A DNA stretch of 64,000 nt from Candidatus Nitrotoga sp. CP45 (GTDB lineage Bacteria; Pseudomonadota; Gammaproteobacteria; Burkholderiales; Gallionellaceae), in assembly GCA_945874105.1 (NCBI GenBank), contig CAMCFJ010000011.1:1-64000 (forward strand), written 5' to 3'. Under the pieces are notes generated by a model, which was given only the letters and a program-made list of their open reading frames with translations, was not told the DNA's origin and did not search any database. This document shows positions 1-64,000 of the stretch, in pieces. Within the stretch, counting starts at the first letter, position 1. Every line of letters starts with the position of its first letter. Both the position numbers and the translations under genes were made by a program.

Positions 1-9
1 CTTACGGAG

Positions 10-2109
10 ATGTGCATGGGCGCAGTTCGCGCCTTTCATGAAGGAAATGTTGCGCTTTCCCGCACCTTGTTCGATAAAACGCTTGAAGCGTACCCCGACG
101 ACCCCAGCGCCTTGCACGGGCTCGCCCGACTGGACTTGAACGATGGTCAGCTGGCTACGGCTGAAAAATTGGTCCGGCGGGCAATCGAGATCAATCCGTC
201 AGTCGACGAATTTTGCATGACCATGGCGCTCATTTTAGAGGCTTCCCATAAATATGAAGAAGCACTTGCTTTTGCCCGGCAAGCGGGGATCAATCCGACA
301 TTTCAGGCTGCTGCCGATGCTCTCGCCCGGCGCCTGCCTGTAACTGCCCGAGCAACGCTTCCCGTCCAATCGTCTGCTGCAGCCATTAGCCGACTGGCGC
401 CGTGCCCATGCGGCAGCGGACATCGCTTCAAAGAATGTTGTGGCGCTATCCGGCCAAATCAAGAACCCTACATAATCAATGCCAACCACGACTCTCGCGT
501 TACGATCGTCATGACGATACGGGAACGTTACAGTCTGACAATCCAAGCCTTGAAGTCTATCCTGTCCAATACGCCCCCCATTTTCCGCCTCATTTTCGTG
601 GACTGCCATTCACCAGTCTGGATTCGTGAGCAACTTGAAACTCTGGCTCGCCAATACGGGATTGAATTGGTGCACACCGAAGAGTTCCTCTGGCCCAATC
701 AAGCCAGAGCAAAAGTTCTGGATCGCATATCGTCTGAATACACCGTCTTCATCGACAACGATGTTCAGGTTGAACCGGGCTGGCTGGAGAAGTTAGTCGC
801 CTGCGCTGATGAGACGGGTGCCGGCATTGTGGGGCCTTTGTACCTCTGGAGCGACGGCAAATCTGTTCCAAAAATTCACATGGCGGGCGGCAGGATTAAT
901 TTTTACCCTGACGTCGGCAGTGATGGACTTGTCATGGAATTGGAGCATCTGCTCATCAATCGCCGGCCAGAGGACGTGCCTGAACAGCTCGTCAGGAAGC
1001 CTTGGGATTTTGTTGAATACCACTGCATGCTGGTTCGTACCCAACTCCTGCAGGAGCATGGCCTGCTCGACGACGAAATCATCTCTGTCAACGATCATGT
1101 CGATGTTGCACTTGCAGCTAAGCGGCTGGGTTACTCCACTTACATGGAACCTTCTTCGCGCGTGAACTACCTTGCTTTCGCCGATTTTCTGCTGGGGGAT
1201 CTTTCCATTTTCAGGTTGCGCTGGTCGCGTGAAGCAGGCGAACAATGCATTCTGCATTTTGCAAAAAAATGGGGCATCTGCAACGATCAGCGTTCCTTTG
1301 GCATATTACGTACTTTTCGGAGCAAGCATGTTGGCCACATCGATCCGCTCAGGGCAAATATTCCTCCGCGCCAAGAATGGAACACTGCCATGCGCAAGGA
1401 GGAGCTGCAACAGACCCGTTCAGGCTTGCTGGATATGGCCATTGAGCGCGGCTATCAACCCGATGAGATTGCCTTGTTAGGCAATGCCTATTTCGTTGCA
1501 CAGGCATTCGTGGCCGGTGGATACCGCTCATGTGGCCGCCCCTTTATTAACCATCTATCTGGTACCGCCAGCGTGCTCCTGCGCTATGATTTTCGGATTG
1601 AAGTCGTGATGGCTGGGCTGCTGCACGCGGCATACACCCATTGCCCTGCACATCCGGAAGGCAAGCAGGCAGCGAGTGATGATGTGTGCAATAAACTCGG
1701 CGGCGAGCGCAACATGGTGGAGCGACTGGTCAGGAGCTATACGCTTAGGGGAATGAGATCGTCGAGACATCAGGTCGCGGTGATGGATGTCGGGCGATTA
1801 ACTGTTTTTGAAGCCGAAGTGGAGATGATTGCTCTTGCTAAGGAGATTGATATGTACCTGAGTGGTGAAACCCGGTACTCGGCAACTCGTCATGATGAAA
1901 TGACTCAAACACAATTGGACATGGCCGACAAAATTTGCGGGATTATTGGGGTAAGCGGCATGTCCCATAGCCCGCTGCAAGGACGTAACGATAATCGGCT
2001 ACCACCCCCGCTCAACCTTCTCACCAAGCAAAACGTGAGCTATCAGTTCAATAACGAGCATTCTGCAATCACGCCCATGACTGGCAACGCCAAATTTGTG
2101 TCCCTCTGA
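10..2109 (+). CDS. TPR / SEC-C / family 2 glycosyltransferase fusion with degenerate HD-like C-terminus (possibly 5'-partial)
   Basis: This is a multidomain protein of about 699 residues. Residues ~1-110 resemble TPR repeats. A SEC-C zinc motif (PCPCGSG...CC) lies near residues 131-146. A GT-A family 2 glycosyltransferase domain follows at ~165-400 and includes a DNDVQ stretch in place of the usual DxD. The C-terminal third (~490-640) resembles the HD region of RelA/SpoT-like proteins (GRPFINH), but its LLHD motif reads LLHA, so hydrolase activity is doubtful. The frame is open to the window edge, so the true start may lie outside. ATG 16, six bases after GGAG, is an alternative. It is presumably a cytoplasmic glycosyltransferase; the acceptor is unknown. 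Domain calls are by eye. Confidence 0.7.
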   Translation: MCMGAVRAFHEGNVALSRTLFDKTLEAYPDDPSALHGLARLDLNDGQLATAEKLVRRAIEINPSVDEFCMTMALILEASHKYEEALAFARQAGINPTFQAAADALARRLPVTARATLPVQSSAAAISRLAPCPCGSGHRFKECCGAIRPNQEPYIINANHDSRVTIVMTIRERYSLTIQALKSILSNTPPIFRLIFVDCHSPVWIREQLETLARQYGIELVHTEEFLWPNQARAKVLDRISSEYTVFIDNDVQVEPGWLEKLVACADETGAGIVGPLYLWSDGKSVPKIHMAGGRINFYPDVGSDGLVMELEHLLINRRPEDVPEQLVRKPWDFVEYHCMLVRTQLLQEHGLLDDEIISVNDHVDVALAAKRLGYSTYMEPSSRVNYLAFADFLLGDLSIFRLRWSREAGEQCILHFAKKWGICNDQRSFGILRTFRSKHVGHIDPLRANIPPRQEWNTAMRKEELQQTRSGLLDMAIERGYQPDEIALLGNAYFVAQAFVAGGYRSCGRPFINHLSGTASVLLRYDFRIEVVMAGLLHAAYTHCPAHPEGKQAASDDVCNKLGGERNMVERLVRSYTLRGMRSSRHQVAVMDVGRLTVFEAEVEMIALAKEIDMYLSGETRYSATRHDEMTQTQLDMADKICGIIGVSGMSHSPLQGRNDNRLPPPLNLLTKQNVSYQFNNEHSAITPMTGNAKFVSL

Positions 2110-2111
2110 AT

Positions 2112-2297
2112 AATCCCAACGAATGTGCTGATCCGACCGGCACGATTTCTTGCGGACAGGCGCGTAATGTATTACGACATGCTGAAGGGGTGACGGGTGT
2201 CGTGAATTTCCACGACGAAATCGGCGATGGTGAGTTGTAATTGATGAGTCCACAGCTTGCTGGCCGTGTTATGGCTGACAATCTTGAGCTTCCATAG
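2112..2297 (+). pseudogene. Possible decayed C-terminal fragment of a PhoH-like ATPase
   Basis: In frame 3 after the glycosyltransferase, the translation contains ARNVLRHAEGV, then NFHDE, an in-frame TAA, and then SPQLAGRVMADNLE. This order resembles the PhoH C-terminus (a VLR..EGI stretch, then F...D, then HPLVARIV.AYE). There is no start, Walker motif or intact frame. The alternative is chance similarity in a 190-base convergent gap. Inference only. Confidence 0.25.
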
Positions 2298-2298
2298 C

Positions 2299-3648
2299 TT
2301 ACCGTTTGCCGGGCAACATGCCCTTCATGCCGCGCATCAATTTACCTATGCCGCCTTTGCTGAACATCTTCATCATCTTTTGCATTTGTTCGAACTGGTT
2401 CAACAATTGATTGACGTGCATCACCTGAACCCCCGCTCCGGTGGCGATGCGGCGTTTGCGGGAAGCTTTAATGAGTTCCGGGTGGGAACGTTCTTGCATT
2501 GTCATTGAATTAATGATGCCTTCAGTGCGATTGACGGCACGGTCGTCCATCTTGGCACCTGCCGCAGCCTGACCGAGTTGTGCAGGTAGTTTATCCATCA
2601 GGGCAGTCATGCCGCCCATTTTGCGCATTTGCACGATTTGCATCTTGAAATCGTTGAGATCAAATCCGTGACCACTTTTGATTTTCTTGGCCAGTTTTTC
2701 AGCCTCGGCCTGATCAATCTCACGGTGGACATCTTCAATCAGCGACAATACATCGCCCATGCCTAATACGCGCGAAGCCATGCGCTCTGGGTGGAAGGCT
2801 TCCAAGCCATTGAGCTTTTCGCTCACGCCAACAAATTTGATCGGTTTGCCGGTGATGTGCCGTACCGACAAGGCCGCCCCGCCCCGCGCATCGCCATCCA
2901 GTTTGGTGAGGATAATACCGCTTAGCGGCAATGCCTCACCAAATGCTTTCGCGGTATTCACGGCGTCCTGACCGGTCATGGCGTCCACAACGAACAGGGT
3001 TTCAATCGGATTAAGGGCAGCATGCAATTGCTGAATTTCTTCCATCATTGCGGCATTGATCGCAAGGCGACCAGCAGTATCCACAATCAGCACATCGTGG
3101 TGATGCTTGCGCGCGTAATCAAGCGCCGCCAGTGCTATATCGCGCGGTTTCTGGCTAATGTCAGAGGAGAAAAAATCGATTTCCAGTTGCTGCGCCAGGA
3201 TGCGCAATTGCTCGATTGCAGCAGGGCGGTAAACGTCGCAACTAACCAGCAACACTTTTTTCTTCATCTGCTCGCGCAGCAATTTGGCAAGTTTGCCACT
3301 CGTGGTAGTCTTGCCTGCGCCCTGCAAACCAGCCATCAGAATCACGGCCGGCGGCACGGTGGTGAGATTCAACGCATCATTGTGTTCACCCATCAACTTG
3401 GTCAGCTCGCGATGTACGATACCAATCAATGCTTGTCCCGGCGTCAAGCTGCCCAACACTTCTTGTCCCAGCGCAGCCTGTTTCACCTGGGCAGTGAATT
3501 CTTTAACCACAGGCAGCGCCACGTCAGCTTCCAACAGGGCCAAGCGTACTTCACGCAAGGCATCCTGGATGTTGCTATCAGACAAGCGCGCTTGTCCCCG
3601 CAGGTTTTTTATAACGCCTGAAAGGCGTTGTGTAAGGTTGTCCAGCAT
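2299..3648 (-). CDS. ffh: Signal recognition particle protein Ffh (SRP54)
   Basis: Ffh is the GTPase subunit of the signal recognition particle. It binds 4.5S RNA and the signal sequences of nascent membrane proteins and docks with FtsY. The 449 residues match the family length. The N domain covers ~1-90. The G domain carries the P-loop GLQGAGKT at 107-114, then DTAGR and TKLDGDARGG. The methionine-rich M domain follows (MRKMGGM, MMKMFSKGG, MRGMKGMLPG). An AGGAG lies about eight bases before the ATG. It is divergent from the ypjD-like gene across a 72-base gap. Confidence 0.97.
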   Translation of the reverse strand: MLDNLTQRLSGVIKNLRGQARLSDSNIQDALREVRLALLEADVALPVVKEFTAQVKQAALGQEVLGSLTPGQALIGIVHRELTKLMGEHNDALNLTTVPPAVILMAGLQGAGKTTTSGKLAKLLREQMKKKVLLVSCDVYRPAAIEQLRILAQQLEIDFFSSDISQKPRDIALAALDYARKHHHDVLIVDTAGRLAINAAMMEEIQQLHAALNPIETLFVVDAMTGQDAVNTAKAFGEALPLSGIILTKLDGDARGGAALSVRHITGKPIKFVGVSEKLNGLEAFHPERMASRVLGMGDVLSLIEDVHREIDQAEAEKLAKKIKSGHGFDLNDFKMQIVQMRKMGGMTALMDKLPAQLGQAAAGAKMDDRAVNRTEGIINSMTMQERSHPELIKASRKRRIATGAGVQVMHVNQLLNQFEQMQKMMKMFSKGGIGKLMRGMKGMLPGKR

Positions 3649-3720
3649 GATATCGCTCCTGATTTCCGCAGCATTGGCTATAGTGTAGAATCCGCGAAGT
3701 CTAAAACATCCTGACTAAAA

Positions 3721-4533
3721 ATGTCGAATCTTCCGCTCTATGTAATCACCTTTCTTGCGTATAGCATGTTAGCGGTATATTTTTGGCGTGCACAATCTGC
3801 TGGAAGTATAGATACCTTAAACCGTGGAATGATTGGCCATGCTGTATTGCTACCGCTAGCACTCCATGCGTATCTGCTGTATAGCAATTTATTCGGTGGT
3901 GGTGATCTGAACCTGGGGTTAATTAATGCGCTATCGTTGATCTTGTGGCTGACCATGCTGGTGTATTGGGTAGCACGCTTTTTTTACCCGATTGCCAGCC
4001 TGCAAACTTTAGTGTTGCCTCTGGCAGCAGGAGGTGCGTTACTGCCAGCGCTGTTTCCTGCGGCTCATCCGCTAACGAACAATTTTTCATTTGTCCTTGA
4101 GGCACATATTCTGGCAGCAATGCTCGCCTACAGTCTGTTCACTATTGCGGTGCTGCATGCGGGTCTGATGTCACTGGTGGAAAAACGCCTGCACCATGCT
4201 ACGCTACCGCGCGTGCTGCAAGGCTTGCCACCATTGCTCACCATGGAAACCTTATTATTCCGCATCATCGGCGCAGGTTTTGTTCTGCTCACTCTGACAT
4301 TGGCGTCAGGCGTTGTCTTTTCCGATCAGTTATTTGGCAAGCCGTGGCAATTCAACCACAAAATGCTGTTCGGTTTTATTTCCTGGTGCGTGTTCGCAGT
4401 GTTGTTATTGGGCCATCATTATAAAGGCTGGCGCGGGCGTACTGCGGTGCGGTGGACAATGAGCGGCTTCATTTTCTTGCTGCTCGCCTATCTGGGCACC
4501 AAATTTGTGTTGGAAGTGTTACTGCATCGCTAA
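3721..4533 (+). CDS. ypjD: Inner-membrane CcsA/YpjD-family protein
   Basis: A 270-residue, very hydrophobic protein with about eight predicted membrane spans, including a C-terminal FNHKMLFGFISW segment. It matches the cytochrome c assembly CcsA/HemX-like family known as YpjD in enterobacteria. It commonly stands divergent to ffh in proteobacteria, as here. The family is related to haem-handling proteins of cytochrome c maturation, but YpjD itself has no settled reaction. The conserved region has His-containing segments (LEAHILAAMLAYSLF, NHKM). The start at 3721 fits, although the ribosome-binding site is weak. Confidence 0.85.
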   Translation: MSNLPLYVITFLAYSMLAVYFWRAQSAGSIDTLNRGMIGHAVLLPLALHAYLLYSNLFGGGDLNLGLINALSLILWLTMLVYWVARFFYPIASLQTLVLPLAAGGALLPALFPAAHPLTNNFSFVLEAHILAAMLAYSLFTIAVLHAGLMSLVEKRLHHATLPRVLQGLPPLLTMETLLFRIIGAGFVLLTLTLASGVVFSDQLFGKPWQFNHKMLFGFISWCVFAVLLLGHHYKGWRGRTAVRWTMSGFIFLLLAYLGTKFVLEVLLHR

Positions 4534-4539
4534 TGTCAC

Positions 4540-4569
4540 TTGCCATAACACTGTAAAGTGTCGTAAAAT
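4540..4569 (+). promoter_or_regulatory. Putative sigma-70 promoter of the rpsP operon
   Basis: TTGCCA (4540-4545) and TAAAAT (4564-4569) are separated by 18 bases. A GC-rich CTGCGCCC discriminator follows, as is usual for stringently controlled ribosomal promoters. It lies about 40 bases upstream of the rpsP ATG. Matched by eye only. Confidence 0.6.
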
Positions 4570-4608
4570 CTGCGCCCTTTGGCATTTGCTAACGATAAAG
4601 TAGAAACT

Positions 4609-4863
4609 ATGGTTATTATTCGATTTGCACGCGGCGGCTCCAAGAATCGCCCGTTTTTTAATGTAGTTGTGGCCGATTCGCGCAATCGCCGTGATGGCCG
4701 ATTCATCGAACGCGTTGGTTTTTATAACCCGGTAGCCCCGGAAGGCCCCGAAGGCATGCGCATCCAACTGGATCGCGTGGCTTTCTGGCAAGAAAAAGGC
4801 GCGCAATTGAGTGATGCCGTCGCCAAACTGGTCAAGCGCGCTGGTGCCGCAGCAAAAGCATAA
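4609..4863 (+). CDS. rpsP: 30S ribosomal protein S16
   Basis: S16 is a small primary-binding protein of the 30S subunit. The 84 residues begin [17 protein letters not shown] and contain the family signature for binding 16S rRNA ([15 protein letters not shown]). The ATG at 4609 was chosen over an upstream in-frame start because S16 proteins begin exactly at this MV(I/V)IR sequence. First gene of the classic rpsP-rimM-trmD-rplS operon; rimM follows after 13 bases. Confidence 0.97.
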
Positions 4864-4876
4864 CCAATCAGACTCC

Positions 4877-5398
4877 ATGATCGTTATGGGGCGCGTGGCA
4901 GGTGCGCAGGGAATTCTCGGCTGGGTGAAAGTTAAAACTTACACCGAGTCCGTGGATAGTCTTGTTGACTATCCCATTTGGTGGCTGGGAGACGAGAATC
5001 ATCCTTGGCGCGAGATAACCGTGGAAGACTTTGCTGTGCATAGCAAAGGCTTGGTCGCCAAATTCCCCGGCAGCAACGACAGAACCACCGCCGAAAAATA
5101 TACAGGTTTGCTGGTGGCAGTACCGCGCAGCAGCCTGCCTCAACAGCCTGAGGATGAATATTATTGGTCGGATCTAATCGGGCTGACGGTGGTTAATCTC
5201 GCTGGCGAATGCCTGGGAGTGGTGGACAACCTTATGGATACCGGTGCTAATCAGGTGCTGTGTGTGCAGGAAGACCCGTCCAAAAAAAATCGGGGGGAAT
5301 TATTAATCCCATTCATCGCCAGCGCAATCAAGCACGTGGACTTGACGGAAAAAGTGATACGTGTCGATTGGTCAACCGATTGGGCCGCAAAGCACTGA
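4877..5398 (+). CDS. rimM: Ribosome maturation factor RimM
   Basis: RimM assists 16S rRNA processing and assembly of the 30S head by binding S19. The 173-residue form starting at ATG 4877 begins MIVMGRVAGAQGILGWVKVK, the expected N-terminal RimM barrel. The C-terminal PRC-barrel part contains YYWSDLIG and LIPF. The start was chosen so that it does not overlap rpsP; the longer frame would extend into S16. Only nine bases separate it from trmD, so co-translation is likely. Confidence 0.96.
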   Translation: MIVMGRVAGAQGILGWVKVKTYTESVDSLVDYPIWWLGDENHPWREITVEDFAVHSKGLVAKFPGSNDRTTAEKYTGLLVAVPRSSLPQQPEDEYYWSDLIGLTVVNLAGECLGVVDNLMDTGANQVLCVQEDPSKKNRGELLIPFIASAIKHVDLTEKVIRVDWSTDWAAKH

Positions 5399-5407
5399 GC
5401 AGCGGCA

Positions 5408-6184
5408 ATGCGCTTTGATGTAATTACGCTATTCCCGGAAATGTTCGACGCGATTACCCAATATGGGGTAACGCGGCGTGCGGCAGAGCAAGGCAAGTTT
5501 GTGCTCCAAACATGGAATCCGCGTGAGTTCACCAGCGACAAGCATCGTTCCGTGGATGACCGACCTTATGGCGGTGGCCCGGGAATGTTGATGTTGGCAG
5601 AGCCACTAGCGCAGGCAATCGCAACAGCGAAACAAAGCCAAGCGCAAACTGGCGTGGTCAAAAGTTGTGTAATCCACCTGTCACCACAAGGACGACAACT
5701 AACCCACGAAGTGGTGAAGGAACTTTTGGAGCGGAATGAGGGTTTGATTCTGCTGGCAAGCCGTTACGAGGGTGTTGATGAACGCCTGATACGACAGCAG
5801 GTGGATGAAGAGCTTTCCATCGGCGACTACGTGTTATCCGGTGGCGAGTTGGCATCAATGGTGCTGATAGACAGTCTGGTGCGGCACTTGCCCGGTGTGC
5901 TGGGGGATGCCGAATCAGCACAGCAGGACTCGTTTGTAGCAGGCTTGCTGGATTGTCCGCATTACACGCGGCCAGAAATTTTTGAAGGCGAAGGCATACC
6001 GGAGGTTTTACTTTCCGGGCACCACGCCGAGATAGAGAAGTGGCGGTTGAAGCAGTCGCTGGGACGAACCTGGCAACGCCGCCCGGATTTGCTGGCACAA
6101 CGCCAGTTAACAAAACAGGAAGCTCGACTACTGGCAGAGTACCAGCAGGAACAAGCATCCGTACAACAAGAGGAAATAAAATGA
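5408..6184 (+). CDS. trmD: tRNA (guanine-37-N1)-methyltransferase TrmD
   Basis: TrmD transfers a methyl group from SAM to G37 of tRNAs that carry G36-G37, which prevents +1 frameshifting. The 258 residues begin with the family signature [13 protein letters not shown]. They contain the trefoil-knot SAM site ([13 protein letters not shown] and [10 protein letters not shown]) and the catalytic-region [11 protein letters not shown]. The length is normal. Its stop overlaps the rplS start by four bases (ATGA), so the two are coupled. Confidence 0.97.
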
Positions 6185-6549
6185 ATCTGATCGCAATACT
6201 TGAACAAGAAGAAATTGCCCGCCTGGGAAAAGTAATCCCGAGCTTCGCTCCTGGCGATACGGTTATCGTCAATGTGAACGTGGTCGAAGGTGAACGTAAA
6301 CGCGTGCAGGCTTATGAAGGTGTAGTGATTGCAAAGCGCAATCGTGGTTTGAACTCATCTTTCATCGTGCGGAAAATTTCCGCTGGTGAAGGTGTGGAAC
6401 GTACTTTTCAAACCTATTCAACGGCCATCGCCAGTATCGAAGTAAAGCGCCGTGGTGATGTGCGTCGTGCCAAGCTGTACTACTTGCGTGACCGTTCCGG
6501 AAAATCCGCACGTATCAAGGAAAAACTCCCTAACCGCAAAGCGGTTTAA
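6181..6549 (+). CDS. rplS: 50S ribosomal protein L19
   Basis: L19 lies at the 30S-50S interface of the ribosome. The 122 residues begin [17 protein letters not shown] and contain the conserved [11 protein letters not shown] and [17 protein letters not shown] stretches. ATG 6181 lies within the trmD stop overlap and follows GAGGAAATAAA. An upstream in-frame start exists but would duplicate trmD coding sequence. Last gene of the rpsP operon, followed by hairpins. Confidence 0.97.
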
Positions 6550-6563
6550 GTCTGCAGTTAGTT

Positions 6564-6594
6564 ATTCTCATTTTTATTTAATTAAAATGAGAAT
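6564..6594. repeat. Perfect 11-bp inverted repeat downstream of rplS
   Basis: ATTCTCATTTT (6564-6574) is repeated in inverted form as AAAATGAGAAT (6584-6594) around a 9-base loop. It is AT-rich, has no T-run after it, and sits just upstream of a better terminator. It could stabilise the 3' end of the mRNA or bind a protein dimer. Confidence 0.6.
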
Positions 6595-6606
6595 TGGCAA
6601 ATTGAT

Positions 6607-6634
6607 AGCCTCCGGCAAAACTGGAGGCTTTCTG
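6607..6634 (+). terminator. Rho-independent terminator of the rpsP-rplS operon
   Basis: The stem AGCCTCC (6607-6613) pairs with GGAGGCT (6623-6629) and is followed by TTTCTGCTT. It is placed about 60 bases after the rplS stop. Confidence 0.75.
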
Positions 6635-6944
6635 CTTGGAACACCTCAAAGGCTCTGGTAAGCCATAAGCCCTCAAAAGCGGCTAGGCCCAAATTGCATT
6701 TGGTCTTAACGTTTGTCTTCCTGCTCCATATCACTTACTTACACCACCTGAGAATAAACTCTGCATGATATTTGCAGGTTCTCATATGTCCCAGACCCTG
6801 ATACTCTTTTGCTTTGAAACTCCTTCTTTTGATAGACACAGAAGTTTCAATACGACCAGCGTATAGGTCAAACTCTGGTGAGCCACCCGGCTAAGCGGGG
6901 AATTACCTCATGAAGTTAGCCAATTATTCGTGCAAGGAAGGTAA
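6635..6944. other. Intergenic stretch without a recognised gene
   Basis: About 310 bases between the rplS terminator and ogt. No open frame with convincing family features was seen on either strand. The last 20 bases carry the ogt ribosome-binding site (AAGGAAGG). On the minus strand a short open stretch reads MRTCKYHAEFILRWCK, which faintly recalls IS200-type transposases but is too short to call. Confidence 0.4.
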
Positions 6945-7454
6945 ATGAATTATCAGGCAAAGCTATCGACACCTTTTGGTATGCTCGGTATCCGCTGTGA
7001 GGCGGATGCGCTGGTCGGCATCGACTTTCTGGAGCCGGATGCCACGCCACAACCGCCGAGCCATGCGTTCGCTCGAGAGGTGTGCGAACAATTGCAGGCA
7101 TATTTCATTAATCCAAATTTTCTTTTTAATCTTTCACTCAAGCTAAACGGCACTGTCCATCAAACAAAAGTGTGGCAGGCAATATCTGCTATTCCATCCG
7201 GTCAAACACAACATTATGGCGATCTTGCCACGTTACTAGCTTCCAGCCCGCGTGCGGTTGGTCAGGCGTGCGGTGCAAATCCCATTCCCATTGTCATCCC
7301 CTGCCATCGAGTGGTGGGCAAGTCTGGTATCGGCGGCTTCATACACCAGCGCGAGGGGGATGCGCTGGATATCAAATGCTGGTTGCTGGCATATGAAAAG
7401 CAATCAAACCAGGGAGTCCATCATTCATGCGCAAAGGGAAGCAACTACAGCTGA
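6945..7454 (+). CDS. ogt: Methylated-DNA--protein-cysteine methyltransferase
   Basis: A suicide repair enzyme that moves the alkyl group from O6-alkylguanine to its own cysteine. The 169 residues contain the active-site motif IPCHRVVGKSG (~125-135) and the DNA-binding helix region with RAVGQACGANP. The methyl-acceptor cysteine is in PCHR. An AAGGAAGG lies just before ATG 6945. It stands 21 bases upstream of xerD and probably shares a transcript. It could equally be named Ada-C type; Ogt fits the length. Confidence 0.93.
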   Translation: MNYQAKLSTPFGMLGIRCEADALVGIDFLEPDATPQPPSHAFAREVCEQLQAYFINPNFLFNLSLKLNGTVHQTKVWQAISAIPSGQTQHYGDLATLLASSPRAVGQACGANPIPIVIPCHRVVGKSGIGGFIHQREGDALDIKCWLLAYEKQSNQGVHHSCAKGSNYS

Positions 7455-7475
7455 CATTCCGCATGACAAAATCTT

Positions 7476-8372
7476 ATGAACAACACTGACATCCTGGATG
7501 AATTCTGCGACTGCCTGTGGCTGGAAGACGGCTTATCGCGCAACACGCTGGAAAGCTATAGGCGCGATCTGTGCAAATTCATTCTCTGGATGGAACAACA
7601 GCACAGCTCTACCTTGCTGGAAGCAACACACGCTGATATCCAGGGCTTTCTCGCCTATTTGGTCATCAAGCAAAAAGCCAAAGCCACGAGTACCAGCCGC
7701 GCCATATCAAGCCTCAAACGCCTGTTCCGTTACCTGTTACGGCAAAGCAAAGTAGATGCAGACCCCACCCTGCAAATCGCCACCCCCAAGCTGCCGCGTA
7801 GCCTGCCAACAACGCTCACCGAAAAAGATGTGGATATGCTGCTGCATGCACCTGATATGAATACACCGCTCGGCATGCGTGATCGCACTATGCTGGAAGT
7901 ACTCTATGCCAGCGGTCTGCGCGTGTCCGAGTTGATCAACTTGAGCGTCGCACAGGTCAGCCTCGACATGGGCGTAGTGCGCGTAATGGGCAAGGGTAAT
8001 AAAGAACGTCTGGTACCGCTGGGAGAGGAAGCGCTGGACTGGCTTCACCGCTATCTGGTTGATGCACGCCCGATCTTGCTGGGCAATAAATTAAATGCTG
8101 CGATGTTCGTTACTAAACGTGGTACAGCGATGACGCGACAGATGTTCTGGTATCTCATCAAGCGTCACGCAAAGCACGGTGGCCTACACAAGCCACTGTC
8201 GCCGCATACCTTGCGCCATGCCTTCGCCACCCATTTGCTTAATCACGGAGCTGATCTGCGCGTAGTGCAACTGCTGCTCGGCCATGCCGATATTTCTACC
8301 ACACAGATTTACACGCATGTTGCACGCGAACGGTTGAAGCAACTGCACGCGCAGCATCACCCGAGGGGGTAA
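7476..8372 (+). CDS. xerD: Site-specific tyrosine recombinase XerD
   Basis: XerD acts with XerC at dif to resolve chromosome dimers. It has 298 residues: an N-terminal SAM-like DNA-binding domain (~1-95) and a catalytic domain. The tyrosine-recombinase residues are present: R149 (ASGLRVSEL), H244 and R247 (HTLRH), H270 (GHADIS) and Y279 (IYTH). The length is typical. XerD rather than XerC is chosen from the EFCDCLWLEDGLSRNTLESYRRDL N-terminus. No integrated element lies next to it, so a housekeeping role is likely. Confidence 0.93.
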   Translation: MNNTDILDEFCDCLWLEDGLSRNTLESYRRDLCKFILWMEQQHSSTLLEATHADIQGFLAYLVIKQKAKATSTSRAISSLKRLFRYLLRQSKVDADPTLQIATPKLPRSLPTTLTEKDVDMLLHAPDMNTPLGMRDRTMLEVLYASGLRVSELINLSVAQVSLDMGVVRVMGKGNKERLVPLGEEALDWLHRYLVDARPILLGNKLNAAMFVTKRGTAMTRQMFWYLIKRHAKHGGLHKPLSPHTLRHAFATHLLNHGADLRVVQLLLGHADISTTQIYTHVARERLKQLHAQHHPRG

Positions 8373-8493
8373 TGGCTGCAATACATCAAACCTGTTCAGC
8401 CAAATCAGCGGTTATGTCTCTACCGGGCAATGGTTCGGATGGCCGAAATCTTAGTGAACTACTTTTTACGATTTTGAGATGCAACCTATTACA

Positions 8494-8838
8494 TTACTCG
8501 TTTATGGGGTGTCCACTTTTGATCTTGATGTTGCTTTTGACTATAACCACACCTTCAGTAGCCCGAGCAATTCCAATGGCTTTTTCCTCTTCTGATATGA
8601 GGTGAGCCGTACCGCTCAACCATACAACGCCATTATTATCCGTATCGACTTTAATGCTCTTGAACTTGCCTAAATGTCTGTCGGCGTTCAGTCGATTTTT
8701 TATTTTATTTGTTATATCCGAGTCCTTGACTATTGTCGTGGGGTCGGGATAGTCCATTTTTGAATCGGTGGCATAGCCTATACGGGGTATCAGCAATATA
8801 CCGACCATAAAACAAACTGTGGCAATTTTGATTTTCAT
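8494..8838 (-). CDS. Periplasmic BON-domain protein (OsmY-like)
   Basis: A 114-residue protein with an N-terminal signal peptide (MKIKIATVCFMVGILLIPRIGYA) and one BON domain: IKNRLNADRHLGKFKSIKVDTDNNGVVWLSGT, then the conserved A..IARATEGV. BON proteins are thought to bind phospholipids or stabilise the envelope under stress. A strong AAGGAGG precedes the ATG. The gene is convergent with xerD and stands alone. Confidence 0.85.
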   Translation of the reverse strand: MKIKIATVCFMVGILLIPRIGYATDSKMDYPDPTTIVKDSDITNKIKNRLNADRHLGKFKSIKVDTDNNGVVWLSGTAHLISEEEKAIGIARATEGVVIVKSNIKIKSGHPINE

Positions 8839-9053
8839 GATTTTGCCTCCTTGATAAAAATAAGAGTTATTAAAGTAACACGTCTTCGCTTGATTTTCAG
8901 TTCGCTAACGCTCATAAAATGTGAAATACGCCGAATCCAAAATATTTTTTCAGGGTCTAGTGCATAATTCTTTCTCATTGTTATCTGTAAACAATTGGCA
9001 TCCAATGATGCCATCTTTTCAAGAAAATTTACCGCCTGCTATGAGAGCACAAT

Positions 9054-9941
9054 ATGAGTAAAAGAATATCAAGAAATTTATGGAATATCATTCTGACTGT
9101 TGTCGCAATTTGCGGCAACATCTGTTTACCTGCACCAGCGTTTTCACAAAGTGACATTGACATTGAGTTCAGGGGCAAAGATCAAATTGTCAATTCTCTG
9201 TCTTTACGCGACCTTGCCAATGCCACTCCAGCAATTTCGTTAAAAATTTTCGAGATCCACGAAAAAAAAGAGCGCATCTACAAAGCTTATCCTGCCCGAA
9301 CGCTTTTTGACAAAGCATTTGGCAAAGAGTGGGGGAAAGCAGAGGAGATCGTATTCATTTCCATGGATGGATATCAAGCGAGCATTCCGGTAACAAAGTT
9401 CCTCTCCCATGACGCCTATTTCGCCTTTGCTCACGACGACGACTCGCCATTTACGATGACCAACTTACTACAAAATAATGAGGTGGTACCACTCGGGCCG
9501 CTCTACTTAATCTGGGACAACATGAAATCAAAAGTGCTGCTTGAGGATGGCGCGTCTGACATGCCTTACCAGGTTAAGAGTATCGAACTCGCGACATTTG
9601 CGACTCGCTTTCCGAATCTTTCCCCGCCAGCCAAGGCATCCGCAGAAGCGCAGCATGGTTTCTTGCACTTTCGCAAGTATTGTATGGCATGCCATACAAT
9701 TAACGGTGAAGGCGGCGGCAAGGCTCCTGAGCTGAATTACCCGACGAGTGTGACCGAGTACATCAAGCCTGAATACCTGACTCGCTGGATCGAGAATCCA
9801 TCAAGTATCCGACTCAACACGCTGATGCCTGGACTTGCACAAGAGATCCCTGATCGAGCGAACGTCACAAAAGAAATCATCGCCTATCTCAAGGCCATGA
9901 GCACAACAAAACGTAGCCCGAAGCGTCAAGATATCCACTGA
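9054..9941 (+). CDS. Monohaem c-type cytochrome with N-terminal molybdopterin-domain-like region
   Basis: A 295-residue exported protein with a signal segment ending in PAPAFS. Residues ~30-185 resemble a sulfite-oxidase/molybdopterin-binding fold (FRGKD.IVNSLSLRDLAN..., then IFISMDGYQASIPV), but no cofactor cysteine is apparent. Residues ~195-285 form a class I cytochrome c domain with CMACH at 210-214 and a distal LMPGL methionine. It is probably a periplasmic electron carrier. The gene stands alone. The partner oxidase or reductase is not visible nearby. Confidence 0.75.
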   Translation: MSKRISRNLWNIILTVVAICGNICLPAPAFSQSDIDIEFRGKDQIVNSLSLRDLANATPAISLKIFEIHEKKERIYKAYPARTLFDKAFGKEWGKAEEIVFISMDGYQASIPVTKFLSHDAYFAFAHDDDSPFTMTNLLQNNEVVPLGPLYLIWDNMKSKVLLEDGASDMPYQVKSIELATFATRFPNLSPPAKASAEAQHGFLHFRKYCMACHTINGEGGGKAPELNYPTSVTEYIKPEYLTRWIENPSSIRLNTLMPGLAQEIPDRANVTKEIIAYLKAMSTTKRSPKRQDIH

Positions 9942-10076
9942 GCGCCAGCCTGATGCTATGGAACGAGCGAAGCAAACGCCGGGTAGATCGAGCTCTCTTA
10001 CCAGCTGATCTGATCGTCGAATATGTCAGAAATATTTTTAAAGTTATACTGAAAAACTTAACTGCAAAACCTTCTA

Positions 10077-12386
10077 ATGAAAATTATTGATTCTTCAAAT
10101 TCAAAATTAACTGGCTTCGCGATGGAAACTGGACAAGCTATCACGATCACGCTTTGCTGCGTGGACTGTATCAATCATGAACTTGCTATCGAAGCATTGA
10201 AAAAATCTAAAGAAAGATGCGTCTTTGACCGCGTAATTTTCCTGACGGATCGAGATTTCTCCCTTCCGGATATTGAAACAATAAAAATACCGCCGATTCG
10301 CTCACGGCAGGAATATTCGATGTTTGTACTGCATGAACTGCATCATTATATTGATAGTGATTTCGCTCTTCTTGTCCAGTGGGACGGCTACATCATTAAC
10401 CCCAACGCATGGACGAATGAATTTCTAAATTTTGACTATATCGGTGCGGTGTGGGGTCATCACAAAGAAGGATTCAGAGTGGGTAACGGTGGCTTTTCGC
10501 TGCGGTCGCGTAAATTGTTACTTGCCACGCGGAAAATCCCGTTCGATGAAGAGTTGGCTGAAGATGAACTGATCGGTCGCAAATATCGCCCCCTGCTGGA
10601 GGAGCAGTACCAAGTGCGGTTCGCGCCGGAATCCGTGGCAGAAATATTTTCCTTCGAAACCACATATCCAGCCCGCCAGCCTTTCGGCTTTCACGGTTTA
10701 TTCAACATATGGATGGCTCTTGCTCCGAATGAAGTGGAAGAATTTATCCATAACCTGCCATCCAATATTACAAATTCCATCCAGTTTTTTCGACTCGGAA
10801 TCAATTACCGGGATCTGCGACAGTTTCATTTCGCTGAGGCAGTCTTTCAGCGCATCCTTGAAAACGATCCTGCGCATTCGGACGCCCGCAGTCAATTGGC
10901 GGCAATGGCAAGTCCCTCTGCTTCAAAATCAATAAGCCGAAACGAGACATGTCCGTGCGGTAGCGGTGAACGTTACAAGAATTGCTGCGGAAAAATTGTC
11001 GTAACCCCTGTTCCACGCGGCGCAACCCGCGAGGATGACATTCAATGGATATTGTCCGTCGCATTAAAGCACCATCAGCTGGGCCATATCGTTCATGCCA
11101 ACACAATTTATGGCTTGATTTTGCACGAACAACCTCAAAATGCAGTTGCGATGCAATACTCAGGGGTCATTGCTTATCAGTCAGGTGCCCACGAAAAAGC
11201 CTTGAAATTGATTGAGCAAGCCATCCAGATTCAGCCGTCGATTCCGGATTTTCATAATAATCTAGGATTGGTGTTTCAAGCCATGGGGGACCATCAACGG
11301 GCTGCTGAATGTTATCGCCAAGCTATTGCCCTTAACGCCAACTATGTGGACGCATATAACAACTTGGGCTTGCTTTTGGAAGCCACAAGACGTCCTGCTG
11401 AAGCAGTTACTTATTATGAAAGAGCTATTGCCTTACGGCCCGATTTTGCTCAGGCACACTGGAACCTTTCACTGACATTACTCGTAATGGGTAATTTTTC
11501 GCGTGGCTGGGATGAATATGAGTGGCGTCTGAAAACGCCAGAACTGGCTGGTGAAGGAAATCGTTTTACGCGCCCGTTATGGAATGGCGAAGACCTTCAC
11601 GGCAAAACAATACTTTTGCACGCAGAACAGGGTTTTGGCGATGCCATACAGTTCATTCGATATGCGCCACTGCTGGCTTCGCTTGGAGGACAAATCTTAT
11701 TTGAATGCAAACCTGCGCTGAAACGCCTATTTAACGAGGTGAAAGGAATACATGAAATCATCTTGCGAGGCGAACCCCTGCCCCAATACGATTTCCATTG
11801 TCCATTACTCAGCCTGCCATCCAGGTTCCGCACAGCCGATGTGGAAATACCAGTAGCGGCTCCTTATCTTTTCCCGGATGAAGGTTTGGTTGAGGATTGG
11901 CGGAAACGCATGCCAAATACAGGGTCAGCATTAAAAGTGGGTTTGATGTGGGCTGGAAGTCCCGGAAACAAGAACGATCTGAATCGCTCCATATCCCTCA
12001 GTCAACTTGATTTGCTTGGGACCGTAGAAAATGTGGTGTTTTTTAACCTGCAAAAAGGCTCTGGGGTGGCTCAAGCAAATAATCCGCTTGCCCATCTCCA
12101 TTTCATCGGCTTGACGGAAGACATCGGAGATTTCGCCAGTACAGCGGCATTAATTGCCAATCTTGATCTCGTGATTTGTGTCGACACATCGGTAGCTCAT
12201 CTTGCGGGAGCTATTGGCAAACCGGCTTGGGTGCTCTTGCCATTTGCGGCGGACTGGCGCTGGCTGCTGGAGAGGGAAGATAGTCCGTGGTATCCGTCCC
12301 TGCGCTTGTTCCGGCAATGCAATATTGGCAACTGGGAAGAGGTGGTGGCGAGAGTGCGAGACGCCTTGTGCAAGATGGCAGCGTAA
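10077..12386 (+). CDS. DUF5672 / SEC-C / TPR / glycosyltransferase fusion
   Basis: A 769-residue protein. The N-terminus (~20-225) resembles DUF5672, a putative GT-A domain (VQWDGYI, YIGAVWGHH, VGNGGFSLRS). A SEC-C zinc motif (CPCGSGERYKNCCG) lies near 296-309. TPR repeats cover ~340-480. The C-terminus resembles the heptosyltransferase-like GT-B domain often found behind TPRs (LLHAEQGFGDAIQF, VGLMWAGSPGNKND, CVDTSVAHLAGA). It could transfer sugars onto a glycan or protein acceptor in the cytoplasm; the acceptor is unknown. It shares the SEC-C/TPR/transferase theme with the gene at 10-2109. Confidence 0.75.
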   Translation: MKIIDSSNSKLTGFAMETGQAITITLCCVDCINHELAIEALKKSKERCVFDRVIFLTDRDFSLPDIETIKIPPIRSRQEYSMFVLHELHHYIDSDFALLVQWDGYIINPNAWTNEFLNFDYIGAVWGHHKEGFRVGNGGFSLRSRKLLLATRKIPFDEELAEDELIGRKYRPLLEEQYQVRFAPESVAEIFSFETTYPARQPFGFHGLFNIWMALAPNEVEEFIHNLPSNITNSIQFFRLGINYRDLRQFHFAEAVFQRILENDPAHSDARSQLAAMASPSASKSISRNETCPCGSGERYKNCCGKIVVTPVPRGATREDDIQWILSVALKHHQLGHIVHANTIYGLILHEQPQNAVAMQYSGVIAYQSGAHEKALKLIEQAIQIQPSIPDFHNNLGLVFQAMGDHQRAAECYRQAIALNANYVDAYNNLGLLLEATRRPAEAVTYYERAIALRPDFAQAHWNLSLTLLVMGNFSRGWDEYEWRLKTPELAGEGNRFTRPLWNGEDLHGKTILLHAEQGFGDAIQFIRYAPLLASLGGQILFECKPALKRLFNEVKGIHEIILRGEPLPQYDFHCPLLSLPSRFRTADVEIPVAAPYLFPDEGLVEDWRKRMPNTGSALKVGLMWAGSPGNKNDLNRSISLSQLDLLGTVENVVFFNLQKGSGVAQANNPLAHLHFIGLTEDIGDFASTAALIANLDLVICVDTSVAHLAGAIGKPAWVLLPFAADWRWLLEREDSPWYPSLRLFRQCNIGNWEEVVARVRDALCKMAA

Positions 12387-12432
12387 TCGCTCATGCGAAT
12401 TTCATTGCGTTTCTGGATTTAAATTAAAATAT

Positions 12433-13077
12433 TCACAATTTACTTTCTGCCACCAACGCCGGATTCAACTGCGGATCGTTGTACATTTTGAACTGACGAT
12501 AAACTTTGAAGTATGCTCGGCCCGCCTGTGTATCAGCTAGCAACTCGTCCAGGCAAGCACCCAAGTCGCTGCGCTGCTGATTCAACCGCTCCAATTTTCT
12601 ATGGCACGTTAAACGGTGAGCTTCATCAACGTCAACACGCTCGGTCTGCTGACGCATGGCGCATATCTTCAGTGCGAGAATCGACATCCTATCCACCATA
12701 CTACCCGCGGTCTCGCTATTCAAACGCGCGCCCGTTGTTATTTTGATGATCGGCGCATCAGTTCGTACAGAGACCGCATCCACCAACTCAAAGGCGATTA
12801 AGAACTGCTCATCAATGCATTCAATGGCGTCGTTGCGGGCCTGATTGTAGCGATCAATAGCGCGTTTATTAACGGCGATATCCATGTCGCTGACATGAGT
12901 ACGGCGAGCCAAATCTTCCTCCGCCCAAAGCAGGCAATTGTTGCAATGATTCTTGATGATCCACTTCCATAACTCAGTCCCTTCGGCATCATGTATGACC
13001 GAAGATACAGGCCAAGATGGGTTAGCCAAGTAACTGTCGTGGAAGGTGGTAACAAAATGACTGGCAATCAGACACAT
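12433..13077 (-). CDS. DUF4254 family protein
   Basis: A 214-residue protein resembling DUF4254, a helical family of unknown function often encoded beside glycosyltransferases. Visible features are an N-terminal FHDSYLANPS...WKWIIKNHCNNCLLWAEED and a following R.NA.RNDAIE-type helical stretch. It converges on the SEC-C glycosyltransferase gene, with 46 bases between the stops. The Shine-Dalgarno is weak (AAAGAAAATTAAT). A role in the same glycosylation pathway is inferred from position only. Confidence 0.7.
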   Translation of the reverse strand: MCLIASHFVTTFHDSYLANPSWPVSSVIHDAEGTELWKWIIKNHCNNCLLWAEEDLARRTHVSDMDIAVNKRAIDRYNQARNDAIECIDEQFLIAFELVDAVSVRTDAPIIKITTGARLNSETAGSMVDRMSILALKICAMRQQTERVDVDEAHRLTCHRKLERLNQQRSDLGACLDELLADTQAGRAYFKVYRQFKMYNDPQLNPALVAESKL

Positions 13078-13344
13078 ATTAATTTTCTTTGCTTTTTGCA
13101 GACTGTTATTTTAGCGGATTTCACTGTGCACCTGTAATCGCGAGTGCTTGGCAAGCAAACGATGATTTTACTACGGGAAACTTTGTAGGTAGAGTAACTA
13201 TCGATGATGTGTCAGCGCAAAGTCCGGATAGCTTGTTTACTCATCACAGAATGTCAGTTATTGTTGCCCCCCCTTATAATTTTAAGGGACAATTTGATTC
13301 TTTTTGTCCGTAACATATTCACTTTTTGCAAGGAAGATGTTGGT

Positions 13345-14454
13345 ATGTCCGAGATCGCCAAGATCTGTCAGCTCACCCAAGCTCTCACACAACCGCCATT
13401 GCGCTGGTATTTCGATCCAAAAATTTTGGAGATTGAGCAGCGCCTGCTATTCGACAACGGCCCCGGCTATATCGGGCACGAACTTTTGGTACCAAACCTC
13501 GGCGATTACCATGTTCTGGACTGGATGGATAATGCCAAGATGTTGGTGCGTAATAACAATGGGGTGGAACTGCTCTCCAATATTTGCCGTCATCGTCAGG
13601 CCATCATGCTTGAAGGGCGTGGTAGCGCGAAAAACATTGTGTGCCCGCTGCATCGCTGGACGTACCAACTGGATGGCCAGCTATTGGGAGCACCGCGCTT
13701 TCCCCAGAATCCCTGCCGACACCTCAATAAAACTCCGTTGCAACACTGGAATGGCTTACTGTTCGCAGGTAAACGCAATATTGCCAAGGATCTGGCGAAT
13801 ATCCCTGCGCTAAAGGAACTGGATTTTTCCAATTATCAATTGGATCGTGTAGAGATCGATGAATATGCTTTCAATTGGAAGACTTTCATTGAGGTATACC
13901 AGGAAGACTACCATGTTGCGCCGTTCCATCCCGGCTTGGGTAAGTTCGTCAATTGCGACGATCTGCGCTGGGAATTCGGCGACTGGTACAGCGTGCAAAC
14001 TGTAGGCATCAACCATGATCTACGTAAAGCTGGCAGTGCCGCCTATGGCAGATGGCAGGAACAGGTTCTGCGTTATAACAATGGCACACTGCCCAAATAC
14101 GGCGCGATCTGGCTGACTTATTACCCTAACATCATGGTTGAGTGGTATCCAAATACATTAGTGGTCAGCACTGTCATTCCGCGCGGTGTCGATGCCTGCA
14201 CCAACATTATGGAATTTTACTACCCCGAAGACATCGTGCTATTCGAGCGCGATTTTGTCGAAGCGGAAAAGGCTGCCTACCGCGAAACCGCGCTTGAAGA
14301 TGACACCATCTGCCTGAAAATGCATCAGGGGCGCAAGTGGCTGCACCAGCATGGAATCGAAGATGCTGGCCCGTATCAATCTCCGACCGAGGACGGCCTA
14401 CTGCATTTTCATGAGTTTCTGCGGCGCCAGCTTGATCCGCATTTAGGAGAATGA
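13345..14454 (+). CDS. Rieske non-haem iron oxygenase, alpha-subunit type
   Basis: A 369-residue ring-hydroxylating-type oxygenase. The Rieske [2Fe-2S] ligands are C81-x-H83 and C100-x2-H103, with 16 residues between the pairs. The mononuclear iron site is in EVYQEDYHVAPFH, with an acidic bridge residue. Substrate is not predictable; related proteins act on aromatic acids, quaternary amines and sterol-like compounds. The start was moved to ATG 13345, behind AAGGAAG, because the longer frame begins in non-homologous sequence. No reductase or ferredoxin gene is adjacent. Confidence 0.88.
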   Translation: MSEIAKICQLTQALTQPPLRWYFDPKILEIEQRLLFDNGPGYIGHELLVPNLGDYHVLDWMDNAKMLVRNNNGVELLSNICRHRQAIMLEGRGSAKNIVCPLHRWTYQLDGQLLGAPRFPQNPCRHLNKTPLQHWNGLLFAGKRNIAKDLANIPALKELDFSNYQLDRVEIDEYAFNWKTFIEVYQEDYHVAPFHPGLGKFVNCDDLRWEFGDWYSVQTVGINHDLRKAGSAAYGRWQEQVLRYNNGTLPKYGAIWLTYYPNIMVEWYPNTLVVSTVIPRGVDACTNIMEFYYPEDIVLFERDFVEAEKAAYRETALEDDTICLKMHQGRKWLHQHGIEDAGPYQSPTEDGLLHFHEFLRRQLDPHLGE

Positions 14455-14591
14455 TCATCTTAATCGTCGCTATAAAATACCGCGCATTATCATATCCATG
14501 CAGGCGAGATTCCCGTTTGGTTAAGCAGCTACTTTTCCTCCGGCGCGGGGTTAGCGTTTTTTTTGACAATCCACTGAAGTAATCTGTTGGA

Positions 14592-15440
14592 ATGGGCGCG
14601 CTATGGATGCTGGTCGCCGGGTTCCTGTTCGGCTGGATGGGGGTGTTTGTCAAACTCGGTGCAGAATATTTTTCTCATATTGAATTAGTATTCTATCGCT
14701 CTTCCCTTGGGCTATTGATGATCTACGCCGTCATCCGCCAACAAGGGCTGTCGCTGTCGACCCATCACTTGAAGCAGCACCTGTGGCGTGGCATTTCTGG
14801 CACCATCGCGCTGATGCTATATTTTTACTGCATCACCGTGTTGCCGCTGGCCACCGCAGTAACGCTTAATTACACCGCACCGCTCTACCTCTCTATCCTG
14901 ACCATACTGGCATTCAAGGAACATTTTCGTCCGGCTCTCTCCAGCGCCATCCTGCTGGGATTTTGTGGCGTGATATTGCTACTGCATCCCACGTTAGCCC
15001 AAGATCAACTCATCCCCGGTCTTATCGGGCTGATTTCCGGCCTCTTGGCCGGCATCGCCTACCTCAATGTCAAACAGCTTGGCTTAAGTGGTGAACCGGA
15101 ATGGCGTGTGGTGTTCTATTTCAGTCTGATTGCCACTATTTGCAGCGGTATCGGCATGTTGCTCGGAACCATTCATCCGATCACTTTGCCAGGTTTATTT
15201 ATTTTGCTCGGACTCGGCAGCACTGCCACGCTTGCACAGCTAGCCATGACCCGCGCCTATCGTACCGGGAAAATGCTAGTGGCAGGTAGCTTGTCCTACA
15301 GCACCGTGATATTCGCCAGCATATTCGGCATGATTTTGTGGGACGAGGCATTACCACTGATGGGATGGATAGGCATGGGACTCATCATCGCAGGCGGTGT
15401 GTTAAGCTTGAAACTGGCACCCAAGCACGGCGGCGCATAA
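14592..15440 (+). CDS. EamA/DMT-family transporter
   Basis: A 282-residue inner-membrane protein with about ten hydrophobic helices in two EamA repeats, the second starting near GLISGLLAGIAYLNVKQLG. DMT-family members export or import amino acids and metabolites; the substrate is not evident. The start has only a weak Shine-Dalgarno (TTGGA). A SpoIIAA-like gene follows after 21 bases, so the two are probably co-transcribed. Confidence 0.85.
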   Translation: MGALWMLVAGFLFGWMGVFVKLGAEYFSHIELVFYRSSLGLLMIYAVIRQQGLSLSTHHLKQHLWRGISGTIALMLYFYCITVLPLATAVTLNYTAPLYLSILTILAFKEHFRPALSSAILLGFCGVILLLHPTLAQDQLIPGLIGLISGLLAGIAYLNVKQLGLSGEPEWRVVFYFSLIATICSGIGMLLGTIHPITLPGLFILLGLGSTATLAQLAMTRAYRTGKMLVAGSLSYSTVIFASIFGMILWDEALPLMGWIGMGLIIAGGVLSLKLAPKHGGA

Positions 15441-15461
15441 TTAACGAAGAAGAGACTTAAT

Positions 15462-15812
15462 ATGATCACAATAGAACAAACTCCCACCCTGCTCAACATT
15501 GCTGCACTAGGCGAATTCACGTTGGCTGATTTCAAACGATTCGAGGAGCACGCGCTCTTCATGCTTAAATCACCCGGCACGGTCAACCTGTTGTTCGACC
15601 TACGAGACATGATCAGTTACACGGTGGATGTAGCATGGGAGGAAATCAAATTTTTCAACCGCGAACACCTGCATGCCTTCAGCAAGATTGCAGTTATTAC
15701 TGACGATCAGTGGATCACATGGCAGGCTTGGCTGTCACGCATGTTCGTGGATGCCGATATACGCGTTTTTACCGATTATGAACAAGCAAAAACCTGGGCG
15801 GCCGCAGCTTGA
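15462..15812 (+). CDS. SpoIIAA-like (STAS/SEC14-fold) protein
   Basis: A 116-residue single-domain protein with the SpoIIAA-like pattern: DFKRFEEHA, then LLFDLRDMISYTVDVAWEEIKF, and the C-terminal DIRVFTDYEQAKTW. Family members are soluble and of unknown role; a lipid- or protein-binding function is suggested from the fold. A ribosome-binding site (GAAGAGA) precedes ATG 15462. It follows the transporter gene and precedes the desaturase. Confidence 0.8.
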   Translation: MITIEQTPTLLNIAALGEFTLADFKRFEEHALFMLKSPGTVNLLFDLRDMISYTVDVAWEEIKFFNREHLHAFSKIAVITDDQWITWQAWLSRMFVDADIRVFTDYEQAKTWAAAA

Positions 15813-15876
15813 TATGTTCTTAATTATGTTAAAATGACAAATTGTAATTTATAGCCGATATTTCAGGAGATAGTAA

Positions 15877-17043
15877 ATGTTTTCAGGTTTTATTGATTTG
15901 CCATGGTGGGGCTATATAGTTGTTACGCTGGCCTTAACCCATATTACCATCGCATCTGTTACCATTTTTTTGCACCGCCATCAGGCACATCGCGCACTGA
16001 ATCTGCATGCTGTTCCCAGTCATTTTTTCCGTTTCTGGTTATGGTTAACCACCTCTATCGTCACAAAAGAATGGGTCGCCATTCACCGCAAACACCATGC
16101 CAAATGCGAGACTGCGGAAGATCCACATAGCCCGGTTATTCTGGGCATCAAGAAAGTACTATTGGAAGGTGCTGCTCTCTACCGGAAAGAGGCCCAGAAT
16201 CTGGAAACACTAGACAAATATGGCCACGGCACACCGAACGACTGGCTGGAAAACAATCTTTACAGCAAACGCAGCGAGCTTGGCATCACGCTGATGCTGA
16301 TCATCAACGTACTTTTGTTTGGCCCGCTTGGCCTAACCATCTGGGCCGTGCAAATGGCATGGATACCTATTAATGCAGCCGGCATTGTCAACGGTATTGG
16401 GCACTACTGGGGATATCGCAACTTCCAGACGGCGGACGCTTCCACCAACATCGTGCCGTGGGGTATTTTCATCGGCGGTGAAGAACTGCACAACAACCAC
16501 CACGCTTATGCCTCCTCCGCCAAACTTTCCAACAAATGGTATGAACTCGACATTGGGTGGCTCTACATCCGCGTCCTGGAAACGTTCGGTCTAGCACAAG
16601 TGAAGCGGCGTGCCCCGCGAGTACGCCTGAACCAAGCCAAGACTTCATGTGACATAGAGACCTTGCACGCCGTTATCGCCAACCGCTACGAAGTCACAGC
16701 CAGATATGCCAAATTACTGAAAAAAACCTACTCGGCGGAAATGGCTCGGCTCAAACTGCAAGCCTCGGATAAAATTGATGTAGCGCGCATCAAACACTGG
16801 CTGCACTTGGATGAAAACGTTTTAACCGAGCAACAAAAAACGAAACTCAGCGTAGTGATTAAAGCCAGCAGAATTCTACGTACAACTTATACCCTACGCC
16901 AAGAGTTGGCCGTCGTCTGGCAAAACTCTACGGCCACCAAGGAGCAATTAGTAAAACAATTGGAAGACTGGTGTCATCGGGCGGAGAACAGCGGAATTGC
17001 GGCATTACAGGAGTTTTCCCAACGACTACGTTGTTACGCTTAG
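15877..17043 (+). CDS. Acyl-CoA/acyl-lipid delta-9 type fatty acid desaturase with C-terminal extension
   Basis: A 388-residue membrane di-iron desaturase. The three histidine boxes are HRHQAHR (~35), HRKHHAK (~70) and HNNHHA (~207). Hydrophobic helices lie around residues 5-60 and 140-175. It introduces a cis double bond into acyl chains. The last ~120 residues are a charged helical extension, longer than in minimal bacterial desaturases. AGGAG lies before ATG 15877. The terminator at 17068-17093 ends the transcript. Confidence 0.9.
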   Translation: MFSGFIDLPWWGYIVVTLALTHITIASVTIFLHRHQAHRALNLHAVPSHFFRFWLWLTTSIVTKEWVAIHRKHHAKCETAEDPHSPVILGIKKVLLEGAALYRKEAQNLETLDKYGHGTPNDWLENNLYSKRSELGITLMLIINVLLFGPLGLTIWAVQMAWIPINAAGIVNGIGHYWGYRNFQTADASTNIVPWGIFIGGEELHNNHHAYASSAKLSNKWYELDIGWLYIRVLETFGLAQVKRRAPRVRLNQAKTSCDIETLHAVIANRYEVTARYAKLLKKTYSAEMARLKLQASDKIDVARIKHWLHLDENVLTEQQKTKLSVVIKASRILRTTYTLRQELAVVWQNSTATKEQLVKQLEDWCHRAENSGIAALQEFSQRLRCYA

Positions 17044-17067
17044 CATCCTTCTTTTGCCAACCCAAAC

Positions 17068-17093
17068 AAAAAACCCGCTTAAGCGGGTTTTTT
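17068..17093. terminator. Bidirectional terminator between the desaturase and rpmG
   Basis: A perfect palindrome centred at 17080/17081: AAAAAACCCGCTT paired with AAGCGGGTTTTTT. It has an A-run on one side and a T-run on the other. It can stop transcription of the desaturase (plus) and of rpmB-rpmG (minus). Confidence 0.9.
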
Positions 17094-17118
17094 CATGCGT
17101 TTGAACAAAACGAACAGC

Positions 17119-17274
17119 CTACTTCAGTTTTGTTTCCTTATACATCACATGTTTGCGTACCACTGGATCAAACTTCTTGATCTCAAGCTTTTCCGGCGTA
17201 GTACGCTTGTTTTTGTCCGTAGTATAGAAATGACCAGTACCGGCGCTGGATTCAAGCTTGATTTTTTCACGCAT
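17119..17274 (-). CDS. rpmG: 50S ribosomal protein L33
   Basis: A 51-residue L33 protein: [19 protein letters not shown], then the basic stretch with the conserved [11 protein letters not shown] and MYKETKLK end. It is too short for many gene-callers. It lacks the paired cysteines of zinc-binding L33 forms, so it is a C-minus type. The stop is a TAG. It is downstream of rpmB with 13 bases between, the usual rpmB-rpmG order. Confidence 0.95.
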
Positions 17275-17287
17275 TTTTCGTTACTCC

Positions 17288-17524
17288 TTAAACGTTTTCG
17301 CCGCGTGCGCGCATTTCAAACAACACCGCATCGATACCATTCTTGTCAATGGTACGCAACCCGGCATTTGTCAGGCGCAAGGATATCCAGCGATTTTCAG
17401 TCTCAACCCACAAACGACGACGCTGCAAATTCGGCAGGAAACGACGCTTTGTTCTATTATTGGCGTGAGATACATTATTTCCCACCATCGGGCGTTTCCC
17501 CGTTACTTGACATACGCGAGCCAT
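17288..17524 (-). CDS. rpmB: 50S ribosomal protein L28
   Basis: A 78-residue L28: [23 protein letters not shown], followed by the conserved [14 protein letters not shown] and C-terminal [16 protein letters not shown]. The ATG at 17524 was chosen as the family start; the frame extends upstream but without homology. It is co-transcribed with rpmG. Confidence 0.96.
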
Positions 17525-17559
17525 AGCTATTTCCCCAACTAGTTTGCAAAAGAAACGCG

Positions 17560-17589
17560 ATTCTACTATAAAACGTTCTACCTGATCAA
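17560..17589 (-). promoter_or_regulatory. Putative sigma-70 promoter of rpmB-rpmG
   Basis: On the minus strand TTGATC (17584-17589) and TAGAAT (17560-17565) are 18 bases apart. The -10 ends 36 bases upstream of the rpmB ATG. Confidence 0.5.
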
Positions 17590-17676
17590 CCTGCGGTTGT
17601 TTCATCAAGTTAGCGGAGTTAACAATGCCCGCTTTCTCCAATGTTAAATCCTCTGAGTTTTAGCAGCTCAGCATCC

Positions 17677-19056
17677 CTATTTTTCGTTCACGCTACTATC
17701 CGTATTGGAAAGCCCTTCCCTCTTTTCTGTTAATTCAACACGCGCCCAACCATGCGCGAAAGTGATATCGATGCGCTCACCTACAAGTAAGCCCGCGCTG
17801 TCCAAAATAATTGCACCACGTGCATCACGCACCATACTGTAGCCGCGCGCCAGCACTTGCTGCGGATTGAGATGGTCGAGATGCAACTGTAAGGCACCTA
17901 GCCGCGCATCATAGCGTTCCAGCTTGCGTTGCATGACTTCCAGCAGTTGACGAGCCAGCATCGTCTGCCGTACACCAAGCTGCTCAATGTTTGGGCACAC
18001 CGCACATAAACGCTGCTGCAACGACTGCCAACGCCATTGCTGGCGCTGTAAAACATAAATTAGTACGGACTGCATACGTTGCTGCAGATGATTGAGGTGC
18101 TGAGTTTGTTGCTGCACTCGTTGTGCGGGATGCACCAGGCGACGCTGCAAATAGTCGAGCTGTTGCATCACGCGTTCGAATTGACGCTGCTTGCCACGTG
18201 CCAATCGCTGCGCCAAATGGTACACGCGCTGCAACAACTCCTGTCGCTCTGGCACAACCAGTTGCGCTGCCGCAGTGGGTGTAGCAGCACGCTGATCAAC
18301 GACAAAATCAGCGATAGTAAAATCAGTTTCGTGCCCAATGCCGCTCACCACCAGAATGCGACTGGCGAAAATGGCACGCGCCACTATTTCTTCGTTAAAC
18401 GCCCATAAATCTTCGATGCTGCCGCCACCGCGACATAACATCAGCACGTCGCACTCCGCGCGCTCATTAGCCAATCGAATGGCTTGCGCGATTCTTTGCG
18501 CTGCCCCCTCCCCTTGTACCGGCGTGGGATACAGCACGACAGAAATGCTTGGCATACGCTTAGCCAAGGTAATCAACACATCGCGTAACGCTGCTGCCTG
18601 CGGCGAGGTGATAATGCCAATTTGTGCAGGGAAGAACGGCAGCGGCCGTTTTCGCGCAGCATCGAACAATCCCTCGGCTTCCAGTTTGCATTTGAGGCGC
18701 TCGAACGCATCATATAACGCCCCCAATCCCGCTGGCCGCATCTGTTCCAGCGTCAATTGAAATTCGCCACGCGCTTCATACAACGTGGCCAAAGCCAACA
18801 CCTCCACTTGCATGCCATTTTTTGGTAGCCAGTCAAGGTACTGACTTTTGTGACGGAACATCACGCAGCGCACCTGCGCCTGCTCATCTTTCAGGGAAAA
18901 ATACCAATGTTTGGAAGTAGCACAGACAAAATTGGAAATCTCACCGCGGACCCATAGCAGCGGCAAGCCATTTTCCAATATCTGCTTGGCTGCCATGTTG
19001 AGCTCTTGCACACTGAATATATGAATTTTTCCATCTTCAATTAATTTAAAAATCAT
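17677..19056 (-). CDS. xseA: Exodeoxyribonuclease VII large subunit
   Basis: XseA with XseB degrades single-stranded DNA into acid-soluble oligonucleotides. It has 459 residues: an OB-fold near 10-105 (FSVQELN, LLWVRGEISNF), then the catalytic region (GIITSPQAAALRD, LCRGGGSIEDLWAFN, SGIGHETDFTIADFVVD.RAATPTAAA). A long coiled-coil with many Q and R residues covers ~270-400. The small subunit xseB is not adjacent. It is transcribed away from the AT-rich gap at 19057-19443. Confidence 0.95.
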   Translation of the reverse strand: MIFKLIEDGKIHIFSVQELNMAAKQILENGLPLLWVRGEISNFVCATSKHWYFSLKDEQAQVRCVMFRHKSQYLDWLPKNGMQVEVLALATLYEARGEFQLTLEQMRPAGLGALYDAFERLKCKLEAEGLFDAARKRPLPFFPAQIGIITSPQAAALRDVLITLAKRMPSISVVLYPTPVQGEGAAQRIAQAIRLANERAECDVLMLCRGGGSIEDLWAFNEEIVARAIFASRILVVSGIGHETDFTIADFVVDQRAATPTAAAQLVVPERQELLQRVYHLAQRLARGKQRQFERVMQQLDYLQRRLVHPAQRVQQQTQHLNHLQQRMQSVLIYVLQRQQWRWQSLQQRLCAVCPNIEQLGVRQTMLARQLLEVMQRKLERYDARLGALQLHLDHLNPQQVLARGYSMVRDARGAIILDSAGLLVGERIDITFAHGWARVELTEKREGLSNTDSSVNEK

Positions 19057-19443
19057 ATTGATATTCTTGAATAATCCACAAGTTGAAGAGAAATGCCATA
19101 TTTACATTACAATTGTAACTAGATTTTTTTAAAATTTATAGTATGTATCTGTATTTATTGTATTTTTACAATAAAATATAAATTAAACAGGCATTTCAAA
19201 TGTCTTTTTTGATAAACAATCAGGCATTATTTTAGTATGTTATTCACATAGTTATCCACAGCTTTTATATAAGAGAAACCCTTCACAATATCCATATTTA
19301 ATGATGTCATTAAGCATATCAAAATAATAATGATGCAAACTATCAGGAACATTCAGATTAAAGTAACTGGAGAAATCTTGCTCAATCAAGTGCGACCAGA
19401 TACAGTTCCGCTTTATTAATTTAAGCATATTTGGAGAAATTTA
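19057..19443. promoter_or_regulatory. AT-rich divergent intergenic region with DnaA-box-like sites
   Basis: The 387 bases between xseA and exbB are far more AT-rich than the neighbours. They hold one perfect DnaA box TTATCCACA (19252-19260), one TTATTCACA (19240-19248) three bases before it, and a one-mismatch TAATCCACA (19072-19080). Also present are a 12-bp palindrome TTACAATTGTAA (19107-19118) and a hairpin TTTATTGTA/TACAATAAA (19154-19175). The last bases carry GGAG ahead of the exbB GTG. dnaA and dnaN are not present. Confidence 0.55.
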
Positions 19444-20052
19444 GTGTTTGCTATTGTAGAAGCGGCTGGTTGGCCGATTTGGTTTTTGATAATTGCATCT
19501 GTGATTGCTGTTGCGTTAATTGCAGAACGCTTGATGACCCTGCGCAACAAAAAAATTGCACCCGCAGGGTTATTCAAGGAAGTAGTTCATGAACTTAAGC
19601 AGCGCGGCGTCAGCGATACCATGATTTCCCGTTTGGAAGCAGAGTCCCCGCTCGGTCGTATCTTTGCCGCTGGCCTCAAGAACATTAAAAGCCCACCCAC
19701 AGTGATGAAAGAATCTGTCGAGGAGGCAGGGCGCGCCGCCGCACACGAGCTTGGACGCTTTCTCACTGCATTAGGCACAATCGCTTCAATCAGCCCACTG
19801 CTAGGCTTGTTCGGCACGATGGTGGGAATGATTGAAATTTTCGGTGTGCAAAATACCGCAGAAAACGCCCCCGCTGCACTCGCCCATGGCATCTCGATAG
19901 CCCTGTACAACACGGCATTCGGTCTGATGGTGGCTATCCCCAGTATGATTTTCTATCGCTATTTCCGCGCCAAGGTAGACGGCCTGACCATCGAGATGGA
20001 GCAGCAAGCAATCAAGCTGATTGAAATCGTACATGGCGCTCGCCGAGGTTAA
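19444..20052 (+). CDS. exbB: ExbB/TolQ/MotA-family proton channel subunit
   Basis: A 202-residue inner-membrane protein with three hydrophobic helices (~10-30, ~105-130, ~150-175) and the MotA/TolQ/ExbB signature in ISPLLGLFGTMVGMIEIF and GISIALYNTAFGLMVAIP. It uses the proton gradient to energise TonB-dependent outer-membrane transport, or Tol-like functions. GTG start, supported by GGAGAAATTTA upstream. It heads the exbB-exbD-lpxK-ycaR-kdsB-adk operon typical of betaproteobacteria. Confidence 0.88.
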   Translation: MFAIVEAAGWPIWFLIIASVIAVALIAERLMTLRNKKIAPAGLFKEVVHELKQRGVSDTMISRLEAESPLGRIFAAGLKNIKSPPTVMKESVEEAGRAAAHELGRFLTALGTIASISPLLGLFGTMVGMIEIFGVQNTAENAPAALAHGISIALYNTAFGLMVAIPSMIFYRYFRAKVDGLTIEMEQQAIKLIEIVHGARRG

Positions 20053-20055
20053 GCC

Positions 20056-20469
20056 ATGAATTTTCAACGCGGTCGCATGCGTGAGGAACCGGAAATCAAT
20101 CTGATTCCGATGATAGATATATTCCTGGTAATCATAATTTTTCTAATGGTGTCGACCACATACGCCAAATTCTCCGAACTGCAAATTAACCTGCCGCAGG
20201 CCAGCGGCGAGGAAACAAAGTCGCAAGCAAAGCAAATCAATGTGTCAGTCGATGCTTCGGAGCATTACGCCATCAATAATGCGGCTACAACATTCAATAC
20301 CGTACAGAATATGTCGCAATTGCTACGCACAGCCGCAGGCGAGCAAAAAGATCCAACCATCATTATCAACGCCGATGCCAAGGCACCGCACCAAGCCGTG
20401 ATTAACATCATGGAAGCAGCGCGTCTCGCCGGCTATGGCCGCATTACCTTTACCACCAGCCGAAAATAA
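20056..20469 (+). CDS. exbD: ExbD/TolR-family biopolymer transport protein
   Basis: A 137-residue protein with one N-terminal membrane helix (INLIPMIDIFLVIIIFLMVSTTY) that carries the proton-relay aspartate in PMID. A periplasmic domain ends in GYGRITFTT. It forms the energising complex with ExbB and TonB. It starts three bases after exbB; no tonB gene is in the window. Confidence 0.9.
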   Translation: MNFQRGRMREEPEINLIPMIDIFLVIIIFLMVSTTYAKFSELQINLPQASGEETKSQAKQINVSVDASEHYAINNAATTFNTVQNMSQLLRTAAGEQKDPTIIINADAKAPHQAVINIMEAARLAGYGRITFTTSRK

Positions 20470-20488
20470 CAGGCAGCCAGACCAAGGG

Positions 20489-21481
20489 ATGCAGTGGCTA
20501 GAGCAACACTGGTACCGCACCACTCCGCTCCACCTCATCCTGTTGCCTGTCAGTTTCATATTCCGCATGCTGGCGGCAACTCGACGTGCGCTTTATCGTA
20601 GTGGCATTTTAACCAGCGTGAAGCTGCCGGTACCTGTCATCGTGGTGGGAAATATTACCGTTGGCGGCAGCGGCAAAACTCCGCTTACACTATGGCTGGC
20701 GCAGCAATTGATTGATAGCGGCTGGCATCCCGGCATCATCAGCCGTGGCCACGGTGGCACCGCTCAATCGCCGCTGGCCGTGCATGCGTCAAGCAGCCCC
20801 GACGAGGCCGGCGATGAAGCAGTGCTGATGGCGCAACGGAAACTGTGTCCAGTGTGGATCGGGCGTGACCGCGTTGGCGTAGCTCGCGCGCTGTTACAGG
20901 CTCATCCCGAATGCGATATCGTGCTTAGCGATGATGGCCTGCAACATTACCGCTTGCAGCGCGATTTCGAAATCGCGGTAGTAGATGGCACACGTCGCTT
21001 TGGCAATGGCTTCCTGCTCCCGGCCGGCCCGTTGCGTGAACCACTTTCACGCCTGGCCCAGGTGGATGCCGTAGTCGTTAACGGGGGCATGGCTACCAAA
21101 GGCCAACACAGCATGCAATTACATGGCGAGAGTTTTTACAACCTGCTCAATCCGAATACCACAGCTCAAGCTGCCGAGTTTTTCGGCCAACGCCTGCACG
21201 CCATTGCCGGGATCGGCCACCCGCAGCGTTTTTTCACGCACCTGAGTCATCTTGGGTTAAAGGCACAAGCCCACCCTTTTCCCGACCATCATCGCTTCGC
21301 GCCCACCGATCTGGATTACACTGATGCAGACGCAATACTCATGACGGAAAAAGATGCGGTAAAATGCACAGCATTCGCCAACGAAAAATGCTGGGTGCTG
21401 CGCGTGGATGCGCAGCTGGATTCCTTGCTTACCCAACAAATTCTAGGAAAGGTTACCTCTGATGGATGCCAAACTGCTTGA
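20489..21481 (+). CDS. lpxK: Tetraacyldisaccharide 4'-kinase
   Basis: LpxK phosphorylates the 4' position of the lipid A disaccharide at the inner membrane. The 330-residue form begins [16 protein letters not shown]. It has an N-terminal membrane helix, the P-loop [14 protein letters not shown] and the downstream SRGHGG and DDGLQHYRL motifs. ATG 20489 was chosen because the frame otherwise runs into exbD. The stop overlaps ycaR by 20 bases. Confidence 0.94.
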
Positions 21482-21646
21482 AATCCTGGTTTGCCCATTG
21501 TGCAAATCCCCGCTGATTTACCGCAAAACCGAACAGGAACTAATCTGCAAGGCGGATCGTCTGGCATTCCCTATACAGGATGACATTCCCGTGATGCTGG
21601 CAGATGAGGCGCGCAAACTTACCCCGGAAGAAATCGAACAGCTCCG

Positions 21647-21650
<4 letters not shown>
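21462..21650 (+). CDS. ycaR: Trm112-family protein YcaR
   Basis: A 62-residue protein beginning [18 protein letters not shown], the Trm112/UPF0434 signature with a CPLC zinc-like pair (the second pair is not conserved). Family members activate methyltransferases; the partner here is unknown. Its position between lpxK and kdsB is conserved. The stop overlaps the kdsB ATG. Confidence 0.93.
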
Positions 21651-23525
<1,875 letters not shown>

Positions 23526-23528
23526 TTC

Positions 23529-24053
23529 ATGCTTTACACCTTGTCAGGCCGTACACCGGAATTACACGGACAACAGCATTTCATCGCGCCCAATGCCAGC
23601 GTCATCGGCTCAGTCATTCTTGAAAATAATGTCAGCATCTGGTTCAACGCAGTAATCCGTGGCGACATCGAACCCATCCGCATCGGCGAAAACAGCAACA
23701 TTCAGGATGGCGCAATACTGCACACCGACCCCGGCGCACCGCTCACCATAGGCAACAACGTCACTGTCGGCCATTTGGTGATGCTGCACGGCTGCACCAT
23801 CGGCGACGGCAGCCTGATCGGCATCCACAGCACCATCCTTAATCACGCCGTAATCGGCCGCAACTGCCTGATAGGCGCGAACACACTGATTACCGAAGGC
23901 AAAGTAATCCCGGACAATTCGCTGGTGGTAGGTTCGCCCGGCAAAGTATTGCGCAGCCTGAGAGAAGAAGAAATCGCAGCCCTGCATGCCAATGCTGCGC
24001 GTTACGTGGAAAATATTGGTCGCTATCGGGACTCGTTTGTGAGCATTACCTAA
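23529..24053 (+). CDS. Gamma-class carbonic anhydrase-like protein (YrdA/PaaY type)
   Basis: A 174-residue left-handed beta-helix protein with hexapeptide repeats (I.PN.SVIGSV, VSIWFNAVIRGDIEPI, IGENSNIQDGAILH). The zinc-ligand histidines are in the GHLVMLHGC and GIHSTIL regions. Family members hydrate CO2 or bind cofactors. Last gene of the envelope operon; the repeat element starts at its stop. Confidence 0.9.
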   Translation: MLYTLSGRTPELHGQQHFIAPNASVIGSVILENNVSIWFNAVIRGDIEPIRIGENSNIQDGAILHTDPGAPLTIGNNVTVGHLVMLHGCTIGDGSLIGIHSTILNHAVIGRNCLIGANTLITEGKVIPDNSLVVGSPGKVLRSLREEEIAALHANAARYVENIGRYRDSFVSIT

Positions 24054-24173
24054 GGCTACGCTGAACAAATCCGTTCGCGTTGAGCCTGTCGAAACGCACT
24101 CTTTGCAAATCAATAATTTGCAAATGGCTTCGGCAGGCTAAGCCCGAACGGAGGGGCTTATTCAGCACTGCCC
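24054..24173. repeat. Repeat element copy A (~120 bp, imperfect inverted repeat)
   Basis: First of three related elements (also 45283-45402 and 59236-59354). Ends GGCTACGCTGAACAAATCC and the inverted counterpart GGGCTTATTCAGCACTGCCC flank arms containing TTGAGCCTGTCGAAAC and CTTCGGCAGGCTAAGC. This copy is in the opposite orientation to the other two. The centre is TTGCAAATCAATAATTTGCAA. Confidence 0.9.
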
Positions 24174-24309
24174 TAATTCCGCTTCGCTGAAAAAAATCAG
24201 CTTCGGCCCACGCTGCTCACCACACGTTTACAGACTATCCATATTTCATCCTGCACAAAAATGATCAACGTGCCTTATCCCGTTGCCAGATAAAGAGAAC
24301 AAAACAATC

Positions 24310-25848
24310 ATGGCTAAACCAGCAAAAGAAAACAAAGACGAGCCGTTGGAAAAGCAGCTGTGGAAAGCCGCAGACAAGCTGCGCAAGAACATCGACGCTG
24401 CCGAATACAAGCATGTGGTGATGGGGCTGATCTTCCTGAAATACATCTCCGATTCCTTCGAGGAAATGTTTGCCCGATTGCAAGCAGGCGAAGGCGAGTA
24501 TGCAGGCGCCGACCCCGAGGACAAGGACGAATACAAGGCAGAGAATGTTTTCTTTGTGCCAGCAGAAGCGCGCTGGTCGTACCTTGTTGCCAAAGCCAAA
24601 CTACCCACCATCGGTACTGTTGTGGATGAGGCAATGGATGCCATCGAGAAGGAAAACTCCTCGCTCAAGGGCGTGCTGCCCAAGGTGTTCGCGCGGCAAA
24701 ACCTCGACCCCGCCAGCCTCGGCGGGTTGATCGATCTGGTGGGTAACATCGCGCTGGGCGATGCCAAGTCGCGCAGCGCCGATGTGCTGGGGCATGTGTT
24801 CGAATATTTCCTTGGCGAATTCGCGCTGGCCGAAGGCAAACAGGGCGGGCAGTTTTACACGCCGCGCAGCATTGTCGAACTGCTGGTTGCGATGCTGGAA
24901 CCCTACAAAGGCCGGGTGTTCGATCCCTGCTGCGGTTCGGGCGGCATGTTCGTGCAATCGGAAAAATTCGTCGCAGAACATCAGGGCCGCGTCAACGACA
25001 TCTCCATCTACGGGCAGGAAAGCAACCAGACCACCTGGCGGCTGGCCAAGATGAACCTTGCCATACGCGGCATTGATTCTTCTCAAGTCAAATGGAACAA
25101 CGAAGGCTCCTTCCTCAACGACGCCCATAAAGACCTGAAAGCCGACTTCATCATCGCCAACCCGCCGTTCAATGTCAGCGACTGGAGCGGCGAGCTGCTG
25201 CGCGGCGATGGCCGCTGGCAATACGGCGCACCGCCTGCGGGCAATGCCAACTTCGCCTGGCTGCAGCACTTCGCTTACCACCTCAACCCGCAGGGCAAGG
25301 CAGGCGTGGTGCTGGCCAAAGGCGCACTCACCAGCAAGACCAGCGGCGAAGGCGACATCCGCAAAGCGCTGATCGCCGACGGCAACCTGATCGACTGCAT
25401 TGTAAATTTGCCCGCAAAGCTGTTTTTGAATACGCAGATACCGGCAGCGCTGTGGTTCATGAGCCGCGCCAGAAATAACGGTCACCCGCGTAAGGGCGAA
25501 ATCCTCTTCATCGATGCGCGCAACCTCGGTCATCTGATCAACCGCCGCACCAAGGAACTTTCCCACGAGGATATTCAGCACATCGCCGACACCTATCATG
25601 CCTGGCGCGCCGGCGAAGGAAAGTATGAAGACGTGAAAGGCTTTTGCGCCTCCGTGCCGCTGACGCGTGTGCAAGAGCTGGACTATGTGCTCACGCCGGG
25701 GCGCTATGTCGGCCTGCCGGATGAAGAGGACGACTTCAACTTTGCCGAACGTTTCACCGCATTGAAAGCGGAGTTCGAGGCGCAGTTGCGGGAAGAGGCG
25801 GAACTGAATCAGGCTATTGCTGAAAATCTGGCGAAGGTGAAGGCATGA
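24310..25848 (+). CDS. hsdM: Type I DNA methyltransferase subunit HsdM (system 1)
   Basis: The M subunit methylates adenine at the site chosen by HsdS. It has 512 residues: a helical N-terminal domain ([17 protein letters not shown]), SAM motif I DPCCGSGG (from residue 205) and catalytic motif IV NPPF (N284-F287). ATG 24310 is the family start; the frame also offers an upstream TTG. The stop overlaps hsdS in ATGA. It follows repeat copy A. Confidence 0.95.
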
Positions 25849-27020
25849 GCGAGTGGCAGGAAGTAATGTTGAAGGATATCGTTTCTATTCTGGGAGACGG
25901 CCTGCATGGAACTCCAGAATACGATGGCAACGGGGAATATTACTTTATTAACGGCAATAATTTGAGCAATGGAAAAATTGTATTTAAGGAAAATACCAAG
26001 AGAGCAAATAAAGAAGAGTTCGAAAAGCATAAGAAGAATCTAAATGATCGGACAATCTTAGTTTCTATAAACGGAACCATAGGAAACATAGCGGAATATA
26101 ACGATGAAAAGTGCTTTTTAGGTAAGAGTGCCTGCTACTTTAATATTTTAGAAAATGTTGATAAAAAATTCATTTTTTATATGGCAACAAACAATCGCTT
26201 CCAAACGTATATAAGTGAATTTGCACATGGCACAACAATAAAAAATGTTTCTCTCAAGACGATCAGAGAATATTCATTTTTGATTCCTGAACAAGCAGAA
26301 CAAAAAGCCATCGCCGCCGTGCTCTGCAGTCTCGACGACAAAATCGACCTGCTACACCGCCAGAACCAAACCCTCGAAGCCATGGCCGCAACCCTGTTCC
26401 GCCAGTGGTTCGTGGAGGAGGCGCGAGAGGATTGGGAGGAAGTTGTAATTACTGATTTGTTTGAAGTTCGTGATGGCACTCACGATTCGCCAAAGCAGAC
26501 ATCTATCGGTAAGCCTCTAATCACATCGAAGCACATTCTTGATGGTCGGCTTGATATTGGTAATGCATATTTAATTTCAGAGGATGACTTTAATCAAGTA
26601 AACCAGCGTAGCAAAGTTGACACAGGAGATATTCTGTTTTCGATGATTGGGACAATCGGATTAATTTACTTGGAACAATCGCTATCAGTTGATTACGCGA
26701 TTAAAAATATTGGTCTGTTTAAATCCTCTCAAAATCCTGATTGGGCACTATACACATACCTATGGTTGAAATCTTCAAATGGCCGACAATTCATCGACGA
26801 ACATAAAAGTGGAAGTACTCAGGAATATGTAGCATTGGGAAGTTTGCGAAGTATTGTTTTCCAAAAGCCACCTATTGAAGTTTTACAATCATTTAACAAA
26901 TTGGCTTCAGGGTACTTTTCAAAAATTATTTTGAATCGTTCTCAAATCCAAACCCTCGAAACCCTCCGCGACACCCTGCTGCCCAAGCTGATGAGCGGCG
27001 AAGTAAGGGTGGCGGCATGA
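25845..27020 (+). CDS. hsdS: Type I specificity subunit HsdS (system 1)
   Basis: A 391-residue subunit that gives R-M complexes their sequence specificity. It has two target-recognition domains (~1-160 and ~195-350), each followed by a conserved helix: [19 protein letters not shown] (~165) and [21 protein letters not shown] at the end. The recognition domains are AT-richer than the rest, as is common when they have been swapped. A second copy of its last codons appears at ~28266. Confidence 0.94.
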
Positions 27021-27089
27021 AAACCAGTTGGTGCAATTTATGCACGAACTGCCGAGAAATGCCCGGTTGTTCGTGAGCTTGTAAAATCG

Positions 27090-27656
27090 ATGAGGGAATA
27101 CACTGTGACCAATGCAAACGGACAAATCGCTATTTATCAGACCGAGGACGGTCAAACGCAGATTGATGTCAGGATGGAGAAGGATACGCTCTGGCTGACG
27201 CTGTTGCAGATGGCGGAGCTGTTTGACCGTGATAAATCGGTTATTTCACGGCACTTGAAGAATATCTTTGACACGGGCGAGCTGCCTCGGGAGGCAACTG
27301 TTGCAAAATCTGCAACAGTTCAAATCGAGGGCGGCAGGCACGTCAGCCGTGAAATCGAGTATTTCAATATGGATGCCGTTATATCGGTGAGTTACCGGGT
27401 CAACTCTATCAAGGGTACGCAATTTCGCATTTGGGCTACACAGCGTCTGCGCGAATATCTGGTGCAGGGCTATACGCTAAACCAGTCCCGCTTTGACCAA
27501 AACGCTGCCGAGCTTCAGCAGGCTCTGGCCTTGATCCGCAAGGCGGCGCGTTCGCCGGAACTAAGCGCTGAGGCAGGCAGCGGGCTGGTGGAGATTGTCA
27601 GCCGTTTCACGCAAACCTTTCTTTGGTTGCAGCTGCGGCATGGCGTTCAATCCTGA
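27090..27656 (+). pseudogene. rhuM: Truncated RhuM-family gene
   Basis: The first ~180 residues match RhuM (MEKDTLWLTLLQMAELFDRDKSVISRHLKNIF, REIEYFNMDAVISVSYRVNS). The homology stops at RFTQTFLWLQ, where intact members continue for more than 100 residues. The replacement sequence begins at ~27633, just before the RAYT start. RhuM genes often occur inside type I R-M loci; the function is unsettled. GTG 27105 is an alternative start. Confidence 0.8.
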
Positions 27657-28185
27657 CATTCATCATCGCCGCTCCATTCGGCTGCGCGGATATGACTATT
27701 CGCAGACCAGGATGTATTTCGTGACTATTTGCACGCAAGGTCGCCTGTGCGTGTTCGGAGACGTTGTGGATGGCGTGATGAATTTAAACGATTCGGGAAA
27801 AATGGTGCTCGCCACATGGGATGAAATCCCGGCCCATTACGCAGGTGTTGAAATCGACCGCTTTGTCGTGATGCCAAACCACATCCACGGGGTTATCACC
27901 CTCGTAGGGGCAGGCCCCCGTGCCTGCCCTGATGGTGTTGGGCAACCACAGGGGGTTGCCCCTACGGGGTATTCGTTATCCGATGTCGTGCACCGATTTA
28001 AAACCATGACCACCAAGAAATATACGGATGGCGTTAAACAAAATGGCTGGCAACCATTCCCCGGAAAATTATGGCAACGCAATTATTACGAGCACATCAT
28101 CCGTAATGACGAGGCGTATTTGAAAATCACGGAATACACCCAGACCAATCCCCAGCGTTGGAAAGAGGACACCTATCATGTCTAA
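27640..28185 (+). mobile_element. REP-associated tyrosine transposase (RAYT, IS200-like)
   Basis: A 181-residue single-strand HUH transposase of the Y1 family. The N-terminus has HHRRSIRLRGYDYSQTRMYFVTICTQ. The metal-binding HxH is at 81-83 (MPNHIHGVI). The catalytic Y lies at 149/150 in RNYYEHIIRN. Such proteins mobilise REP sequences. A palindromic repeat lies inside the frame at 27904-27965. The frame is complete, but the last codons overlap the hsdR-like fragment. Confidence 0.88.
27904..27965. repeat. Composite palindromic repeat inside the RAYT frame
   Basis: A 62-bp sequence bounded by GTAGGGGCA and its complement TGCCCCTAC, with internal GGCCCCCGTGCC and GGGCAACC..GGTTGCCC arms. It is read in frame as about 20 residues rich in G, P and A between the HxH strand and the next helix, with no frameshift. 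Confidence 0.85.
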
Positions 28186-28310
28186 GCTCACTGAATCCGC
28201 CATCGAAGATTTTGCCATCAAACTTTTCGAGCGTTTGGGTTATAGCTATGTTTATGCGCCGGATGGCCACCTTGCTGCCCAAACTGATGAGCGGCAAGGT
28301 GCGGGTGGAA
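28178..28310 (+). pseudogene. Chimeric remnant: hsdR 5' end joined to hsdS 3' end
   Basis: 28178-28265 encodes M-S-K-L-T-E-S-A-I-E-D-F-A-I and onwards to SYVYAP, a near-copy of the intact hsdR start at 29010. Over 86 bases there are about 11 differences, and all but one codon are synonymous. From 28266 the sequence changes to the hsdS ending ([12 protein letters not shown]) as at 26982. It is not a functional gene. Confidence 0.85.
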
Positions 28311-28379
28311 CTGATGCCGGATACGCAAGGCAGGAAGTATAATCGCGCCAATGTTGCCGGATGAGTATAGGAGAAACCC

Positions 28380-28670
28380 ATGTTGCTGGACGAATTGCGG
28401 CTGCATAAAAACCGGATCGAGGCTCTGGCGCGGCAATATGGCGCACGGCATATCCGGGTGTTTGGTTCGGTTGCCCGGCGCGAGGAGCGGCCCGATAGCG
28501 ACGTGGACTTTCTGGTGGATTTTCCGCGCGGTTATGATCTGTTCACCCAGCGTATGCCGCTTGCACTCGGGCTGGAGAAGCTGCTGCACCGGAAGGTGGA
28601 GCTGGTGCCGGAGCATGAACTTAACCGGCATATCCGCGAGCGGGTGACGGGCGAGGCGGTGGAGTTATGA
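28380..28670 (+). CDS. mntA: MNT-domain nucleotidyltransferase antitoxin (MntA-type)
   Basis: A 96-residue minimal nucleotidyltransferase with GSVARR (29-34) and SDVDFLV (D41, D43), the metal-binding motif of the MNT family. MntA proteins AMP-modify and neutralise the partner HEPN toxin. A GGAG ribosome-binding site lies before ATG 28380. The stop overlaps hepT in ATGA, the typical MNT-HEPN arrangement. It sits inside the R-M locus between the remnant and hsdR. Confidence 0.9.
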   Translation: MLLDELRLHKNRIEALARQYGARHIRVFGSVARREERPDSDVDFLVDFPRGYDLFTQRMPLALGLEKLLHRKVELVPEHELNRHIRERVTGEAVEL

Positions 28671-29026
28671 GCAAACCGTGGCAGCCCTACGCGCTGCATA
28701 TCCTGGACGCTATCGCAAAAATCCAACGCATTCGGATGCGCGGCGACATCGCCGCCGACGAGGTGCTGTACGATGCCGCGCTGCGCAACTTGCAGACGCT
28801 TTCCGAAGCCACGCAGTTATTGCCGGACGACAGGAAAGCGGCATTCCCCAATATCCCTTGGCAGGAAATCAGTGGCTTTCGCAATATCCTCGTGCATAAT
28901 TATCTGGGGGACATCGATCCATTGACGATCGCAGCCGTGATCGACAAGAATCTGCCCGCGCTCGAAGAGAGTATCCGTGCCATGCTGGCGCAGAACCACG
29001 GCAACGGGAATGACCAAGCTCACTGA
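28667..29026 (+). CDS. hepT: HEPN-domain toxin (HepT/DUF86-type)
   Basis: A 119-residue all-helical HEPN ribonuclease candidate. The RX4H active site is R72-NILV-H77, followed by NYL. Its tyrosine is the usual target of AMPylation by MntA. The stop overlaps the hsdR start by 17 bases, so the toxin-antitoxin pair and hsdR are translationally linked. Confidence 0.9.
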   Translation: MSKPWQPYALHILDAIAKIQRIRMRGDIAADEVLYDAALRNLQTLSEATQLLPDDRKAAFPNIPWQEISGFRNILVHNYLGDIDPLTIAAVIDKNLPALEESIRAMLAQNHGNGNDQAH

Positions 29027-32000
29027 ATCCGCCATCGAAGATTTCGCCATCAAGCTATTTGAGCGCTTGGGCTACAGCTACGTTTATGCACCGGACATCG
29101 CGCCCGATGGCGACAGGCCGGAACGCAGCCGCTACGATGAGGTATTGCTGTCCGGTCGGATGGAATCAGCGCTGAAACGCATCAATCCCAAGTTGTCGCC
29201 CGCATTGCTGCAAGCTGGGTTGAAAGAAGTGCAGCGCATCCATTCACCTGACCTGCTGGCGAACAATGAGGCGTTCCATCGCTTGCTGACCGAGGGCGTG
29301 CCGGTATCTGCCCACAAGGATGGCGCCGAGCGCGGCGAGCGAGTATGGCTGATCGACTTTGCTAACCCGGAAAACAACGAGTTCGTCGTCGCCAACCAGT
29401 TCACGGTAATTGAAAACCATCAAAAAAAGCGGCCTGACTTGGTGCTATTCGTCAACGGCATTCCGCTGGTGGTGATCGAGCTGAAAAATGCCATCGACGA
29501 AAACGCCACGATCAAAGCGGCGAATCAGCAGCTTGAAACTTACAAGCAGACTATCCCCGGCCTGTTCACTTCCAATGCCTTGCTGGTGATTTCCGATGGA
29601 CTGGAGGCCAAGGCAGGTTCGCTCTCCGCAGGCTTGAGTCGTTTCATGGTTTGGAAAAGCGCAGACGGCAAGGCGGAGGCTTCGCATCTGGTGAGCCAGT
29701 TGGAAACGCTAATACTCGGCATGTTGAACAAGGCCACGCTGCTGGATTTGCTGCGCCACTTCATCGTGTTTGAAAAGAGCAAGAAGGAAGACCCGCAAAC
29801 TGGCGTGATCAGCATCAGCACGGTGAAGAAAGTGGCGGCTTATCACCAGTATTACGCGGTGAATGCGGCGGTGGCCTCCACGCTACGCGCGGCAGATATG
29901 GGAGGAAGTTTGCGGATTGAACAGACTCCGGCCAGCTATGGTTTGCCCGGCGTGGCGCATCAGTTCAAAGGCGACAAGAAGGCAGGAGTGGTGTGGCACA
30001 CACAAGGTTCAGGCAAATCACTTTCGATGGTGTTTTACACCGGCAAGATTGTACTGGCGCTGGATAACCCGACTGTATTGGTGATTACAGACCGCAACGA
30101 TCTGGACGATCAGTTGTTCGATACGTTTGCCGCATCCAAACAACTGTTGCGGCAGGAGCCAGTGCAGGCAGCGGATCGCGGGCAGTTGAAGGAGTTGCTG
30201 AAGGTGGCCTCGGGTGGCGTGATCTTTTCCACGATCCAGAAATTCCAGCCCGATGAGAGTAATGTGTATGAGCAGTTGTCCGACCGCCGCAATATCGTGG
30301 TGATTGTGGATGAGGCGCACCGCACGCAATACGGCTTTAGCGCCAAGACCGTGGATGAGAAAGATGCCAACGGCGAAGTGATCGGCAAGAAGGTGGTGTA
30401 CGGCTTTGCCAAATACCTGCGCGATGCGCTGCCCAACGCGACCTATCTTGGATTCACCGGCACACCGATTGAAAAAACGGATGTGAACACTCCGGCGGTG
30501 TTCGGCAACTACGTGGATATCTATGACATCGCCCAGGCGGTTGAAGATGGCGCGACGGTGCGGATTTATTACGAGAGCCGCTTGGCGAAGGTGGGCTTGA
30601 GCGAAGAAGGGAAAATGCTGGTTGCTGAGTTGGACGAGGAGCTGGATCAGGAGGATTTGACTGATACGCAGAAAGCCAAGGCCAAGTGGACAAAGATGGA
30701 GGCGCTGATCGGCAGCAAGCAGCGCCTCAAAAATATTGCAAAAGACATCGTGGCGCACTTCGAGGCGCGTCAGGCGGTGTTTGCAGGCAAGGGCATGGTG
30801 GTGAGCATGTCGCGGCGCATTGCCGCAGAATTATACAAAGAGATTGTCGCGTTCAAGCCTGAATGGCACTCCGATGATTTGAACAAGGGCGCAATCAAGG
30901 TGGTGATGACGGCTGCTTCCAGCGATGGCCCGCTGCTGGCCAAACACCACACCACCAAAGAGCAACGCAAGCAGTTGGCAGAGCGGATGAAGAATGACGA
31001 CGACCCGCTCAAGCTGGTGATCGTTCGCGATATGTGGCTGACCGGTTTTGATGCGCCAAGCATGCACACCCTCTACATTGACAAGCCGATGAAGGGGCAT
31101 AATTTGATGCAGGCGATTGAGCGCGTGAACCGGGTACACAAGGATAAGCCGGGCGGCCTGGTGGTGGATTATCTGGGGATTGCCGCTGACCTTAAGGAGG
31201 CGCTGTCTTTCTATTCCGATGCGGGCGGCAAGGGCGACCCTGCATTGGCACAGGAGCAGGCAGTGAGCCTGATGCTGGAGAAATTGGAAGTGGTGTCGGC
31301 CATGTATCACGGCTTTGCCTATGAAAACTATTTCGAGGCCGATACCACGCGCAAGCTGTCATTGATTCTGGCAGCGGAGGAGCATATTCTCGGGCTGGAG
31401 GATGGCAGGAAGCGGTATATCAACGAGGTGACCGCACTCTCTCTGGCTTTTGCCATCGCTGTGCCGCACGAACAGGCCATGGATGCCCGCGACGAAGTGG
31501 GATTTTTTCAGGCGGTGAAAGCGCGCCTGGCCAAGTTCGACAGCACGGGTGAAGGTCGCAGCAACGAAGAGATCGAAACCACCATCCGTCAGGTGATCGA
31601 CAAGGCGCTGGTGTCGGAACAGGTGATTGATATCTTTGACGCGGCGGGCATCAAGAAGCCGGACATTTCCATTTTGTCCGACGAGTTCTTGGCTGAGCTG
31701 AAAGGCCACAAACACAAAAATGTGGCTATAGAAATACTGAAAAAATTGCTCAATGACGAGCTGAGAGCGCGCGCCAAAAAAAATCTGGTGCAGAGCAAAA
31801 CATTGATGGAAATGCTGGAAAACGCCATCAAAAAATATCATAACAAAATTCTGACCGCCGCCGAAGTGATGGAGGAGCTGATCAAAATCAGCAAAGAAAT
31901 TGTCGCTTCCGATGATGAGGCCAAGCAGATGGGTCTGAGCGATTTTGAATATGCGTTCTACACGGCGGTGGCCAACAACGACAGTGCGCGCGAGCTGATG

Positions 32001-32219
32001 CAGCATGACCAATTGCGTGCGCTGGCGGTGGTGCTGACGCAGAGGGTGCGTGAGAATGCGTCTATAGATTGGACGATCAAGGAAAGCGTGAAGGCCAAGC
32101 TGAAGGTGATTGTGAAACGAACCTTGCGTCAATTTGGATACCCGCCAGACATGCAGTTGCTTGCCACTGAAACGGTGTTAAAGCAGGCTGAGATGCTGGC
32201 CAATGAGCTGGCAGGCTAG
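29010..32219 (+). CDS. hsdR: Type I restriction subunit HsdR (system 1)
   Basis: The R subunit translocates DNA and cuts at a distance. It has 1,069 residues: an N-terminal PD-(D/E)xK nuclease with RPDLVLFVNGIPLVVIELKNA, Walker A QGSGKS from G333, DEAH at 434-437, then helicase motifs (LGFTGTPIE, QAIERVNRVHK) and a helical C-terminal part. ATG 29010 was chosen because the duplicated remnant at 28178 starts at the same residue. It is separated from hsdMS by about 2 kb of inserted material. Confidence 0.95.
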   Translation: MTKLTESAIEDFAIKLFERLGYSYVYAPDIAPDGDRPERSRYDEVLLSGRMESALKRINPKLSPALLQAGLKEVQRIHSPDLLANNEAFHRLLTEGVPVSAHKDGAERGERVWLIDFANPENNEFVVANQFTVIENHQKKRPDLVLFVNGIPLVVIELKNAIDENATIKAANQQLETYKQTIPGLFTSNALLVISDGLEAKAGSLSAGLSRFMVWKSADGKAEASHLVSQLETLILGMLNKATLLDLLRHFIVFEKSKKEDPQTGVISISTVKKVAAYHQYYAVNAAVASTLRAADMGGSLRIEQTPASYGLPGVAHQFKGDKKAGVVWHTQGSGKSLSMVFYTGKIVLALDNPTVLVITDRNDLDDQLFDTFAASKQLLRQEPVQAADRGQLKELLKVASGGVIFSTIQKFQPDESNVYEQLSDRRNIVVIVDEAHRTQYGFSAKTVDEKDANGEVIGKKVVYGFAKYLRDALPNATYLGFTGTPIEKTDVNTPAVFGNYVDIYDIAQAVEDGATVRIYYESRLAKVGLSEEGKMLVAELDEELDQEDLTDTQKAKAKWTKMEALIGSKQRLKNIAKDIVAHFEARQAVFAGKGMVVSMSRRIAAELYKEIVAFKPEWHSDDLNKGAIKVVMTAASSDGPLLAKHHTTKEQRKQLAERMKNDDDPLKLVIVRDMWLTGFDAPSMHTLYIDKPMKGHNLMQAIERVNRVHKDKPGGLVVDYLGIAADLKEALSFYSDAGGKGDPALAQEQAVSLMLEKLEVVSAMYHGFAYENYFEADTTRKLSLILAAEEHILGLEDGRKRYINEVTALSLAFAIAVPHEQAMDARDEVGFFQAVKARLAKFDSTGEGRSNEEIETTIRQVIDKALVSEQVIDIFDAAGIKKPDISILSDEFLAELKGHKHKNVAIEILKKLLNDELRARAKKNLVQSKTLMEMLENAIKKYHNKILTAAEVMEELIKISKEIVASDDEAKQMGLSDFEYAFYTAVANNDSARELMQHDQLRALAVVLTQRVRENASIDWTIKESVKAKLKVIVKRTLRQFGYPPDMQLLATETVLKQAEMLANELAG

Positions 32220-32362
32220 CCACCCTGTGAATAACCAGGCATTACGCCAAACGCAGATCCCTTATTCGATTATCTGAGCCCTTAAAAAGGGAGTAAGATA
32301 AATTTCTGCATTACCAATCAATGGGTCGAAAATCAATAAATTCATATGGAGTTATCAACCAC

Positions 32363-33622
32363 ATGACAAAAAGAAACGTATTTTATGCACAATCCGGTGG
32401 CGTAACCGCAGTAATCAACGCATCGGCTTGCGGTGTGATCGAAACGGCGCGTGCGCACAAGGACAAAATCGGCAAAGTCTATGCAGGCCGTAATGGCATC
32501 ATCGGCGCGCTGACTGAAGATCTGATCGATACGACCAAAGATTCCGCCAAGTCCATTGCGGCTCTGCGCTATACCCCGTCCGGCGCATTCGGTTCCTGCC
32601 GCTTCAAGCTGAAAGGTATTGAAGAAAACAGATTGCAGTATGAACGGCTGATCGAAGTTTTCAAGGCACACAACATTGGTTATTTCTTTTATAACGGCGG
32701 CGGTGATTCCGCTGATACCTGCCTAAAAGTTTCACAGTTGGCTGACAAAATGGGTTACCCCATTCAGGCAATCCATATACCCAAAACGGTTGACAATGAT
32801 TTGCCTATCACTGACTGTTGCCCTGGTTTCGGCTCGGTCGCCAAATACGTCGCCGTATCGGTACGTGAGGCCAGTTTTGACGTTGCTTCCATGGCCAAGA
32901 CCTCAACCAAGGTATTTGTGGTGGAAGTGATGGGCAGACATGCTGGCTGGATAGCCGCTGCCGGTGGTTTGGCCTCGGATGTGAATTGCGAGTTGCCGAT
33001 TATTATTCTGTTTCCCGAAATCCCCTTCAACAAAGATAAATTTCTGGCCAAAGTTGATACCATGGTAAAGCAGCATGGCTATTGCTCAGTAGTGGTGTCA
33101 GAAGGCGTGCAAGGTGCGGACGGCAAATTTCTCTCCGACCAAGGGCTGCGGGATGCTTTCGGTCATGCCCAGCTGGGTGGCGTAGCGCCGGTGGTTGCCA
33201 ACATGGTGAAGGATGCGCTGGGTTACAAATTCCATTGGGCGGTGGCTGATTACCTGCAACGTGCCGCGCGCCATATCGCCTCCAAGACCGACGTCGAACA
33301 GGCTTATGCGCTCGGCAAGGCTGCGGTGCAACTGGCGCTGAAGGGCGAAAACGCCGTCATGCCTACCATTGTTCGTCTCGACGACAAGCCCTATAAGTGG
33401 AAAATTGGCGTTGCCCAGCTCAAAAACGTGGCTAACGTAGAAAAAAAGATGCCGCGTAACTTTATCACCAAGGATGGCTTCGGCATCACCGACAAGTGCC
33501 GTGCATACCTCGCTCCGCTGATCAAGGGCGAAGATTACCCCCCTTACAAAGACGGCTTGCCCCAGTACGTTCGACTCAAGAATGTAGCGATACCCAAGAA
33601 ACTTGGCGAGTTTAAGGTATAG
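32363..33622 (+). CDS. pfp: Pyrophosphate-dependent 6-phosphofructokinase
   Basis: Interconverts fructose-6-phosphate and fructose-1,6-bisphosphate using PPi. It has 419 residues. IPKTVDNDL has Lys where ATP-dependent enzymes have Gly, a known PPi hallmark. NGGGDSADT replaces the usual GGDGS phosphate loop, and GRHAGWIAA is conserved. ATG 32363 (MTKRNVFYAQSGG) was chosen over an upstream in-frame start as the family beginning; GGAG lies about 11 bases before it. It stands next to hppA, consistent with PPi-linked energy metabolism. Confidence 0.92.
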   Translation: MTKRNVFYAQSGGVTAVINASACGVIETARAHKDKIGKVYAGRNGIIGALTEDLIDTTKDSAKSIAALRYTPSGAFGSCRFKLKGIEENRLQYERLIEVFKAHNIGYFFYNGGGDSADTCLKVSQLADKMGYPIQAIHIPKTVDNDLPITDCCPGFGSVAKYVAVSVREASFDVASMAKTSTKVFVVEVMGRHAGWIAAAGGLASDVNCELPIIILFPEIPFNKDKFLAKVDTMVKQHGYCSVVVSEGVQGADGKFLSDQGLRDAFGHAQLGGVAPVVANMVKDALGYKFHWAVADYLQRAARHIASKTDVEQAYALGKAAVQLALKGENAVMPTIVRLDDKPYKWKIGVAQLKNVANVEKKMPRNFITKDGFGITDKCRAYLAPLIKGEDYPPYKDGLPQYVRLKNVAIPKKLGEFKV

Positions 33623-33772
33623 CTTAAACACCGCATAAACCATTAGCCAACATATCCAATATTTGAAAAGGTCACAGCAACAAGCAAAATCTACCACCCC
33701 GTTATTCCTGCTTTCGAGGAAACAACGGTTGCTGAAATGGCAGCTATCACGAATTACGTAAGGGAGAAACTT

Positions 33773-35800
33773 ATGTCTGGTGGCCTGATATTTACGCTGT
33801 TATGTGCAATGGCGGCGCTCATATACGGGGCCATTTCTGTTAGGTGGATTTTAGCTCAACCAACCGGCAACGATCGAATGCGCGAGATCGCCGCTGCAAT
33901 TCAAGAAGGCGCTTCTGCCTACCTGAACCGGCAATACAGAACGATAGGCATCGTTGGCGTAACTCTGTTTCTAATCATTTTGTTTATACCGGAGCTGGGT
34001 TGGAAAACCGCTTTAGGCTTCGCCCTCGGCGCGATTTTGTCGAGTCTAACCGGCTATATCGGCATGAACGTGTCGGTGCGCGCCAACGTGCGCACCGCAC
34101 AAGCTGCGCACGCCGGCCTCAACGCAGCTTTGAACGTAGCTTTCAAGGGCGGGTCCATTACCGGCATGTTGGTGGTCGGCTTGGGTCTGCTGGGTGTAGC
34201 GGGTTACTACGCCTTCCTCACTATTTCAATGGGCAGCACCCCTATGGAAGCAACCCATGCCTTGGTCGGCCTGGCTTTCGGCGGTTCGCTGATTTCTATC
34301 TTTGCCCGACTTGGTGGCGGCATCTTCACCAAAGGGGCTGACGTAGGCGCAGACTTGGTGGGCAAGGTCGAAGCGGGCATCCCCGAAGACGACCCACGCA
34401 ACCCAGCGGTGATTGCCGACAACGTCGGCGACAATGTCGGCGATTGCGCTGGCATGGCTGCCGATCTGTTTGAGACCTATGTCGTGACCATCATCGCCAC
34501 CATGCTTTTGGGTGGTTTGCTGATGGCCAATGCCGGCTCTAACGCGGTGATCTACCCGCTGGCGCTGGGCGGATTCTCGATTATTGCTTCCATCATTGGC
34601 ACCTATTTCGTAACCGCACGGGAAGGCGGCAAGATCATGAACGCGCTCTACCGTGGCTTGATGGCGTCTGTCGTGTCGGTGCTGATCGCCTTCTATCCCA
34701 TCACCCAGTGGCTAATGGGCGACAATGGCGTTTATTCCGTTAACGCGCTATATGGTTCGGCTCTCGTTGGGTTGGTGCTGACGGCTGCGCTGGTGCGGAT
34801 CACCGAATACTACACAGCGACTGAATTCAGCCCGGTAAGACATATTGCTGAAGCCTCCACCACTGGCCACGGCACCAACGTAATCGCCGGCCTGGGAGTA
34901 TCGATGAAGTCTACCGCTGCGCCAGTATTGGCGGTGTGCATGGCCATCTGGAGCTCCTACGAGCTGGCCGGATTGTATGGTATCGCTATCGCCGCGACTT
35001 CAATGCTCTCTATGGCCGGGATCATCGTGGCGATCGATGCCTTTGGCCCGATCACCGACAACGCCGGTGGTATTGCCGAAATGGCCAAGCTGCCGAACAA
35101 CATCCGCGACATCACTGATCCACTCGACGCAGTAGGCAATACTACCAAGGCCGTGACCAAGGGCTACGCCATCGGCTCCGCCGGCCTCGCGGCACTGGTG
35201 CTGTTTGCCGATTACACCCATGCGCTTGCCGCTAATCATCCGGGATTGACTTTCGATTTATCTAATCACATGGTAATCATCGGCCTTTTCATTGGCGGCA
35301 TGGTGCCCTACTTGTTCGCGGCCCTGGTCATGGCCGCAGTCGGCCGCGCTGCCAGTTCCGTGGTGGTAGAAGTGCGTCGCCAATTCAAGGAAATTCCCGG
35401 CATCCTGGAAGGGTCCGGCAAGCCTGAATATGGAACCTGCGTTGATATGTTGACCAGAGCCGCCATCAAGGAAATGATCGTGCCCTCACTGCTTCCGGTC
35501 GCGATCCCGGTAATTGTCGGCTTAACCTTGGGCGCACAAGCATTGGGCGGCGTGCTCGTTGGCTCCATCGTGACTGGCATCTTTGTGGCAATTTCCATGA
35601 CAAACGGTGGTGGCGCATGGGATAACGCCAAAAAATATATCGAGGAAGGCAACTTCGGCGGCAAAGGCTCCGAAGCCCACAAGGCAGCCGTAACGGGCGA
35701 TACCGTCGGCGATCCTTACAAGGATACCGCTGGCCCTGCCATCAATCCGTTAATCAAAATCATGAACATTGTGGCGCTAATGATCGTGCCATTGTTATAA
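33773..35800 (+). CDS. hppA: K+-independent membrane-bound H+-translocating pyrophosphatase
   Basis: Couples PPi hydrolysis to proton export. It has 675 residues and ~16 membrane helices. The catalytic loops are [35 protein letters not shown] and the C-terminal [14 protein letters not shown]. The [10 protein letters not shown] stretch (455-464) has Lys459 and Thr462 in place of the Ala and Gly/Ala of the potassium-dependent class, so it is the K+-independent type. The ATG at 33773 follows AAGGGAGAAACTT. It is downstream of pfp with a 150-base gap. Confidence 0.95.
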
Positions 35801-35818
35801 GGACACCTCTAAAAATCC
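35801..35818. repeat. Short repeat after hppA (GGACACCTCTAAAAATCC)
   Basis: Starts immediately after the hppA stop. Similar copies occur at 46802-46819 (inverted, 17 of 18 bases shared) and 59388-59400 (partial). The rest of the 35819-36017 gap holds no recognisable gene. Confidence 0.6.
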
Positions 35819-36017
35819 GATTCAGTAGACCATTCAGGGGACTACCACTAAGCCTCCTTTTTCTCGCCCTTATTTTCTATTCGCTGAATGTTACAATTCG
35901 CGTCTTTCAATAACCCACAGCATGAATTCAAACTGGATGCAGATTCAGGATTTTTTTCGAGGTTACCAACTATCAAACGCATCAAATGACACTCGTTCTA
36001 ATCTCAGGGAATAAAAA

Positions 36018-36875
36018 ATGACAGCTAGCATCATTGACGGCAAGGCCATCGCTCAGGAATTACGCGCCGAGTGGAAGGTACGTGTAGATGCGCTAAAGAC
36101 GCGCGGCATTACGCCAGGCTTGGCAGTCATCATCGTAGGTGAAGACCCTGCCTCAAAGGTGTATGTCGGCAACAAGGTAAAAGCGTGCGCCGAAATCGGG
36201 CTCTATTCCGAGCATATCGCCCTGCCCGCCGACACGCAAGAAACAACCTTGCTGGCGAAGATTGCTGAATTGAATGTTAACCCTGCGATCCATGGTCTGC
36301 TGATACAGCTACCCTTGCCCAATCACATAGACAGTCACAAGGTGCTGGAAGCCATCAGCCCGAACAAGGACGTAGACGGGTTCCACCCGATGAATGTAGG
36401 CGCATTGGTTACCGGCGCCACCTTATTTCCGCCCTGCACACCATCTGGTACAATGAAATTGCTGGAAAAAATGGGCATCGAAATCGAAGGCAAACATGCC
36501 GTGGTCATTGGCCGTAGCAACATTGTCGGCAAACCAATGGCGCTCATGCTGCTGCACAAAAGTGCCACCGTTACCATCTGCACCTCCAAGACAGTGAATC
36601 TTGTCAAGCACACACGGGATGCCGACATTCTTGTGGTCGCTACTGGCAAGGCTCAGATGATTACCGGCGATATGATCAAGCCCGGTGCAGTTGTGATTGA
36701 CATCGGCATTAACCGTCTGCCCAACGGCAAACTAGTGGGCGACGTTGATTTTGAAAGTGCAAAAGAAGTGGCAGGCTACATTACCCCTGTGCCCGGCGGC
36801 GTCGGTCCAATGACGATCACCATGCTGATGGCGAATACCATACAAGCAGCAGAACGTGCAGAAAAGCAACAATAA
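36018..36875 (+). CDS. folD: Bifunctional methylenetetrahydrofolate dehydrogenase/cyclohydrolase
   Basis: FolD interconverts 5,10-methylene-THF, methenyl-THF and 10-formyl-THF with NADP. The 285 residues contain the active-site Lys in [16 protein letters not shown], the conserved [10 protein letters not shown], and the NADP motif [13 protein letters not shown], with a C-terminal [11 protein letters not shown]. Length and composition are normal. It may share a transcript with the FKBP gene 61 bases later. Confidence 0.96.
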
Positions 36876-36936
36876 CCGTCATTCCAAAAAAAGCGGAAAT
36901 GACAAAACCTAAACCAACTCACTCACAAGGAATGAA

Positions 36937-37293
36937 ATGACTACAACCACTACCCCCTCCGGACTGGAATATGAAGACATCACCATAGGCACCGGGGGTA
37001 CCGCCCAAGGCGGGCACACCGTTACCGTCCATTACACTGGCTGGCTTACAGATGGCACAAAATTCGATTCCAGCAAAGATAGAAACGACCCTTTCCAATT
37101 CACTCTCGGCGCAAGAGAAGTAATACCTGGCTGGGATGAAGGCGTGCAAGGCATGCAGGTCGGTGGCGTGCGCAAACTGACTATTCCGCCATCACTGGGC
37201 TATGGCGCGCGTGGTGCAGGGCGCACCATTCCACCGAATTCGGTACTGGTATTTGAAGTGGAGTTGCTCGAAGCGTTATACGGACGCGGATAA
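36937..37293 (+). CDS. FKBP-type peptidyl-prolyl isomerase
   Basis: A 118-residue single-domain [64 protein letters not shown]. No signal peptide is seen, so it is probably cytoplasmic. It assists proline-limited folding. AAGGAATGAA precedes the ATG. Confidence 0.92.
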
Positions 37294-37420
37294 ATCCATT
37301 AAGCGCGCCGCACCTTCGCCAAAGAGACTGACATCGCCCACAAGGCGTGGCGTAGCAACCAAGTACTAACCAATTACTCGGGATGCGGCATCAATGTTTG
37401 ATGTCGCACAGAGCCAAGTT

Positions 37421-38677
37421 TTAGCCATGTTCCAAACCCCAAATCAAGTGAGCATCGACCAGCAGTCTGTAATAGGCCGCCAGCGCTGTGACCTGCGCTT
37501 GCAGCGCATTAGTCATCGCGGCGCTTGCTTGGCGACGCGCCAACAGCATGGCTTGCAATTCCGCTTCGCCGAGAGCATAGGCGCGCTGCATCAGCCTGGA
37601 ATTCTCCTGCATGGCTGCTGCGCCTTCATTGGCAATTTGCAGGCTGACATAGGCACCACGCGCAATCACGACAGCGCTCACGATTTTGGATTCAAGCTGG
37701 CGTTTTTTTAGTTCGACTTCCTGAAGCGAGACCTCCATGGCTGCGTTTGCCTTGGCACTGCGCAAGTCGCGTACGCTGCCCGGTATGGGGACGCTGAGCA
37801 TGACGCCGGATATACGCTCGCGTCCATCGATCTCCGAAGCCTGATAGATTCCTACCTTGGGATCGGGAACCTTGTCGGCACGCGCCCGTTCTGCGTAGGC
37901 TTGAGTTTTTTGCATTTGAGTTTGCACAACCTTGAACTCGTCGCTTTGAGCCAGGATGCGGTCGCGCCAAAAAGCCACGTCCTCCCCGAGCGGTAACGGC
38001 ATGGGCAGTGCTATGACCTGACGCTTCATACCGGGAAAGCGGGTGGATAAACCCGACCAAGCTGCGACAGCTTGCGTCTTCGCATCATTTTCCGAACGTC
38101 TTTGCTCGGCCAGTTCGGCGCGGGCGATGCTCAAATCCAATTTTGAGGCATCGCCGGCACGGACGCGCTTTTGTACCGCCGCAAGGCTGACCTGCGTTAA
38201 CTGAAGATTGTTTTCGGCCAGCTCACGGGCACGTTCCGCCGCCAGCCAATCCACCCACAAAGTCATCAGTTCACGAGCCGCTTCGTGCCTTGCCTCGCCG
38301 TAGTGTGCATGGGACTCGTCGACGGCTGCTTTGCCGATGTTACGATCGGCCATGGCTTTGCCGGGAAGCCGGAAAGTTCGCTCGACACCTACATGCCACT
38401 CCTCACGATTGCCATTGGAACTATTGTTGGGGCCATAGTTCTGAACGCGGCGCTGTCCCATAACCGTGGTGGTCCATTCATAAGGCGATCTATCGAGGAT
38501 GCCGGCCTCTTGCAGAGCAACATCCAGGTTGGCGCGCGCGGCAGCAACGCCAGGATCCTGCTGGAGCAGTGCCACTGCAATGTCGGCTGGCAAGAGCCCT
38601 GGCGGATTCACCGGCTGCACTGCCTGCCCGGAACCGGAGACGGTCAACAGGCCGATCAGGAGCAATCGAATGATCAT
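37421..38677 (-). CDS. czcC: CzcC/TolC-family outer-membrane efflux protein
   Basis: A 418-residue outer-membrane channel component with an N-terminal signal (MIIRLLLIGLLTVSGSGQA) and the heptad-rich outer-membrane efflux repeats (ARANLDVALQEAGIL, KSKIVSAVV-like helices). ATG 38677 follows CAGGAGAG. It overlaps the DUF3240 gene in ATGA. With czcA and czcB it forms a tripartite RND pump; the metal cannot be read from the sequence. Confidence 0.88.
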   Translation of the reverse strand: MIIRLLLIGLLTVSGSGQAVQPVNPPGLLPADIAVALLQQDPGVAAARANLDVALQEAGILDRSPYEWTTTVMGQRRVQNYGPNNSSNGNREEWHVGVERTFRLPGKAMADRNIGKAAVDESHAHYGEARHEAARELMTLWVDWLAAERARELAENNLQLTQVSLAAVQKRVRAGDASKLDLSIARAELAEQRRSENDAKTQAVAAWSGLSTRFPGMKRQVIALPMPLPLGEDVAFWRDRILAQSDEFKVVQTQMQKTQAYAERARADKVPDPKVGIYQASEIDGRERISGVMLSVPIPGSVRDLRSAKANAAMEVSLQEVELKKRQLESKIVSAVVIARGAYVSLQIANEGAAAMQENSRLMQRAYALGEAELQAMLLARRQASAAMTNALQAQVTALAAYYRLLVDAHLIWGLEHG

Positions 38678-38976
38678 TCGATCTCTCCTGCTTCGACGAC
38701 CGTCGTCACCCAATAGCGCAGACCTGTGCCAGCGAATTGCTGGCGAATAGCATCGAGCAGCGTCGCTTTGTCGGTCGCTGCAAAGATTGCCTTTATTTCT
38801 GTGGCATGAGCCCGACCCATTACCTGTTCGGCTGGACTTAAATTCCAGACAACCAGGCCATGTGCAGCCGTGGGCGTGCTGGTGAACACAGTGGTGTTGG
38901 GCAACATGAGCAGAAAATCAAACAGCTTCTCCTCAATTGCTGGTGGACACAGCAGCGTTAAACATAGCTCAGACAT
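38674..38976 (-). CDS. DUF3240 family protein
   Basis: A 100-residue protein beginning MSELCLTLLCPPAIEEKLFDFLL, with a PII-like length. It matches the DUF3240 family found almost only beside czcA-type pump genes. Its ATG lies eight bases inside the czcA stop and its stop overlaps czcC, so it is part of the pump operon. A metal-sensing or pump-regulating role is an inference. Confidence 0.82.
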   Translation of the reverse strand: MSELCLTLLCPPAIEEKLFDFLLMLPNTTVFTSTPTAAHGLVVWNLSPAEQVMGRAHATEIKAIFAATDKATLLDAIRQQFAGTGLRYWVTTVVEAGEIE

Positions 38977-41900
38977 GAGAAACCTCTCGTTTCGGAAAAC
39001 CGAAGCGTAAATATAAAATTGGCAATAGCATCAATGTCAGTGCCGTGGCGGTAATCAAGCCGCCGATTACAACGATGGCCAACGGGCGCTGGATTTCGGA
39101 GCCTGGCCCCGATGCGAACAGCAGCGGAATCAGCCCGAAAGCCGTAATGGAAGCGGTCATCAGCACCGGGCGCAAGCGCCGCTTCGCCCCTTGTACGACG
39201 ACTTCGCTTAATTTCATGCCTTCGCTTTGTAATTGATTGAAATAGCTGACCAGAACCACACCGTTCAGAACGGCGATACCTAGCAGCGCGATAAAGCCTA
39301 CCGACGCAGGCACCGAAAGGTATTCGCCGGTAACCCACAAGGCGATGATACCGCCGACCAGCGCGAACGGGATGTTACTCAGAATCAGCAACGATTGGCG
39401 TACCGAACCGAAGGTTGTGAACAACAGCACGAAAATGAGCCCGAGTGCGACCGGCACGACAACCGTCAAACGCGCAGCCGCGCGCTGTTGGTTCTCGAAC
39501 TGTCCGCCCCAGGTGATATGGTAGCCGGCGGGCAGAGGCAACTTCTGCGCGACGAGCGCCTTGGCCTCTTCGACGAAGCCGACCAGATCACGGCCACCGA
39601 CGTTGGCGATGACGACACTGTAACGGTTACCCATCTCGCGATCGATCTTGACCGGACCTGCGGCGCGTTCCAGTTTTGCGACGCTCGTCAATGGTACCGT
39701 GTTGCCGTCTTTAGTCGTGATCCGCATGGCGCCAAACTCGGCTGGCGAAATGCGAATCGATTCAGCGCCACGCAATATGATAGGCGTGCGGCGGTTATCC
39801 TCGATTACGATACCGGCCCGCTGACCATCGATCTGCGTGCGCAGCGAGTCCTGGATCTCTTCGACGCTCAAACCCAGATGGCCAGCCTGCAGGCGGTCTG
39901 CCACGATCCTCAAGTACTGCACCCCATCATTCTGAACCGTGTACACGTCCTGATTGCCGGGAACCGTCTTGAGGAGTGCATTGACCTGGCTCGCATATTC
40001 GTTGAGTTTGTCGAGATCGGGGCCGAAAATTTTGACCGCCAGATCGCCGCGCACGCCGATGATCATTTCCGACACGCGCATTTCGATCGGCTGCGTGAAG
40101 CTGTATTTAATGCCGGGCATGGGATCGAGTACCTTGCGCACTTCATCCATCAGCACTTCCTTGCTCTTCATGCGCCATTCGCTTTTTGGCTTCAACAGCA
40201 AATACGTGTCAGTCTGGTTGAGACCCATCGGGTCGAGGCCGATTTCATCGGAGCCGACCCGGGCTACGATGCCATGCACTTCCGGGATAGCCTGCATGAT
40301 GGCGCGCTGGATTTTTATATCAAGCGCGGCGCTTTGTTCCAGGCTGATGGAAGGCAGTTTCTCAATGCCAACAATCAAGTCACCTTCGTCCATCGTCGGC
40401 ATAAAAGTCTTGCCGACCTGGGTGTAGATCACACCGGCCACCAACAACATCCCCACCGCCACCCCGGCAACGATGCGCTGTCGGCGCAGGCCCCAGGAAA
40501 GCATCGGCTCATACAGCCCCAGCAGCTTGCGCGGTAGCCATGGGTCTTCATGCTTGATCTCGCGCAGCAGATAGGACGCCAGTACCGGAATGACGGTCAG
40601 CGACAACACCAGCGATCCGGTCAGCGCGAACACAATCGTGAGCGCCACCGGCACGAAGAATTTTCCTTCGAGGCCCTGCAGCGTCAGCAGCGGCAGAAAC
40701 ACAGTAATGATGATCAACACCCCGGAGGTGACCGGAACCGCAACCTCTCGTACCGCGCGATAGATTGTATGTAGCCGTGGCAGTTTGCCGGCCGTGGGAT
40801 CGGTCGCCAAACGCTGCACGATATTTTCGACCACCACGATGGCGGCATCAACCAGCATGCCAATCGCGATGGCCAAACCGCCCAGGCTCATCAAGTTCGC
40901 CGACATGTCGAAGCCGCGCATCAGCATGAAAGTAATCAGCGCAGCCAAGGGCAGCACCAAGGCCACCGTCAGCGCCGCCCGGATATTTCCCAGGAACAGA
41001 CCAAGCAAAATAATGACCAGAACAGTCGCTTCGAGCAGCGCGGACGAGACAGCACCGACCGCCTTGCTGACTAGGGAGGCGCGATCGTAAAAAACAACGA
41101 GTTTCACGCCCTGTGGAAGCGTCGGCTGCAATTCATCCAGTTTTTTGCGGACGCCTTCGACGACCTGTTGCGCGTTAGCACCAGCCAACCCCAACACCAG
41201 TCCCTGGACGGTCTCTCCCGTGCCGTTCTGGGTCACCGCACCATTGCGTGTCACCGTGCCGATCTTGACCTCGGCCAAATTGCCGACGCGGATCGGCGTA
41301 CTGTCTTTTATCGTCACCACTATCGCACGCAGGTCATCCAGGGTCGTGATCCTTCCCTCGCTACGCACCAGCAGCACTTCATCTCCCTCGCCCAGTCGGC
41401 CCGCGCCATCGTTGCGGTTATTGGCGCTGATCGCCTCCTTGAGCTGACCCATCGTCACGCCGCTGGCAGCCATTCTAAGCGGATCAGGCACGACTTCGAA
41501 GGCGCGAACGATGCCACCCAGCACATTCACGTCGGCAACGCCAGGCACGGTTCGCAGCACCGGCCGGATGCCCCAGTCAAGCAGGCTGCGTCGCTCGGCC
41601 AGCGACAACCCCCCGCCTTCGACGGTAAACATGAACATTTCCCCGAGCGGGGTCGTGATCGGCGCCATACCGCCCGTGATGCCGTCCGGCAGAATTTTCG
41701 TCAACCCGCCAAGGCGTTCGCTGACCTGCTGCCGCGCCCAGTAGCGATCAGTTCCGTCCTCGAAGTCGATCGTCACATCGACCAGGCCATACTTGGTGAC
41801 CGAACGTAGAATTTTGGTTTTAGGAATGCCGAGCATTTCCACTTCAATCGGCACCGCGATGCGGCTTTCAACTTCCTCCGGCGTCATGCCCGGGGCTTTC

Positions 41901-42052
41901 ATGATGATCTTGACTTGAGTGCTCGACACATCAGGAAAAGCGTCAATCGGCAATCCCAGATACGCATACCATCCCGCGCCAGCGACAATCAGCGTGGCCA
42001 GCAATACGAACAGGCGCTGCGATAAAGATATCTGGACAAGGCGGGAAAGCAT
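38969..42052 (-). CDS. czcA: Heavy-metal RND efflux pump, CzcA/CusA family
   Basis: The 1,027-residue inner-membrane proton antiporter of a metal exporter. It shows the two-fold RND layout. TM4 contains IGMLVDAAIVVVENIVQRL with the proton-relay acids. Two large periplasmic loops flank it, plus a second membrane bundle with ASIT.FGLIPLLF. ATG 42052 was chosen since czcB stops in TAATG at the same place. The metal (Co/Zn/Cd versus Cu/Ag) is not resolved. Confidence 0.92.
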   Translation of the reverse strand: MLSRLVQISLSQRLFVLLATLIVAGAGWYAYLGLPIDAFPDVSSTQVKIIMKAPGMTPEEVESRIAVPIEVEMLGIPKTKILRSVTKYGLVDVTIDFEDGTDRYWARQQVSERLGGLTKILPDGITGGMAPITTPLGEMFMFTVEGGGLSLAERRSLLDWGIRPVLRTVPGVADVNVLGGIVRAFEVVPDPLRMAASGVTMGQLKEAISANNRNDGAGRLGEGDEVLLVRSEGRITTLDDLRAIVVTIKDSTPIRVGNLAEVKIGTVTRNGAVTQNGTGETVQGLVLGLAGANAQQVVEGVRKKLDELQPTLPQGVKLVVFYDRASLVSKAVGAVSSALLEATVLVIILLGLFLGNIRAALTVALVLPLAALITFMLMRGFDMSANLMSLGGLAIAIGMLVDAAIVVVENIVQRLATDPTAGKLPRLHTIYRAVREVAVPVTSGVLIIITVFLPLLTLQGLEGKFFVPVALTIVFALTGSLVLSLTVIPVLASYLLREIKHEDPWLPRKLLGLYEPMLSWGLRRQRIVAGVAVGMLLVAGVIYTQVGKTFMPTMDEGDLIVGIEKLPSISLEQSAALDIKIQRAIMQAIPEVHGIVARVGSDEIGLDPMGLNQTDTYLLLKPKSEWRMKSKEVLMDEVRKVLDPMPGIKYSFTQPIEMRVSEMIIGVRGDLAVKIFGPDLDKLNEYASQVNALLKTVPGNQDVYTVQNDGVQYLRIVADRLQAGHLGLSVEEIQDSLRTQIDGQRAGIVIEDNRRTPIILRGAESIRISPAEFGAMRITTKDGNTVPLTSVAKLERAAGPVKIDREMGNRYSVVIANVGGRDLVGFVEEAKALVAQKLPLPAGYHITWGGQFENQQRAAARLTVVVPVALGLIFVLLFTTFGSVRQSLLILSNIPFALVGGIIALWVTGEYLSVPASVGFIALLGIAVLNGVVLVSYFNQLQSEGMKLSEVVVQGAKRRLRPVLMTASITAFGLIPLLFASGPGSEIQRPLAIVVIGGLITATALTLMLLPILYLRFGFPKREVSHV

Positions 42053-43176
42053 TATTTGCTCTCTTTCGCATTGAGCCATGCGCCCTTGAGAACGACCACG
42101 CCGCTGACCGCGATCTGTTCGCCGACTGTCAGCGAACCTTGCACGCGCACGCGCTGCCCGGCGCTTACCACGACCTTCACTGGTCTGGCTTCAAAACCCT
42201 GTGATGTGCGAACAAACACATACGCCTGATTGCCGTCGTGAGCCACCCCGGAAAGTGGCACCTCCCAACTGTCCGGAATGGCCGCTGCAGGCAACTCAAC
42301 CGTCACAACCTCGCCCGATCGAATCAGGCCGGTCTTGCCCTCGACTGCCGCCCGCAGCACGACCATTTGACTACTGGGAGATACAATCCGGCTGACGCTC
42401 AAGATGCGCGCCGAGACATCCCGGCCGAGTACCTTGACCATTGTTCCAGCTGGCCAATTCATGTTTTCCGACACCGGAAGCTGAATGTCGAGCCAGAGAG
42501 AGCCGGTTTGTGCCACATGCAATAATGCAGCTGCAGCTTCGACCCGTTGACCAGGCGTGACCGCAATCTCGGTCACGATTCCGGCCTGCGTCGCAGCTAG
42601 CGTAATGCTGTCTTGTGGCTTGCCGGTAGCGGCAATGTGCTGGATCGTAGCGGCCGACATGCCGCTTAGACGCAGCGCCGCCGTAGCCTGATTGAGCACG
42701 GCTTCACCTTCCATCAAAGCGGCTTGGGCTTCCTGCACCCGGCGTTGCGGGATGATGCCTTCATCGAACAAAGTTTGTTCGCGCAGTGCCGATTGTCGTG
42801 CAAGCCTGGCGCGGGCGGTGGCTTGCAGCAACTGCAATTGCAACTGGCCAAGTTGCGGGCTGGCGATGCGTACCAGCGGCGTGCCCGGTCGCACGGTCTG
42901 ATTTTGCTGTACCAGCAATTGCGCCACCAAGCCGGCCACCGGTGAGCTGACAACTTGTTTTGCTGTTGTGGGGACGACGACCTCCGCAGGAAAACGTACT
43001 TTTATCAATCCGTTTTGGCTCTGCAATGGTGCGGTTTGAATACCCAATGCCTGAATTTGGCTGTCGGGAACAGTGAATTTTAACGGTCGATTGGCCGCCT
43101 GAGCGGTAGCCGTAAATGCACACGCCATCGCTACGGCGCAAACATACGAATGGAAACGTAGATTCCTTTTATTCAT
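42052..43176 (-). CDS. czcB: Periplasmic adaptor (membrane fusion protein), CzcB-type
   Basis: A 374-residue adaptor with a signal peptide (MACAFTATAQA), a beta-barrel, a biotinyl-lipoyl-like domain (GLVAQLLVQQNQTVRPGTPLVRI) and a helical hairpin (ARARLARQSALREQ). It links the inner pump to the outer channel. The frame would allow an upstream TTG, but ATG 43176 is preferred. It is adjacent to the sensor kinase gene with an 80-base gap, so metal-responsive control is plausible. Confidence 0.88.
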   Translation of the reverse strand: MNKRNLRFHSYVCAVAMACAFTATAQAANRPLKFTVPDSQIQALGIQTAPLQSQNGLIKVRFPAEVVVPTTAKQVVSSPVAGLVAQLLVQQNQTVRPGTPLVRIASPQLGQLQLQLLQATARARLARQSALREQTLFDEGIIPQRRVQEAQAALMEGEAVLNQATAALRLSGMSAATIQHIAATGKPQDSITLAATQAGIVTEIAVTPGQRVEAAAALLHVAQTGSLWLDIQLPVSENMNWPAGTMVKVLGRDVSARILSVSRIVSPSSQMVVLRAAVEGKTGLIRSGEVVTVELPAAAIPDSWEVPLSGVAHDGNQAYVFVRTSQGFEARPVKVVVSAGQRVRVQGSLTVGEQIAVSGVVVLKGAWLNAKESK

Positions 43177-43256
43177 GATCAACCTTTATTGTCGCCTGCC
43201 GACATAACAAGCATAGCCACGCTGCTCGTCGAGTCGTGGGAAAAAAATCGCCAGCA

Positions 43257-44588
43257 TCATCGTTTGAAGATGACCGTTACGCTCAGCCCTTTTCCTTCAT
43301 TCTGTGGTGCGATTCGCAGAGTAGCACCATGAATCTCGGCAATGCGATTGACGATAGATAGCCCCAAGCCACTACCGCTGGCGCTTGTGCCTATGGGGCG
43401 ATAGAACCTTTCCGAAACCCTTGCCAGTTCCGCTTCCGGAATGCCAGGCCCATTATCATTCACCGACAGACTGGCAAGCCCTTGCTGATTGGTGATACTA
43501 ACCCAAACCGATGTTCCCGGCTGTGTGTGACGCACGGCATTGTCGATCAGATTGCGCAACAGGATGCGCAGCAATACCGGATTGCAGCGCGCCTCCATTT
43601 CTGTGCCTTCTGTCAATTCGAGCCGTACATGCTGGCTCAATGCAGCCGGGGCGATTGCGGCGATTACCTCAGCGGCGACAACTCTCAGTTGGCAGACTTC
43701 AGTCACGTCATTGCCCAAGGTGTCGATGCGGGCAAGGGTCAGCAATTGCTCGATCAAATGGGCGGCTCGGTCACAACCGAGAATCGCGTTGTCGAGCGCA
43801 TGGTTGCGCTCCGCTTCGCTGCAAGCCGCTCTGGCCACTTGCGCTTGTGCCTTGATCGCGGCCACCGGAGTGCGTAATTCATGCGCGGCGTCTGCGGTAA
43901 AGCGCCGCTCTTTTTGCATGGAAGCTTCGATGAGGGTGAATAGCCGGTTAAGCCGTTCGATCAACGGCACCACTTCGCGCGGGGCGGATGACGCATCAAG
44001 CGCGGCAAGATTATCCGGCGCGCGCTGTTCCACTTCGCGGGTCAGCTTGTCCAACGGGCGCAAGCCGCGCGCAACTGCAATCCAAAGCAGAAGTGCCAGC
44101 AACGGTAAAGAAATAAATAGCGGCTTGAGCATGTTGCCAGCGATACCGCGCGCCAGTTCGTCACGTACGTCGGCACGTTCCGCCACCTGGATCAAATATT
44201 CGGCGGATTCGTTCCAGGTACTGAATACGCGCCAGCGGTGCCCGTCGATGGTATGGTCGCTGAAGCCGCGCTCCTCGCTGGCCAAAGGTTGTTGCGGAGC
44301 GTTGGCGGAATGCAGGCGCAGCTGGTGTTCTTTATTCCAGACCTGAAACGCGACCCGGCGGGCATACTTGTGCAGCAGCGGCGCATGCTCTGTTTCAAGT
44401 TCGTCCAGCTCATGCGATGACTGGACAACCAGCAGCGCAGCCGCCTGCGCCAGGTGCGCATCCAACACCTCGTCGAATTCCTTGCGCGCATTATTGTAGG
44501 TAAATGCAGTCACACTGAGCCAGACCAACGTGATCGCCATCAACGCCAAAATAAGCAGCCGCTGTTTAAGTGATGCGCGTCTCCACAT
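43257..44588 (-). CDS. Sensor histidine kinase of a two-component system
   Basis: A 443-residue membrane kinase: two N-terminal membrane helices (~10-30 and ~155-175) around a periplasmic sensor loop, a HAMP-like region, the dimerisation H-box FTADAAHELRTPVAA and the ATPase N/G boxes NLIDNAVRHT and NDNGPGI. It starts one base after the response-regulator stop. Location next to czcB suggests control of the pump, not proven. Confidence 0.9.
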   Translation of the reverse strand: MWRRASLKQRLLILALMAITLVWLSVTAFTYNNARKEFDEVLDAHLAQAAALLVVQSSHELDELETEHAPLLHKYARRVAFQVWNKEHQLRLHSANAPQQPLASEERGFSDHTIDGHRWRVFSTWNESAEYLIQVAERADVRDELARGIAGNMLKPLFISLPLLALLLWIAVARGLRPLDKLTREVEQRAPDNLAALDASSAPREVVPLIERLNRLFTLIEASMQKERRFTADAAHELRTPVAAIKAQAQVARAACSEAERNHALDNAILGCDRAAHLIEQLLTLARIDTLGNDVTEVCQLRVVAAEVIAAIAPAALSQHVRLELTEGTEMEARCNPVLLRILLRNLIDNAVRHTQPGTSVWVSITNQQGLASLSVNDNGPGIPEAELARVSERFYRPIGTSASGSGLGLSIVNRIAEIHGATLRIAPQNEGKGLSVTVIFKR

Positions 44589-44589
44589 T

Positions 44590-45270
44590 TCAGATTGCCT
44601 TGTCGCGCGGCATCAGGTAACCCACGCCGCGTATGGTTTCGATCAGTTCAGGAAAAAGCTTGCGCCGCAAATGATGGATATGCACTTCCACCGTGTTGCT
44701 TTCGACCTCATCACCCCAGGCATAAAGCTGCTCTTCAAGCCGGGCGCGCGAAAGCACTTTTCCCGAGTTGAGCATCAGTGCATGCAACAACGCGAACTCC
44801 TTGGCTGAAAGCTCAACCGATTTGTCCTGGTACAGCACACAATGAGCGGCGGGATCAAGCTTGACCCCGGAAACCTGCAGTAACGGCGCAGTCTTCCCGC
44901 TGGCGCGGCGCACCAGTGCGCGCAAGCGAGCTGCCAATTCCCCCATGTCAAATGGCTTGACCATGTAGTCATCAGCACCGGTATCCAGCCCTTTGATGCG
45001 GTCATCCACCGTATCCATCGCGGTTAGAATCAACACGGGTGTCTGGGAATTTGTTTGGACATTTCGGCTGCGCAGCCGGTGCAACACTTCCAATCCGGAA
45101 AGACGCGGCAGCCCCAAATCCAGAACCACTGCCGCGTAGGGCTCGGTAGTGAGTGCCTGCTCTGCCGAGACCCCGTCTTTCATCCAATCCACGGCATAGC
45201 CGGATTGTCTCAAACCAGCCTGGATCGCATCGCCCAGCAGGGCATCATCTTCGACCACCAATATGCGCAT
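44590..45270 (-). CDS. OmpR/PhoB-family response regulator
   Basis: A 226-residue regulator: receiver domain with EDD (9-11) and the phospho-acceptor Asp in LDLGLPRLSG (~51), then a winged-helix DNA-binding domain (ELSAKEFALLHALMLNSGKVLSR, NTVEVHIHHLRRKL). ATG 45270 begins MRILVVEDD, the family start; the longer frame reads through repeat copy B. Transcribed with the kinase. Confidence 0.93.
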   Translation of the reverse strand: MRILVVEDDALLGDAIQAGLRQSGYAVDWMKDGVSAEQALTTEPYAAVVLDLGLPRLSGLEVLHRLRSRNVQTNSQTPVLILTAMDTVDDRIKGLDTGADDYMVKPFDMGELAARLRALVRRASGKTAPLLQVSGVKLDPAAHCVLYQDKSVELSAKEFALLHALMLNSGKVLSRARLEEQLYAWGDEVESNTVEVHIHHLRRKLFPELIETIRGVGYLMPRDKAI

Positions 45271-45282
45271 ATTTTCACCTAA

Positions 45283-45402
45283 GGCAATGCTGAATAAGTC
45301 CCTCCGTTCGGGCTGAGCCTGTCGAAGCCATTTGCAACTTATTGATTTGCAATGGGTGCATTTCGACAAGCTCAACGCGAACGGACTTGTTCAGCGTAGC
45401 CC
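45283..45402. repeat. Repeat element copy B (~120 bp)
   Basis: Begins GGCAATGCTGAATAAGTCCC and ends TTGTTCAGCGTAGCCC. The arms contain CGTTCGGGCTGAGCCTGTC and its inverted TCGACAAGCTCAACGCGAACG. It lies immediately upstream of the response regulator, between it and the cytochrome b561 gene. Confidence 0.9.
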
Positions 45403-45467
45403 TCAACAATGGCGCAGAACTGTTGCGACTTTGTTTTAAATTGTTGCTTGCACAAAAATAACAATTT

Positions 45468-46133
45468 TCAGTTATCGCTATGTTGCCCGGCTTGCGCCAC
45501 TTTCACACTGGTGGTCACCAGGCCGGTTGCCGGATAACCAGCCCAGAATGTCACAACACCGACCAGCATTATGACACCCAGCCAGAGATATGAGCGACGG
45601 ATGCCTTCCTTCGGCTCTGCGGATTTGAAACCGTTTACCATGGAACGCACCAGATTTTCGCGGTGCATTAAGCTGTTCACCACCACCCCGGCTATGTGGA
45701 TAAATACGATAGCCAGCATGGCATTGGATGTGGCCTCATGCAATCCCTCCATCACATCGCCACCGATGTCTTGGAACAATATCGCCCCAGTCACTCCGGA
45801 CAAGATGCCCAGTGTCAGCAGCAGCCAGATCGCCACACTTCCCGCCGGATTGTGTCCCACATAATGCGGTGGCTTGCCCTTGAGCAGCGATATCGAATAC
45901 GCAACAATTTCGCGAGGCTTGAATAAAAAAGAGCGGAATTTCGCATAACGTGTGCCGAAAAATCCCCACACTAACCTGAACGCGATTAAGCCCAACAGAG
46001 TGTAGCCGAGCACCACATGGATATCGCGGTAACGCTCCGTCTCAGCAGTTAGAAACGCGCCGCTGAATGACAGCACCAGCAGCCAATGGAAAACCCGCGT
46101 CGGCACATCCCAAACCAAAATTCGTTGACTCAT
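45468..46133 (-). CDS. Cytochrome b561-family protein
   Basis: A 221-residue four-helix membrane cytochrome: WDVPTRVFHWLLVLSFSGAF, then LGLIAFRLVWGFFGTRYAKF, then HEATSNAMLAIVFIHIAGVVVNSLMHRENL with likely haem-ligand histidines. It is similar to Ni/Fe-hydrogenase cytochrome b subunits. It sits 12 bases after the dihaem cytochrome gene and probably passes electrons between quinol and the periplasmic c-type cytochromes. Confidence 0.88.
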   Translation of the reverse strand: MSQRILVWDVPTRVFHWLLVLSFSGAFLTAETERYRDIHVVLGYTLLGLIAFRLVWGFFGTRYAKFRSFLFKPREIVAYSISLLKGKPPHYVGHNPAGSVAIWLLLTLGILSGVTGAILFQDIGGDVMEGLHEATSNAMLAIVFIHIAGVVVNSLMHRENLVRSMVNGFKSAEPKEGIRRSYLWLGVIMLVGVVTFWAGYPATGLVTTSVKVAQAGQHSDN

Positions 46134-46145
46134 GATGATCTCCTT

Positions 46146-46664
46146 TTACTTGGGAATTTTTATATTACGTTCACTGAAATCACCCCGGTCCGCCTGTTGG
46201 TGGCAGGCCGTACAATTAGCCGGGCTCTTCACCTTCGGACTGTTCCAAACAGTCGGGGGGATTTCGTGGCTATCGTGCTTGTGCTTAAACCAGGCAGTCT
46301 CAGTGATCCGCAATGGCGCAGTCGACGCACTCCAGCGGTTGGAAGCATTGTTCACCAGAAAAGCGGTGATCTCCTTGTTTTCCTGATCTGTCAGCGAAGC
46401 ATCCGAACCGAAGTGCTTATCCAGACCGCTCATGACCTTGCGCCAAGATGCAGCAGGCAGCAATCCCGGCGAATATGCGATGTGACAGGTAGAACATTCC
46501 TGCTGGAATTTTGCGTTAACTTGTGAAGGTTGAGCTGGTTTGCCGCGATTTTCGCCACTGTATTTTTCAGAGCGATCACCTGCCTGTGCGATGGACATTG
46601 TCACACCCATAACCAGCAAGGCCGAAACAAGTCTACGTGGAAAAGTTTTATAACATTTTGACAT
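46146..46664 (-). CDS. Dihaem cytochrome c
   Basis: A 172-residue periplasmic protein with a signal peptide ending in AQA and two haem-binding motifs, CSTCH (~60) and CTACH (~155). ATG 46664 follows CAAGGAGATTGAT and was preferred to an upstream frame start. It is paired with cytochrome b561, with a 12-base gap. Confidence 0.88.
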   Translation of the reverse strand: MSKCYKTFPRRLVSALLVMGVTMSIAQAGDRSEKYSGENRGKPAQPSQVNAKFQQECSTCHIAYSPGLLPAASWRKVMSGLDKHFGSDASLTDQENKEITAFLVNNASNRWSASTAPLRITETAWFKHKHDSHEIPPTVWNSPKVKSPANCTACHQQADRGDFSERNIKIPK

Positions 46665-46801
46665 ATCAATCTCCTTGAGGGCGACTCTAAAATTCAAGTT
46701 TCTAAACAAGACAAGGCACGAGTAAAAAATTTGAGCGCGGCATATATGTTGATATGTAAGCGATAATTTTTTTCGAGTAACGCCGTATTGTGACGAAACT
46801 T

Positions 46802-46819
46802 GGATTTTTAGAGGTGCCC
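46802..46819. repeat. Inverted copy of the hppA-downstream short repeat
   Basis: GGATTTTTAGAGGTGCCC is the complement of GGGCACCTCTAAAAATCC. It is placed at the 3' end of the DUF1924 cytochrome gene. Confidence 0.6.
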
Positions 46820-46823
46820 ATGA

Positions 46824-47249
46824 TTATTTTTTAACGGTGAGCAAATAAGTAAGTACATCGCCTTTTTCCTGCGGTGTGCAGACGCGATCAAGCACGTCGT
46901 TACAGTTGCGCTTGAACCATTTTGCTACCTTGCCCGGGTCAGTGAATCGCTCTGCATTGGCAGATGGCGCAAACGGCTGTATAACTTTGCCGGTCTTTGC
47001 ATGCTTGCCTGGCGCAGCCGGATTTTCGGTATGGCAGGAAGCACAGCTCCATTCATTACCGTGTTTTACCTTGAAAAAATTCTCCCCGCGCGCAGCTGAA
47101 AATCCCTTGAAACCCAAAGCAGCTTTTGCCGCATCGCTTTGAATGGCAGCCAGCGCCTCTTCCGGCGTTTGCGCGAAAGCCGGGCCTGAAATTAATCCGG
47201 CGACAACCACCAGTGCACAAACCAACGTGACATTAAATTCGCGGAACAT
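46824..47249 (-). CDS. DUF1924 monohaem cytochrome c
   Basis: A 141-residue exported protein with a signal peptide ending in GPAFA and one CASCH haem motif (~70). The DUF1924-like KVIQPFAPSANAERFTDPGKVAKWFKRNC pattern is present. It is the first gene of the minus-strand cytochrome group (DUF1924, dihaem c, b561). TTAAGGAGG-like bases precede its start. Confidence 0.83.
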   Translation of the reverse strand: MFREFNVTLVCALVVVAGLISGPAFAQTPEEALAAIQSDAAKAALGFKGFSAARGENFFKVKHGNEWSCASCHTENPAAPGKHAKTGKVIQPFAPSANAERFTDPGKVAKWFKRNCNDVLDRVCTPQEKGDVLTYLLTVKK

Positions 47250-47647
47250 TTTTCACCTCCTTTATTGCATTAAGAGGTTCGTAGAATAAATGGCCAAGCT
47301 TAAGGGTTGCTTAAGGAAAAATATTTTTGCAGGGTTTCAGAAATAAATAATTAAAGTGGCCCCTCCGTCAAGTCAATAATGCATCGAGTTTAAGAGGGTA
47401 ACCATCTTCAAGCAGCGGTACGAAGCTGCCCCGGTTTGCAGATGTCAGAAGGGGCGTTGTGACCGCCCGGTTGTCGGCCTGAGCGGATTATGGTGGGTGA
47501 TCTGATTCGGTTTGCTATGAGCGTCTGTTATTGAATGCCTCGTAGTGGGCTGACTTGAAGCTCTGTATTGCTTCCGTTCTTGATAAACTACAGCAATAAC
47601 ACTACCCAACATATAATGGGCAGTCGGGTATAACAACAAATAAAACA
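47250..47647. other. Intergenic region upstream of R-M island 2
   Basis: About 400 bases between the divergent DUF1924 cytochrome gene and hsdM2. No convincing gene. Contains the left arm of the island inverted repeat (47474-47535). The hsdM2 start has no clear Shine-Dalgarno. Confidence 0.5.
47474..47535 (+). repeat. Left arm of the 62-bp inverted repeat bracketing R-M island 2
   Basis: 62 bases, about 79% identical to the reverse complement of 58219-58280 (49 of 62 by eye), including the identical 18-mer TGATCTGATTCGGTTTGC. Confidence 0.8.
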
Positions 47648-49990
47648 ATGGATCAGGCCACGCATAACAAGATCGTTTCTTTCATCTGGGGCATAGCCGA
47701 TGATGTGCTGCGCGATTTATTCAAGCGCGGCAAGTACCCTGATGTCATCCTGCCGATGTGCGTGCTGCGGCGCATGGATGCTGTGCTGGAGCCGACCAAG
47801 CAGGCCGTGCTCGACAGCAAGAAGATGCTCGACAATGCGAGTATCACCGAACAGCGCGCCGCGCTTTGTCATGCTGCCGGACAATCCTTCTACAACACTT
47901 CCAAATTCACCCTGCGCTATTTGCGCAACCGGGGCAATCAGCAGCAGTTGCGCGCCGACTTTGAGGCCTATCTGGACGGCTTCTCGCCCAACGTGCAGGA
48001 GATTCTGGAGAACTTCAAATTCCGTAACCAGATTTCCACGCTGTCCAAGGCGGATGCGCTGGGCACGCTGATCGAAAAATTCCTCTCGCCCGACATCGAC
48101 CTCACTCCCGCCGCTGTGGACAACCACGCCATGGGCACGGTGTTCGAGGAACTGGTGCGCCGCTTCAACGAAGATAACAACGAAGAGGCGGGCGAACACT
48201 GGACGCCGCGCGATGCCGTCAAGCTGATGGCCGACCTGATCTTTTTGCCGATTGCAGACCGTATCGAATCTGGCTCCTACCTTTTGTACGACTGCGCCTG
48301 CGGCACCGGCGGCATGTTGACTGTGGCTGAAGAACGCCTGCTTGACATTGCCAGCGCACGCAAGAAAAAAGTTGTGCCGCATCTGCATGGCCAGGAGATC
48401 AACCCCGAGACCTACGCCATCTGCAAGGCCGATATGCTGCTCAAGGGTGAAGGCGAAAACGCCGAGCAGATCGTCGGCGGCGCGGAGTGGAGCACGTTAT
48501 CGCACGATGCATTCCCGGCGAAAGAATTCGACTTCATGCTCGCCAACCCGCCCTACGGCAAGAGCTGGAAAAAGGACCTCGAAGGCATGGGCGGCAAAGA
48601 CGAGATGCGCGACCCGCGCTTCAAGGTGCAGCACAACGGCGAAGAATTATCATTGGTCACCCGCTCCAGCGACGGGCAGATGCTGTTCCTCGCCAACATG
48701 GCGCACAAGATGAACCACAAGACCGCGCTGGGCAGCCGCATCGCCGAGGTGCATAACGGCTCCAGCCTGTTCACCGGCGACGCGGGGCAGGGCGAGAGCA
48801 ACATCCGCCGCTGGCTGATCGAAAACGACTGGCTCGAAGCCATCGTCGCGCTGCCGCTCAACCTGTTCTACAACACCGGCATCGCCACCTATGTCTGGGT
48901 GCTCAGCAACCGCAAGCCCGAAGCGCGCCGTGGTCGTGTGCAGCTGATCGACGCCACGCAATGGTACAAACCGCTGCGCAAAAATCTGGGCAAGAAAAAT
49001 TGCGAACTCGGCGAAGACGACATCGCCCGCATCTGCCAGACCTATCTTGAATTCAAGGAAATCCCACAGAGCAAAATCTTCGACAACGCGGCTTTGGGCT
49101 ACTGGAAAGTTACCGTCGAGCGCCCCCTGCGCCTCAAGAGCCAGCTTGCACTGCCCGCCATCGAGACACTGCGCTTCGCCTCCGGTGATGCCGAAATACG
49201 TGCGGCGCTCTATGATGAATTGGGCGAGGCGCTGGCGAACGACTTCCGCAGCGTCCAGAAGAAACTGGAACAACGTCTGAACGAATGGGGCGCAGAAGAC
49301 GAAGCTGAGGACGACAACGAAGAGGCGTCCGCGAAAAAAGGTCTGCCGGAAAAGAAGAAAAAGAAACTGCTCGATGCCGCCACCTGGGCGCGCGATGCTG
49401 CGTTGGTCGAGACCGCCACACTCCTGCGCGAAAAACTCGGCGGCGAAGTGTTCGACGACCACAATATTTTCCGCGAGAAAGTTGAGGCCGCGCTTAAAGA
49501 AGCAAACCGCAAGGTTGGCGCAGCCGACCTCAAGCTTATCTACAAGGCCGTAAGCTGGAGAGATGAAAAAGCGCCAGAAGTGATTGCCAAAATTCACAAA
49601 CCCGGCAAACTAAAAGCTGATCCATTGCACGGCCTGTACCAACTCCCCTCGCCCGCAAGCGGGAGAGGGGCCGGGGGAGAGGGGCGCGGTAGCGGAGCGA
49701 AACCTCTACTTGTCGAATACGAACCCGACCCCGACCTGCGCGACACCGAGCAAGTGCCGCTGCTGGAACAAGGCGGCATCGAGGCCTTCATCCGCCGCGA
49801 AGTGTTGCCCTACACTGCCGATGCCTGGGTGGATGAAGGCAAGACTAAGATCGGTTATGAAATCAGCTTCACCAGACACTTCTACAAACCACAGCCGCTA
49901 CGCACGCTGGAACAAATTCGCGCCGATATTCTGGCGGTGGAAAAAGAAGCGGAGGGTATGCTGGCGGAGATCATCGGAGGCGAGTTATGA
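47648..49990 (+). CDS. hsdM: Type I DNA methyltransferase subunit HsdM (system 2)
   Basis: 780 residues, longer than system 1 HsdM because of a C-terminal extension. SAM motif I DCACGTGG from residue 215, catalytic NPPY at 300-303. An in-frame palindromic repeat (49643-49686) lies in a loop near residue 672. The stop overlaps the DUF4062 ATG. It shares little obvious sequence with system 1 HsdM, so it is a different type I family. Confidence 0.94.
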   Translation: MDQATHNKIVSFIWGIADDVLRDLFKRGKYPDVILPMCVLRRMDAVLEPTKQAVLDSKKMLDNASITEQRAALCHAAGQSFYNTSKFTLRYLRNRGNQQQLRADFEAYLDGFSPNVQEILENFKFRNQISTLSKADALGTLIEKFLSPDIDLTPAAVDNHAMGTVFEELVRRFNEDNNEEAGEHWTPRDAVKLMADLIFLPIADRIESGSYLLYDCACGTGGMLTVAEERLLDIASARKKKVVPHLHGQEINPETYAICKADMLLKGEGENAEQIVGGAEWSTLSHDAFPAKEFDFMLANPPYGKSWKKDLEGMGGKDEMRDPRFKVQHNGEELSLVTRSSDGQMLFLANMAHKMNHKTALGSRIAEVHNGSSLFTGDAGQGESNIRRWLIENDWLEAIVALPLNLFYNTGIATYVWVLSNRKPEARRGRVQLIDATQWYKPLRKNLGKKNCELGEDDIARICQTYLEFKEIPQSKIFDNAALGYWKVTVERPLRLKSQLALPAIETLRFASGDAEIRAALYDELGEALANDFRSVQKKLEQRLNEWGAEDEAEDDNEEASAKKGLPEKKKKKLLDAATWARDAALVETATLLREKLGGEVFDDHNIFREKVEAALKEANRKVGAADLKLIYKAVSWRDEKAPEVIAKIHKPGKLKADPLHGLYQLPSPASGRGAGGEGRGSGAKPLLVEYEPDPDLRDTEQVPLLEQGGIEAFIRREVLPYTADAWVDEGKTKIGYEISFTRHFYKPQPLRTLEQIRADILAVEKEAEGMLAEIIGGEL
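49643..49686. repeat. Palindromic repeat inside hsdM2
   Basis: Palindrome built on CTCGCCCGCAAGCGGGAGAG with CCGGGGGAG after it, a common GC-rich dispersed repeat. It is read as SPASGRGAGGEGRG-like residues without breaking the frame. Confidence 0.85.
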
Positions 49991-50634
49991 CGAAAGACAA
50001 GAAGCTCACTCTTTTTGTATCCTCGACTGTGTACGAAAACAGGAAACTTCTGGATCAGCTCTACCCCATCCTGACCGGTTTCGGCTATGAGGTGTGGATG
50101 TCGCACAAAGGCACGGTGCCGATCAATCCGGGGGAAAATACATTTCAAAGCTGCTTGCGCGCCGTCAAAGAGTGCGATCTGTTTCTTGGCTTTATCACCC
50201 CCTCATACGGTAGCGGTATAAGCAAAAGTGGACCATCTATCACCCATAAAGAAATTAAATGCGCTATCGAACTCGACAAGCCGCGCTGGTGGGTGGCGCA
50301 TTCGGAGGTCGTTTTCGCGCGCAGGCTGCTGCGTGATATCGGATATGACACACCTGCGCAACGAAAAAAACTGCAATTAAAACCGGGAGCCAAGTCCATT
50401 ACCGATTTGCGTGTCATCGACATGTATGAAGACGCAATGCGGCACGATGAAGCAGATTTGACTATGCGCACCGGCAATTGGGTTCAGGAATTCAACAGCG
50501 ACAATGATGTACTGCTTTTTGTCGAGACTCAACTCTCTCGCATTGATGAGATCAAGCGCATCATCAAGGAAAACATAGCCACGCCCAAAACAGCCAAGGC
50601 GCAACCCAAGAGCCGCAAAGGAGGTGCGAAATGA
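49987..50634 (+). CDS. DUF4062 domain protein
   Basis: A 215-residue protein. The N-terminal ~130 residues match DUF4062 (LTLFVSSTVYENRKLLDQL, FGYEVWMSHKGT, GFITPSYGSGIS, THKEIKCAIELDKP). DUF4062 is often described as a TIR- or deoxyribosyltransferase-like fold in signalling or defence NTPases; catalysis is not established. The C-terminus is basic. ATG 49987 lies inside the hsdM2 stop and the end overlaps the next gene in ATGA. Confidence 0.82.
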   Translation: MTKDKKLTLFVSSTVYENRKLLDQLYPILTGFGYEVWMSHKGTVPINPGENTFQSCLRAVKECDLFLGFITPSYGSGISKSGPSITHKEIKCAIELDKPRWWVAHSEVVFARRLLRDIGYDTPAQRKKLQLKPGAKSITDLRVIDMYEDAMRHDEADLTMRTGNWVQEFNSDNDVLLFVETQLSRIDEIKRIIKENIATPKTAKAQPKSRKGGAK

Positions 50635-52052
50635 GCCGCGCTAATCTGCTGCAACTGCTCTCATTGGGGGAAGGTCAGAACCTCGAATTCAAGGCCGTTA
50701 TCAACCCGGTCACGATAGGACAAAACATCTGCGCGTTCCTGAACTCCGGCGGCGGTTACCTCATCCTTGGCGTCAAGGACGATGGAGAAATACACGGAAT
50801 ACCTCGCGGCAAGGATATACATAAGCTGGAGCAAAACATCGTATCTGGTTTGGTGCCCAGAGCGCTGGTTTCGTTCGACGAACAAACGATAGAAGGCAAA
50901 ACGGCCTGGGTAATCGAGGTACCTGCCGGGCAGGATGTGCCTTACGGCTATCGGGACGAGATATTCATCCGCGAGGGTGAGCGTACCAAGAAGGCCGATG
51001 TCGAAGCCATTCGCAGTATGATCCTGCGCCACAAGGGCGAGCCGGAGCGCTGGGAACGTCGTTTCTCCGATGCGGATATCGAGCATGATCTGGATGAAAA
51101 AGAAATTCGCTTATTGACCATGAGCAAAGCGGCCTCACGGCTGGAAGGTTTGTTTGATGCTGTGGGCAGCCCCCTCAAAGCGTTAGAGCAACTGGGGATG
51201 ATCAAATATGGTCGCCTCACCAATGGCGGCGACGTGCTGTTTGCTAGCCACCCGGCCAAGCGCCACCCGCAGGTGCGGGTGCGCGCCGCGTGCTACACCA
51301 GCGACAAGAGCGACGACACCTATCGGGATTTCAAGACCTTCGAAGGCCCGCTCGTGCAGGTGCTGGAGCAGTCCTTTACTTTCATCCAGCGCAACACACC
51401 TAGCCGCAGCCATTTCCGCAAGAACCAACTGGCGCGGGAAGAGCAGAGCCTCTATCCACCGGAAGCCATACGCGAAGGGTTGGTCAACGCCTTCGCGCAT
51501 CGCGACTACGCCGATTTTCGCGGCGGCATCGCGATCAACATCTACCCGAACCGGCTGGAAATCTGGAACTCGGGCAACTTCCCCGAGGGCATCACAGCGG
51601 CATCCCTCGCCAAAGGCCACCTCTCCATCCTGCGCAACCCGGATATCGCCCATGTCCTCTACCTGCGCGGCATGATGGAGAAGTTGGGCCGGGGCAGCGT
51701 GATGATCCGCAAGGCCTGCAAAGCGTATAAATTGCCGATGCCTGTCTGGAGTGCAGACGCCCAAGGCGTCACCCTGACCTACCCCGCCCCGGAAGTCACC
51801 CCGGAAGTCACCCCGGAAGTCACCCCGGAAGTCATGAAGGTGATCGCCGTCCTCGTTGGCAGCATGGCTCGCCGTGAGTTACAGGAAAAACTCGGCCTCA
51901 AGGATGCAGAAAGCTTCCGCCAGCGCTACCTGTTGCCCGCACTGAAAAGCGGCCTGGTGGAAATGACCATGCCAGACAAACCCAATAGCCGCCTGCAAGC
52001 TTACCGGCTTGCCGCTGCCGCGAGCAAGCTGCTGAAGCGAAGCAAAGCATGA
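50631..52052 (+). CDS. AlbA_2/RecG-like ATP-binding protein 1
   Basis: 473 residues. N-terminal AlbA_2 domain (~10-130; NLEFKAVINPVTIGQNICAFLNSGGGYLILGVKDDG), then a HATPase_c_4-type region (YPPEAIREGLVNAFAHRDYADF, EIWNSGNFPEGI), then a winged-helix C-terminus preceded by repeated VTPE. Family members are transcriptional or defence regulators of uncertain chemistry. It overlaps the DUF4062 and hsdS2 genes by four bases each, so the four are coupled. Confidence 0.85.
   Translation: MSRANLLQLLSLGEGQNLEFKAVINPVTIGQNICAFLNSGGGYLILGVKDDGEIHGIPRGKDIHKLEQNIVSGLVPRALVSFDEQTIEGKTAWVIEVPAGQDVPYGYRDEIFIREGERTKKADVEAIRSMILRHKGEPERWERRFSDADIEHDLDEKEIRLLTMSKAASRLEGLFDAVGSPLKALEQLGMIKYGRLTNGGDVLFASHPAKRHPQVRVRAACYTSDKSDDTYRDFKTFEGPLVQVLEQSFTFIQRNTPSRSHFRKNQLAREEQSLYPPEAIREGLVNAFAHRDYADFRGGIAINIYPNRLEIWNSGNFPEGITAASLAKGHLSILRNPDIAHVLYLRGMMEKLGRGSVMIRKACKAYKLPMPVWSADAQGVTLTYPAPEVTPEVTPEVTPEVMKVIAVLVGSMARRELQEKLGLKDAESFRQRYLLPALKSGLVEMTMPDKPNSRLQAYRLAAAASKLLKRSKA
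51789..51834 (+). repeat. 12-bp tandem repeat in the AlbA_2 gene
   Basis: CCGGAAGTCACC occurs three times in a row, plus a partial fourth copy. It encodes (PEVT)n. The length is a multiple of three, so changes in copy number would keep the frame. Confidence 0.9.
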
Positions 52053-53488
52053 TGGACGCTGTTTCGATCCCTCTCGGCGCAAGCCTCAAGCCTTATCCAG
52101 AATACAAGGATTCCGGCCTGCCTTGGCTGGGGCGGGTGCCGGGGCATTGGGGGATGCGGCGAGCCAAAGTCTTGCTTCGCGAGCGAGTAGACAAAGGCTT
52201 TCCAAACGAACCGTTACTTGCTGCCACGCAATCCAAGGGCGTGGTGCGCAAGGAAGACTACGGCACACGCACCGTTACTGCGCAAAAAGATTTTCATTTG
52301 CTCAAGCTGGTTGAGGTTGGCGATTTCGTCATCAGCCTGCGCTCGTTTGAAGGCGGTATTGAGGTCGCACACAGCAGGGGAATCATCAGCCCGGCTTATA
52401 CAGTTCTAGAACCGAGATCAAAAGCAGCGAGCGGTTATCTCCGGCATTTCTTCAAATCGCCAACTTTCATATCCAGCCTTACGCTGTTTGTGACCGGAAT
52501 TCGTGAAGGTCAGAACATCGACTATGAACGGCTAAGCCGCGCATTCCTGCCGCTACCACCACCCGAAGAGCAAGCCGCCATTGTGCGTTATCTCGACCAC
52601 GCTTTGCTGCGGCTGGACAGGGCGATGCGGGCCAAGCGCAAGACCATTGCGCTGTTGAACGAGCAGAAGCAAGCCATCATCCACCGCGCCGTCACGCGCG
52701 GCTTGGCTCCCGATGTGCCGCTCAAGGATTCCGGCATTCCCTGGCTAGGGCAGATTCCGGCACATTGGGAAACACCACTGCTTGGGCGTTGCGTGATACA
52801 TATTGAGCAGGGTTGGAGTCCTGTAGCGGCTGAGGGTGAGTTTGACGCAGATCAATGGGCAGTGCTCACACTTTCCTCTGTAAGGCGCGGTGTTTTTAAC
52901 CCGACGGCAATTAAACCCGTATCAAAATCTGCTGATATACCCAAAGGTATAGAGGTCGCAAATGGTGATGTTCTGCTTACCCGTTCGAATACGCGAGACA
53001 GAGTAGGTGATGTCTGTATCGTTGATGGAGTTCGTCCGAAAACTATTCTCTGCGATTTAATCTACCGCCTTACAATCCAAGAAAGGCTCTTACATCCAAA
53101 ATTTCTGGTTAACCAGCTTCTAAGCCCACTCGGGCGCGGACTAATTGAGCGAGACGCACGTGGTTCTAGTGGGACAATGCCGAAAATTTCACAGAGCCAT
53201 ATCAAGTCGTGGCGAATTCTGTTGCCTCCTATGGAAGAGCAAAAAAAAATTATTCAAAGCATTAACTCTGAAACGATTCATCTTGTTTCTACTATTGAGC
53301 GTATCGAACGCGAAATCGAACTCCTGCGCGAATACCGCACCCGCCTGATCGCCGATGTAGTCACCGGCAAGCTCGACGTGCGCGAAGCCGCCGCGCGTCT
53401 GCCGAAGGTGGAGAGCGCACCCACCGATGAGACTAAGCTTGCGGAACTGGAAGAATCTGGTGAAGAATTGGCGGAGGAGAACATATGA
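52049..53488 (+). CDS. hsdS: Type I specificity subunit HsdS (system 2)
   Basis: 479 residues with two recognition domains, each introduced by a matching stretch (YKDSGLPWLGRVPGHWG at ~18 and LKDSGIPWLGQIPAHWE at ~227). Each is followed by a helix, EEQAAIVRYLDHAL and the closing REYRTRLIADVVTGKLDVREAA. This repeat of the introducing motif is typical of HsdS. The start overlaps the AlbA gene stop. Confidence 0.93.
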   Translation: MMDAVSIPLGASLKPYPEYKDSGLPWLGRVPGHWGMRRAKVLLRERVDKGFPNEPLLAATQSKGVVRKEDYGTRTVTAQKDFHLLKLVEVGDFVISLRSFEGGIEVAHSRGIISPAYTVLEPRSKAASGYLRHFFKSPTFISSLTLFVTGIREGQNIDYERLSRAFLPLPPPEEQAAIVRYLDHALLRLDRAMRAKRKTIALLNEQKQAIIHRAVTRGLAPDVPLKDSGIPWLGQIPAHWETPLLGRCVIHIEQGWSPVAAEGEFDADQWAVLTLSSVRRGVFNPTAIKPVSKSADIPKGIEVANGDVLLTRSNTRDRVGDVCIVDGVRPKTILCDLIYRLTIQERLLHPKFLVNQLLSPLGRGLIERDARGSSGTMPKISQSHIKSWRILLPPMEEQKKIIQSINSETIHLVSTIERIEREIELLREYRTRLIADVVTGKLDVREAAARLPKVESAPTDETKLAELEESGEELAEENI

Positions 53489-54951
53489 CTACCGACCGCC
53501 CCACCGATTACCTTATCAGCCTGGTGCGCGAGCTGTGCAAGCTACCGCAGGAAACCGAATGGGTCGAGTTCAAGGCGAACGATGCAGAGCCGCAACAGAT
53601 CGGCGAGTATTTGTCGGCGTTAGCCAACTCGGCGGCGCTGGCGGGCAAAGCTTTCGCCTATCTGGTGTGGGGCGTCAGCGATGGCGAGCACACGGTGGTG
53701 GGCACGAAGTTCTCGCCGGCCACTGCCAAGGTGGGCAACGAGGAGTTGGAAAGCTGGCTGCTGCGTTCGCTGGCGCCGAAGATTCATTTTCGCTTTTTTG
53801 ATGTGGTGGTGGATGGGCTGTCTGTGGTGTTGCTGGAGATTGAGCGGGCTTTCCGCCAGCCAGTGCAGTTTCAGGGGACGGAGTTCATCCGCGTCGGCAC
53901 GTATAAAAAGCGGCTCAAGGATTTTCCAGAAAAGGAACGCGCGCTGTGGCGGCTGTTTGACAAGGCTCCGTTCGAAAGCGGTGTGGCTGTTGAGCGTGTA
54001 ACCGATGATGAGGTACTCAGGCTGCTGGACTATCCGGCTTATTTTGACTTGATGGAACGCTCTTTGCCGGAGAACCGTGCGGGCATTCTGGCTGCGCTGG
54101 AAGATGACAAGCTGATTGTGCCTTGCGAGGCGGGCGGCTGGAACATTACCAACCTTGGTGCGATTCTTTTTGCAAAGCATCTGGATGATTTCGCCGTGCT
54201 TAAACGCAAAGCCATGCGGGTGATTCAGTACCACGGGAACAGTCGTACCGATGGCGGCAAAGAGTATGTGAGCGGCAAGGGCTATGCCAGCGGTTTCGAG
54301 GTGCTGATCGGTTATGTGAATGGACTGTTGCCCTCGAACGAGGTAATCGGGCAGGCGTTGCGCAAGACGATGCCGATGTTCCCCGAGTTGGCTGTACGCG
54401 AGCTGGTGGCGAATGCACTGATCCATCAGGATTTCTTTGTTACGGGTGCGGGGCCGATGGTGGAAATTTTCAGCGACCGCATCGAAATTACCAATCCCGG
54501 CGAGCCGTTGGTGGATACCCTGCGCTTCGTGGATACGCCGCCGAAATCGCGCAACGAGGGCGTTGCCTCGTTGTTGCGCCGCTTCCGCATTTGCGAGGAG
54601 CGCGGCAGCGGTATTGATAAGGTGATACGGTTGGTCGAGGCATTCCAGTTGCCAGCCCCGATTTTTGAAGTACCGGATGGATTTACCCGCTCGGTGTTGT
54701 TTGCTCATCGCCCTTTGACTCAGATGAATAAGGCGGATCGTATTCGCGCCGTGTATCAACATGCCTGTTTGCTGTACGTTAATCGAGGACAATTGACCAA
54801 TACTTCGATACGAGAGCGGTTTGGTATTGAGCCAGCTAACAAAGCTGCGGCATCGCGCCTGATTCGCGAGGCGCTTGATGCTGGCGTGATTCGCTTGGTG
54901 AATGAAGACGTGGGGGATAAGCTCAGAGCTTACTTACCAAAATGGGCGTGA
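53485..54951 (+). CDS. AlbA_2/RecG-like ATP-binding protein 2
   Basis: 488 residues. N-terminal AlbA_2 (LPQETEWVEFKANDAEPQQIGEYLSALANSAAL), central HATPase-like region (ELAVRELVANALIHQDFF, VEIFSDRIEITNPGEPL) and a C-terminal winged-helix. It is distinct from the first AlbA protein, sharing only the architecture. It starts in the hsdS2 stop (ATGA). It could act as a regulator or effector of the R-M island; inferred from position. Confidence 0.85.
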   Translation: MTTDRPTDYLISLVRELCKLPQETEWVEFKANDAEPQQIGEYLSALANSAALAGKAFAYLVWGVSDGEHTVVGTKFSPATAKVGNEELESWLLRSLAPKIHFRFFDVVVDGLSVVLLEIERAFRQPVQFQGTEFIRVGTYKKRLKDFPEKERALWRLFDKAPFESGVAVERVTDDEVLRLLDYPAYFDLMERSLPENRAGILAALEDDKLIVPCEAGGWNITNLGAILFAKHLDDFAVLKRKAMRVIQYHGNSRTDGGKEYVSGKGYASGFEVLIGYVNGLLPSNEVIGQALRKTMPMFPELAVRELVANALIHQDFFVTGAGPMVEIFSDRIEITNPGEPLVDTLRFVDTPPKSRNEGVASLLRRFRICEERGSGIDKVIRLVEAFQLPAPIFEVPDGFTRSVLFAHRPLTQMNKADRIRAVYQHACLLYVNRGQLTNTSIRERFGIEPANKAAASRLIREALDAGVIRLVNEDVGDKLRAYLPKWA

Positions 54952-54953
54952 AA

Positions 54954-55061
54954 TTTAGTTGATGGGTAGTTGATAGAGCAAGAGTTTTTACCGGGTAAAA
55001 ATAATTTTTACTATGTAAAACAAACTGCTGCTGAGTTCGGTTTAGTTGATGGGTAGTTGAT
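54954..55061. repeat. Pair of 21-bp direct repeats upstream of hsdR2
   Basis: A 21-base sequence (TTTAGTTGATGGGTAGTTGA plus T) occurs at 54954-54974 and 55041-55061, 87 bases apart. Each copy contains in-frame stops. It lies between the last accessory gene and hsdR2. Confidence 0.9.
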
Positions 55062-55153
55062 TGGGCGTTTCAATAGGTGCAGATGCCAATCTGGGCAGAC
55101 ATCAGGCGATCCCGCCAACCCGGCTTGGATTTTAATTGATGGGGAGCGCGTGG

Positions 55154-58141
55154 ATGGCCACGGATACCAGCGAAAAAGGGCTTGAGGATCTGATTGTCAC
55201 GGCGATGACGGGTCGCCCGTGGCCGGAAGCCGGCATTGCAGATACGGCTGCGACGCCTTCCGCACCTTACGGCGGCACGGGCTGGCTGAATGGTCGCGCG
55301 GAGGATTACAACCGCGAGTGGTGCGTCGATCTGCTGCAATTGATTGCATTCCTGCGCACCACGCAACCGAAGCTGGAGGCGGCACTCGACCTGGGCAACG
55401 ATACGCCCACGCGCCGGGCGTTTCTCTCGCGTTTGTTCAACGAGGTGGGCAAGCGCGGCGTGATCGACGTGTTGCTGCACGGCATCAAGCACGGCGCGCA
55501 CGAGATTATCCTGTTTTACGCCACACCCAGCGCGGGCAACGACAAGGCTGCCGAACTGCATGCGCTTAACCGCTTTTCCGTGACGCGCCAGTTGCGCTAC
55601 AGCCGCGACGAGACGATGCGGGCGCTGGACATGGGCATTTTCATCAACGGATTACCTATCGCCACTTTCGAACTCAAGAACAGCCTGACCAAGCAGACGG
55701 TGGCGGACGCCATCGAGCAATACCGCCGCGACCGCGACCCGCGCGAGCCGCTGTTCGCCTTCGGGCGCTGTGTGGTTCATCTTGCGGTGGACGATGCCGA
55801 AGTGCGCATGTGTACCGAGCTGAAGAGCAAGGCGTCGTGGTTTTTGCCGCTGAACAAAGGTTATAACGATGGTGCAGGCAATCCACCTGGCAGTGGCATC
55901 AAGACTGACTACTTGTGGAAAGAGTTACTCACCCCGGCGAACCTGACCGACATCCTGGAAAACTACGCGCAGATCGTCGAGGAAGAAAACCCGAAGACCG
56001 GGCGCAAGATGCGCAAGCAGGTGTTTCCGCGCTATCACCAGCTTAGCGTGGTGCGTGAGTTACTCGCGGATGTGACTGAGCATGGCGCTGGTGTGCGTTA
56101 CCTGATCCAGCATTCGGCGGGTAGCGGCAAGTCGAACTCTATCGCTTGGCTTGCGCATCAACTCATCGGCGTGGAGCACGGCAATAAGACCGTGTTCGAT
56201 ACCATCATCGTGGTCACCGACCGACGCATTCTGGACAAGCAGATTTCGGAGAACATCAAGCAGTTCGCGCAAGTGTCGGCGACGGTGGGACATGCGCAAG
56301 GTTCTGGCGATTTGCGCAAGTTCATCACCGAGGGCAAGAAGATCATCATTTCCACGGTGCAGAAGTTTCCCTTCATCCTGGATGAGATCGGCTCCGACCA
56401 CCGTGGTCGCAGTTTCGCCATCATCATCGACGAGGCGCATTCCAGTCAGGGCGGCAAGACTTCGGCGGCGATGAGTAGCGCGTTGTCCGGCGCAGAGGTT
56501 GAGGAAGACCCGGAAGACAAAATCAACGAGGCACTTGAGGCGCGGATGCAGGGGCGCAAGATGCTCACCAATGCGAGCTACTTCGCTTTCACGGCCACGC
56601 CGAAGAACAAGACGCTGGAAATTTTTGGCACACCGGTGCCGGGTGCGGAAGGCAAGACCGCACATCGCCCTTTCCACAGTTACACGATGAAGCAAGCTAT
56701 ACAGGAAGGATTCATCCTGGATGTGCTGAAAAATTACACGCCGGTGGCGAGCTACTACAAGCTCGTGAAGACGGTGGGCGACGACCCGGAGTTCGACACT
56801 AAACGGGCGCAGAAGAAGCTGCGAAAATATGTGGAGAGCCACGACCACGCGATAAAGCTAAAAGCCGAAATCATCGTGGATCATTTTCACGAGCAGGTGA
56901 TCGCGCTGCAAAAGATGGGCGGCGCGGCGCGGGCGATGGTTATCACCAGCGGTATCGAACGGGCCATCCAGTATTTTTATGCAATCCGCGAATACATGAA
57001 GGAGCGGAAGAGCCCGTATCAAGCCATTGTCGCGTTCTCCGGTGAGCATGAATACGGTGGCAAGAAAGTGACGGAGAGTTCGATGAATGACTTTCCTTCC
57101 AACGAGATACCTGACCGCATTCAGGAAGACCCATACCGCTTCCTGATTTGCGCCGACAAATTTCAGACCGGCTACGACGAGCCGCTGTTGCATACGATGT
57201 ATGTGGACAAAATGCTCTCTGGAGTAAAGGCGGTACAGACACTATCCCGCTTGAATCGCGCCCATCCGAAAAAGCATGACACTTTCGTGCTTGACTTTAT
57301 GAATGATGCGGAGACGATCAAGCTAGCTTTCGAGCCCTACTACCGGACGACTATCCTTTCGGAAGATGCCGACCCCAACAAGCTGCACGATCTTAAGGAC
57401 GCGCTGGATGGGCATCAGGTTTATACCAACGAGCAAGTTGAAAAACTGGTTGCACGTTACCTGGCTGGCGAGAGCCGCGATACGCTTGATCCCGTTCTCG
57501 ATGTTTGCGTAGAACAATACAAGCAACATCTCGACGAGGACGGGCAGGTTGATTTCAAGGGTAAGGCAAAAGCCTTTGTGCGGAGTTACGAGTTTCTCGG
57601 TTCCATCCTGCCTTACACAAACGCCGAATGGGAAAAGCTATCAATATTTTTGAACCTGCTGATTCCAAAATTGCCCGCGCCTAAGGATGAGGATTTGTCC
57701 AAAGGGATTTTGGAATCCATTGATATGGATAGCTACCGCGCCGAGAAAAAAGCAGCGATGGCTATCCAGCTAACTGATCAGGATGGCGCAATCCAGCCTG
57801 TTCCTATCGAAGGTGGCGGGCATAAACAGCAGCCTGAACTGGATCGGCTATCCAATATTCTGAAAGGTTTTAACGAACAGTTTGGCACGCTGTTTGCCGA
57901 TGGCGACCGCATTATCCAGCGGATACGCGATGACATTGCGCCCAAGGTTGCCGCTGATGAAGCATTCCAAAACGCACAGAAAAATACACCTGGTACTGCA
58001 CGTATGGAGCATGACAAAGCATTGGCGCGTGTGATGCTCGATTTGCTCAAGGACGATACCGAGGTTTACAAACAGTTCGTGCAGAACGAATCATTTAAGC
58101 GGTTTATTTCAGATGTGGTGTTTGATCTTGCGGCACGATAG
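55154..58141 (+). CDS. hsdR: Type I restriction subunit HsdR (system 2)
   Basis: 995 residues. N-terminal nuclease part (IDVLLHGIKHGAHEIILFYA; FINGLPIATFELKN), Walker A SAGSGKS around G323, DEAH at 426-429, then motifs QTLSRLNRAHPKK. ATG 55154 was chosen because GGGGAG precedes it and the frame otherwise begins at TTG/ATG nearby. The two HsdR proteins are not close relatives. Ends the island; the right repeat arm begins 78 bases later. Confidence 0.94.
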   Translation: MATDTSEKGLEDLIVTAMTGRPWPEAGIADTAATPSAPYGGTGWLNGRAEDYNREWCVDLLQLIAFLRTTQPKLEAALDLGNDTPTRRAFLSRLFNEVGKRGVIDVLLHGIKHGAHEIILFYATPSAGNDKAAELHALNRFSVTRQLRYSRDETMRALDMGIFINGLPIATFELKNSLTKQTVADAIEQYRRDRDPREPLFAFGRCVVHLAVDDAEVRMCTELKSKASWFLPLNKGYNDGAGNPPGSGIKTDYLWKELLTPANLTDILENYAQIVEEENPKTGRKMRKQVFPRYHQLSVVRELLADVTEHGAGVRYLIQHSAGSGKSNSIAWLAHQLIGVEHGNKTVFDTIIVVTDRRILDKQISENIKQFAQVSATVGHAQGSGDLRKFITEGKKIIISTVQKFPFILDEIGSDHRGRSFAIIIDEAHSSQGGKTSAAMSSALSGAEVEEDPEDKINEALEARMQGRKMLTNASYFAFTATPKNKTLEIFGTPVPGAEGKTAHRPFHSYTMKQAIQEGFILDVLKNYTPVASYYKLVKTVGDDPEFDTKRAQKKLRKYVESHDHAIKLKAEIIVDHFHEQVIALQKMGGAARAMVITSGIERAIQYFYAIREYMKERKSPYQAIVAFSGEHEYGGKKVTESSMNDFPSNEIPDRIQEDPYRFLICADKFQTGYDEPLLHTMYVDKMLSGVKAVQTLSRLNRAHPKKHDTFVLDFMNDAETIKLAFEPYYRTTILSEDADPNKLHDLKDALDGHQVYTNEQVEKLVARYLAGESRDTLDPVLDVCVEQYKQHLDEDGQVDFKGKAKAFVRSYEFLGSILPYTNAEWEKLSIFLNLLIPKLPAPKDEDLSKGILESIDMDSYRAEKKAAMAIQLTDQDGAIQPVPIEGGGHKQQPELDRLSNILKGFNEQFGTLFADGDRIIQRIRDDIAPKVAADEAFQNAQKNTPGTARMEHDKALARVMLDLLKDDTEVYKQFVQNESFKRFISDVVFDLAAR

Positions 58142-58218
58142 GCGGCGTTAATGAAGAGGTGAACATCTACATTAAGCTGTGATTATCCGCTCTAGAACAA
58201 ACAACTGCTTAGTGTTTC

Positions 58219-58280
58219 TTGAATAGCAGACACTCGCTGCAAACCGAATCAGATCATCCTTCACAGTCCGCAAAGGCCGA
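58219..58280 (-). repeat. Right arm of the 62-bp inverted repeat bracketing R-M island 2
   Basis: Inverted counterpart of 47474-47535, both exactly 62 bases, with an identical 18-base core. Confidence 0.8.
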
Positions 58281-58785
58281 AAAGCAGGCTTTGGCTGCAA
58301 GCATCTTGACGGGCCGGCGTGGGTCGTATGCTGCCCCTCACTAACAACAAATTCTTGCGCTTCGTCTCACTTATAACCTGCTCCTCAATTGCAGCAGATT
58401 ACCACCTTAATTTATTTGGCAAAGGCAGAATCACTGCTTTTAAAGACAACAATCAACAGATACAAATAAACTTCGAAAGGTTGGGCAACCATTGCTGTAT
58501 GTAGAATTTTCTATCCCGAATCTTGCATGACAGGGTTTGTTGATGAGTGCCTGAACCATGCCACATCGGACAATGCTTGCACTTGCGTGAGATATAATGA
58601 GGATGTTAGAGTTGCCAAGCATAGCCTCGTGGCTGCTACTATAATTTTCACAGCCCAGACAATCGTCGATCAGTTAATAATAGTTCTAGAATGTATTTCA
58701 CCTCTGCGATCCGGGCTGGCGGCGTTTGACCATTCGATATTTCGATACCTTCCATACAACTTACACATTTTTTAAGGATATAACC
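58281..58785. other. Intergenic stretch without a recognised gene
   Basis: About 500 bases after the right repeat arm. Short open frames exist but show no family features or ribosome-binding sites. The end carries AAGGATATAACC, the ribosome-binding site of the BolA-like gene. Confidence 0.4.
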
Positions 58786-59052
58786 ATGTCTTGCCACACT
58801 ACTGATTTTCAAGGCTCCGTCATTGACGCACTACAAGAGGCAATCGAGCAAAACATTCCAAATTCGCAAGCCGAGGTGAGCGGCGGCGGCGGACACTTCA
58901 GCATTGCCGTAACGTCGCCTGCGTTCGCCGGCAAGGGCATGCTTGAGAGTCAACGAATGGTATACAGTGCGATCACTCATTTGATGAAGGGAGACGCGGC
59001 TCCCGTTCACGCAGTCGACAGTTTGAAAACCAGAACCCCACCCGAAGCGTAA
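58786..59052 (+). CDS. BolA/IbaG-family protein
   Basis: An 88-residue BolA-fold protein: VIDALQEAIEQNIPNSQAEVSGGGGHFSIAVTSPAFAGKGMLESQRMVYSAI. The conserved GGGGHF and SQRM.Y pattern matches BolA-type morphogenes that work with monothiol glutaredoxins in iron-sulphur handling. ATG 58786 behind AAGGA. Confidence 0.88.
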   Translation: MSCHTTDFQGSVIDALQEAIEQNIPNSQAEVSGGGGHFSIAVTSPAFAGKGMLESQRMVYSAITHLMKGDAAPVHAVDSLKTRTPPEA

Positions 59053-59235
59053 AGCCCGAGCGCTTAGATAGTAAAAAGGCACGGCTTCAACAACGAGCAT
59101 GATGCCGATGGCCGAGTTGAGGTCGCACGCTTGTCTCGGCAATCTTGGTACCCAGCAAGCAGCTGAGTAAGCAACGCTGCGACAACCGTATTATTATTCC
59201 GTCTCCAAAACGCAAATGCTGAGCCATGATGTTAA

Positions 59236-59354
59236 GGCAATGCTGAACAAGTCCCTCCGTTCGGGTTGAGCCTGTCGAAGCCATTGACAACTTATTGATT
59301 TGCAAGGAGTACGTTTCGACAGGCTCAACGCGAACGGATTTGTTCAGCGCAGCC
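59236..59354. repeat. Repeat element copy C (~120 bp)
   Basis: Same orientation as copy B and closely similar (GGCAATGCTGAACAAGTCCC...TTGTTCAGCGCAGCC), with the same TTCGACAGGCTCAACGCGAA arm. Lies between the BolA-like gene and the groES control region. A short copy of the CACCTCTAAA repeat follows at 59388. Confidence 0.9.
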
Positions 59355-59534
59355 TTAAACAACGGTACGGCGCCTGTGCAACATAAAGGGCACCTCTAAA
59401 CTCATTGGTTTTAAATTAAAGTCTAATATTTATTTCGCATCTCCCGCAGTCGAGGAATTCAATGTTTGTTGTTGCACTTCAAGTTGTCCGTGACCTTCCT
59501 TCGTAACCTTTATTAAATAAATTTTCATTGTGCT

Positions 59535-59563
59535 CTTGAAATAAGAGCGTTCCGCCCTTATTA
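59535..59563 (+). promoter_or_regulatory. Putative sigma-32 heat-shock promoter of groESL
   Basis: CTTGAAA (59535-59541) is followed 13 bases later by CCCTTATTA (from 59555), close to the heat-shock consensus. It stands just upstream of the CIRCE element. Confidence 0.6.
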
Positions 59564-59590
59564 TTAGCACTCTCTGGCATCGAGTGCTAA
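59564..59590 (+). promoter_or_regulatory. CIRCE operator (HrcA site)
   Basis: TTAGCACTC (59564-59572) and GAGTGCTAA (59582-59590) with a 9-base spacer: the perfect consensus for HrcA repression of chaperone genes. hrcA itself is not in the window. Confidence 0.97.
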
Positions 59591-59637
59591 TAGAGATGTC
59601 GTTATTTTGTTAATTGTTTGTTTAAGGAGAATAAAAC

Positions 59638-59928
59638 ATGTTGGTCCGTCCTTTGCACGATCGTGTCGTTATCAAGCGCATGGAAGAAGAACGCAAGACT
59701 GCGTCCGGAATTGTGATTCCTGATGCCGCTACCGAAAAGCCTGATCAAGGCGCAGTTGTTGCAGTAGGTCCTGGTAAACACAGTGACGACGGAAAACTAA
59801 TCCCAATGACTGTAAAAGTTGGCGATAAGGTTTTGTTTGGCAGACACGCCTCTCAGACTTTTAAAATCGAGGGCATAGAATACATAACGATGCACGAAGA
59901 ACAAATTATCGGCGTAATCGAAACTTAA
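59638..59928 (+). CDS. groES: Co-chaperonin GroES
   Basis: A 96-residue Hsp10: [27 protein letters not shown], mobile-loop region and C-terminal [16 protein letters not shown]. It caps the GroEL ring. AAGGAGAATAAAAC precedes the ATG. Under CIRCE control and probably also a heat-shock promoter. Confidence 0.98.
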
Positions 59929-59994
59929 TTCCAGATATACGGTCTTTCCTGCCCTTCGGCAGGATTAGGTGACCTTCGGTAAAGACCGAAGTGA

Positions 59995-61686
<1,692 letters not shown>

Positions 61687-61716
61687 TTGTTGCGATTCAT
61701 TTGCCGCTGAATCTGA

Positions 61717-61746
61717 CAAACCCTGCCTTGTGCAGGGTTTGTTTTT
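61717..61746 (+). terminator. Rho-independent terminator of groESL
   Basis: Stem CAAACCCTGC / GCAGGGTTTG with a 5-base loop, followed by TTTTT. Confidence 0.9.
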
Positions 61747-61859
61747 GGAATCTGCAAACAGTACAGCTGGCATTGCTACGCGGCGCATCCTATTCGTAGT
61801 TATCTCAATTCTGAGGTTTCTTAAATCGCGTTTTGTCGTTATAATGCGCACCTTCGCAT

Positions 61860-61935
61860 GGCCTGGTAGCTCAGTTGGTAGAGCAGTGGATTGAAGATCC
61901 TCGTGTCGGTGGTTCGATTCCGCCCCGGGCCACCA
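61860..61935 (+). tRNA. tRNA-Phe (GAA)
   Basis: A 76-base cloverleaf with a seven-pair acceptor stem (GGCCTGG/CCGGGCC, one G-U), D arm GCTC...GAGC, anticodon loop TTGAAGA (anticodon GAA) and T arm GGTGG/CCGCC around TTCGATT; CCA is encoded. The anticodon stem GTGGA/TCCTC has one U-U mismatch and position 37 is G. A TATAAT lies at 61840-61845. Confidence 0.93.
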
Positions 61936-61943
61936 AATTAAAT

Positions 61944-61980
61944 AAAGGCTTGCCGGATTTAAATCCGGCAAGCCTTTTTT
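61944..61980 (+). terminator. Rho-independent terminator after tRNA-Phe
   Basis: Perfect 17-base arms (AAAGGCTTGCCGGATTT and complement) with a T-run of six. Confidence 0.9.
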
Positions 61981-62303
61981 GCTTATGTAAATCCTGTGTA
62001 ATTTCTTCGTGGTCTCGGCCACATGACAGAATGGTTTGCGAATTTCAATTCGTAAAATCCAGGATGAGATTGATCTTGCGCAGCACGTCGATTACTTCAT
62101 TACAATCCCTTAAAACATGGCTGGATCCTCACCTTGTTGATTGGCCATACCTAATGCATGGCTACATTGAGCAAGGCATGGCAGCATCGGATTGGGGTGG
62201 CAAATAGGTGATAAAGAGGATAGTTATGGTGGGCGGTGAGATGTTGGGCTTCATTTCATTCAGCCTAACCTACCGAGCTACGCCACCTCCGCCCCACTGG
62301 CCG
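61981..62303. other. Intergenic region between tRNA-Phe and fic
   Basis: About 320 bases. One open stretch ends LDPHLVDWPYLMHGYIEQGMAASDWGGK but has no start or known family. A short repeat TGTTGGGCTTC...CTAACCTAC lies at 62242-62273. Confidence 0.4.
62242..62273 (-). repeat. Short GAAGCCCAACA repeat, left of fic
   Basis: Read on the minus strand: GTAGG, then GGCTGA, then GAAGCCCAACA. A related sequence in the opposite orientation is at 63672-63703, so the pair flank the fic gene. Confidence 0.5.
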
Positions 62304-63464
62304 TTACTCAGCTTTATTCAGTGTTGCGGGGATAAATCCCTCATTTGACAAGGCACGAACTACACCCCGCATCAGATAATTATTGCTAAAGCCTATGGTG
62401 TACTGGCGCGCCCCTTCGTTGATGGGCTGCAACATTTTCCGTTCCACCAATTTTTTGATTTGATAGGTGCGCTGGGCGGGCGTCAAATCGGGCATGGCAG
62501 CCGCCAGATCGGCCGCCTTGGCTATGCCGCTTTTGGCGCTGATGAGCAACACACTCGCTTCCATCGCCGTGATGAGTTCTCTTTCCTTGGCATAAGCAAT
62601 GGCAGGCATCAGAATTTTGTCGCTCAAATAACTGAAGTCGGTCAGCCGATCCACTTTGCGCAACTCGTCCAGGATGCCTTGCAACACATAAATGCACCAT
62701 GCCTCCAGCCCTTCCCGCGCGCCAGTATCAGCGTGTGCCAACATGGCGTAATACTGATCGCGGTCATTGCAAAATACCGCTGTTGGATTCAACACCCTGC
62801 CGCCGGTTTTTACATTGAAGCCGTACTTAATCAGCAAGGCATAGGTCAGCAGGCGAACCACGCGCCCATTGCCGTTGCCGAATGGGTGTATCCAGCCAAA
62901 ACGATGGTGCGCCAACGCCACCTTGATGAGGTCATATTTCGGCGGGTGGTTTTCGTTGATGAACGCCACCATCTCCTGCATGTAGTGCGGCACCTGAATA
63001 AATTCGGGCGGCAAATGTTCGGACTGTGAAATTTTCACCTGCTTCTGCCGGTAAGCCCCCGGCGTGTCATCACCCTCACGTTTCAGCTCCTTTACCGTGA
63101 GGGCATGCAGCTCTCGAATGAAGTGCTCTGTCAATCCATCGCCCGGCTGAATACTCTCCTCGATATACGCCATGGCCGCTTCAATATTTTCCATTTCCCG
63201 AAACTGATCAGAGGGAGCCTGCCGCGTGCCTTCCAGTTTGCTTTCCACATAGTCAGCTAAGGTGGTGTGATTACCCTCGATACGGGCTGAACCCAAACTT
63301 TCCAACATATGGAAGATGTGCTTGAGCTGGAAAAAAACCTGAGCCGGGGTCGAACCCCGCAGTTGCAAACGGCGCAGGTGCTCCAGCTCCGTCAAAACGT
63401 CCACCAGCGGGGAGTCAAACGCCGGATTGAGCAAGGTTAAATCATGGTGGCTAAATACAGGCAT
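62304..63464 (-). CDS. Fic-domain protein (class II type, with winged helix)
   Basis: 386 residues. N-terminal inhibitory motif SARIEGN (59-65). Fic core [12 protein letters not shown] (193-204), where Asn197 replaces the usual Asp/Glu. C-terminal winged-helix region ([19 protein letters not shown]). Canonical Fic proteins transfer AMP to target proteins; the changed acid residue may alter this. The substrate is unknown. It is transcribed towards the tRNA. Confidence 0.88.
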
Positions 63465-63671
63465 GGCGATATCTTTCTGTAGTGGCGGCGCTTAGCTATC
63501 TCTAATCAGGCAATATCATAACAACATAATCAAGATATTACTGCATCACGCTTAAAATATTATCTTGAAACAAGCCGAAGGCTATGTTGACTGGCCTTGC
63601 TTGGTGAAGTCGAAAGATTGGGCGGGTCAAACTGTATGACTGGCGGGGCGCACAACTTGCCACAGCCTAGT

Positions 63672-63703
63672 GTAGGCTGGCGCTGAGCTTGCGAAGCCCA
63701 ACA
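63672..63703 (+). repeat. Short GAAGCCCAACA repeat, right of fic
   Basis: GTAGGCTGG, then CTGAGC, then GAAGCCCAACA, opposite in orientation to the copy at 62242-62273. Confidence 0.5.
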
Positions 63704-63824
63704 TCACAACGCGACAATCACCGGAGCCTGTTTGCTGTGCCACCTTTGTTTATAATCCCGGGAAAAAGGATTTCTCCTTTCAGTCGAAATGACAAAGCTT
63801 GGTTGTGCTGGATATTCCCCTCAC

Positions 63825-64000
63825 TCAATCATGGGCTAATGGCCACTGGCGCGCTGTGTGAATCAAGACCTGCATCCACATGGTTTCGCCACTAATTTCA
63901 TACACCAGGCGACTACCGCACTCACCATAAAACCTTTAGATATTTTTGAGCTCTAATTCGGAATTTTGTCAGCGATATACGCCTTGAGCTTTTGCAAATC
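63825..64000 (-). pseudogene. Possible remnant of a RelE/ParE-like toxin gene
   Basis: On the minus strand the window end reads DLQKLKAYIADKIPN then stop, like the N-terminal helix of ParE/RelE toxins. A different frame then reads GECGSRLVYEISGETMWMQVL, like their C-terminal strands. The frames are broken, and the rest lies outside the window. Low confidence. Confidence 0.3.

Follow-up and report, generated by a model that had tools for sequence, protein, structure and literature searches.

Chimeric hsdR-start/hsdS-tail seams in type I restriction-modification operons as probable marks of stacked defence-type cargo

Introduction

Candidate phage-defence genes frequently turn up within operons of other defence systems, and the published passages considered here leave their route of entry unexplained. 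The PDC families of PADLOC reportedly come from a study of embedding by Payne et al. In these families, as in the locus described here, the cargo is embedded in a type I restriction-modification (RM) operon, and the same holds for prrC, which is embedded in the EcoprrI operon (excerpt of PMC3874165). DarTG2 of the RptR island sits, like our cargo, in the gap between hsdS and hsdR, and this site is called a potential recombination hotspot in the excerpt of PMC12255303. Unlike our locus, the prrC and DarTG2 accounts, as excerpted, contain neither hsdR-start/hsdS-tail seams nor stacked cargos separated by such seams. The gap as a hotspot is already published; none of the literature matches listed describes the seams, which have no published account among those matches.

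Two described processes resemble what is found here. The excerpt of PMC3031569 cites Nobusato et al. 2000 for insertion with long target duplication of RM genes; as in our locus, the inserted genes lie between direct repeats tens of bases long. In our case, however, the two copies of the repeat resemble different alleles, and part of hsdS lies at the junction; the copies are 87% identical, with a closer match elsewhere, where a single target would give identical starts. Homology-facilitated illegitimate recombination, treated in the excerpt of PMC3240628 together with circularisation of linear DNA and single-crossover integration in E. coli, has one homologous and one illegitimate end, and this fits the hsdR mosaic and the abrupt left junction reported below, with the difference that our locus displays only a fitting product, known from its sequence. 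Stubs and hsdR/hsdS seams would show directly in which order cargos arrived, what kind of donor supplied them and what type of junction was made, and they offer a search handle for embedded cassettes.

Results

Layout of the operon

The window is the whole 64,000-nt stretch of DNA analysed (contig CAMCFJ010000011.1), and coordinates without a locus name refer to it. Pfam matches place hsdM, hsdS and hsdR on the + strand in one orientation, with a truncated rhuM, RAYT, MNT and HEPN as the non-RM genes of the hsdS-hsdR gap. In operon order the features are:

24283..25848, + strand: hsdM (N6 methylase); Pfam N6_Mtase (4.7e-105) and HsdM_N
25845..27020, + strand: hsdS, intact specificity subunit; Pfam Methylase_S; its 3' end (26972-27012) matches the scar tail (blastn)
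27090..27656, + strand: rhuM-like gene, truncated, the first cargo; Pfam Virulence_RhuM, only positions 1-73 of 252
27641..28185, + strand: RAYT, IS200-like (Y1) transposase gene; Pfam Y1_Tnp (9.3e-6)
28178..28263, + strand: hsdR-start stub; 75/86 identity to 29010-29095, codon pattern and spacing
28268..28308, + strand: hsdS tail fused to the stub; alignment, with 0/400 null segments scoring as high
28338..28343, + strand: TATAAT hexamer ahead of MNT, read in the sequence
28380..28670, + strand: MNT nucleotidyltransferase, the second cargo; Pfam NTP_transf_2, PADLOC PDC-S09 (7e-33)
28667..29026, + strand: HEPN (HepT-like ribonuclease), the MNT partner; Pfam HepT-like (1.8e-18)
29010..32219, + strand: intact hsdR; Pfam HSDR_N, SWI2_SNF2 and T1RH-like_C

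The label RAYT is our naming and that of an earlier note on this DNA, the Pfam match itself being to Y1_Tnp. The HEPN protein of the window gave no PADLOC match. Near 27101-27335 the truncated rhuM-like gene is 98-99% identical to strain MKT. The TATAAT hexamer is possibly a candidate -10 box belonging to the cargo; the MNT-HEPN pair of genome G278, in a stretch that contains no hsdR, resembles the window from 28324 onward. Two imperfect inverted repeats were also observed: one of 30 nt, REP-like, at 27900-27969 within the open RAYT reading frame, and one of 24 nt at 24070-24152, directly upstream of hsdM, possibly of another repeat family.

The stub/tail chimera

Between RAYT and MNT lies a chimera of two gene fragments. 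Within the window, an ungapped alignment pairs 28178-28263 with 29010-29095, where the intact hsdR starts (75/86 bases, 87.2%, E 2e-25), and 28268-28308 aligns to the end of hsdS at 26972-27012 (85.4% over 41 bp, E 5e-8); the earlier note had described an hsdR fragment joined to an hsdS tail, and both parts of that description stand. The sequence after the stub matches an hsdS tail better than any of 400 random cargo segments. The stub frame comprises 54 codons and ends at a stop at 28340-28342; the hsdS-tail frame is a different one and its stop is at 28362-28364. At the left, RAYT and the stub share 8 nt, from the stub ATG (28178) to the RAYT stop (28183-28185).

Across its 28 codons the stub differs from the intact hsdR in ten, nine of them synonymous and one a replacement, in agreement with the earlier count of about 11 differing bases in 86 with all but one codon synonymous. 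The lone replacement, Ser2 against Thr2, falls inside the RAYT/stub overlap. Of all single changes that could occur in the stub, about 21% would be synonymous; nine in ten by chance therefore has P ~8e-6. The two copies are thus 13% apart almost only at synonymous sites, which argues that they diverged as working genes before they were joined, as the note had held, and this codon pattern rules out a recent local duplication of the hsdR start. The note's preference for a related system as the source is likewise upheld: among 82 hsdR starts, the closest to the stub is that of the Ca. Nitrotoga MAG CP45 (90%), and the local hsdR comes second (87%).

A chimera also stands before MNT-HEPN-hsdR in L026, a locus from an independently assembled Sideroxydans MAG, with the join at the same place except for a 3-nt difference. 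The window chimera is therefore no assembly artefact, and assembly error was discarded as its source.

RAYT directly before hsdR in relatives

The check proposed with the earlier note, a search among relatives for RAYT directly followed by hsdR, turned up this arrangement repeatedly. A RAYT-cluster ORF directly precedes hsdR in 7/75 loci (L029, L034, L039, L041, L060, L087 and L088), the 75 being the hsdR loci, window included, that have an ORF ending at hsdR. In all seven the RAYT stop overlaps the hsdR ATG by 8 nt (six by script, L087 on reading), and the same 8-nt overlap recurs at the window stub and at the stub of L077. The RAYT-cluster member of L039 matches Y1_Tnp at 5e-4, below the curated cut-off.

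The region was further searched in 149 related genomes, of which 31 gave a match. In G001, a genome of the same genus, RAYT leads straight into an hsdR start, with 89% identity over window positions 27640-28261; this copy is broken, its hsdR being cut to 109 codons and its RAYT frame apparently interrupted. In G010 and G014, also of the same genus, the DNA match here consists only of RAYT and 27 bases of the hsdR start, followed by the downstream flank. In the most likely reading, the stub is the beginning of an hsdR that formerly followed RAYT and has stayed in place. This refines the earlier account: the stub itself would belong to the old resident hsdR, and the parts that came from elsewhere would be the hsdS tail, MNT-HEPN and the beginning of the now-intact hsdR. 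A point against this reading is that the hsdR start nearest to the stub, that of CP45, is not linked to a RAYT.

Several minor features of these relatives were recorded. The G001 locus (L104) has no DNA match to hsdM or to most of hsdS, and in it an hsdS tail on its own is preceded by a 415-aa protein without Pfam matches. In L109 (6787-6816), a perfect 13-nt hairpin comes after the RAYT/hsdR remnant of G010.

Recurrence of hsdR-start stubs

The first 75 residues of 81 hsdR proteins were compared with up to 6 kb upstream of each gene. Stubs of hsdR starts were found upstream of the intact hsdR at 15 places in 13/81 loci, each of them lying on the + strand and extending to codon 1, and in a control 13 other 75-residue hsdR blocks gave 0-6 places each, 19 in total. 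The full 6 kb was available for 53 of the 81 loci and less than 1 kb for five; L101 lacks the hsdR start, in L092 that start lies outside the contig and G029 gave no long match to hsdR, so that these three are absent from the 81. Because L028 and L030 are almost identical, the distinct total is 14 places in 12 loci. L030 is counted among the 81 and the 75 loci; the set of 15 stubs described below drops it and adds G169. The window seam is one among many such seams and no single accident.

Twelve of the 15 stubs start between -40 and +20 nt from the stop of the preceding gene (-8 in the window), as do 56/79 intact hsdR genes but only 19/300 random ATGs. In G001 the rule took a longer PIN ORF, 238 nt away, although an antitoxin-like ORF ends 3 nt before the stub; counted by eye with this ORF, the spacing is tight for 13/15. 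Since the stubs are spaced like intact hsdR genes and unlike random ATGs, most of them appear to be former hsdR starts left in place. Their ends vary, from codon 16 to codon 45 in the main set and farther in some distant families. A recognisable hsdS tail, defined as one that at most 4 of 400 random cargo segments match as well, follows seven of the 15 (window, G001, L025, L026 twice, L039 and G169). The remaining eight run into sequence without clear hsdS, several of them into the region just before an AbiEi gene. L083 is a chimera by eye, yet 40/400 null segments score as high, which makes it non-significant.

Insertion of the cargo into hsdR with duplication of its first 86 bases would give the same geometry, with a direct repeat of tens of bases on either side of the cargo, and long, variable duplications are described for RM genes in the excerpt of PMC3031569. 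The own hsdR is indeed the best match for three of the 15 stubs (L025, L083 and L086). For the other 12, however, the hsdR start of another locus is closer; the window copies, with nearly all their differences synonymous, had diverged before joining; and such a duplication leaves the hsdS tail between stub and cargo unexplained. We regard long target duplication as very unlikely to be the origin of the seam.

Searches with the hsdR start gave matches in 42/158 genomes of the family, 78/399 of the order and 51/369 of the class. Additional stubs in these sets were chosen by eye as second hits on one contig, and were seen on full-hsdR contigs in G169 and G377 (two) and with distant hsdR families in G176, G208 (contig 12), G113, G221 and G624; second hits in G595 (downstream of hsdR) and G675 (inside a long ORF) were left uncounted. 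The seams of the window, L026 and G169 may represent one event with later change, because the MNT-HEPN cargo is common to all three.

Four further stretches, L147, L175, L178 (a short contig) and L180, carry hsdR starts with no other hsdR in the stretch read and are perhaps remnants of lost operons. In L173 (G624, a distant hsdR family) the stub is followed, near 6950-7100, by repeats of a palindromic sequence and by what may be a RAYT start.

Cargo and stacks

The genes found at stub loci include those for Kiwa KwaA/KwaB, DUF3800, AbiEi/AbiEii, Schlafen AlbA_2 and GmrSD, and also PIN, RhuM, RhuM-Fic, Bro-N and RAYT. PADLOC assigned the RhuM-Fic protein of L039 to PDC-S23 and PDC-S05, and the DUF3800 protein of L026 to PDC-M04A. 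By its family labels the cargo would be of the defence type. The stack in L026 reads hsdS, KwaA, KwaB, chimera, DUF3800 gene, a further ORF, a second chimera, MNT, HEPN and hsdR; G169 has a KwaB-like gene, one chimera, MNT-HEPN and hsdR; and L031 has two KwaA/KwaB-like genes, a stub, Bro-N, a second stub, an AbiEi-MNT fusion, HEPN and hsdR. The Kiwa labels in G169 and L031 were given by likeness to L026. In L063 no cargo precedes the stub.

An AbiEi-like protein fused to MNT is encoded at 7602-8947 of L107, where the HEPN protein ends like the tail of the L106 antitoxin-like protein; the ends of cargo genes may be scarred too. Ahead of AbiEi-like genes, about 350 nt or less after the stubs, a palindrome such as CCAGAAAAATGCTATATTTTTTCTGG occurs in L025, L028, L031, L083, L086 and L091, and palindromes of this type may be putative operators of these genes.

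Allele mosaic and donor

The nearest hsdR genes found belong to the Ca. Nitrotoga MAGs CP45 and MKT (95%). Sliding identity to CP45 is 93-98% over 28301-29800, covering MNT, HEPN and the first 0.8 kb of hsdR; outside it is 85-94% in hsdM, 82-86% at 29801-30100 and 89-97% in hsdR beyond, so that high identity to CP45 is not restricted to the block proposed to have arrived. The hsdR start is another one in MKT and G001, with identities at 29051-29350 of 85/71% and 81/69%, respectively. MKT then returns to 89-97%, which places an allele switch inside hsdR near 29350-29500, a pattern that fits a crossover. These comparisons indicate that alleles differ in the 5' part of the intact hsdR. The window and CP45 have this 5' allele and MNT-HEPN in common, and we read MNT-HEPN and the intact hsdR start as having probably come together from another allele.

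Across all divergent loci, in a test restricted to pairs of loci whose C-termini were at least 60% identical, the hsdR start and the adjacent cargo showed no significant link (permutation p 0.13). An ideal donor with the order hsdS-MNT-HEPN-hsdR was found neither among the four HEPN-adjacent loci nor among the eight loci inspected, most with 1.5 kb of flank. DNA of the tail-MNT-HEPN region was matched somewhere in 46/399 genomes of the order, and G278 and G315 have MNT-HEPN with no hsdR within the 3.6 kb fetched. One scan of viral contigs with hsdR gave no relative, leaving phage carriage unsupported, and in the plasmid search 456 records with hsdR starts were listed, every one a distant match of less than 60% identity.

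Formation of the seam

In our judgement the chimera is probably a seam marking the addition of a second cargo module to the gap between hsdS and hsdR of a type I operon, and we read the recurrent stubs as seams from the stacking of defence-type cargo (Kiwa, AbiE, RhuM, MNT-HEPN and GmrSD) in that gap. DNA from a related operon, extending from its own hsdS tail through MNT-HEPN into its own hsdR, would have recombined with the resident operon. At the right end a crossover inside hsdR would have used ordinary homology; at the left end an illegitimate join would have linked the incoming hsdS tail to what remains of the old hsdR, its first 28 codons. The product would retain the M-S-R set and acquire a second cargo, and the same process would recur in related operons, short stubs perhaps reflecting the loss of longer direct repeats. 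Bases are held in common at several junctions, for example CAAACTG in G001 and CGAGGTG in L025; junction microhomology did not exceed simulation, at least five shared bases being present in 22% of 60 simulated joins. No integrase occurs among the proteins annotated. With this absence, the variable stub ends and the presence of RAYT beside hsdR in only 7/75 loci, a site-specific cassette system of the integron or IS kind was rejected.

The same product would result from a circle that carried the cargo together with an hsdR start fused end to end to an hsdS tail and entered the operon by a single crossover in the hsdR start of the resident. This would account for the order of R start then S tail and for hybrid stubs, and circularisation of linear DNA with single-crossover integration is reported in E. 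coli (excerpt of PMC3240628). Neither a circular intermediate nor an integrase was seen among the annotated proteins, however, and sequence alone cannot separate this route from linear capture; we hold circle integration to be unlikely. An order of M-S-cargo1-R/S-cargo2-R is also what tandem placement of two related operons would yield after a deletion that began in the first hsdR and ended in the second hsdS. A plain duplication would repeat the cargo, whereas the two sides of a stub differ in the cargo-annotated loci, and the scheme requires that two different operons had been brought together beforehand; we find it rather improbable.

Function of the scar

That the chimera is a functional small gene, or an adaptor for translational coupling between the first and second cargo, has some points in its favour. 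Significant chimeras are in frame in L025, L026 (at 6376), L039 and G001, and the non-significant one of L083 is perhaps in frame too; upstream stops overlap or abut many of the stub ATGs; and between the window and L026 the 28 stub codons keep 23/28 residues at 65/84 bases (77%), the differences being mostly synonymous. In the window, L026 (at 8001) and G169, however, the chimera is out of frame, many stubs are decayed, and the whole chimera is less conserved than its neighbours. Between the window and L026 it is 79% identical with indels, against 93% for MNT, 92% for HEPN and 86% for the first 600 nt of hsdR, which makes it the least conserved of the stretches compared. A functional chimera seems to us highly improbable, and the scar is probably without protein function.

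It should be noted that identity at third positions between the window and L026 is 81-83% in MNT and HEPN and only 66-68% in hsdR, so that free drift of the seam is not cleanly supported. The mostly synonymous differences between the two stubs suggest that their starts may stem from different hsdR alleles, through later exchange.

Order of the layers

The 5' end of hsdR could be a general docking place for defence cassettes and the hsdS-hsdR gap a stratigraphy of cassette gain, with the newest cassette beside hsdR; we offer this generalisation tentatively. Each cassette would enter directly upstream of hsdR and the old start would remain, often fused to the hsdS tail of the newcomer. In the three two-stub loci L026, L031 and G377, replacement changes make up a larger proportion of the changes in the distal stub than in the proximal one.
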